NCBI GenBank assembly: GCA_002687275.1
Contig: NYZT01000043.1
Location: 1-38,452, forward strand
DNA from: Candidatus Woesearchaeota archaeon
GTDB taxonomy: Archaea > Nanobdellota > Nanobdellia > Woesearchaeales > ARS49
Direction of reading: 5' to 3'
Length of the DNA: 38,452 nucleotides
Part shown: positions 1-38,452 of the stretch, one piece after another
Layout of the letters: every line of letters begins with the position of its first letter
Numbering within the stretch: position 1 is the stretch's first letter
Notes under the pieces: generated by a model
The model's database searches: none
The model's input: the letters and a program-made list of their open reading frames with translations, nothing else
Told to the model about the DNA's origin: nothing
Program-made: the position numbers and the translations under genes

Positions 1-109
1 TGGATAGTTCTGCAAGAGGAGTCTCACACGTCCATTCTTCTATGGGTATGCTGTCTTGCCCTTTCTGGTACGTCAGAGACTCGACCTTCCAGGTTTCCCC
101 AGGTGTCAT
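1..109 (-). CDS. Partial hypothetical protein (N-terminal 36 aa, runs off window)
   Basis: Open frame MTPGETWKVESLTYQKGQDSIPIEEWTCETPLAELS from ATG at 109 to the window edge; TATA-like ccttataag about 25 nt upstream on the minus strand. Confidence 0.5.
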   Translation of the reverse strand, partial: MTPGETWKVESLTYQKGQDSIPIEEWTCETPLAELS

Positions 110-159
110 GGCTCTCTAAGGAAGGTAACTCTTATAAGGATTATCTTTATCACGCCATC

Positions 160-783
160 ATGCCAGAAGAAAAACTCCAAGTCATGGTGGGCGTTGTCGT
201 GCCCAAGGGTAAAGAGTTTGCCCTGGAGGCTTTCAAAGAGGCCACCAAAGACTTCCTAGGAGAGACCTTCACGCCAAAAGGGTCTGGCCTGAGCGCTAGC
301 GAACAACGAAAGAAGATCGTTGAGGAAGCAAAAAAGCGAAAGGTGGCAGGAATACTGTTCTTTGAGTGTGACGTCATCCCTCCTGACAACGTACTAGGAT
401 TGATCAACGTCAAGGCAGACATCGTTGGCGGCGCGTATCTTGGCTGGCAGGACATGGGCAAGCCCAAAGTGGCGCCATGCAGCTACGCGCATGACGACAA
501 GGGAATAGCTTTCATTCCTGTGGATGTGTTCATGGGCGACCAAGTGATTCCCGTGTCAGCAACCCAGTTTGGCTGCGCGTTCGTAAGAAAAGAAGTGTAT
601 GACAAGATCGCTTGGCCAGATGACGTTAACGATGATATTGCGCTGTGCCTGGAGGCAAGAAAGCAGGGACTGAACGTCGTCGTCCACACCGGCGTCAAGT
701 GCGTACGAAAGACCCCACAAAAAGATCTTAACTGGCCCACGGCTCGCGTTGGCTACGAGTTCTCCGAGGAAACCGACCAATAG
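160..783 (+). CDS. Glycosyltransferase-like (GT-A-like) protein
   Basis: ORF 103..783; ATG at 160 preferred because TATA (cttataagg) lies ~27 nt upstream. Motifs GILFFECDVIPP and ADIVGGAY resemble GT-A family proteins. Confidence 0.6.
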   Translation: MPEEKLQVMVGVVVPKGKEFALEAFKEATKDFLGETFTPKGSGLSASEQRKKIVEEAKKRKVAGILFFECDVIPPDNVLGLINVKADIVGGAYLGWQDMGKPKVAPCSYAHDDKGIAFIPVDVFMGDQVIPVSATQFGCAFVRKEVYDKIAWPDDVNDDIALCLEARKQGLNVVVHTGVKCVRKTPQKDLNWPTARVGYEFSEETDQ

Positions 784-814
784 CTTTATAAAGCACCTCT
801 GAAGATTTTGGGTA

Positions 815-1252
815 ATGGGTAGAAAAGCTAAAGGTATCAATGCCGCCAAAAGCCTCATGAAGAGACGACATAGAGGCAAGTGGCTCAACGCTGCCTTTGT
901 CACCAGATTACTAAAGCTCAAGGCCAAGGCAGACCCTCTAGAAGGAAGCTCGCAGGCCAAGGGCATCGTTCTAGAGAAAAGACAACTAGAAGCAAAGCAG
1001 CCCAGCTCAGGCATGCGAAAGTGCTGCAGAGTACAACTCATCAAAAACGGCAAGCAAGTCACCGCCTTCTTCCCCAGAGATGGGGCGATGAAGATGGTTG
1101 ATGAACACGACGAGGTCATCATCGAGTGTATCGGTGGCAACAAGGGAAGAAGCAAGGGCGACATCCCTGGTGTTCGGTGGCAGGTCATCAAAGTTAACGA
1201 TCAATCCTTAGAAGCCCTGATCAAGGGCAAGGTGGAGAAAGCAAGAAAGTGA
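815..1252 (+). CDS. rps12: 30S ribosomal protein S12 (uS12)
   Basis: Archaeal uS12 features including [20 protein letters not shown] and FFPRDGA; TATA ctttataaag upstream. Confidence 0.97.
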
Positions 1253-1839
1253 AAGCATTCAACGTTTGGAGCATGGAAGGCATCGAGGTCAGAGACCCTG
1301 GACTGCAACGCTATGTTTCTCTCGCGCCAAGAATCGTTCCAAGAAGCGGCGGAAGATACGCTGCCGATCGTTTTCACAAAAGCAAAGCATTCATTGTTGA
1401 GCGACTTGTTAACAAGCTAATGAATGCCGGCCACAAAGGAAAGAAGCACTGGCGGACGAGCAGCCACCAAACCGGAAAGGGATTGGCTGCGTACAGAATT
1501 GTCAAGGACGCCCTGAAAAAGATAGAGGCAAAGACCAAAGAGAACCCTATCAAAGTGTTTATCCAGGCGCTAGAGAACGCCGCACCTCGCGAAGAGATCG
1601 TGACCATAGAGTACGGTGGCGCAAGATACCCCAAAGCGGTTGATTGCGCACCCCAACGAAGGATCGATGTTGCCCTGCGACTCTTCACCCAGGGAGCCTT
1701 CCAGCGCTGCTTCAACGCAAAGGTAGCAGTAGCCGACGCACTAACGGACGAGATCCTGGCTGCGTACAAGATGGACCAAAAAAGCAACGCCATTGCTAAG
1801 AAGCTAGAACTTGAGCGACAGGCAGACGCTTCAAGATAA
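1249..1839 (+). CDS. rps7: 30S ribosomal protein S7 (uS7)
   Basis: [30 protein letters not shown] and RRIDVALR motifs; GTG start overlaps the uS12 stop (GTGA). Confidence 0.96.
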
Positions 1840-1852
1840 GATTTACTTCCGC

Positions 1853-2092
1853 TTATTCGTAACTGTCATTGATATCTCGTGCGGTAAGACATTCTGGCGG
1901 TTCGATGATCTCGCTGAGATAGTCCTGCCAGGGTCCTGGCGTCTCGCCCCGAAACTTTGGGGGTGTTGCCCCTGTGGTCGCGCACGTGGCCGTGCCTGCA
2001 AAAAGAATGAGTCTTCTAAGATTTCCTACATTACTCGTGGGCCCACAGCTCATCAAGGGATGCGGTTCGTCCGAGAAAACAAGCTTGGCCAT
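1853..2092 (-). CDS. Hypothetical small protein
   Basis: 79-aa ORF; TATA-like acttaaatag about 30 nt upstream of ATG. Confidence 0.4.
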   Translation of the reverse strand: MAKLVFSDEPHPLMSCGPTSNVGNLRRLILFAGTATCATTGATPPKFRGETPGPWQDYLSEIIEPPECLTARDINDSYE

Positions 2093-2123
2093 ACGGGTTG
2101 TATACTAAAGAACTATTTAAGTC

Positions 2124-2315
2124 TTACCTGGATGAAGTGTACGGTTCATCTACGTTGTGGTCTTTCATCACGTTGGTGTAAGGTGGAGGTGTCTGTTCTT
2201 GTTGTGGGGGCTTCTGGTAGTGTGCGGGTGGTGAAAAACATCCTCTACTTTTTGGATCAGCGCTCCCAAAGCCTTCTGGTGGTGGAGGCAGTTCGTCTTC
2301 ATCTTCAGGATGCAT
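2124..2315 (-). CDS. Hypothetical small Pro-rich protein
   Basis: 63-aa ORF; TATA-like ctttataagga about 28 nt upstream of ATG. Confidence 0.4.
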   Translation of the reverse strand: MHPEDEDELPPPPEGFGSADPKSRGCFSPPAHYQKPPQQEQTPPPYTNVMKDHNVDEPYTSSR

Positions 2316-2346
2316 AGAAAACTAATGTGGTGGGTCCTTATAAAGC

Positions 2347-3807
2347 TTATCCCACGGTGATGGCTGCCTTGGCTTGCTGTGCCGTGGCAAAGATTTCTAC
2401 TTTTGATGGCTGTCGGTTGCGATTGAGGAGGACGGTGGCGCCGGAGTTCATCATACCTACATCGTAGCCTGCGCTGTCCCTAAACGTGGCCAGGCTGGTG
2501 TCTACGGTGACCCTTCTTCCATCTATGGAGAAGGTAAACGTTATGCTTTCTGCGGTTCTTGACTCTGAGAACACGGGTGGGGCGGTGTACGTCACCGTGG
2601 TGGTGGGCCCTGCACTGCCAAGATCCAATTTTGTTCCGCCTTGGATAACGATAGGCATGGTTGCGCTACCAATGACGCCATCACGGTTAAGATCTAGCTG
2701 GATGTTGTCTCCAGAAACCGTGAACTTGAATTCTTGGCCAAACACTCGTAAGAAGCCGACGTTGTTGGTTATCTGTACGAGCTTTTGCCCGCCTGCCATG
2801 TCTTGGAAGACCGCGCTGCTCGCTCGCTTGCTTCGGTACTGGAAGATCTTGGTGATGCCTGAGGTGGTGTCCGAACTGGTAAGCACGACATAGTCGCCAG
2901 GTGCGATGGTGCCGCCCTCAGACGCGTGTAGGGTTCTAGAACCCTTGCCGTATCGTAGCATGCCATCGTTGTAGACGAGGGGAATGCGATAACGCATTCC
3001 TTGTTGGTTGGTAAATTCTAGATTGTAGCCTCTGCTTACGGGTGAGAACACTATGGGGGGATCTTTGGCAACGCCCACGCCTTTGTACCTAAGGTCAAAG
3101 TCTGGAACCAAGAACACTGCAGGGTTGCGTACGTATTCTTGGACTGACTGTCCTGCAGGTACGATGACGTCGGTGCCTTGTGAGGGTCGTGCCTCGACTA
3201 AGTACTCTATGGAGCGGATGTTCACGTCGTCGTTAGTAATCGTGGCGCGCATTCTAACGAGGGCGTCTGCGCTGTACCCGTCCAGTCTCACGCCTCTGCT
3301 GAAGCTGTCATCAACAACATCTGTCCAGTCAATGTGCTGTGGTCCTTGGAGTTGTAGTCGCAGTTCGTTGCTGCCGCTGTTGTAGCTTGCGTTGCTGATG
3401 TTGAACTCCCAGCCAAGAATGTTGAGGGGTTTGTACCATAACCTGCGTAGGTATCTTCCCTCTCGCCTGCTAAAAAGTCCTTCCTCGAAATCGATGGTGT
3501 AGAGGAGGATGTCGTCTGAGAACACCATGGCGTCCTGGACGTTGCCGTACTCGTCTTGGACAAACTCCACCTTTCCTCCTTCAAACAGTCCTGATCTGGA
3601 GAAAACAATGCTTTGGGTGTAGGCGGTTCGTCTAGATCCGGTTATTTGTTGGGGAGGTTCGGAAATGCTGGGTAGTTTCTCTCCTAGCGTTTGGCCAATG
3701 CCTACCAAGGGAGCGCTTAGTTTTGCTTCTGGAAGGGCTAGCAAGGAAAATAGGGATACTATGGCGACAAGGGCGACGAGACTGATGAGCGTGTTATCCT
3801 TGTGCAT
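2347..3807 (-). CDS. Secreted S-layer-like protein
   Basis: 486 aa, N-terminal hydrophobic segment (LISLVALVAIVSLFSLLALP), beta-rich repeats; LNILGWEFNISNASYNSGSNELRLQL resembles archaeal S-layer family segments. Confidence 0.6.
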   Translation of the reverse strand: MHKDNTLISLVALVAIVSLFSLLALPEAKLSAPLVGIGQTLGEKLPSISEPPQQITGSRRTAYTQSIVFSRSGLFEGGKVEFVQDEYGNVQDAMVFSDDILLYTIDFEEGLFSRREGRYLRRLWYKPLNILGWEFNISNASYNSGSNELRLQLQGPQHIDWTDVVDDSFSRGVRLDGYSADALVRMRATITNDDVNIRSIEYLVEARPSQGTDVIVPAGQSVQEYVRNPAVFLVPDFDLRYKGVGVAKDPPIVFSPVSRGYNLEFTNQQGMRYRIPLVYNDGMLRYGKGSRTLHASEGGTIAPGDYVVLTSSDTTSGITKIFQYRSKRASSAVFQDMAGGQKLVQITNNVGFLRVFGQEFKFTVSGDNIQLDLNRDGVIGSATMPIVIQGGTKLDLGSAGPTTTVTYTAPPVFSESRTAESITFTFSIDGRRVTVDTSLATFRDSAGYDVGMMNSGATVLLNRNRQPSKVEIFATAQQAKAAITVG

Positions 3808-3843
3808 GGCGGTTGTTACCTCTAGAACTATAAATGATTTGCG

Positions 3844-4047
3844 TCACCACTCGGGCTGGACGTCGTATTCTCGCTCTGGCCAGGGCTCCCACCACTTTGT
3901 CTGCGCACCATACGCCTTGATGACGTGGGCCTGTGCGCCTACTGGCTTGACCTGGTGCCAGTTCCACATGGTTAGGAGTGAAAATACTGCTACTATTGCT
4001 ACGGCAATCAACACAAAAGTTAGTATGCGTTGCATGTGCTTGCTCAA
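3844..4047 (-). CDS. Small single-TM membrane protein
   Basis: 67 aa with ILTFVLIAVAIVAVFSLLTMW; own TATA region upstream. Confidence 0.5.
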   Translation of the reverse strand: MSKHMQRILTFVLIAVAIVAVFSLLTMWNWHQVKPVGAQAHVIKAYGAQTKWWEPWPEREYDVQPEW

Positions 4048-4074
4048 GATTTGGAGTATTTAAGCGTTTGGGCG

Positions 4075-5043
4075 TTAGTCTCCAATCTTGACGAGCACCT
4101 TACGGCTGGTGCCGTCAGCTTGTTTATACATGTGGGGGAAGCTAAGGTCGGTGATTAGCCATTCTTTCACAAAATCACTCTTCCTGTCATCCTCAAAAGA
4201 CGTCTTTAGACCTTTTGGCTGGATGATGGCGTAGCTAAGGCCTGCCTTTTTGCACTTTTCTGCGATGCCTTGGGGGTGACCGTTGCCTGGCATGATGAGC
4301 ACTGGCTCCCCTTTTTCTATGTGGGGTGCGGCGGCGTCCACATACGCTTGTTCTTCCTTGTTGAGCACGATATCTACGTAGTCTTTGCCTTCTTTGCTGT
4401 TGAACAACGCCAGTATTCGCCTGTTGGAGAATTCAGATGCTTCGATGATTTCGTTGCTTATCTTTCTCTGCTGCTCGGCTGTCGTTCGATAATCAACAGG
4501 AGCGATGAGCGCTTCTGCCTTTTTGTAGAAGGCGGTGGTGATGGTCCTTAGCTGGCGGGTAAAGTATTGTGTGTTGATGTTTCTGCCTATGAGGTCCCAT
4601 TTCCTTCTGGTGAGTATGTCGTGGAAGGCAGCCACGAACTTGTCTGTGCCCTCGTCACGAGGTCCCTTGATGCCTAGGGACATCTCTCCTCTTTCTACCT
4701 TTTCTGCCACGGTGGCGCTGAGTCCCTCAGGTATAAGGACTCTCACTCCGTGGGTGTCGTACAGCTCGTCGCATATGGGTCCGAGCCTGTCAAGCACGTG
4801 GAGGGGGTTCTGTACTTTGACCGCCCTGGCGGTTGAGGGATGGGTGAATGGTGAGATGACGACAAAGGGGTCCTTGCCCCAGGCATGAACCAAGCGACCG
4901 TGTTCGCTTTTGAAGGATAACACTGACGTGGGTGCTTTTTCTGCTAAACTTGTCTCTGCCACTGGTTCGGCGGTGCTTTCAGAAGGGCAAGAACCGCTTC
5001 CAGCTGCAACGATGGCACAAAGTGCAGGTATTCCCCATCTCAT
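4075..5043 (-). CDS. Exported hypothetical protein (possible TraB/ChaN-like fold)
   Basis: 322 aa, signal-like N-terminus; C-terminal VLIMPGNGHPQGIAEKCKKAGLSYAIIQPKG contains a GxxH-type motif. Confidence 0.6.
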   Translation of the reverse strand: MRWGIPALCAIVAAGSGSCPSESTAEPVAETSLAEKAPTSVLSFKSEHGRLVHAWGKDPFVVISPFTHPSTARAVKVQNPLHVLDRLGPICDELYDTHGVRVLIPEGLSATVAEKVERGEMSLGIKGPRDEGTDKFVAAFHDILTRRKWDLIGRNINTQYFTRQLRTITTAFYKKAEALIAPVDYRTTAEQQRKISNEIIEASEFSNRRILALFNSKEGKDYVDIVLNKEEQAYVDAAAPHIEKGEPVLIMPGNGHPQGIAEKCKKAGLSYAIIQPKGLKTSFEDDRKSDFVKEWLITDLSFPHMYKQADGTSRKVLVKIGD

Positions 5044-5195
5044 GGAGGGTAAAGTGGCGGTTCATTTATAAAGGAAACCGACCCTCATTTTTATATAAGC
5101 CTTAAAAATCGCTACCTTCCAGTAACATTAAAACCGAAAGCTTTATATAGTAGTTGCGGCAATATAGTATTAGATAGCCGACTACTTAGAGTGAG

Positions 5196-6149
5196 GTGTC
5201 GGATATTACGAAGGGGGCGCTACAAGCTCTTAGAGAGTTTTGTGGCCTATCAATGCTAGCACAAGAAGCATGCCCAGATTGCGGGCACAAACACTTCTTC
5301 CTGAACAGGGAGAAGGGAGAGGCCATCTGTCGTAACTGTAGCTGTGTTGTTGAAGACAGCATCGTTGACTTAGGCAGAGACAGCGTAGCCTTTGACGAAG
5401 AATCCCTAGAAAGTAATACAAGAACAGGAGCTCCTTTTGATCCAAGAATCGCAAACAACCTAAGCACAACCATCGGAAGCCAAGACGACATCCGAAAACT
5501 AAGTGGCAAGAGCAAAGCCATGGTTTCTAGATTACGAAAAAAGCACTCTTGGGCAAACACAAGCTTTGAACACTCTCTAAATCACGCAATGGATCATCTA
5601 AGAATGCTCAGCGGAAAGCTAGACCTACCCAGAGCAGTAGAAAAAGAAGCAGCCATGATATATCGAAGAGCTGCAGAAAAAGGACTCACACTCAAAAGAA
5701 GCAAAGAAGACATCATGGTAGGTGCAGTGTTTGTCGCTTGCAAACTACACAGCATACCAAGAAGCATGAAAGAGATAGCCCGAGAAGGCAAGGCAGATCT
5801 TAAAATCCTAGGAAAAACATACAAGCTATTGTTAAGAGAGCTAGATATCAGAATCATGCCAACCTCTCCACACGACTACATCAGCAAGTTCGCAAACCAG
5901 CTAAAACTAAGCCCAAAAACGCAAACAGCAAGCGTTAAGATGGTAGAAAAAATGCAAAAGCAAGGATTACTATCTGGGCTAAGCCCGCTAAGCATAGCCG
6001 CCTCTGCACTCTACATCAGTTGTATAACCGAGAAAGAGCGAAGAACACAAAAAGAAGTTGCCTCTGCAACAGGCATCACCGAAGCAACTCTGCGTGCTAG
6101 ATGCAGACGCATTGCAAAACAACTCAAACTAAAATACAAAATTCGGTGA
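5196..6149 (+). CDS. tfb: Transcription initiation factor IIB (TFB)
   Basis: Zinc ribbon CPDCGHKHFFLNREKGEAICRNCSCVVED followed by two cyclin-like repeats (LSPLSIAASALYISC). Start could be GTG 5196 or ATG 5253. Confidence 0.95.
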   Translation: MSDITKGALQALREFCGLSMLAQEACPDCGHKHFFLNREKGEAICRNCSCVVEDSIVDLGRDSVAFDEESLESNTRTGAPFDPRIANNLSTTIGSQDDIRKLSGKSKAMVSRLRKKHSWANTSFEHSLNHAMDHLRMLSGKLDLPRAVEKEAAMIYRRAAEKGLTLKRSKEDIMVGAVFVACKLHSIPRSMKEIAREGKADLKILGKTYKLLLRELDIRIMPTSPHDYISKFANQLKLSPKTQTASVKMVEKMQKQGLLSGLSPLSIAASALYISCITEKERRTQKEVASATGITEATLRARCRRIAKQLKLKYKIR

Positions 6150-6421
6150 ACGCAATGTACAAATGTCCAACTAATTCTAACATCAATGATGACATTTTAA
6201 GCATGTTCACCATAATAAAAACACAACCCACGCTACTTTCCGTTCCTGACGTCGTTGAGGAAACAGGAATGGACGAAGCAAGCTATTTCGAGATCAAAAG
6301 TCACGTTGCAACGTGCAAAAGCTGCAAATCAATACTCCAAGAATACCAACAAATGCAACTCGTTCTAGAACAAGTAAAGAGTGGCAAGGCCTTCCAGCCT
6401 GCAAAGAAAGCCACAGCATAA
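6146..6421 (+). CDS. Small zf-HC2-like (anti-sigma type) zinc-binding protein
   Basis: GTG 6146 overlaps the TFB stop (GTGA; alternative ATG 6155). Motif HVATCKSC = HxxxCxxC. Confidence 0.65.
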   Translation: MNAMYKCPTNSNINDDILSMFTIIKTQPTLLSVPDVVEETGMDEASYFEIKSHVATCKSCKSILQEYQQMQLVLEQVKSGKAFQPAKKATA

Positions 6422-6458
6422 CCGAATCCTTTTTGTAGTCGAGAAGTTTCCAAGGGCC

Positions 6459-6962
6459 ATGGCCCTAGAACTTGTTGGCTTAATCGTGTTCATCATCATC
6501 GCAGCCCTCGCTGTGTTCCTGGCGTTACTAGGATTGCCCGGTGCCTTTGTCATAGTGCTAGGTGCGTTGTTGTACGACCTGATAACGTGGAGCCTGGCCG
6601 TATCCTGGAAAATGCTCGCCATACTCGCCGCACTCGCCGTGCTAGCTGAGGTGCTAGAAGCGTTCGTCATGGTGTTCGGAGCAAAACTAGGGGGGGTTTC
6701 AAAACACGGCACGTTTGGCACGGTTGCAGGAGCCATCATCGGCGGGCTACTGCTCAGCGCGCTACTACCACTCATCGGCACCATCATCGGCGTGTTCGTA
6801 GGAGCGGTCCTTGGCGCGTTCTTCGCCGAGTTCGCCCACACCCACCACCCTGGCAAGGCGTGGAAGGCAGCCCTGACAGCGTTGATTGGAAGAGGATTGG
6901 TGAGCGTTGTCAAGCTAGTTATAGTTGTTGGCCAGATAGCGCTAGTCCTCACCGCAATCTAG
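6459..6962 (+). CDS. DUF456-like membrane protein
   Basis: Multi-TM, Gly-rich; LPGAFVIVLGALLYDL, GAKLGGVSK, IGTIIGVFVGAVLGAFFAEF pattern; ATG 6459. Confidence 0.75.
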   Translation: MALELVGLIVFIIIAALAVFLALLGLPGAFVIVLGALLYDLITWSLAVSWKMLAILAALAVLAEVLEAFVMVFGAKLGGVSKHGTFGTVAGAIIGGLLLSALLPLIGTIIGVFVGAVLGAFFAEFAHTHHPGKAWKAALTALIGRGLVSVVKLVIVVGQIALVLTAI

Positions 6963-7007
6963 CTCGTAAGATTTAAAAAGGGCTCACCCTATTATTAGTT
7001 ATTCTTT

Positions 7008-7082
7008 GCCCCTGTAGTGTAGTCCGGCCAAGCATGCTGCCCTTTCGAGGCAGCGACTCGGGTTCAAATCCCGGCGGGGGCA
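7008..7082 (+). tRNA. tRNA-Glu(UUC)
   Basis: Cloverleaf: acceptor GCCCCTG/CGGGGGC, anticodon arm CTGCC-CTTTCGA-GGCAG, T arm TCGGG-TTCAAAT-CCCGG, discriminator A; CCA not encoded. Confidence 0.95.
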
Positions 7083-7084
7083 TT
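7069..7084 (+). repeat. att-like direct repeat copy 1 (tRNA-Glu 3' end) TCCCGGCGGGGGCATT
   Basis: Within and just past tRNA-Glu; identical to 16374..16389. Confidence 0.85.
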
Positions 7085-7160
7085 GTACCTTTCAGTAACA
7101 TGAATGGGAAGTTTTTTAAATGTGGTAGTCTCGACTAAGTCTAGGATTGGGAACAATAAC

Positions 7161-8174
7161 ATGGTAGACTTACACAAGAGCAAAGAAGCACTACAGAACC
7201 AGAAAGCAAGCATCAAGGATTTTCAAAAGCTTAACACGCAGAACTACAAGCTTCTTCTTTCATGGCTTAATGAGTGGGAAGAACGAAGTCTGAGTAGAAG
7301 GGGTCACACTCCTGATGCCAAAGTGCGAATAGCTAAGACACTTGCCAAATACTATCAGATATCTAAACAACTCATGCACTGGTTCAAAGACGTTGACATA
7401 TCCAAGATGGACCGAGAGCAAATGATTACGATACGCGATGACATCCACACTCTAAAGAACCCGCTTCCATTAAGCGACAAACATAAGCGTAACAAGAGAA
7501 AGAAGCTCAGCCAGAACACTATCCACGACATCTATCGTAAGGTTTTGATTGGAAGCAAGGGAGTTTTTTATCATGTTAGTCCACATCAACATCTTCTTGC
7601 TAAAGAAATATTCCAGATAGACCAGCGAACCGACAAGGAAGTAGATGACATAAGCATGGACGACATTAAGAAAATGGCAAACAGCGCAACCTTACCTCTA
7701 CACAAACTTTGGTTGTGGTTGTTGTTTGATCTGGGAAGTAGACTAAGCGAAACACTGCTACTAACGAGAGGGGCAGTCACAACCACAGAGACCGGTAAAG
7801 GGAGACTTAATTATGAAGTAACGCTGAAAGGGTCAACAACAAAAAGCCAGCAAAGCATGTCCTCTCATTTGATCCATCAAGAAGTTATCGATCTGTTGCG
7901 ATGGCACTTAGATAATCTCGATCGCGATCCGGACACTACTGATCGCACACGCTTGTTCAGCTTTTCTCCAGCAATGGGGGAGAAAGTAATACGCACGCTC
8001 AGCACGCGATCAGGAGTACTTGCTAAACCTACAAAGAAACAACCTACACCGCACACCATTCGTCGGAGCAACGCTCGGTACTTGTACGAAAAAGATTACG
8101 GTCTAGAAGAGATAAACACAAGACAAGGAAGACACCCAGCCAAGCAAAACTCTCATGCCGCACCTGTTTCGTAA
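7161..8174 (+). CDS. Tyrosine recombinase / integrase (C-terminus possibly truncated or frameshifted)
   Basis: Box I LGSRLSETLLLTRG and box II PHTIRRSNARYL (HxxR); no clear catalytic Tyr in frame before the stop. Confidence 0.85.
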   Translation: MVDLHKSKEALQNQKASIKDFQKLNTQNYKLLLSWLNEWEERSLSRRGHTPDAKVRIAKTLAKYYQISKQLMHWFKDVDISKMDREQMITIRDDIHTLKNPLPLSDKHKRNKRKKLSQNTIHDIYRKVLIGSKGVFYHVSPHQHLLAKEIFQIDQRTDKEVDDISMDDIKKMANSATLPLHKLWLWLLFDLGSRLSETLLLTRGAVTTTETGKGRLNYEVTLKGSTTKSQQSMSSHLIHQEVIDLLRWHLDNLDRDPDTTDRTRLFSFSPAMGEKVIRTLSTRSGVLAKPTKKQPTPHTIRRSNARYLYEKDYGLEEINTRQGRHPAKQNSHAAPVS

Positions 8175-10221
8175 CAACCCAGCCATTCTTTATGTAGGTA
8201 GACAAACGCCTTTGAACTTGTGGCAGGCTCTTGCCTAACAGCTTGATCATTTCGGTTTTCACACGCGCAATGCTAACCTTACTGGACCTTTGATCCAGTG
8301 CTCCCTGTTGTTCCAGCCACTTCAATACGGAAACATCTTTTCCTCTTGCCCCCTTATAGGTTTCTCCGTAGTCCAGATCGCCTATCAATTTGTCTTCTAG
8401 GTACATCAATGTGTGCATAAAGATCTCGTACAGGTCTATCCCTGCATGTAGTACGTCAACACAGGATACTTCGGGGTTTTGCTCTTCGTTCCTAGCTACC
8501 GCACCTAGGAAGGAAAACCTAACCAGATGTTCCTGTAGTTGCCAGCCAACCATGGAAGCATACGCCGAGCTTTTCTTTCCAAAGCTCTGCGCTACACTAA
8601 GCAGGTGTTCGTGAACCGTGGCCATAAGTTCAACAGTGTCTGGTGCTGTACGAACCTTTGTTATATCTGGCTCAGTGTTTATTCGCATCATTAACTTGCT
8701 GAGAAACGTTGTGAACTCTGCGCTTCCTGTTGTTGCCTTTTCGTCTGTTTCCATAAAGCGTGCGCGGTAGTCTTCCTTTTCAATGCGCAAAGCAGGGTTG
8801 TATCCGACAAGGAAACGTCTGAACAAACCACTCTCGACGATCCGCGGTTCGAAGTTGTGCGGTTGCGTTAACAAGGTGAAACTTGTATCAGGGTTGTAAG
8901 CCAGTATTTCTGTTGCAGTGTGTTCTGTTAGTCTTTTCACGATTTGGTTTTTGTGAACTGGGTTGAGTGCTGTGCGCATGTATTTCTGGATTTCTAACAG
9001 TCCAGGGCTTCTTCTGTCGGCTTCTAATAGTTCTCTGCACTCGTCGATGAGTATGGCGCAGCTGTCAAAGTATCCCTTGTTAGGTATCCAATCTGGTTTT
9101 TTCTTGCTTCCTCTATTGATCATTTTGCCCACGAATTGTTCGCTATGGTAGCTTGTTGGGATGCTTACGTTCCCGAGTTTTTCTGCTTGGGTTTTGGTCT
9201 CGTACATGAAGCTGTTTTTTCCCTGGCCACTTGGTAGGACGATGAGTATGTTTGTGCGGCAGTCTGTCTCTAGTCTTCCGAGTTTCAGAACTTTGCGTCT
9301 TTGGGTAATTCCTACTGTGTGATACCACTGTAGTTTGATGAGCGGTGCGAAGCCTTCACCTAGTAGGTTGAGAGCGTCGTGTAAGTTTTGGAAGCAAGGT
9401 AGGTGACCTGTTTTGTATTGTAGTGTTGGCATCTCGGAAAGGTCTCTGGGTTCCTTCTTATCTTCCATCACTTTTTGGGGTGTGTCCAAAGTAATGTTGG
9501 CGCTTTTCGCTAGTGCTAGTTTGGCAGTTATGAAATCACAATTGTGTAGCTTCATGTATGCGGTAAATACATCGCCGCCCTGGTCGCAGTGGAAGCATTT
9601 CCATAGGCCCTTTGTGTCGTCGAAGCTAAGGCATTGACCACCTTTACTACCATGCCATGGGCACCTGGTGGGGTTCTTGCTCGTGTCGATCCCTGCGTCG
9701 GATAGAATGGTGGATAGCCTTGTTTTGTTTTTGATCTGTTGTACTACTAGATCTTTGTCGTGGAAGTTCGCAACGTTTGTTTTTACGTCGTCTTTCCTCC
9801 AAGGGCTGAAGGCTGCTTTGATTTCTCCCATGGAAATCTTTGCGATAGGTATGTCATCTACAACAACATACTTATTGCCATTAGGGTGCGTGCTTCCTGG
9901 ACCTATGACTTGTTTCTTTGGTCCTTGAACATCGGCGAGAGTGTCGTGCCCTTCTGTTTGTACCTTAACGTTTTCTGGGTTATCTACCACAAAGTACTTG
10001 TGCGACAAACCACCACCCGTCTTCACCGTGAACGTTGGTGGTAACTTCAGGATTACTTTTTCTTGAACCTCTGCATTATCAAAGTCAACAGCGACAAGGT
10101 TGGCTTCTCCCGTAACCACGCCGTAGTTGCCCCCTTCGCCTTCTGCCACGGCATGGCGGACTAGCGCGCGTATGTCTTCTTCGTTGCCAAACGATCCTAG
10201 GGGGATTGCTAATGTTCTCAT
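8044..10221 (-). CDS. PrimPol (AEP)-zinc finger-ATPase/helicase replication protein
   Basis: AEP motifs VAVDFDN, TGGGLSHKYF, DVQGPKKQVIGPGSTHPNG; CHC2-like CPWH..CFHCDQGGDVFTAYM; Walker A LPSGQGKN, Walker B CAILIDE. Confidence 0.88.
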   Translation of the reverse strand: MRTLAIPLGSFGNEEDIRALVRHAVAEGEGGNYGVVTGEANLVAVDFDNAEVQEKVILKLPPTFTVKTGGGLSHKYFVVDNPENVKVQTEGHDTLADVQGPKKQVIGPGSTHPNGNKYVVVDDIPIAKISMGEIKAAFSPWRKDDVKTNVANFHDKDLVVQQIKNKTRLSTILSDAGIDTSKNPTRCPWHGSKGGQCLSFDDTKGLWKCFHCDQGGDVFTAYMKLHNCDFITAKLALAKSANITLDTPQKVMEDKKEPRDLSEMPTLQYKTGHLPCFQNLHDALNLLGEGFAPLIKLQWYHTVGITQRRKVLKLGRLETDCRTNILIVLPSGQGKNSFMYETKTQAEKLGNVSIPTSYHSEQFVGKMINRGSKKKPDWIPNKGYFDSCAILIDECRELLEADRRSPGLLEIQKYMRTALNPVHKNQIVKRLTEHTATEILAYNPDTSFTLLTQPHNFEPRIVESGLFRRFLVGYNPALRIEKEDYRARFMETDEKATTGSAEFTTFLSKLMMRINTEPDITKVRTAPDTVELMATVHEHLLSVAQSFGKKSSAYASMVGWQLQEHLVRFSFLGAVARNEEQNPEVSCVDVLHAGIDLYEIFMHTLMYLEDKLIGDLDYGETYKGARGKDVSVLKWLEQQGALDQRSSKVSIARVKTEMIKLLGKSLPQVQRRLSTYIKNGWVVTKQVRHESFAWLGVFLVLCLSLLDRNLFRTSTERCSDEWCAV

Positions 10222-10222
10222 A

Positions 10223-10296
10223 TGGACCTGCCGGGATTTGAACCCGGAGACTCACCCAAGCCAAGGGTGTGTGATACCAGATTTCACCACGGGCCC
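10223..10296 (-). tRNA. tRNA-Ala(GGC)
   Basis: Cloverleaf on minus strand: D arm GTGA/TCAC, anticodon arm CACCC-TTGGCTT-GGGTG, T arm CCGGG-TTCAAAT-CCCGG, G3:U70, discriminator A73. C6/A67 mismatch and U37 are atypical. Confidence 0.75.
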
Positions 10297-10335
10297 GTAT
10301 GAGGCTAGGATGGTGGGCTGTTTAAAAATGTGTCT

Positions 10336-12192
10336 TCATTTGCTTTTCATCTCCCAGCTGCCATCCCAGTCCTTTCCTGGAGGATTCTTTTTGAAGACCT
10401 TGCAACGTTCTATCATTGTTTCAGCAGTGGTATCCTTCTGCAGGTGTAGGGCTTTTTGGAAGCCTTTAATGGCTGCGTCCCATTGTTGTGCTTTGTAATA
10501 GTCAAGAGCTTTCTCAAACTCCTTCACAAAGGGTTGTTTGTTCTTGCATTTTGCTTTTTCTGCTATTAACTCAAAGATTTCAATCGCTTCCTTCTTTCCT
10601 TTGACCTTTACAAAATCTAGCGGCCTGGTGAGGTACTTGTGCTTGACGTGCTTGTTTGTGTGCTGTGAGATGATGATGTGCGTTCCGTATTGTTTGTTCA
10701 AACCTTCTAATCGCGATCCTAGGTTGATGGTGTCCCCCATGGCGGTGTAGTCGAAGCGCTCATGGCTTCCCATGTTGCCAACGATAGCATCGCCAGTGTT
10801 CAAACCAATACCTATATCTAGGGCTGGCACACCTTCTTTTGTCCACTTCTTTTGCAATCTCGCAAGTTCTTCCATCATTTCCAGGCTGGTCTCGCATGCG
10901 AGCTCTGCATGTTGTGCTTCATCAACAGGGGCGTTCCAGAAGGCCATGATGGCGTCCCCCATGAACTTGTCCACGCAGCCTTTGTTTTTCAACACGATGG
11001 AAGTCATGCTGTCTAAGTACTCGTTGAGTAGGTGCACCAGATCTTCTGGACTGAGCGCTTCGGATACGCTGGTAAATCCGCGAATGTCTGAGAAAAACAC
11101 AGTAATCTCTTTTCGCTCCCCTCCTAGCTTTAACTTTTCTGGACTGCTGACTAAGTCGTTTACTAAATCTTTGGATACGTATTTTCCAAACGCTTGTTGT
11201 ATCTCGCGACGCTTTTTTCCTTCCACAAAGTACAAGTGTGCAGTATTCATAACTGTGCTGACGATGACGCTCAGCTCAAAATACAAAACGGGAAGCACTG
11301 TTCCCTGCTCAAAAGTTAGTATAGTCAGCCAGGGAAGTATGAGAATGAGGAGGGCCACAAGCACTGCTGCAACCCAGTAGGAAAAGTACCATGTTATCGC
11401 AGTCGCTATTCCTGTCAGTACGATGATTCCTGCTAGTGTGCTAGGGCGAGATAATGGGTAGAGGTAGTTCGCTTGCAACATGGTTTGGATTGCGTTTGCG
11501 TGCACCTCAACACCGGGCATGGCTTTTCCTTCTGAGGTGGGAACGAGATAGTCATCGTGGAGTCCTGGGCTGGTAGCGCCGACAAGGACTATGCGATCTT
11601 TAACGTTGATCTTTTTACTGAGGAGGTCTTTTGCAGAAACGTACTCAAAGCTTTGTGGAGGCCCTACGAAATTGATGAGCATACGTTCTGGAGGATACGC
11701 CTGATAGCCTGCTTGCCGCAGTATCTCTACCGAGAAGGGGATTCCCAGGTCTGTCTTTATGGCTCTCGTAACCTTATCGCGGTCAGTGATGACGTTCACG
11801 TAGCCGTGGTTTGCGTTGGCTCCTATGAGGGGTGTTGCTTGGAGCAACTGGTCTTGACTATGCTCTTGCGCCAAAACGACATGTGCGTTGGAGATTGCTT
11901 CTGCCAACTCATGATCTTGGTTTGAAGGTTCGTAGAACCCTATGTCTACGCCTGTCACGCGTGCTTCTTCCAGCTGGGTGATGAGTTTGGCGGTCAGGTT
12001 GCGAGGCCACGGCCACCTTCCAAGCTCTTGGAGACTGGGGTCATCAATGGCTACGATGAGTATGTTCTGAGGTTGTATACCTCCATGCAGGTTGTCTGTT
12101 ATTTTTACTTCGATGTTTGAGAACGCGCCCACCAGGAAGAGAAAGCATACCAACGCGCACCCGACTATGGGCACTAACGGCGAGTGCTGCAT
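10336..12192 (-). CDS. CHASE2-domain class III adenylate/guanylate cyclase
   Basis: N-terminal CHASE2 (ILIVAIDDPSLQELGRWPWPR), TM segments, cyclase motifs FFSDIRGFTS, CVDKFMGDAIMAFWNAP, DYTAMGDTINLGSRLE. Confidence 0.95.
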   Translation of the reverse strand: MQHSPLVPIVGCALVCFLFLVGAFSNIEVKITDNLHGGIQPQNILIVAIDDPSLQELGRWPWPRNLTAKLITQLEEARVTGVDIGFYEPSNQDHELAEAISNAHVVLAQEHSQDQLLQATPLIGANANHGYVNVITDRDKVTRAIKTDLGIPFSVEILRQAGYQAYPPERMLINFVGPPQSFEYVSAKDLLSKKINVKDRIVLVGATSPGLHDDYLVPTSEGKAMPGVEVHANAIQTMLQANYLYPLSRPSTLAGIIVLTGIATAITWYFSYWVAAVLVALLILILPWLTILTFEQGTVLPVLYFELSVIVSTVMNTAHLYFVEGKKRREIQQAFGKYVSKDLVNDLVSSPEKLKLGGERKEITVFFSDIRGFTSVSEALSPEDLVHLLNEYLDSMTSIVLKNKGCVDKFMGDAIMAFWNAPVDEAQHAELACETSLEMMEELARLQKKWTKEGVPALDIGIGLNTGDAIVGNMGSHERFDYTAMGDTINLGSRLEGLNKQYGTHIIISQHTNKHVKHKYLTRPLDFVKVKGKKEAIEIFELIAEKAKCKNKQPFVKEFEKALDYYKAQQWDAAIKGFQKALHLQKDTTAETMIERCKVFKKNPPGKDWDGSWEMKSK

Positions 12193-13209
12193 CTACCTGC
12201 GTACGCTCCCATTGTCAAACTCTGTGCGCACTTTTTTGTCGAGTGCTGCCTTGACGGTCGTGTCATTCTTATGCCTTTGAGTGGGGAACGTTTGCGTAGG
12301 TCGTACTTTGTCAGTTTCTTGTTGTAAAGGTGTTGTGGCATGGGGTGCTGTTCTTGAGAGGAAGGGTGTTTTGTTTTTGGGCCGTTGCTCTTTTGTGACA
12401 GGACGCTTTTTTGCATTTCCTTGTCTTGGTTGTGTTGTAGATATTATTTTCTCTTTGCTCACGTTGCGTGAGGCCTCCGTGCGAACCGTTGTGCTGTTTC
12501 GAAATTTTGGTGGTTGTGTGTTGCTTTTTGTCTCGCTCTTAAGGGTTTGATTTTTTCTTTGCGGTTTTGTGCGTTCTTTCTTTGTTGGCTCTGGTGATCT
12601 GCGTTCTGGGGCTTTCTTTCTTTTGTGAATTTTGTCTTGTAGTCTTCTTACTGTTTGCACGTATTGCTGAGTGTCTTTTCTTTTGGAAACGAGGTGCTGC
12701 TGTTCTTCCACGCTGGTCAGTTTGCGTTTAACCCGTCTCTGTTTTTTGGAGGTGATTACTTTCTCATGTTTTCCTATGACTATCTGGGATTCGTTGGTTC
12801 GTATACTCACGTTGCCCTCCCCTACGAGAATGGTGGCGGACTGATTGACGACGACTACCTCAAACTCGGTTCCTCTGACTGCTGCAACCGAGTAAGGGTT
12901 TTCTACTTGGTACGTAGTCGCACCTACTGTTGCTAAATACTTGTGCCAGGTCGTACCTCTGTCTTGGTACCAGTGAACGTTATGCAGTTCTAGTAAGGAC
13001 ACGTTGGTGTAAGGATCAACGTGGACAAGTGCTCGGCCGGGTATGGCTACCTTTGCAGTACCATTAAAGGTTTGGATGTTACGGACGGTGTTGTTGGTGA
13101 TGGGTGGTGAGCCATCTGCCAACACCTCGCCTGAAAAATCTAGTAAGATCGCATCTTGCGTTATGGTCGGGGCACAAGCGACTAGCATGAGGAGGAGAAG
13201 TTTTTTCAT
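12193..13209 (-). CDS. FecR-domain lipoprotein with basic low-complexity tail
   Basis: Lipobox-like LMLVAC; FecR-like NPYSVAAVRGTEFEV; long K/R/T/Q-rich C-terminus. Confidence 0.85.
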   Translation of the reverse strand: MKKLLLLMLVACAPTITQDAILLDFSGEVLADGSPPITNNTVRNIQTFNGTAKVAIPGRALVHVDPYTNVSLLELHNVHWYQDRGTTWHKYLATVGATTYQVENPYSVAAVRGTEFEVVVVNQSATILVGEGNVSIRTNESQIVIGKHEKVITSKKQRRVKRKLTSVEEQQHLVSKRKDTQQYVQTVRRLQDKIHKRKKAPERRSPEPTKKERTKPQRKNQTLKSETKSNTQPPKFRNSTTVRTEASRNVSKEKIISTTQPRQGNAKKRPVTKEQRPKNKTPFLSRTAPHATTPLQQETDKVRPTQTFPTQRHKNDTTVKAALDKKVRTEFDNGSVRR

Positions 13210-14063
13210 TCTAGTTGGGCACGAGCCTCTCTGATTTGTTCGGTGATGGCTAAGATTTTATCTAGAATTTCTGATTGGATGGGTGCGTCTTTCTTTATTT
13301 GTTCAGGATCAAAACTTTCTGCCTCGTCGTGTTCGTTAAAGGAAGCTTTTATTTCGTCTTCAGTCACGCCAAAGCGTTGTTTGAACACGTTGAAGGCAAC
13401 GCTGTTCTTACGCAACTCGTTCCATCTCATTTTCTTTAGCGTGGTGACATGCACTTCTAACTCTTTCTTGAGCCTTTCAAGATCTTCTGGTGTGGGGTCC
13501 GATTGAACCAGTGTGCTGTCTTTTAATGTGTATTTTTCCAGACTGCCCACTTCAACACGTTCTTCTTGATGCTGGAAAGAGACCTTGCCTTCTAGGACGA
13601 TGATTTGGTCGGGGGAGACTTGCTGTTCCCATGTCGTTCCCCTTACCGCGGCTACGGTGTTAGGTGTTGTCGCTTTGTAGTTTTTCATTCCGGTAAGGCC
13701 GGTGAACTTGTTCCATGTTCTCCCTTGCGTGTGTTGTACTTCCACGTTCTCTGGCGATATGGAAGAAATGCGTAGTTCGCTGTCGCTGTCGAGTGTTACT
13801 ATCATACTTTCTCTTAGTACGATGATGGCGCGACCTTGGCCTGTTTTCACCACTTCGTTGACCTTCAGGCGCATCCCTTGTACTGCGGTGATGGTCGTGC
13901 TCCCGGTAACTATAGAAACGTCTCCGTCTACAGAAAGCAGTAGGGCGTCGCTGGTGCTGCTCTTCGTGAGGCCTGAGTACGCCATCAGTCCGCCTACCAA
14001 GATGAGTAATGCGATAATGCCTCCTACCACGCCAACTTTAGAAATGCCTCGTCCCATACGCAC
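13206..14063 (-). CDS. FecR-domain membrane protein
   Basis: N-terminal TM; FecR-like LLLSVDGDVSIV..TTPNTVAAVRGTTWEQQ; stop overlaps next start by 4 nt; TATA ctttataag upstream. Confidence 0.85.
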   Translation of the reverse strand: MRMGRGISKVGVVGGIIALLILVGGLMAYSGLTKSSTSDALLLSVDGDVSIVTGSTTITAVQGMRLKVNEVVKTGQGRAIIVLRESMIVTLDSDSELRISSISPENVEVQHTQGRTWNKFTGLTGMKNYKATTPNTVAAVRGTTWEQQVSPDQIIVLEGKVSFQHQEERVEVGSLEKYTLKDSTLVQSDPTPEDLERLKKELEVHVTTLKKMRWNELRKNSVAFNVFKQRFGVTEDEIKASFNEHDEAESFDPEQIKKDAPIQSEILDKILAITEQIREARAQLE

Positions 14064-14130
14064 CCTCTTGGCGCGGTTCTTATAAAGTTTGTTGTGTGTT
14101 TGCAGAGTGGTACTAGGCGGTGCTTAAACG

Positions 14131-14340
14131 TTACTGAATGTTGGCAAGGTTTTCCAGTCCGCCACGTTTGAGCCAGAGTTGTTTGAAGGCGTCCGCGCAA
14201 GTGATGGATCTTTTAGGCTCGATGGTGGTTTCTGCAACGCTTTCTGCTAGGCTTTCACCGGCTAAGGCACAACAACCTATACGGACACCCAATTGTATGA
14301 ATATGTCAGGACAACCAATCATTACTACACAAGAAAACAT
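14131..14340 (-). CDS. Hypothetical small ORF (weak)
   Basis: 69-aa ORF, no clear promoter, overlaps the opposing ORF at 14293..14577. Confidence 0.25.
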   Translation of the reverse strand: MFSCVVMIGCPDIFIQLGVRIGCCALAGESLAESVAETTIEPKRSITCADAFKQLWLKRGGLENLANIQ

Positions 14341-14577
14341 GTTAGTACCTACAACGCTGACTTTCTGAAAACATTCCGGGCATTAAAGGAGAAAGAGCTT
14401 ATCGTGAACAGCAAGGTACTGTGGAGCGCCAGAAGTGCAAAGAAGTACCGGCTCACTTGGAATATTCCCTTAGATGTTCTGACAAGCACGGGAATGCTCC
14501 ACACTCTTGGAGCTATAGACGAAGACCAGAGAGCTGCAACAGTGCGCAACAGTTTAGCCAAAGTATTATACAAATAG
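14293..14577 (+). CDS. Hypothetical ORF, possible gene remnant (weak)
   Basis: 94-aa ORF just upstream of the att-like repeat at 14645. Confidence 0.3.
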   Translation: MYEYVRTTNHYYTRKHVSTYNADFLKTFRALKEKELIVNSKVLWSARSAKKYRLTWNIPLDVLTSTGMLHTLGAIDEDQRAATVRNSLAKVLYK

Positions 14578-14644
14578 GACCAAAGCACTTTTGGTGTTTT
14601 CTCCAGGATAACTTCCCAAGTGCCTTACTGATCGGTTAGAAGTC

Positions 14645-14657
14645 CGGCGGGGGCATC
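14645..14657 (+). repeat. att-like direct repeat copy 2 CCGGCGGGGGCAT
   Basis: 13-bp identity to 7071..7083, preceded by a degraded T-arm-like tcggttagaag. Confidence 0.75.
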
Positions 14658-14664
14658 GAGCATA

Positions 14665-14680
14665 TTTGATCGGTTCCCCA
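14665..14680 (+). repeat. Left arm of subterminal inverted repeat ATTTGATCGGTTCCCC
   Basis: 15/16 match to the reverse complement of 16349..16364. Confidence 0.7.
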
Positions 14681-14739
14681 GAATGTTGTTACTCAAGGAG
14701 GGATCCGTGAGCGAGTAAATAATCACATGATTGTTTACT

Positions 14740-15669
14740 CTAAGGGCAAGCGTTGTTCGCTCTAATGAGATTTCCCCACAAGAAGGGCGCTCCATAATCC
14801 CTTCCCGGTATTAATGAAGTGGCCACACCTTGATAATTCGTTACTTGAATGTCCACGAAGCCAGATTCTTGTAGGACTTCAGCCAATCCATCCGTAACCT
14901 GCCAATTCCAAAATTTCAATTTCTTCTGAACAAAATGTTGAAATGCGTGCTGGTACACGCGGTCTGGTGTTCCAAGGGCATCATTAATACTCCTAACCGG
15001 TGGCGTCCCTATAGCCCCACGTAAAGGCGCCTTAAGAAAGATGTCAAACAAATAGGAAGTTAGTTTAAATTCTTCGCCGGTGGCCACAGGGCTCCGCGCG
15101 TCTGCGATTTCAATGCTGGCCCCAGGCTTCAGAACCCTTCGGATCTCATCAAAGGCCGCAACTCGTTCTTCTGGGTCAATCGCGCCAGGCCCAAAGAACC
15201 ACACTGCGCCATCGTACGTGGCGTCCCTTGCGGGAATATCCATAACACTTCCTTGTTTTGCTGAGTATTTGTTGGAGACGCGTGCTCTCGCAGCGTTTTT
15301 TATTGCTCGTTCTACCATTCTTTTTGACACATCAATTCCGTGAACGTGGCATCCTGTCTTCTCTACAATCGTGATCCCTGTGTAACCGGGCCCGGTTCCA
15401 ACATCAAGCATTAAGCGTTCACTTGATCTGTGCCTTCGCATGCTTCCCGCAATCTTCTCTCTAAAAAACCAATCAATTCCACATGTGTCCCGTCCATGAT
15501 TGTGATCATACTCCGAGAACTCTCCGAAGATCTTTAGCCTTTTTCTGTTTCTAACCAATAGACTGCGGAGGAATCCTATGGAACCTGCTTGACTGTCGTA
15601 AAATTTCTTATGATTCTCGACGCTATTTTTCATTGCTGATACTGCCATTTTCCTATATTCAATCTGCAC
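14740..15669 (-). CDS. SAM-dependent class I methyltransferase
   Basis: Motif I LMLDVGTGPGYTGI, HGIDVSKRMVERA, FDEIRRVLKPG; TATA gtttatatgg upstream; start may be GTG 15669 or ATG 15648. Confidence 0.85.
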   Translation of the reverse strand: MQIEYRKMAVSAMKNSVENHKKFYDSQAGSIGFLRSLLVRNRKRLKIFGEFSEYDHNHGRDTCGIDWFFREKIAGSMRRHRSSERLMLDVGTGPGYTGITIVEKTGCHVHGIDVSKRMVERAIKNAARARVSNKYSAKQGSVMDIPARDATYDGAVWFFGPGAIDPEERVAAFDEIRRVLKPGASIEIADARSPVATGEEFKLTSYLFDIFLKAPLRGAIGTPPVRSINDALGTPDRVYQHAFQHFVQKKLKFWNWQVTDGLAEVLQESGFVDIQVTNYQGVATSLIPGRDYGAPFLWGNLIRANNACP

Positions 15670-15829
15670 TCCCCATATAAACCCCTACATCTACTCCGGA
15701 AGGTACAATTATCTAATTATTTATCGGGGAAATCTAAAGACCAAACTCTGCCACCTTTGCGGGGGTATGGGTTGTTTACTCACGCCATCATCCTTGAAAT
15801 CCTGTTCGCGGGGGAACCTGTCGAACGGC

Positions 15830-16096
15830 TTATCCGTACGCGGACTCTCTGTGGTCTATGGCGCCCAAGGTCACTCTGTGTGCGGTTTCGTCAATCTTGA
15901 AAAGCAAGCGGTACTTCCTGACGAGGCGCGTGGATCGCCAGCCGTGGAGTTTACCTGATAACTCTCCGCCAACAGCGTGCGGATCTTTGATCAGCCGTAG
16001 GATTTTCTTGTCCAACACGGCGAGCAACGCAGCGTTTTTCTTATGTTCTTTGAGTGTTTGAAGAAACGTGTCTGTTCTGTGGACGTCCCACATCAC
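15830..16096 (-). CDS. RelE/ParE-superfamily toxin
   Basis: 88 aa: LDKKILRLIKDPHAVGGELSGKLHGWRSTRLVRKYRLLFKID..IDHRESAYG pattern typical of RelE/YafQ-like toxins. Confidence 0.85.
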   Translation of the reverse strand: MMWDVHRTDTFLQTLKEHKKNAALLAVLDKKILRLIKDPHAVGGELSGKLHGWRSTRLVRKYRLLFKIDETAHRVTLGAIDHRESAYG

Positions 16097-16311
16097 ATCT
16101 CCGCGAGCAGGTCCTTAACGCTCTTTATCTGCTTGGTGCGCCCTTCCTTGATATCCTTCTCACTTGCCTTGACTTGCTCCATGGTTTTCTCGTTGCTAGA
16201 TATTTCCAGCGAGGCCAGAACGCTTGCTAGCTCTTCCTTAGAAACCATGTGCTTCTTTATCTCTGTGAGCTCCCTTTGCAGGTCTCGAACAGTAGCCTCG
16301 GTCATACACAT
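16093..16311 (-). CDS. Cognate antitoxin
   Basis: 72 aa, charged/helical, directly upstream of the toxin with 4-nt overlap. Confidence 0.75.
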   Translation of the reverse strand: MCMTEATVRDLQRELTEIKKHMVSKEELASVLASLEISSNEKTMEQVKASEKDIKEGRTKQIKSVKDLLAEM

Positions 16312-16348
16312 GCAATATTTTCCAGATTCTTAAAGGTATCGTTCATCG

Positions 16349-16364
16349 GGGGAACCGAGCAAAT
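16349..16364 (-). repeat. Right arm of subterminal inverted repeat GGGGAACCGAGCAAAT
   Basis: 15/16 complementary to 14665..14680. Confidence 0.7.
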
Positions 16365-16373
16365 CCGATCGGG

Positions 16374-16389
16374 TCCCGGCGGGGGCATT
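16374..16389 (+). repeat. att-like direct repeat copy 3 TCCCGGCGGGGGCATT
   Basis: 16-bp identity to 7069..7084. Confidence 0.85.
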
Positions 16390-16690
16390 AAACAGTGATT
16401 TCCTTCTCAGCTCCCTTGATAAGATTCCAATCTAGTTTGATGAGTTGTTTTACTGCAGGGTTTTTGGTGTTTAGTTTGAAAAGGTCAGACTTTCCCACTC
16501 TCCGTGTTTTGATGACTATGTTGTTCTTTTCGAGCCTGTCCCAGAATGTTTGCATGGTGGAGTAGCTCACCCCAGATTTTTTGGCAATCTCAGTTAATGG
16601 ATAATCAAACAATTGGTAGGTTATCAAAAAGTCAAGCACTTTGATTAACGGAGACTTTCCGAACACTTCTGCAAAGATGCTTTCTGTCAT
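16388..16690 (-). CDS. Winged-helix DNA-binding protein
   Basis: MTESIFAEVFGKSPLIKVLDFLITYQLFDYPLTEIAKKSGVSYSTMQTFWDRLEKNNIVIKTRRVGKSDLFKLN; TATA catttaaatac ~28 nt upstream of ATG 16690; stop codon abuts att copy 3. Confidence 0.75.
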   Translation of the reverse strand: MTESIFAEVFGKSPLIKVLDFLITYQLFDYPLTEIAKKSGVSYSTMQTFWDRLEKNNIVIKTRRVGKSDLFKLNTKNPAVKQLIKLDWNLIKGAEKEITV

Positions 16691-16715
16691 GATACTACTA
16701 CTAACTATCCAGTAT

Positions 16716-16764
16716 TTAAATGTTTCTATCAATGTTTCAAAATTGCAATAATAGAAACATTTAA
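16716..16764. promoter_or_regulatory. 14-bp perfect inverted repeat over divergent promoters (candidate operator)
   Basis: TTAAATGTTTCTAT (16716..16729) and ATAGAAACATTTAA (16751..16764); arms overlap the TATA boxes of both divergent genes. Confidence 0.8.
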
Positions 16765-16788
16765 TAAGGCTAAAATCCTCGCCTTCGT

Positions 16789-17052
16789 ATGGATGAAGAA
16801 ATCAAAGCTACTATTCTGTATCATCTCAGAAGGAAGAAGATACTTGGAGGGGTGCATACTCATTTTGACACTATAAAGAAAGGATTTCCAGGGCATCTCG
16901 GGAAGGATACTACAAAGATGGCAAAAGAATTGATCAAGAAGGGTTGGTTGCTCACCAAGTCAACCTCTTATGGGCTCCAAATATCATTAAACAAGGCCAA
17001 GCTTTCAGAAATTGACGTGTTCATTGAGAAAGTTCTGGACTTCAAATTCTAA
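16789..17052 (+). CDS. Small winged-helix-like protein
   Basis: 87 aa MDEEIKATILYHLRRKKILGGVHTHFDTIKKGFPGHLGKDTTKMAKELIKKGWLLTKSTSYGLQISLN; TATA ~25 nt upstream. Confidence 0.7.
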   Translation: MDEEIKATILYHLRRKKILGGVHTHFDTIKKGFPGHLGKDTTKMAKELIKKGWLLTKSTSYGLQISLNKAKLSEIDVFIEKVLDFKF

Positions 17053-17077
17053 GCCACATGTACCTTTTTGGTCAGAG

Positions 17078-17091
17078 CCCGGCTGGGGCAT
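17078..17091 (+). repeat. att-like direct repeat copy 4 CCCGGCTGGGGCAT (distal end)
   Basis: 13/14 identity to the tRNA-Glu 3' end. Confidence 0.7.
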
Positions 17092-17118
17092 CTTTTTAAG
17101 GCTTTCGTGGCTTACGAA

Positions 17119-17487
17119 TCTATGATTGATGAGGAAGCTATTAGGCAGCGTTATGCTCGTCGTGCAGCAGCAGAAATAGTTTATTTGCGAAATGAGGGGC
17201 TTGTTCCTGAGATCTATGCAGAATTTGAACGCAGGGGTTTTGCCAAGAACGAGTCTCTTTTCCAAGGAGGTTTTCCAAATGTTGCGATGGGCGCTGTTGA
17301 AGTGACGGCCATACCCTTTCATAGAGGGGTAAGAATTGACGTGGATAAACCTCTTGGGCCTCCTGACGAAATCTTCCGTGTGGTCGGGACTACAAAAGAC
17401 CAGCATCTATCTGCTAAAGAATCCATATGGGCGACCCCAGAAAACTGGATGGGCGCTGTTGACAGAGCAGCTGCGCTAGTGGCTTAG
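17119..17487 (+). CDS. Hypothetical protein
   Basis: ORF from ATG 17119, TATA ctttttaagg about 25 nt upstream. Confidence 0.65.
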   Translation, partial: SMIDEEAIRQRYARRAAAEIVYLRNEGLVPEIYAEFERRGFAKNESLFQGGFPNVAMGAVEVTAIPFHRGVRIDVDKPLGPPDEIFRVVGTTKDQHLSAKESIWATPENWMGAVDRAAALVA

Positions 17488-18017
17488 CATCGTCTGTTCA
17501 ACGCTTCCAAGATCGGTCTGAGGGTTAGATTGCCTACATAGTTGAGTCTTCTATAGAACTCGAAATTCCTGACCACCTCTCTCGCTTCCTCAGGATCTAC
17601 CTTGGTGAGCACGTGGAAGTCTATGGTGCAGTCATCGCACTTGACCCTTGTGTTTACTAGTCTTCCCAGCACCTTTGGAATTCCAAGATCCCAGGTTTCG
17701 CCATCTTCCTCTATATTTACACTTAACTTTCCAGCAAAGTTCTCGTTAAGATGTGCTGCCGCCTGTTCATCCTCTGCTTCAGGCTTTCCCCCGTAAAACG
17801 TCTGGAGGGATTCGTACACTTCTTGTGGCAAGGGGGCTGGGTCATGGACTAGGTATTCTTTATCACGACCCATCTTAAAAAAATAGCTCTCGAGGAGTCT
17901 CCTGTCAGAAACCCTGTGAGGCGGTATGCTAACCGTGTGCCAATGATGCCTAGAGATGGCAACACGGCCTAGCTCTTTTCGGTACAGACAAACCCCGATA
18001 ACCTTTTCTCCTGGCAT
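17484..18017 (-). CDS. Hypothetical protein
   Basis: 177-aa ORF, good coding character, convergent 4-nt overlap with 17119..17487. Confidence 0.7.
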   Translation of the reverse strand: MPGEKVIGVCLYRKELGRVAISRHHWHTVSIPPHRVSDRRLLESYFFKMGRDKEYLVHDPAPLPQEVYESLQTFYGGKPEAEDEQAAAHLNENFAGKLSVNIEEDGETWDLGIPKVLGRLVNTRVKCDDCTIDFHVLTKVDPEEAREVVRNFEFYRRLNYVGNLTLRPILEALNRRC

Positions 18018-18101
18018 TACAGCAGGGTAGCGCTCGAAAGCTTATAAATTTTTCCAGCTCGAACCCACCATCCTTATAAAGGTGTTGTTATTTAAAGGTA
18101 C

Positions 18102-18482
18102 ATGGCAAGATTTGAGCGCTCAAAAGGAGGCAGACGTGATTCTAGAGATGCCTCTCCAAGAAAAGAAGCACGATTCAAGGACTTTGTAGAGCGACCTAGA
18201 TCAAAACCCCGATTTGAGGAACGTGGAGGCAGGGACCGTGGTTTCTCCCGTGGAAGAGACCGAGATGGTCGTAGAGGAACGTTAGAGCTCACCAAAGTTG
18301 TTTGCGGTCAGTGTGGAATCAATACAGAGGTTCCTTTCAAGCCAACATCAAACAAGCCAGTATTGTGCAGGGACTGCTTTACCAAAGCACCCAAGGGTGC
18401 GCCTGCTGGTGCTCCACCAAGAGAGCTAGAACTTATCAACATGAAGCTAGACAAGATAATCAAAGCGCTCGATATTGAATAA
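18102..18482 (+). CDS. RG-rich CxxC zinc-ribbon protein
   Basis: Arg/Gly-rich N-terminus and CGQCGINTEVPFKPTSNKPVLCRDCF. Confidence 0.8.
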   Translation: MARFERSKGGRRDSRDASPRKEARFKDFVERPRSKPRFEERGGRDRGFSRGRDRDGRRGTLELTKVVCGQCGINTEVPFKPTSNKPVLCRDCFTKAPKGAPAGAPPRELELINMKLDKIIKALDIE

Positions 18483-18521
18483 TTTCCGAAGTTTTATATA
18501 TCTCGTGACGTAATAACTCCT

Positions 18522-19094
18522 ATGCGCTTTGAGGATCCGGATGATCGAATACGAAGTCTTGAGAACCAACTGAGGGAGCTCAAATCACAACGTCCCAGCT
18601 GGTTCAACAGAGGGAAGCAAGCGCTCAAAGCCCGTTTGGGCGCAGTCCAAGAACACCTACCATCAAAGCAAGAGGTTAAAGACTTCGTAGACTGGATCCC
18701 TATGTTTGTTTTAGTGGGAAGTATGATGGTCTTTGTCGTTCCGCCAACTCTGGTGTACGATAATGTGAGAAAGTACGTGGTTCCGCGCATTCCTTTGGTG
18801 TCTAAGAAAACGAGAGGGGCTATCGTTGCAGAGAGGATGTGGCAAGTCCATGCAAACTCCTTTTGTTATTCTGCAGGAGAGTTCATAGAACCCAAACCAG
18901 ATCATCTAGCGACTTTTCCAGATCTTAGCAGACGGTACCTCCGTGAGGCCAGGCAAACAGTTTGCCTGTGCGATCGCACGCTAAGACTTCTGGGAGACAC
19001 AGACTATGAATGGAAATCTAATATTGAAAGCAGGCGAGCAGACGCCGACCGTTACGTTCGAGAATATGGTCCGGTTATAGAACAGGTTGCTTAG
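18522..19094 (+). CDS. Hypothetical membrane protein with coiled-coil N-terminus
   Basis: 190-aa ORF with TM IPMFVLVGSMMVFVVPPTLVY; TATA gttttatatatc upstream. Confidence 0.65.
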   Translation: MRFEDPDDRIRSLENQLRELKSQRPSWFNRGKQALKARLGAVQEHLPSKQEVKDFVDWIPMFVLVGSMMVFVVPPTLVYDNVRKYVVPRIPLVSKKTRGAIVAERMWQVHANSFCYSAGEFIEPKPDHLATFPDLSRRYLREARQTVCLCDRTLRLLGDTDYEWKSNIESRRADADRYVREYGPVIEQVA

Positions 19095-20170
19095 TACGCC
19101 ACATACTCGCCATTCTTGACCGTTTTCAGAACAACTGGTTTGATGGTGTCTCCGTTGATATCGAACTTGATCTTTCCTGATGTGCCCTGGAAGTCAACGT
19201 TGGACAGCTCGTCCTTCACACATTGCGGTGTAACTTCTGCGCATGCTTCCATGGCTGTAGCCAGGGCCATGAGGCCATCATAAGATTGTGCTGCAAAGTA
19301 GTTTGGGTCAGAGCCGTGCTTTGCTTGGTGGGCTTGGACAAATCCAGACACTGCAGCACTGGCACTCTCAGCGTCAAACAAGGGTGCCACGTAGATGACG
19401 CCTTCGCTGGCGTCTCCTGCACCCTTCATGAACTCGTCCCCTTCAATGCCAAACACGTCGCTGTAGAACGTAAGCCCAAGACCTAGCTCTGCAGCCTGTT
19501 TCACGACTAATCCGGCCTCTTTCATGTGGGAAACCATGAAGATGTTCTTGGCTCCTGCCTCGCTGAGCTTTGTTAGCTGTGTTCTGAAATCGTTAGCATC
19601 CTGGTCAAAGCTTTCCTCTTTGAGAATCTTGCCAGTATAGCTCTTCTTGAACGTGTCCACCATGCCCTGGCCGTAATCGTTGTTGATATACGCCACGCCT
19701 AATTCTGTGATGCCCAAATCTTCTATGCTTTTGGCAGCATCTTTTGCTAGCTGGGTGGCAAGAATGCCTGTTCTAAACGTGTAATCGTTTGGTGAGCTGT
19801 AGGCGGGTGTTGTTGCTGAAACGTCCATCTGCACCACGCCGTCCTCGTTTGCTAAGGGCGCGATAGCCAACGCTATGGAGCTTTGGAAGGTGATAAGGTA
19901 CTGCACGCCGTCGATGTTTCGTAGTTTGTGGTAAGCACTCACCGCTTCTTTTGCATCCCCTTTGCTGTCCTCAAATATTACTTTGACCTGGCGGCCATGG
20001 ATGCCTTTCTTGTTTATCTCTTCCAGGGCAAGATTGATGCCGTTGTTCGCCCAGTCGCCGTATTGAGAAAGACTTCCTGTCAGTGCATAGTCTGCACCGA
20101 TGACTATGTCATCACTAGGTTGGCTGCATGCAATCAACGCAACAAGAATTGCTAGGTAGGCGTATCGCAT
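19091..20170 (-). CDS. Branched-chain amino acid-type ABC substrate-binding lipoprotein
   Basis: Lipobox LVALIAC; IVIGADYALTGSLSQYGDWANNGINLALEEINKKG (periplasmic-binding type I). Confidence 0.93.
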   Translation of the reverse strand: MRYAYLAILVALIACSQPSDDIVIGADYALTGSLSQYGDWANNGINLALEEINKKGIHGRQVKVIFEDSKGDAKEAVSAYHKLRNIDGVQYLITFQSSIALAIAPLANEDGVVQMDVSATTPAYSSPNDYTFRTGILATQLAKDAAKSIEDLGITELGVAYINNDYGQGMVDTFKKSYTGKILKEESFDQDANDFRTQLTKLSEAGAKNIFMVSHMKEAGLVVKQAAELGLGLTFYSDVFGIEGDEFMKGAGDASEGVIYVAPLFDAESASAAVSGFVQAHQAKHGSDPNYFAAQSYDGLMALATAMEACAEVTPQCVKDELSNVDFQGTSGKIKFDINGDTIKPVVLKTVKNGEYVAY

Positions 20171-20206
20171 GCTGTTTTGAATTCTAGAAGGTATAAAAAC
20201 GTTACT

Positions 20207-20626
20207 CTATTCTACCTTTTCGATGTCGAAGGCCTGGCTTGTGAACGTGTAGTCCTTTGCGCCAGGAACGCCACGCACGCCCACGTTAAACTGTACGCTG
20301 GGTGATTTGTAACGTATGGTGTCGCCTTGGTTTGCAACATCTTGAGCAGGGGTCATAACGCATGCGCTGCCGCCCTCTTTAGGTTGGACAAGGTACGCTG
20401 TGCGACCTTTTTCGGGGTCTTTGGTTACAAAGCATCCTGGAGGTCCTAATGTGTGTATGACCAAGAACTCTTCAAGAACCGTACCTTGATGTGTTGTTGC
20501 ACTCGCGTTTGCAGCTGCGCGAAGGGCGATAGCGCCTCCCCAAGCAACACCGCATGCGAGAACAATCTTTGCCCATCGTGGAAAAGTAAATTTTGGACTC
20601 TCCCTCATTATCTGTGGATCGCTCAT
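20207..20626 (-). CDS. Hypothetical membrane-anchored/secreted protein
   Basis: 139-aa ORF with N-terminal TM IVLACGVAWGGAIALRAAA. Confidence 0.65.
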   Translation of the reverse strand: MSDPQIMRESPKFTFPRWAKIVLACGVAWGGAIALRAAANASATTHQGTVLEEFLVIHTLGPPGCFVTKDPEKGRTAYLVQPKEGGSACVMTPAQDVANQGDTIRYKSPSVQFNVGVRGVPGAKDYTFTSQAFDIEKVE

Positions 20627-20662
20627 ACTGTGCCAAGTAAGTGATGAAATATAAACTTTCGC

Positions 20663-20998
20663 TTAGTCAAAATACCTAGGATCGTCCGCCTTAACTGTTT
20701 CCTGTTTTGGCACTGTTTTGACCTCTGTCTTGGGATCTTCCTTCACTTCAGGCATCGGATTCAGCTCCAGCGCTCGCTTGAAATTAACAGCACCACACTT
20801 TATGCATCTGCAATACGGTCCCCACTTGCCTTCTTGGATGTCTAAGAAGGAGCCACAGACACACTTCCAGTTGTCAATAACGCTATCCTTGTGCTTCATA
20901 CACACCGGCACTTTTTGCTTGTTCTTCGTCACCGCTTGCTTGCCACAAAAAGGACACGAAAGAACCTGCGACTGGCCGTACCGTTTAGGAATGCGCAT
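20663..20998 (-). CDS. Zinc-finger protein (multiple CxxC)
   Basis: CPFCGKQ..CMKH..WKCVCGSF..YCRCIKCGAVNFKRA; ATG 20998. Confidence 0.7.
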   Translation of the reverse strand: MRIPKRYGQSQVLSCPFCGKQAVTKNKQKVPVCMKHKDSVIDNWKCVCGSFLDIQEGKWGPYCRCIKCGAVNFKRALELNPMPEVKEDPKTEVKTVPKQETVKADDPRYFD

Positions 20999-21064
20999 GG
21001 TCGATGAGAGATAGTCTCCCTTAAAAAACTGCAGTTTTTTATACTCCAAAAACATAAAATTTTC

Positions 21065-21604
21065 ATGAGATGCAAATGGGGTGACAAGGAAGACATGCGG
21101 GACTACCACGACAAGGAGTGGGGGAAGCCGGTGCATGACGATCGAAAACTCTTTGAGGCGCTAACGCTTGATGGCGCGCAAGCAGGACTAAGCTGGAGCA
21201 CCATACTCAACAAGCGAGAGGGGTACAGAAAAGCCTTCCACAATTTTGACATCAAGAAAGTGGCAAAAATGAACAAGAAGCACGTTGAGAAGCTGATGAA
21301 GAACCCGGACATTGTTCGAAACAGGCTGAAAATTGAGAGCACGATAACAAACGCACGAGCATTCATCAAGGTGCAAGAAGAGTTTGGCAGCTTTGACAAG
21401 TACTTTTGGCAGTTCGTGGGCAAGACCCGAGACAACCGCCCCAAGACCATGAAACAGATACCTACCTCAACAAAAGAGTCAGACGCCATGAGCAAGGACA
21501 TGAAAGCCAGAGGATTCCGCTTCGTGGGCAGCACCATCTGCTACGCCATCATGCAAGGAGTAGGCATGGTCAATGACCATGTCGTAGACTGCGACTATCG
21601 GTAG
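21065..21604 (+). CDS. tag: DNA-3-methyladenine glycosylase I
   Basis: MRCKWGD..YHDKEWGKPVHDDRKLFEALTLDGAQAGLSWSTILNKREGYRKAF..FDKYFW. Confidence 0.95.
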   Translation: MRCKWGDKEDMRDYHDKEWGKPVHDDRKLFEALTLDGAQAGLSWSTILNKREGYRKAFHNFDIKKVAKMNKKHVEKLMKNPDIVRNRLKIESTITNARAFIKVQEEFGSFDKYFWQFVGKTRDNRPKTMKQIPTSTKESDAMSKDMKARGFRFVGSTICYAIMQGVGMVNDHVVDCDYR

Positions 21605-21681
21605 TACGTACGAAGTTATTAAATAAAACCACGCTACCTCATACTTGTTCCGCAAATTGCGGCTAACGAAAAGGTGGCCAA

Positions 21682-22152
21682 GTGCTTCGGCGCTTGGCGC
21701 ATCTAGAACTTTTCTACACGTCCTTACTCTGCATCCCTACTGTTAAGCCAGACTACGTGTTGGCAAACTACTTGAAAACCACCACGTTGACAGCGTCCAT
21801 GGCCACGAGACGCTTTTCTGTCACCGGCCCTCCTATAGAGACCCTTATTGAACAGTTAAAAAAGGCAGGCATGTCTAAGACGTTTTTTCGTCGCAAGCTC
21901 ACCGCAAGCGGTGTCAAGGCTGTCTACTCCTGCACTGACAGAATAATAACTACCTCTCGAGCCGCCCATCCCTTCCCGCACATCAAAGAAGAGAAACTGG
22001 TGTATTTTAACAGCATAACACTCACCGGCGATAACCGCATGGCACCCTTTGTTTCCATATGCGAAGCATGGCAGGAAAGAAATGAGGGGTGGGTAGACCG
22101 CACGTATCCAGAACCAAAAAGCAAGCCTTGCTACAATGGCGTAACAGATTAA
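21682..22152 (+). CDS. Hypothetical protein
   Basis: 156-aa ORF; start uncertain (ATG 21799 possible). Confidence 0.5.
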   Translation: MLRRLAHLELFYTSLLCIPTVKPDYVLANYLKTTTLTASMATRRFSVTGPPIETLIEQLKKAGMSKTFFRRKLTASGVKAVYSCTDRIITTSRAAHPFPHIKEEKLVYFNSITLTGDNRMAPFVSICEAWQERNEGWVDRTYPEPKSKPCYNGVTD

Positions 22153-22309
22153 AAGTACGTACCCAAAGATATTATACCTCAGGTGTTGTTATTGTCACTA
22201 TCTTCGCGTACTAAGTACGGGAAAAGGAGGTATCTTCGTCAAGCGGAACTCACGTTTCGCTTGCGATTTTTCCAAAACGTTCTTATACTAGAACGTTTGC
22301 AGTTCCACT

Positions 22310-22783
22310 ATGAACAAGCCCAATCTGGCCTTAATTCTCGTGGTCATCGTTGCACTGCTTGCACTCGCGCAAGTTATCTCAGTACGAACAACCGGCCAAG
22401 GGATAAGTCACGTGATCTTGTCCAGCCAATACGCGTCGTATAGTGATCGAAACGCCCGGCTTCAAGCCGTACAATCAGCGTACCAGCAAAGGCTTGCAGA
22501 TCGTGGAGTCAAAGTGTACAGTGGTTCGGTGATTCGAAACCCTGATGCAGGGAGAGTCACTCGCTATCATTACGTGAACCCGCAGGCTTCCATAACTACC
22601 AGGAGCAACCAAGCTAGATACATGGGCGACCTTGACCGAAGAACAGCAGTGATTAACCAGTGGAGAGAGTCCGGAAGAAGGAGTGAGAGAGCCGTGGACA
22701 ATCTAAAGGACCAGAGCGTCACCTTGCGAAACCAGTACCGTGGCCAAGAAGACTGGTCGAGCAGCTTGTACCGAAGAACCTAG
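22310..22783 (+). CDS. Hypothetical secreted/membrane-anchored protein
   Basis: N-terminal hydrophobic LALILVVIVALLALAQVI; TATA-like cttatacta upstream. Confidence 0.65.
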   Translation: MNKPNLALILVVIVALLALAQVISVRTTGQGISHVILSSQYASYSDRNARLQAVQSAYQQRLADRGVKVYSGSVIRNPDAGRVTRYHYVNPQASITTRSNQARYMGDLDRRTAVINQWRESGRRSERAVDNLKDQSVTLRNQYRGQEDWSSSLYRRT

Positions 22784-23592
22784 ACCGCTCTCAAAAAACT
22801 GATAAAGTATCCGCCTGTCTTGTCATCCTCATCCTCTGTCTGATGATACACGTCTAGGATAACCTTGCTTGGTTTGTACACGCTTTCCTCGAACGAAAAT
22901 AGTTGTTCTGCCTTAGCACCATCAACTGGCAGCGAAAGGCAGCCCTCCTCAAAGTTTGTGCGCATCTGACCCAACTTGGACAGCTCTTCACGTTTTGCAT
23001 TACTGTACGTAACACGAACACAGATTCCTCCTGGCTTGGACAGCTGACGGAGATTTCTTGAGATGACTTTGTCGGTGAGCAAGTCATCGTACAATTCTTC
23101 TGGATCCTCTGTATCTTCCTCTTCTGGATCCTTGGCTTCGGACAGGTACTTGGCCACTTTGGCATCTTGAGGATGCATGTAGCCGTGCTTGTTGTAAAAG
23201 CCCTGGCAGTCCTCTCCAGGAGCGATGTTAGGAAAGCAAAAAATTACTAAGTCCGCTTTTTGTTTCAGTTTAAAATCAGGAAGGTAGGTCTCGATAAAGG
23301 TGGCCTGGGGAACCCTTTCTTTGGCCTTTGCTAACATTTTGTGCGAGCCATCCACACCGATGAACTTGCTTTTGGGGAAGAGCTTGGCCAGCTCTGCTAG
23401 CAACTGCCCGCCACCACAAGCAAAGTCAAGGATGGTTTCGGGTTCGTGCTTGCAAAACCTTCGTATCTCCTTGGCTATCTTCTTGTACGCGATGGCGTGC
23501 GAGCGGTCGTCTGCCTGGCCCAACCACCACTGGCCTACGGCTTGGTTGTAGCTTTCTTGACCCTTGTCTAGCTCGTCATCAAAATTGATCAT
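22780..23592 (-). CDS. SAM-dependent methyltransferase
   Basis: ILDFACGGGQLLAELAKLFPKSKFIGVDGSHKMLAKAKE. Confidence 0.88.
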   Translation of the reverse strand: MINFDDELDKGQESYNQAVGQWWLGQADDRSHAIAYKKIAKEIRRFCKHEPETILDFACGGGQLLAELAKLFPKSKFIGVDGSHKMLAKAKERVPQATFIETYLPDFKLKQKADLVIFCFPNIAPGEDCQGFYNKHGYMHPQDAKVAKYLSEAKDPEEEDTEDPEELYDDLLTDKVISRNLRQLSKPGGICVRVTYSNAKREELSKLGQMRTNFEEGCLSLPVDGAKAEQLFSFEESVYKPSKVILDVYHQTEDEDDKTGGYFISFLRAV

Positions 23593-23671
23593 GGAATGAT
23601 CGCGCTATCGCTTGCTTAAAAACTTTCCCAAAATTCACAATAATTATAAATCCCTAGTCTTGACAGCGAGT

Positions 23672-24178
23672 ATGCCTCACGTGTCAGTACCGGAGGATGG
23701 TATAGGACAGGATGCTGAGTTCTTCCAGTCCTTGGAAAGTTCTTGCTCCGAGGCTGGCTTTAGAGCGGTGGATGGGCATCCTGAACTATTAAAACGAGAA
23801 GAGGGAGGCAGCACAGAGTTTATCTGGCTGGGACGTCCCGCTCTCTACATCCAAACAGAACATCCTGACAGGATCCGGGATAACCTCGTAAGCAGGCCTG
23901 GCATGACGCGCAAGGCAGCACTGCCCGCAATTCCTGTCCTGGTTGGCTACGCACTCCTTGCTCATTATATGGGAGACGCCATCGTGAAATCGTTTGATGA
24001 GCCCATGTTTGGATGGCTCGCCTACCTCACCGGCACCATGGTTGGTGGCCTGGCCGTGGTTGCAGTCATACAAGAATTCTTTCTCAGCAGATGGTACAAC
24101 CAAGCAGAGCAGGCACTCCAAGACGACAGCCAGCAAATAGTAGAAGGTGCAGACGTGGCAGGCACTGTTGCGGAATAG
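23672..24178 (+). CDS. Hypothetical membrane protein
   Basis: ATG 23672 with TATA taattataaat ~30 nt upstream; two hydrophobic segments. Confidence 0.65.
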   Translation: MPHVSVPEDGIGQDAEFFQSLESSCSEAGFRAVDGHPELLKREEGGSTEFIWLGRPALYIQTEHPDRIRDNLVSRPGMTRKAALPAIPVLVGYALLAHYMGDAIVKSFDEPMFGWLAYLTGTMVGGLAVVAVIQEFFLSRWYNQAEQALQDDSQQIVEGADVAGTVAE

Positions 24179-24208
24179 TTTAAATATCCGTACGCTCCTC
24201 CAGCGCCC

Positions 24209-25900
24209 ATGATCAACAAGGCCATAGCACAACTGTTCTATGACATGGCAGATATGTTCGAATTCTTAGGTGTGGAGTGGAAGCCGCAAGCGTACAGGCG
24301 AGGAGCGCAAAACATCCTCGGGCTAGGCAAAGACCTCGGAGCAATCTACGAAGAAGAAGGAATAAGAGGGCTAAAGGCCATTCCTGGCATTGGCGAGGCC
24401 ATGGCCTCAAAGATAGAAGAATACATCACAACCGGGAAGCTAAAAACCTACCAAAAACTACGAAAAAAGCTTCCAAAAGGTGTCGTGGAGTTGATGGACG
24501 TCCCAGGATTGGGGGCAAAGAAAGCCGCTATCTTGCACAAAAAGCTCAAGGTAGGCACGGTGGCACAACTACGAAAGGCCATCAAACAACACAAGGTAGC
24601 AAAACTCGAGGGTTTTGGGCCAAAAAGTGAAGCAAACATACTCAAGGGACTGGACATTTTCAAAAGAAAGGGAGAGCGAGTGCTCATGGCCACCGTACGC
24701 CCGCTCGCAGACAGCATGGTGGCTAGACTGCAAAAAGTCAAAGGGGTTACCCGGGTGGACCTTGCCGGAAGCATGCGCAGATGGCGTCCAACGGTTAAGG
24801 ACATCGACATCTTATGCATTAGCGATTCTAGCAAAGTCATAGAAGCATTTTGTGGCATGTCCAACGTGAAGGAGGTCATCGCTCAGGGAAAAACAAAAGC
24901 TAGCGTGTTCGTAGAAGAAGGAGTAGAGGTTGATCTCAGGGTGGTGCCAAAAGAAAGCTACGGCGCGGCACTGAATTATTTCACCGGAAGCAAAGAGCAC
25001 AACATCTCCCTGCGCAAGATCGCCATCCAAAAAGGGCTCAAGCTAAACGAGTACGGACTATTCTCGAAAACAAGGGCTGTCGCAGGCAAAACCGAAAAAG
25101 AACTCTATCGCAAGCTAGGACTGCCCTACATCGAGCCAGAACTACGAGAGGGACACGGCGAGCTAACCACCCACCAGCCAAAACTCGTGACGCTACAAGA
25201 CGTCAAGGCAGACCTCCAGATGCACACCACGTTCTCAGACGGAAACTATTCTGTAGCGGACATGGCCAAGGCAGCCAAACCCCTAAAGTACATCGCGATA
25301 ACAGACCATTATGGGCGGATACCTATAGCTAATCCTGTCAACAAGCGAAGGTTTGCAAAGTATTCCAAGGCCATCGATGAGGCAAACAAGAAACTAAGGG
25401 GAATAATGGTGCTAAAAGGATTAGAGGTGGACATTGACAAGGAAGGCAACGTAGAATGCGAGCCATCCATACTCAAACAGTTAGATTACTGCCTGGCAGC
25501 AGTCCATCGTGCCTTCACCATGGACAAAAAAGCCATGACCAAGCGCCTGTGCAATGCCATGGACAACGAGTACGTGACCGCACTGGCACATCCTACTGGA
25601 AAAGTGGTGCTCGAACGAGACCCCATAGTGTTTGACACCAAAAAAGTGTTCGCCCACGCAGCCAAGACCCAAACCGCGCTAGAAATAAACGCCCACCCCT
25701 CAAGAACAGACCTGGGGGCAAGCATGATCCAAGAAGCCATCGCCCACAAAGTAAAACTCACCATGGGCACGGACAGCCACAGCACAGAACACCTGCGCTA
25801 CCTAGAGTACGGGGTGAGGAACGCGAGAAGGGGATGGGCAGAAAAAAAGCACATCCTAAACTGTCTATCGTTACGGCAGTTTATGAAAGCAAAAAAATGA
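24209..25900 (+). CDS. polX: DNA polymerase X family with PHP domain
   Basis: HhH motifs, pol beta-like DLAGSMRRWRPTVKDIDILC, PHP motifs ADLQMHTTFSDGNYS and ITDHYG. Confidence 0.96.
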   Translation: MINKAIAQLFYDMADMFEFLGVEWKPQAYRRGAQNILGLGKDLGAIYEEEGIRGLKAIPGIGEAMASKIEEYITTGKLKTYQKLRKKLPKGVVELMDVPGLGAKKAAILHKKLKVGTVAQLRKAIKQHKVAKLEGFGPKSEANILKGLDIFKRKGERVLMATVRPLADSMVARLQKVKGVTRVDLAGSMRRWRPTVKDIDILCISDSSKVIEAFCGMSNVKEVIAQGKTKASVFVEEGVEVDLRVVPKESYGAALNYFTGSKEHNISLRKIAIQKGLKLNEYGLFSKTRAVAGKTEKELYRKLGLPYIEPELREGHGELTTHQPKLVTLQDVKADLQMHTTFSDGNYSVADMAKAAKPLKYIAITDHYGRIPIANPVNKRRFAKYSKAIDEANKKLRGIMVLKGLEVDIDKEGNVECEPSILKQLDYCLAAVHRAFTMDKKAMTKRLCNAMDNEYVTALAHPTGKVVLERDPIVFDTKKVFAHAAKTQTALEINAHPSRTDLGASMIQEAIAHKVKLTMGTDSHSTEHLRYLEYGVRNARRGWAEKKHILNCLSLRQFMKAKK

Positions 25901-26658
25901 AACTACAGACCAAAGTGTTGGGATGGTACAAAAGGAACAAGCGTGACCTCCCCTGGAGGCGGACGACCAACCCCTACCACATTCTCGTCTCAGAAGTCAT
26001 GCTCCAACAAACCCAGGTGGATCGTGTGATTCCTTACTACAAACGATGGCTCAAGGAATTTCCCACGCTTGCCGCGCTAGCAAGGGCGCCCACGAGGAAG
26101 GTCCTGGCGATATGGTCAGGCCTGGGCTACAACAATCGCGCGCTGCGCTTGCAAAAGCTCGCACAGCAAACAAGCAAGCTGCCGCAGACTGAGGAAGAAC
26201 TGCGCCAGCTTCCTGGCATCGGCCCGTACACCGCCCGAGCCATACTTGCCTTTGCCTTCAACAGAGATGTTGCTGTCGTGGACACCAACATTAGGCGGGT
26301 GTTGATCCACGAGCTTGGACTCCCAGAAGACATCTCTGAAGCAGGGCTAGAGGCCGTGGCGCTTGCCCAGATTCCTAGGGGGAATAGTTGTGAGTGGCAC
26401 AACGCGCTCATGGATTATGGGGCGCTGCATGCCACGTCAAGAAAGACAGGCATAAAGCCACTAAGCACCCAACCCAGGTTTGCTGGCTCGACAAGATGGG
26501 TCAGAGGCCAAATAGTCAGAGCCCTAGTAAAGGAAAAGAGTATACCTCTACCTGAGCTTGAGCAAGCGTTCCCACACACTCGCTTTAGCGAAGTGGTGGC
26601 AAAACTTCGGCAAGAAGGTCTGGTTCGTCAGGTTGGCTCTCGCCTGCAGCTTGGGTGA
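25897..26658 (+). CDS. mutY: A/G-specific adenine glycosylase MutY-like (no 4Fe-4S motif)
   Basis: DLPWRRTTNPYHILVSEVMLQQTQVDRVIPYY, LPGIGPYTARAI, AVVDTNIRRVL; ATG overlaps polX stop (ATGA); C-x6-C-x2-C-x5-C absent. Confidence 0.9.
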   Translation: MKLQTKVLGWYKRNKRDLPWRRTTNPYHILVSEVMLQQTQVDRVIPYYKRWLKEFPTLAALARAPTRKVLAIWSGLGYNNRALRLQKLAQQTSKLPQTEEELRQLPGIGPYTARAILAFAFNRDVAVVDTNIRRVLIHELGLPEDISEAGLEAVALAQIPRGNSCEWHNALMDYGALHATSRKTGIKPLSTQPRFAGSTRWVRGQIVRALVKEKSIPLPELEQAFPHTRFSEVVAKLRQEGLVRQVGSRLQLG

Positions 26659-26980
26659 GCGCTCCTAGTGCCTCTGCGTACGACTTTCGCTTGTGGACTG
26701 CGTGCTTCTTCCGCAACGCCGTGGTTACCTTCTTGATGGCGTTCTTCACCATGTGGCGCTCGCCGAATCCTTGGGCGTGCACGTGGACGTTGTCCCTTCC
26801 GCTGTTCATGTGCAGACTGCACTCTAAACCCTGCAATTTTCTTGTTCGCGCGTTTCCTTTTGTCACAACAGCGCGTATGCTACCTTCTATATCCTGCTTC
26901 CTTAGAAAACCTTCCAACTCTTCCCGTATGAGCCCTGTGTTGAGTGGCGCAACCTTCGAGCTCACGTCAATGGTTGTCAT
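26585..26980 (-). CDS. Hypothetical small basic protein (possibly HPF/S30AE-like)
   Basis: 131-aa ORF; GRDNVHVHAQGFGERHMVKNAIKKVTTALRKK; overlaps mutY 3' end by 74 bp. Confidence 0.6.
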   Translation of the reverse strand: MTTIDVSSKVAPLNTGLIREELEGFLRKQDIEGSIRAVVTKGNARTRKLQGLECSLHMNSGRDNVHVHAQGFGERHMVKNAIKKVTTALRKKHAVHKRKSYAEALGALTQAAGESQPDEPDLLAEVLPPLR

Positions 26981-27026
26981 GGCCCTACCTCCAACTACTC
27001 GGGTAAGGATAACTAGTATTTATATT

Positions 27027-27800
27027 TTATGAATCTTTACAATCTTTGTAACGTTTAATCCTTTGACTCCAAACTTGCTCGTAAACCTGTCGGAAGGTAT
27101 CTGCAATGACTTTATCTTTTATCAAGAAGGCCTTTGGAATTTTTTTGGTATAATATTGCATGTACAACATGTCGTCCACGACGCCCCATTCTGTCTCGTT
27201 GTTCAATTCTGCGAACCCTGTTTCAGTTATTTTGTTTTTTCTTTTCTTTTCCAATAGCTTGTCTTCCATGGGGAAGAGTATTTTTCCCCGAACCTTCAAC
27301 TTATTTCTCAATGCGTGGTGTTCATCATAAAACGCAACCAAACGCTGGTACGCGTGTTTCTTAGCTCCATATACTCGCTCAGTGGACTTCGGGGTTAGCT
27401 TGCCATTTATCTCGTACCACATGGACTTAATCCCGGTAAAGCCTTCATAATACTTATACTCGGATAGGGGGTGCCCGAATTTTTTCTTCTTAAGGTGAAT
27501 CAGTTCAGCTTGCACTTCCTTCCTCTGCTTTTCAAGCGTTTGTTGTTTCTCTCTAAACAGCTCGTTCAGCGATTCGGAGGGTGCTGGCATGAAGACTTTT
27601 GTGTTGTTCCGAAAACGAAAACTTACAAGACCTTTCGAGACAAGTTCTTCAAGAATCTTGTAGATGTTGGAGCTCGCTATGCCGCTTTCACTACATATTT
27701 GCCCGGTTTGGGCCTCGCCTAAGGTAAGAAGAGCCATATATGTTCTTGATTCTTGTGAGGTTAGGTCGATATTCTTTAGCATGAGCTCAATTTTCTTCAT
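27027..27800 (-). CDS. TrmB-family transcriptional regulator
   Basis: N-terminal wHTH LTSQESRTYMALLTLGEAQTGQICSESGIASSNIYKILEELVSKGLV and TrmB-like C-terminal region. Confidence 0.9.
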   Translation of the reverse strand: MKKIELMLKNIDLTSQESRTYMALLTLGEAQTGQICSESGIASSNIYKILEELVSKGLVSFRFRNNTKVFMPAPSESLNELFREKQQTLEKQRKEVQAELIHLKKKKFGHPLSEYKYYEGFTGIKSMWYEINGKLTPKSTERVYGAKKHAYQRLVAFYDEHHALRNKLKVRGKILFPMEDKLLEKKRKNKITETGFAELNNETEWGVVDDMLYMQYYTKKIPKAFLIKDKVIADTFRQVYEQVWSQRIKRYKDCKDS

Positions 27801-27857
27801 TCTACTATAAGGATATAGTAGCTAGATTTTAAATCTTTTGGTTGATTCTAGATACAC

Positions 27858-28841
27858 ATGAAAAAGATACTCATACTACTGCTCCTGCTATTCGCATGTG
27901 GTTCTCAGAACGACACCTTTGACGTCGGAGTAATCGTGCCTCTCACAGGACCTGCTAGCTACTACTCCCAGAATTACGTCAAGGGTATGGAATTAGCGCT
28001 CGAGGAAACCCCGGGAATACAGATCCATGTACAAGATGGAAAATTGGATAGCACTGAAAGTATAAAGGTAGCAAACAGCCTTGAACACTTGGTAGATCCT
28101 GAGGCATACCTCGTCGTTTTTGGAGTGCCAACACACGCCGTAGCGCCTCTACTCCAGGAAACAGGAAAACCGCTTCTCTATGAAGCATACACGCGAGACA
28201 TAGCAGAACTCTATCCCAACGCATACAAATCCAACTTTGATGCGCAGTCAAGCTGCAAAGAACTCACAAAACGCATTGCTCATGAAAAAATAGGCGTGTT
28301 GTTTGCTAATATAATGTACACTGACGAATGCTTAAAGGGAATACGCCAGGTAACCGACGTAACCGAGTATAGATATCCTTATGGAAACCTCGACTTCAGA
28401 ACCTTACTTCTCAAAGCAGAAAAAGACGGCATCGAGAGATTGTTCATCATGGGGCTAAGCCACGAAATACTTAACATGTTTAAGCAACTTACCGAAATGG
28501 GCTCTGACATGCGGGTTGCTTGTGCAGCCAGTTCAGAATGCATCATTCCCTTAGTTGAGAAGAGCATCCCGCAAGATCGACTAAAAGGGACGCTCTCCGT
28601 AGATTACATACCTGAAACAATCGTTGGCTCAGAATTTGGCAAAAAGTACTTGCAAAAATATCCAGAAGCAGAAAAAACGGAAATCATGAATGCTGCTGCA
28701 GGGTTCGAAGCAATAAAGGTGCTTGCGTCAAGGTTTGGAGACTACACAAGCATTATCGGCACCAAAGGATTCCAAAACCGAATAATGCAAACCGAACACT
28801 ACGTTTACGAGTATGACGGAGGATGGAAGGTAGTAGGATAA
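27858..28841 (+). CDS. ABC substrate-binding lipoprotein (Peripla_BP_6-like)
   Basis: Lipobox LLLFAC; FDVGVIVPLTGPASYYSQNYVKGMELALEE. Confidence 0.88.
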   Translation: MKKILILLLLLFACGSQNDTFDVGVIVPLTGPASYYSQNYVKGMELALEETPGIQIHVQDGKLDSTESIKVANSLEHLVDPEAYLVVFGVPTHAVAPLLQETGKPLLYEAYTRDIAELYPNAYKSNFDAQSSCKELTKRIAHEKIGVLFANIMYTDECLKGIRQVTDVTEYRYPYGNLDFRTLLLKAEKDGIERLFIMGLSHEILNMFKQLTEMGSDMRVACAASSECIIPLVEKSIPQDRLKGTLSVDYIPETIVGSEFGKKYLQKYPEAEKTEIMNAAAGFEAIKVLASRFGDYTSIIGTKGFQNRIMQTEHYVYEYDGGWKVVG

Positions 28842-28854
28842 GCGATCCCAGAGA

Positions 28855-30291
28855 TTATGGGATGTGTTTGCTTCTGAGATGTGCGATTAGTGCGGAGGGG
28901 TTGGGTTTTTGGCCGGTGGCGCGCTTGATGAGCTCGTCTGGATCGTAGCGTCTGCCATGCTGGTGGATGTTTTCTTTCAGCCAGTCAGTGAGCCGGGTGA
29001 ACTTGCCCTTGCTAAAGTCGCTTTCCAACTTTAGTTTTTTGTTGGCCTTTTCCCATAGCTGGGCGGCGATCATGGTACCTATGCTATACGTGGGGAAGTA
29101 GCCGAAGCCGTTCGTCCAGTGGATGTCTTGCAAGCACCCTTTGGCGTCGTTGGGCACCTTTAGTCCGAGATATTCTTGCATTCGTGAGTTCCACTCGTCT
29201 GGGATGTCCTTCACCTTGATGGAACCGTCAAATAACCCTCGTTCTATCTCGAAGCGGAGTATGACGTGCATGTGATAGCTTACCTCGTCTGCATTCACCC
29301 TGATGAAGCCGGGAACAACTGCGTTGACATGGCCGTAGCACTGCTCAGGCGTAAGATTCCATCCTTCTTTTTTCAAATGGGGCGAGAGCCAATGCCAGAA
29401 TTCTTTGCCTCGGCTGAGGTGGTTCTCCCATATTCTTGATTGCGATTCGTGCGTTGAGAGGCTGGCTGCATCCCCTTGTGCGGTGCCGTAGTGTTCGTAG
29501 GGTAGTCCTAGGTCGTAGAGTGCGTGTCCGGTTTCGTGGACTGCAGCTAAAATACTCTGGAAGGGTTCTTTTGGGTCGTATCTTGTGGTTATTCTGCAAT
29601 CAACGCAATTTCCTGTGGTGAAGGGGTGGGTGGAGACGTCCATTCTGCCTCGATCCCAGTCAAAGCCCATCTTGGTGGCGACCATGCGACAGATCTTTTC
29701 TTGTTTGGCCACGTCGTACGCTCCCTTAAGTTCGGGCTTGACGTGCCTGTGCTTTAGTAATTGCAGTATGGCTTTTTTGATTTTTTTGAAGTGCACGTCT
29801 ACTTTTTTGCACGTAAGGCTCTCATCGCTGTCTTCAAGGTGGACGTCTAGCGCAAACTTTCGTGGGTTGATGTAGCTGGCGGTTTTTTTCTCAATATCAA
29901 GGATTTTTTGCAGGTGCGGTGCGAACTTCTTAAAATCGCTTTTTGCTCTTGCCTCTCGCCAGACTTCTGTTGCGTGGGTTTTGATTTTGCTGGCGTGTGC
30001 CACGTGTTCTGTGGGCACCTTGGTTGCTTTGCGGTATTCTTTTTCGAGTGTTTTGAGGTTGACGCTTTGTGCTTCGTTTAGTTTTTCTTTTTTTGTCTGG
30101 CGTATGAGCTTGCCTATTTGTTTGCTGGTGAACATGTCGTGCACCACAGAACTTAGCGCTGCGAACTGGTGGGCGCGCATCTCAATCCCTCTTTTGGGCA
30201 TCATGACCTCTTGGTCCCAGCCGAGTATGCCGCCTGCACTGCCTAGATAGCAAACGTTCCTGATCTTGTCAAAGAGTTCTTTGTAGGGCAT
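28855..30291 (-). CDS. Carboxypeptidase Taq (M32) metallopeptidase
   Basis: HETGH active site in ILAAVHETGHALYDLGLP; HPFTTGNCVDCRITTRYD; GFGYFPTYSIGTM. Confidence 0.96.
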   Translation of the reverse strand: MPYKELFDKIRNVCYLGSAGGILGWDQEVMMPKRGIEMRAHQFAALSSVVHDMFTSKQIGKLIRQTKKEKLNEAQSVNLKTLEKEYRKATKVPTEHVAHASKIKTHATEVWREARAKSDFKKFAPHLQKILDIEKKTASYINPRKFALDVHLEDSDESLTCKKVDVHFKKIKKAILQLLKHRHVKPELKGAYDVAKQEKICRMVATKMGFDWDRGRMDVSTHPFTTGNCVDCRITTRYDPKEPFQSILAAVHETGHALYDLGLPYEHYGTAQGDAASLSTHESQSRIWENHLSRGKEFWHWLSPHLKKEGWNLTPEQCYGHVNAVVPGFIRVNADEVSYHMHVILRFEIERGLFDGSIKVKDIPDEWNSRMQEYLGLKVPNDAKGCLQDIHWTNGFGYFPTYSIGTMIAAQLWEKANKKLKLESDFSKGKFTRLTDWLKENIHQHGRRYDPDELIKRATGQKPNPSALIAHLRSKHIP

Positions 30292-30327
30292 GAATCTTTG
30301 CGCGTGTCTTGATATAAAAGCTTATGG

Positions 30328-30888
30328 TTATAACAATTCGGATATGTGCTGTGCGCGTTGTTCTAACGTGTCTGCGATGACCAGATGGGGGTTCTTTCGT
30401 GAGGCAACTTTCCCGATGAGGAACGCGGCACCTGCTGCAGTGATTGTTGGAATGAGAAGGTGGTGATAAAATAGTTGGATTGCTTGTGGAGGTATTTTTT
30501 GATATGCGACGAGTAAGTGTCCTGCGATAATGTGTGCGAGTCCAATCGCTGAACTCGTCCATGCTATGTTTTTGAAGAAGTTAGAGGGTAGGGGCGTGAT
30601 GGAGATTTCTTGATATTCTCTTTTTACGCGGCCAGCAATCGTGGCCTGGAGGTCTAAATTGTAGATAGGTATGCCTGCGTTGTGCGTCACGCCTGCAAAT
30701 ATTCGAAACTCCTCATCATCTATGACGTCTTTAAGTGCATATTTTTTCCCTACGCCTTGAGCGATTTGGTCATGAACGTTTCTAAGCGTGCTGGATACTT
30801 GTGGTTGTGCTTGGACAATAAAGTTGCCAAGCTGAGCAACTGATTCATCATGTGATCCTTCAAGAAGTGAATGGTAAGCAGGCATCAT
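30328..30888 (-). CDS. Hypothetical membrane protein
   Basis: 186-aa ORF with hydrophobic segments; 4-nt overlap with upstream wHTH gene. Confidence 0.65.
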   Translation of the reverse strand: MMPAYHSLLEGSHDESVAQLGNFIVQAQPQVSSTLRNVHDQIAQGVGKKYALKDVIDDEEFRIFAGVTHNAGIPIYNLDLQATIAGRVKREYQEISITPLPSNFFKNIAWTSSAIGLAHIIAGHLLVAYQKIPPQAIQLFYHHLLIPTITAAGAAFLIGKVASRKNPHLVIADTLEQRAQHISELL

Positions 30889-31154
30889 ATCCCGAACGCT
30901 ACGGTAAGATCCTTTAATTCTTTGTATCTTTGTAAGAACTGGTAGCCCTTGTCGGATAGTTGGAACTGCTTTTTGCCGTCTTTTTCATTGACGCTTTCTT
31001 CCATGAGGCCCTTCTCGCGTAGTTCCTTGACGTAGCTTTGTAGGCGTTTGTAGGAGAGGTTGCTCTTGTAGAGTAGGTGGGTGGGTATGATCTTTTCTCT
31101 TTCTGCTATGATGCCAAGAATATCAAAGATGATATCCATTCTCTCACGCTTCAC
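30885..31154 (-). CDS. Winged-helix regulator
   Basis: MDIIFDILGIIAEREKIIPTHLLYKSNLSYKRLQSYVKELREKGLMEE..YQFLQRYKEL. Confidence 0.8.
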   Translation of the reverse strand: MKRERMDIIFDILGIIAEREKIIPTHLLYKSNLSYKRLQSYVKELREKGLMEESVNEKDGKKQFQLSDKGYQFLQRYKELKDLTVAFGI

Positions 31155-31767
31155 TCTTGCCCACCTTCCTCATTTGGACGAACAGCGTACCGTAGCCGAT
31201 GAATTGTAGCACGTGTCCTACCTCAGTTAGTGGGTAGAACAGGCTTACCAAGAACAATAGTTGTGCGACGCTGATGCACAAGAACGCGATGAATGCGTAG
31301 CGAGCGATGCCGCCTCTTTTTTGGGTGTTGTCAAAGAAGTCCCAGGCAATCACTGCAGTATATAGGAATGTTGCTAGGTAGAAGCTCTTGTAGTACAGGT
31401 TGGAAAAGTACAGGAGCAGGATGGTTAGCAAATACATGAGTCCTACGGTTCTGGCCCTATCCCCTTTCAAGTATAGCACCAAGGCAAACGCGCCTATCGT
31501 GGCGAGTATGAAGCTGGCATAGCCAAGCTTGAAAATGAAGGGGTCAAAACTGTAGGAAACGAGTAAGTTTGTGATGATTCTTACGATGCCCCCGGCTGCT
31601 AGCAAGAAGAAGGCAAGACTCCACGTCATGTACTTCTTTTCCTGGCTAAAGTGGAACGCGCGATAGCTCATCACGCACACGCTGAGCGCGAATAGTGCGC
31701 TGATGAGTCCTAGCACGCTGTCTGCTGGGAAGAACCATTCAGGACTTAGACCTAAGACTTGCACCAT
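31144..31767 (-). CDS. Polytopic membrane protein
   Basis: 207 aa, about 6-7 hydrophobic segments; TATA ctttaaaaag upstream. Confidence 0.75.
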   Translation of the reverse strand: MVQVLGLSPEWFFPADSVLGLISALFALSVCVMSYRAFHFSQEKKYMTWSLAFFLLAAGGIVRIITNLLVSYSFDPFIFKLGYASFILATIGAFALVLYLKGDRARTVGLMYLLTILLLYFSNLYYKSFYLATFLYTAVIAWDFFDNTQKRGGIARYAFIAFLCISVAQLLFLVSLFYPLTEVGHVLQFIGYGTLFVQMRKVGKSEA

Positions 31768-31812
31768 GAGACCTTCCTTTACGCTCCCTTTTTAAAGCTT
31801 GTGAAAGTGTTG

Positions 31813-31831
31813 TCACGACAGAGTGTCGTGA
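31813..31831. promoter_or_regulatory. Perfect 8-bp palindrome TCACGACA-GAG-TGTCGTGA (candidate operator)
   Basis: Seen directly; lies between divergent promoters of 31144..31767 and 31904..32008. Confidence 0.6.
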
Positions 31832-31903
31832 GATCCAATCCGTATCAGTCTTTAACAAGCTATATTTAAGCAAGCGCCTGCCATGCCGTAGGAGGTGGTT
31901 AGT

Positions 31904-32008
31904 ATGGCTGAACCACGAAAACTAAGCGAAAAACATGCAGTAAGGCAACTGTTAGAGACAGGACAGATAACCATCGAGGAAGCTCTTTTCATCCAACGCC
32001 TCAGGTAG
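31904..32008 (+). CDS. 34-aa micro-ORF
   Basis: MAEPRKLSEKHAVRQLLETGQITIEEALFIQRLR; TATA tatatttaag ~40 nt upstream, SD-like ggaggtggt, followed by hairpin plus T-run. Confidence 0.6.
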   Translation: MAEPRKLSEKHAVRQLLETGQITIEEALFIQRLR

Positions 32009-32011
32009 ACC

Positions 32012-32040
32012 GCACCTTTTTAAGGTGCTTTTTTATTTTT
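32012..32040 (+). terminator. Hairpin GCACCTT-TTT-AAGGTGC plus T-rich tract
   Basis: 7-bp stem followed by ttttttattttt; may also act as the TATA box of 32047..32322. Confidence 0.5.
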
Positions 32041-32046
32041 GTTTAT

Positions 32047-32322
32047 ATGCGTGAGTTGCCAAGACAGTATCATCTTGCTAATGGCGAGCTTGAACAGTTA
32101 AACACCGCCGCAAGAAATGCGGGGTTTTTCCCCTTAGCGCCGAGCGATTTCTTTAAGGAAACCCAATACCGAACTGAGGACAGAACAGTCGTTGGTAGTC
32201 ATAGCGGACTAACCGGCATTCTACGTGTGCGAGCTACTGACCACCAACTGCAAGGGGTGTTCGCGGTGATGGTGGCTAGCTTCTACGAAAAAAGCGTTGG
32301 GAAGAATACTGAGCTAGCATAA
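32047..32322 (+). CDS. Hypothetical protein
   Basis: 91-aa ORF with TATA-like ctttttaagg ~30 nt upstream. Confidence 0.6.
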   Translation: MRELPRQYHLANGELEQLNTAARNAGFFPLAPSDFFKETQYRTEDRTVVGSHSGLTGILRVRATDHQLQGVFAVMVASFYEKSVGKNTELA

Positions 32323-32358
32323 TAAACCTTTTTATACTCCAAGTGTTGGGTGCAGGGT

Positions 32359-33288
32359 ATGAAAGCAGCCCTAGCACTTATCTTCCTCATGCTAGCAAGC
32401 ACGGTGTACGCTGCCTGCCCTACTGCCGGCAGTCCGGTGTGTGGCGAGGACGGACGAACCTACGCAAATGCTTGTCAGGCAAGAGAGAGGGGCGTCAGGT
32501 TCACACCCGTAGCTTGCGGTGGCAACCGAGACACGCGTGGTAGACTGGTCGGGGCGGCTGTTGCAACAACAAAATCATTGAGCACGCTAAAACGAGCGGC
32601 TGAGACCGCCCATGAGAACTCCATCAAACGGTGTCTCAAGGCTGGTAAGCAGTGTGATGACGCCGTCAAGAAGTCAAAAGATGCAAAGAAGGCATACCTC
32701 GCTGGCTATGCTAACAAGGCCACAACCGTTCTTGAGCAGTTGAAGGTTAGGATAAGCACGATGTCTTTGAGTAACACTTCGAAAGCGCAGTTTGTCCAAC
32801 GAGTCGAGGACCTCTTAGTAACCGTGCGAGACAACGGCAAGAAGGCAAAGGAACTTGCGGCAACAGCCAAGGCTGCAGACGTCGCAAAGATCAACAAGGA
32901 GCTTGCTGACAGCGTGGTAGAGCTGAACGCAGTCCATCTTGAGTCACAAGCCGCAGTGGCAAGTCAAGCAATAGGCTCGCGAGTGGTAAAGTACGAGGTG
33001 GTGCTGGCAAAGATCCAGGCCGTTGTGGTAAAGAAGAAGAGTTTCAACGAAAGCTTCCAAACGAACATTGACGAAATCCGACTCAAGATTGATGAGATGA
33101 AGGTCAAGCAGACAGCCTTCCCGAAAATGATTCTGGCGGGTGATCCTGGTCTGAAAAAGGAAGCATCTGCAATCCGTACCTTGGTGAGAGGTACGGGAAC
33201 AAAGATTAAGTCATTGATTAGCCGGTTGAACGCCGCCATAAAGTCTCACAACCGTGCTATCGAGAAAAAGAAGAAAGCCGCGAAATAA
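32359..33288 (+). CDS. Secreted Kazal-domain protein with helical C-terminus
   Basis: Signal peptide MKAALALIFLMLASTVYA; Kazal pattern CPTAGSPVCGEDGRTYANACQARERGVRFTPVAC; K/A-rich helical tail. Confidence 0.85.
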   Translation: MKAALALIFLMLASTVYAACPTAGSPVCGEDGRTYANACQARERGVRFTPVACGGNRDTRGRLVGAAVATTKSLSTLKRAAETAHENSIKRCLKAGKQCDDAVKKSKDAKKAYLAGYANKATTVLEQLKVRISTMSLSNTSKAQFVQRVEDLLVTVRDNGKKAKELAATAKAADVAKINKELADSVVELNAVHLESQAAVASQAIGSRVVKYEVVLAKIQAVVVKKKSFNESFQTNIDEIRLKIDEMKVKQTAFPKMILAGDPGLKKEASAIRTLVRGTGTKIKSLISRLNAAIKSHNRAIEKKKKAAK

Positions 33289-33994
33289 GTTCTTTGGTTT
33301 TTGGCTTGAAGTTATGACCTGCTCCTTTGATGAGCACAAACCTTGCTTTGATCTCTTTGGCTAACTCTTTTGCGTCCTTGACCGGGATTGCCTGGTCGTT
33401 GCTTCCGTGCACGATGAGCACGGGCTTTTTGTATTTTTTCAAAGATTTTTTCACGCTGAGCGTGAAGAACTCATCATAGAAGGCTTTCTTGAGTTTTTTC
33501 TTGTGCACCCAGTCACCAGGAGAGTTGTAGACGATGTGCTTCTTCTCCCAAAAACTTTTGATCTGTCTAGCCGTGAAGTCATAGTTTACCCCCGTATCTA
33601 GCTCATTGATCATGCCTAACAACACCAGCTTGCTCACTCTCTTATCCTTGTGGGCGTAGAGTGCGGCGTCTATTGCTCCGGTTGAATGGCCTACGAGCAC
33701 TAACTGTTTGTACTTGTAGTTTTTTTCTAAAAAGTTGATTGCGTACTTCACGTCTTTGACCTCTTGGCTCATGAGCTTGTCCGCGAACTTGCCTTCGCTG
33801 GTGTCCGAACCGCTGAAGGTGAAGCGCAGGCAAAGAAACCCTTTCTTTGCTAGACCGGTACAAACTCGCTTGCCTGTTCCTCCCATGGCGCCAGGAAAGC
33901 CGTGCAAGAACACTATCGCGGTGGTGTACTTCTTTGGCTCGTGCACGACACCTTGTAAGACCTGTCCCTTGTTGTTTTTGAAGCTTACTTCCAT
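33257..33994 (-). CDS. Alpha/beta hydrolase
   Basis: VFLHGFPGAMGG, nucleophile elbow GHSTGA, VLIVHGSNDQAIP, GAGHNF. Confidence 0.92.
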   Translation of the reverse strand: MEVSFKNNKGQVLQGVVHEPKKYTTAIVFLHGFPGAMGGTGKRVCTGLAKKGFLCLRFTFSGSDTSEGKFADKLMSQEVKDVKYAINFLEKNYKYKQLVLVGHSTGAIDAALYAHKDKRVSKLVLLGMINELDTGVNYDFTARQIKSFWEKKHIVYNSPGDWVHKKKLKKAFYDEFFTLSVKKSLKKYKKPVLIVHGSNDQAIPVKDAKELAKEIKARFVLIKGAGHNFKPKTKELISRLSSFSR

Positions 33995-34056
33995 TTTCTA
34001 AATAGGTAATACGAATAATAACCGCACGGTTCTTGTCTGAGCTCCAACACCTTTTG

Positions 34057-34947
34057 CTATTTATATGTTGGGGAAAGCTCGAGACCTAGGCGCTTGCCAA
34101 CAGCAAACAGTGCTTCTTGTTGTTTGTGTTCTTTCATTTGTGCTAGTGCGATGGCGGCCTCGTATCTGTCGCCAGGAAGTTGGTCATCCAGCATGGTGAG
34201 CACTGCGTCAGCGCTCCTATATTCTGGTGATTCTTCTGCATCCGCCCGCCATATTCTTTTGTCAAGATGCTTGCACATTTGGGACAGAGCAAAGTTGGAC
34301 ATGCTCACCATCTCATGATCGCGCGTGCCTGAGTACAGCAGGCCTGCCACGTTCTGTTTTTTGTACTGTGCTGTGGTGCTTGACTCCAAGAATCTTACCC
34401 AGTCCGGTATCTTTGTCTTACTGAGCCGCTCGATCCTTCTTGGCTGCGCGGCCATGTAGGCTAGCTCCCGGTGCAGGAGCACCTCCTGGCAGTAATGCAC
34501 AAACCATTGTTCCCTGTTGGGATCTTCTTTGTGTTTTTTGTGGAAGGCCCTCCACGCTCTCCAGTAAAAAAATTCGCTTGCGGCGGAGAAGAACTCGCTT
34601 GTCGCTCCCTCCTCCCGGGCATCTTTGGCAAGCTTGTTCAGTCTTTGTGGGTTCCTAAAGTTGCGTTCCAACCTTTCTTCATGGATAAAGAGTTTCTTTG
34701 CAGCTCTTTTCAACACGTCTAGGTTGATGTAGACGAGCCTTCCGTCCTGCATGGATGCTGCGTTTCTCTCGACCCATAACGGATACTTGAAGGAGGGTCT
34801 TGAGGCTACCACACCATAGGTCAGGTTCTTTCCAAGAAGGCTTGTTTGGCTGAGTATGCGCTGTTCTAGTCTTGGAGGCTCGGTTTTTTGTGTGTGGCTG
34901 CATCCTATCGCGGCTAGCAGTCCGAGGGCTAGAATCAAGCGGGGCAT
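34057..34947 (-). CDS. Hypothetical lipoprotein
   Basis: Lipobox LLAAIGC; overlaps 3' end of the upstream PIN gene by 13 nt. Confidence 0.7.
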   Translation of the reverse strand: MPRLILALGLLAAIGCSHTQKTEPPRLEQRILSQTSLLGKNLTYGVVASRPSFKYPLWVERNAASMQDGRLVYINLDVLKRAAKKLFIHEERLERNFRNPQRLNKLAKDAREEGATSEFFSAASEFFYWRAWRAFHKKHKEDPNREQWFVHYCQEVLLHRELAYMAAQPRRIERLSKTKIPDWVRFLESSTTAQYKKQNVAGLLYSGTRDHEMVSMSNFALSQMCKHLDKRIWRADAEESPEYRSADAVLTMLDDQLPGDRYEAAIALAQMKEHKQQEALFAVGKRLGLELSPTYK

Positions 34948-35606
34948 GGTGCCTCCTTTGGCTTACTTATGACGCCTGTCTCTTTCAGATAAGCTATTCG
35001 CGCCTGATAGTCCTCTTCTCCATACCACGGGATGAATAGTCCTGCGAGTGGGTGCATGCACCAGGGACGTACGAGCCTTTTTTTGGGAGTGATGCATGCT
35101 GGCGCTCTTCCCTCTAGGAATTCTGTGTTGATGGTGAGTATCATGTCGCACAGTTTGTGGTCTGCGGTAGCAAGCACGGGCCTCGTTCTTGGGAGGAGGT
35201 AGGCGCGTGCTGCAAGCCGGACGTCTGTGACGTCGCTTGGTTTGTTACCCATGACGCCAACCTCTAGGGCTATGTCCTTTATGTAGTCAAACGCTTCCTT
35301 AAATCCTTCGGGTTCTGGTCTCCTGCTCTCTGCCACCAGCGTCATGAGCCGGTCATGTTCTGCAATGTGAGGAATGCTTTTTGCTTCGGAATACACTCGC
35401 GGGTCAGTGATAGGTATCCGCGTTTCAAGCCCAGTGATCAGGTCCTCTCTGTGCGCCTCCTGCTGTGATTTGCTTGACATAGGTATGCTAAGAATGTTTG
35501 TGTCGAAGACGATGTGGCATCTCTGTATGAGTCTGGAGAAAATGAAATATTTTTCGGGTGGGTGAATATATGCGCTGCTATGCGCTGGATTCGGCGTCTC
35601 ACTCAT
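34935..35606 (-). CDS. PIN-domain-like protein (paralog 1)
   Basis: CHIVFDTNILSI; SDVTDVRLAARAYLLPRTRPVLATADHKLCDMI; TATA cttttaaaccc upstream. Confidence 0.75.
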   Translation of the reverse strand: MSETPNPAHSSAYIHPPEKYFIFSRLIQRCHIVFDTNILSIPMSSKSQQEAHREDLITGLETRIPITDPRVYSEAKSIPHIAEHDRLMTLVAESRRPEPEGFKEAFDYIKDIALEVGVMGNKPSDVTDVRLAARAYLLPRTRPVLATADHKLCDMILTINTEFLEGRAPACITPKKRLVRPWCMHPLAGLFIPWYGEEDYQARIAYLKETGVISKPKEAPCPA

Positions 35607-35661
35607 GAGATAACTACATGGAGCGGGTTTAAAAGTATTAGGGAGTTCGCTGAGAATCTCG

Positions 35662-36483
35662 CTATTCTTCCCAGAATATCCGCCAGCTCTGGTTTCTGGT
35701 GTCTATGGCTTCTTGTTCTTCGCTTGAGATGGGCTCGCCGAAGAGGCGATACTCGTCAGGCATGAAGGGCTTTTCATGTTTCGGGTCGAACCCTCCCACC
35801 GCTCCGTAGGTATCGAAGCGTTCTTGCAGGTTGTCCATGCTGTGATAGGGGAAGAAGGCTGCGGCCTGTTGGTTAAAGCACCAGGGCACGGGCAGTTTTC
35901 CGGGGATTTGGATGTATTCGGGTGCTTGGCCATCCCTTATTTGGTCGTTAATGTTGAGCACGAGCTGGCAAAGTTTTCTGTCTGCCGTCGCGAGCACGGG
36001 TCGTTGTTTGAATTCGGGAACCGGTCTCTCTGATCCGTCTTGGCGTTGTTGTGGCGTTCCGCAGAGGTATAGAAACGCGGTGAGGTCGAGGTCGGTGAAA
36101 TGGCCGTACTGGTTGGGCAGCTTCACGTCAAGATCCATCGCGTGGGGTGAGATCCACTGGACGAGATTATAAAATTCAAAGGGCACTCTGAGGTCCACGT
36201 GGCGATCCACGGCTTCGAGCGTGTTCCGCCTTGGATATGTAGGTATCTCGCTCAACAATTTTGTTCCTTCTGCCCTTACTTGTGGCACGGTGGCGCACCG
36301 GAATCTTGGGACGCCGAACAGTATCCGTCGTAGGTGCCCTCCGTAGTGTACCATGCGTTCTTGTGGGGCGTTGGTCGCGTCCAGCACGCTCGTGTCAAAC
36401 ACGCAATAACGCCTTCTGACCAAGGTCTCAAAATCTACCACCAAGTCCTCAATGTGGTCTTCGTATGAAAGGTCTTTACTCAC
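35662..36483 (-). CDS. PIN-domain-like protein (paralog 2)
   Basis: YCVFDTSVLDA; FTDLDLTAFLYLCG..RPVLATADRKLCQLVLNIND; GTG start; TATA cttttaaacc upstream. Confidence 0.72.
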   Translation of the reverse strand: MSKDLSYEDHIEDLVVDFETLVRRRYCVFDTSVLDATNAPQERMVHYGGHLRRILFGVPRFRCATVPQVRAEGTKLLSEIPTYPRRNTLEAVDRHVDLRVPFEFYNLVQWISPHAMDLDVKLPNQYGHFTDLDLTAFLYLCGTPQQRQDGSERPVPEFKQRPVLATADRKLCQLVLNINDQIRDGQAPEYIQIPGKLPVPWCFNQQAAAFFPYHSMDNLQERFDTYGAVGGFDPKHEKPFMPDEYRLFGEPISSEEQEAIDTRNQSWRIFWEE

Positions 36484-36600
36484 CCGTTCTTAAGCTAACA
36501 CAGGTTTAAAAGTGTTCGGGTGCGAGAGCGGCAAACCACCCCCTCTTTCGTTTTTAAATGGGGAGGTCATTCTTTTAAACGATGGTTAACGTGGCGGTTT

Positions 36601-38226
36601 ATGCCCAAAGCACATTCACTGGCCCAAATCTTTGAACCCGTTTCTGAAAGAGTTCACTTGATTGGGTTCGAAGACGCCTACGTGTTGAGGGAACTTGAGT
36701 TTTTCTTAGGACGCGAGAGAATACTAGAAGAGAGCCGAAAGAAAAAATACGGCGAGCGGAGCAAGGTCGAGGTAAGCTTTGACCCTGACCACGTTGCAGC
36801 ACGTCAAAAATTTTTCAAGCGATTGTACTCTCCAAATAAAGTAAAGAAGACCGTCTTTGACAAGCCCCTCCCTGGCTCAAAAAAGAATCTCAGACAGTAC
36901 GCTCGGCATCGACCTTTTTTGGGTCTATGTCAGGAAATAGAGAACGCGTTTACCACGGCAGAAGAAGATCTGGAAACTCTTAAGTACCTTCCAGAAGCAA
37001 GAAGGGTGCTTTCTAGGATTGCTCAGTGCCGGGAGAACTACCATGGCATGCTTGACGTGTTGAAAACCATAACGAGCATGAAACGGTTCGCCATAGATCT
37101 CGAAACGGGTCAGATTGCTGGGCTCCAGGATATGCCCTCAGAAGACATTAGTTTTTCTACAGATACAAGCTTGTATGGCAACTTTGACAGATGGGCAACG
37201 GGAGTGGCGCACAACATTCAGGTCAAAATGAAAACGCGCTCTGTTGAGATTGCCAGGCGTGCAGGGATTGAATTCAGGCACAAGATTCTTTGCGATATCA
37301 GGGATGAGTTCCGCCACAGAGAGGGAGTGCACAATCTTCGACAGGACTTTGAGCAGATAGCCTTTCCTGTAAGATTAAACGAAAAGTACGAAGGATTCAT
37401 ATCCGGCTGCGAAGAATACAACAGGGCATTGTTTAGAGAGGTACAGGCCGAAAACGAAGGATGGCTCGATGACGAGATTGTCCTTCTAGAAGGGTTTGCT
37501 TCGCCAACGCTTCCTGAGCGAGAAGAACTGGAGCAGATGGCAAGAGAGTATCATGGCTTCGATGTTGGCCTTATGTTCGAGCCCGTCTATCCTTCTTTCG
37601 GAGGTCGCTTTGACATCAGGGGCTTGTTTCCCCCGACGTTGATGACCAAGTATGACCCAGACCTTTTTGTTCCCATAGACTTTACCACGAGGGCGGGAGA
37701 AAACAAATTTTTGATTGCAGGATTGCACAGCGGTGGAAAAAGTTTCTTCCTCGAAAACATCGTGGCACTATCCATACTGGCCCAACTCGGTGTGCGACTG
37801 CCTGCAGAATATGTGCGTCTTCCCTTGTTTAAGAATATCTTCTACTTGGGGAACCTTAGCGCACATGGAGGGGGTAGTGCGGAGACACAACTGAACGAAA
37901 TCGATGCTGTTGTCAGACGAGCCAGAAAAGGAGATCTCATAGTCATCGATGAGTTTTTGAGCAAAACCGAAGCAGAAATCGCAGCCGCACTCGCTCCGGG
38001 AGTGTTGAGCAAGCTACTCAAGTCAAAGGCCATGACTATTGTTACCTCACATAGAACGACTGACTATCAAACACTTGAACGAGATGGATGGACGTTGCTG
38101 ACGCCTGACTACAAGCGCGTCGGGAAAACCATTCGTCCAAGCTGGCGCTTGCGGCGAGGCGCTCCAGATCCCGGAGTTAACCTGGAGTACATCATGCAGC
38201 GATACGAAAAGGTTTTCAAGAGATAA
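36601..38226 (+). CDS. Divergent MutS-like ATPase
   Basis: Walker A FLIAGLHSGGKSFFLENI, GGGSAETQLNEIDAVVRRARKGDLIVIDEFLSKTEAEIAAALAPGVL, TIVTSH; ATG 36601 with TATA cttttaaacg ~27 nt upstream. Confidence 0.85.
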   Translation: MPKAHSLAQIFEPVSERVHLIGFEDAYVLRELEFFLGRERILEESRKKKYGERSKVEVSFDPDHVAARQKFFKRLYSPNKVKKTVFDKPLPGSKKNLRQYARHRPFLGLCQEIENAFTTAEEDLETLKYLPEARRVLSRIAQCRENYHGMLDVLKTITSMKRFAIDLETGQIAGLQDMPSEDISFSTDTSLYGNFDRWATGVAHNIQVKMKTRSVEIARRAGIEFRHKILCDIRDEFRHREGVHNLRQDFEQIAFPVRLNEKYEGFISGCEEYNRALFREVQAENEGWLDDEIVLLEGFASPTLPEREELEQMAREYHGFDVGLMFEPVYPSFGGRFDIRGLFPPTLMTKYDPDLFVPIDFTTRAGENKFLIAGLHSGGKSFFLENIVALSILAQLGVRLPAEYVRLPLFKNIFYLGNLSAHGGGSAETQLNEIDAVVRRARKGDLIVIDEFLSKTEAEIAAALAPGVLSKLLKSKAMTIVTSHRTTDYQTLERDGWTLLTPDYKRVGKTIRPSWRLRRGAPDPGVNLEYIMQRYEKVFKR

Positions 38227-38229
38227 GAG

Positions 38230-38325
38230 TGCCCCTGGGGAGATTTGAACTCCCGACCTACGGCTATCCTAAGCCGTCGGCGGCCATATAAGACCGTCGC
38301 TCTAACCAAGCTGAGCTACAGGGGC
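38230..38325 (-). tRNA. tRNA-Ile(UAU) with 21-nt intron (38266..38286)
   Basis: Acceptor GCCCCTG/CAGGGGC, anticodon arm ACGGT/GCCGT, T arm GGGAG/CTCCC; canonical bulge-helix-bulge (bulges TAT and ATA, central helix CTTA/TAGG), intron between 37 and 38; anticodon TAT. Confidence 0.9.
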
Positions 38326-38412
38326 ATGGTAGCAGGAACGTTTTGTTGTGTATTTAAACCTATCTCGCATCGTGCATTGTTAAGTAAGAGGGAGCTATTT
38401 TAGCTAAAAAAA

Positions 38413-38452
38413 TTATTTCTTCTTGATTTTTCTCACTCTGGGTTTATTCCAA
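38413..38452 (-). CDS. Partial CDS, C-terminal WNKPRVRKIKKK (runs off window)
   Basis: Open to window edge on minus strand, stop TAA at 38413; very short. Confidence 0.3.
   Translation of the reverse strand, partial: WNKPRVRKIKKK

Follow-up and report, generated by a model that had tools for sequence, protein, structure and literature searches.

Additive genomic islands have been described at tRNA genes in Methylophilaceae, Alteromonas and Actinomarinales; these islands are bacterial, occupy one or a few tRNAs per genome and carry metabolic or envelope cargo (PMC10872708; PMC4119200; PMC7771536), and in the Methylophilaceae they range from 330 bp to 42 kb (PMC10872708). Among Archaea, the cryptic integrated elements of Thaumarchaeota are 2.6–98 kb long, have the integrase as their most conserved gene and use tRNA 3′ ends as targets, with short repeats (median 17 bp); tandem arrays are known for integrated elements in general (PMC6563490). 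The defining features of archaeal integrons are IntI and attC, and the main text describing them has no mention of tRNA (PMC9668308).

The window, the whole stretch of 38,452 nucleotides analysed here from a Candidatus Woesearchaeota archaeon (genome G000), contains a tRNA-Glu(TTC) gene (about 7007–7083, + strand; ARAGORN and Rfam) that is the target gene of the locus, its 3′ end being the unit of a direct repeat. Copy 0 lies within the tRNA (CCCGGCGGGGGCAT, 7070–7083), and copies 1 (TCCGGCGGGGGCAT, 14643–14656), 2 (exact, 16 nt, 16374–16389) and 3 (CCCGGCTGGGGCAT, 17078–17091) follow, all on the + strand. The first-pass annotation had correctly read TCCCGGCGGGGGCATT as exact at 7069–7084 and 16374–16389 and had placed the CCCGGCTGGGGCAT copy where we find it; its copy of CCGGCGGGGGCAT is also present, one base away from the position given (14644–14656, not 14645–14657). 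At two mismatches or fewer, the window holds four matches to the tRNA-Glu 3′-end repeat against 0.13 expected, a number reached in none of 100 shuffles, and only two near-exact copies (C3 and C29) exist elsewhere in the whole 1.09-Mb genome; the repeat is thus not common outside tRNA contexts. The periods between copies, 7,573, 1,732 and 703 bp, correspond to units 1, 2 and 3, in agreement with the three unit sizes first proposed, except that the length and content of unit 1 are unreliable owing to a block 99.9% identical to another genome. Past copy 3, about 975 bp more (17092–18066, no strand assigned) precede the point where chromosomal synteny resumes; this segment is missing from the congener, and a closing repeat for it was looked for and not found.

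Unit 1 (7084–14642, + strand) is the integrase-bearing element. It has att-type direct repeats at both ends (7070–7083 and 14643–14656) and a left arm (7087–7113, + strand) matched at 70% by an inverted right arm (14610–14636, − strand); these ends look genuine. A tyrosine recombinase gene (7104–8174, + strand) does follow the tRNA, with an in-frame ATG at about +78, close to the start first assigned to it, but the ORF begins at 7104, about 20 bp past tRNA-Glu, and is truncated. It stops after GRHP, ahead of the catalytic Tyr, and lacks the WRYLRI tyrosine of a 444-aa relative on contig C1 of the congener Candidatus Woesearchaeota ETNP7_MAG_72 (G001), to which it is 96% identical and which keeps GRHPQSKELWRYLRI. 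The catalytic set of an intact recombinase (R, K, HxxR, H and Y) is therefore incomplete in unit 1. The unit descends from an element encoding a tyrosine recombinase, and the copy left in it is broken; no intact copy of the window integrase was found in G000. The 444-aa type is a remote phage-type integrase (PHROG_216, E = 4e-6) with a Pfam score below the cut-off. For the integrase, no viral relative was found in IMG/VR and no meaningful match among solved structures.

The interior of unit 1 includes a Prim-Pol/CHC2 primase ORF (8044–10221, − strand), whose 3′ end overlaps the integrase truncation and whose first ~32 codons belong to a block (10126–14291) 99.9% identical to contig C8 of G001, containing a tRNA-Ala, a CHASE2 cyclase and two FecR genes. 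A 94-aa ORF without a Pfam match (14293–14577, + strand) occupies the right end of the unit. The block shows three differences from C8 over 4,166 bp, one of them right at its edge, compared with about 80% identity elsewhere, and both of its joints fall inside genes, with no homology, shared sequence or repeat at the joints. On this sequence evidence it is likely to be an assembly chimera or a very recent transfer, which is why the length and content of unit 1 cannot be relied on. The tRNA-Ala(GGC) in the block (10223–10296, − strand; ARAGORN and Rfam) is a second copy, the genome's own being on C48; we considered and then rejected it as an element boundary, given its position within a stretch identical to another species' chromosome. 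Both G000 and G001 are MAGs or MAG-like drafts, and the window has at least one suspicious joint.

Unit 2 (14657–16373) is an integrase-less member of a genus-specific family with conserved ends. Its left end (14657–14741, + strand) consists of CGAGCATATTTGATCGGTTCCCC and the palindrome GAGTAAATAATCACATGATTGTTTACTC, and its right end (16346–16373, − strand) is an inverted match to the left one. Between them, all on the − strand, are genes for an S-adenosylmethionine (SAM)-dependent methyltransferase (14740–15669; PF13649, 9.5e-18), a ParE/RelE-type toxin (15830–16096) and a 72-aa protein overlapping the toxin start (16093–16311), a putative antitoxin by position only, with no Pfam match. An element at a tRNA-Arg, whose cargo is a pentapeptide-repeat protein, has about 85 bp of left end and about 40 bp of right end in common with unit 2, and G001 has a third relative behind a tRNA that contains an intron; each member of the family bears the tail of its own tRNA. 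Among 353 genomes of the order, the left-end pattern occurs three times, each directly behind a tRNA end, and the unit-2 ends were not found outside the genus.

A palindrome, TAAACAATCANNTGATTGTTTA, recurs near element ends and in a few other places in both genomes (window 14713–14741; L010 3925–3951; L065; L061; L066). The tRNA-Glu tail copy on C3 of G000 (16826; L011 about 11501) has no tRNA gene; by reading of the sequence it lies upstream of an apparent RadB/RecA-type gene, and a degenerate unit-2 left end follows (74% over 72 bp). On C13 of G001 a similar tail, TCCCGGCGGGAGCAT, is found near a RadB-like gene.

Unit 3 is a divergent HTH pair, comprising a gene for a MarR-like HTH protein (16388–16732, − strand), whose stop codon overlaps repeat copy 2, and one for an 87-aa protein (16789–17052, + strand) that is the partner of the HTH gene in all cassette copies. 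Homologous pairs are present behind tRNA-Ile and inside an element on C16 of G001, with 38–48% amino-acid identity between unit 3 and the other copies; a third HTH pair stands behind tRNA-Glu(CTC), where the bounding copies have 2–3 mismatches. The three free-standing HTH cassettes measure 703, 705 and 701 bp, the stop codon abutting the repeat in each, and the cassette in the window is reversed relative to its homologues. The early claim that the small units carry no integrase is borne out.

On either side of the array, the congener has the same chromosomal flank, with roughly 70–85% identity. Behind its tRNA-Glu is only a 564-bp unit, encoding a RelE-type toxin and a partner and closed by TCAAATCCCGGCGGGGACA; a separate 4.25-kb contig of G001 begins with the same 77-bp tRNA-Glu, followed by the integrase, and looks like an alternative occupancy in the population, a binning error being possible. 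Exact empty sites were identified in both directions: at A73, tRNA-Ile, G001 is empty and G000 has 1,465 bp in two units (760 + 705 bp), and at the C46/C15 tRNA G000 is empty and G001 has 655 bp, both sites starting at the first base past the tRNA. At the C5/C8:6788 tRNA both species have the distal toxin unit, but next to the tRNA one has a unit that by sequence reading is SET-domain-like and the other a unit that is methyltransferase-like; entry of new units beside the tRNA would give this arrangement. The tRNA-Glu site is thus occupied in a relative with the same flanks and different cargo, and the region is not shared as a syntenic whole of constant length. The differing cargo, the pattern at other tRNAs and the exact empty sites agree with the original proposal of serial units that regenerate the tRNA end.

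The last 13 nt of 74 tRNA genes in G000 and G001 were searched within 10 kb at up to one mismatch. Downstream on the same strand there were 20 matches in 580 kb, against about 0.35 expected for random sequence by our own arithmetic; the controls gave one upstream match in 388 kb (another tRNA gene) and one antisense in 968 kb. Of the 20, 15 are distinct copies 0.5–9.3 kb away and three lie at 41–63 bp; the remaining two are a genuine second tRNA-Thr gene and a match counted twice. In a third genome, from another genus, 13 downstream matches were found versus none upstream and one antisense; most of these belong to short units rich in hairpins that look different from the cassettes. Repeat length sometimes reaches 20–25 nt, with 24 nt at tRNA-Ile and about 20 at the tRNA-Glu of G001. 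Relatives have integrases just behind tRNAs, and a tRNA-Glu array in another genus combines an integrase unit with a 670-bp unit.

Cassette cargo consists mostly of toxin-antitoxin or HTH genes, a descriptive statement, as the queries were drawn from the units themselves; other units encode RelE-, HigB- or PemK-type toxins, or a MazE-type antitoxin. No recombinase gene was detected in the cargo of integrase-less cassettes (DDE and serine types lay outside the search). At C1:35095 of G000 (L137) a toxin and its partner start directly behind the tRNA 3′ end, and no second repeat was detected there. Many tRNAs are followed by short tandem units of 25–147 bp, rich in hairpins and closed by a tRNA-tail copy (L184, L183, L181, L187, L176, L113, L193; L135, L134, L063), some holding an inverted T-arm copy; they may be excision scars, structured att sites or RNA hairpins.

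Serial insertion at tRNA 3′ ends is well supported by these observations. We consider it probable, on the sequence comparisons above, that the window is one of many tRNA-anchored cassette arrays formed by serial insertion through a tyrosine recombinase that may act in trans. Separate units would have been inserted one after another at the tRNA-Glu 3′ end, each insertion leaving a tail copy of ~13–16 nt, so that the tRNA stays whole. Units 2 and 3 would be non-autonomous cassettes (methyltransferase plus toxin-antitoxin, and HTH pair) of families also present behind other tRNAs. A tyrosine recombinase like the intact 444-aa relative may join the tRNA end to the cassette end and may act in trans on the integrase-less units, whose persistence the toxin-antitoxin cargo may favor. 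Such mobilization in trans is plausible; a tyrosine recombinase is favored because integrase-bearing and integrase-less units match in repeat size and place, because the repeats sometimes reach 20–25 nt and because Cas1 is absent. Against this explanation, the window integrase has no catalytic tyrosine and an intact copy was not found in G000. Because the tails differ from tRNA to tRNA, a single enzyme serving all of them would need relaxed specificity; the reversed HTH cassette and the draft state of both genomes, with a suspicious joint in the window, also count against it.

Target-site duplication is a less likely alternative, suggested mainly by the inverted ends in the unit-2 family and by the reversal of the HTH cassette: a transposase or casposase-like enzyme could recognize tRNA tails and duplicate ~13–14 bp, the unit-2 ends then being true terminal inverted repeats. 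In unit 2 and both of its relatives the inverted ends are conserved, yet the tail is that of the local tRNA; repeats are often sharply ~13 nt; and the HTH cassette occurs in both orientations, which target-site duplication accounts for at least as well as fixed-core recombination does. However, shared inverted ends are missing from most other cassettes and were seen in the unit-2 family only, the longer repeats at tRNA-Ile and at the G001 tRNA-Glu are as expected for att identity blocks, and integrase-bearing units have repeats of equal size and place. No Cas1 (casposase) gene was found in G000 or G001, on which ground membership among the casposons is rejected. With Cas1 as the transposing enzyme searched for, transposition is an unlikely reading here, and insertion by a tyrosine recombinase is preferred. 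A Woesearchaeota-dedicated, genome-wide system, in which tRNA tails would serve as universal docking sites for shared integrase-less cassettes of one or two genes, moved in trans by an enzyme of relaxed specificity, is a doubtful extension that we raise tentatively.

The stacking of compact cassettes of one or two genes, with abundant toxin-antitoxin cargo, behind one anchor also recalls an archaeal integron, in which an integrase adds attC-bearing cassettes, and the short hairpin units with tRNA tails in relatives would suit it. The repeats, however, copy the tail of the host tRNA itself and vary from one tRNA to the next, and the recombinase matches phage-type PHROG_216 (Pfam and PHROGs searched); the cargo is similar, the repeats are tRNA tails, and the integron reading, which we regard as very improbable, is rejected. 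It is just as hard to credit that the entire 7–17 kb pattern is an assembly artefact. The 10126–14291 block, 99.9% identical to the chromosome of another species and joined within genes without a repeat, speaks for it, but neither units 2 and 3 with their repeats nor the chromosomal flanks on either side are part of that block, and the pattern recurs independently at many tRNAs in several genomes, with clean empty sites. For units 2 and 3 an artefact is already contradicted.

Woesearchaeota have very small genomes, and gene exchange in them is poorly known. One main route by which these archaea acquire genes would be the gathering of minimal toxin-antitoxin cassettes at tRNA tails, and a simple repeat test would then detect mobile cassettes. 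It would then have to be asked which enzyme mobilizes the recombinase-less units. The docking-site system, if true, would be a functional analogue of the integron, spread over many tRNAs.

Casposons have inverted ends, target duplication and tandem insertion (PMC4046053; PMC6563490), features that these arrays, with inverted ends in the unit-2 family, may share, but here Cas1 is in neither genome and no shared polymerase or nuclease genes were seen in the cassettes. Archaeal integrons likewise have small cassettes with frequent toxin-antitoxin cargo (PMC9668308), whereas here the anchor and repeats match tRNA tails in place of attI and attC. The thaumarchaeal elements are also archaeal, with tRNA 3′-end targets and short repeats; the cassettes described here are smaller and without an integrase. 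Additive islands share with the present locus tRNA-anchored cassettes between recurring 3′-end copies and a content that varies among close relatives (PMC10872708; PMC4119200; PMC7771536), and here too insertion is at a conserved tRNA with a repeated 3′ end, with content at the same site differing between G000 and G001. In contrast to those islands, many tRNAs of a small archaeal genome are occupied, mostly by integrase-less units of 0.5–2 kb rich in toxin-antitoxin and HTH genes. What is distinctive is the compactness, the toxin-antitoxin/HTH cargo, the lack of recombinases and the simultaneous occupation of many tRNAs in a reduced genome; the closest known kind is the bacterial additive tRNA island, of which this is an unusually compact, toxin-antitoxin-rich archaeal variant.
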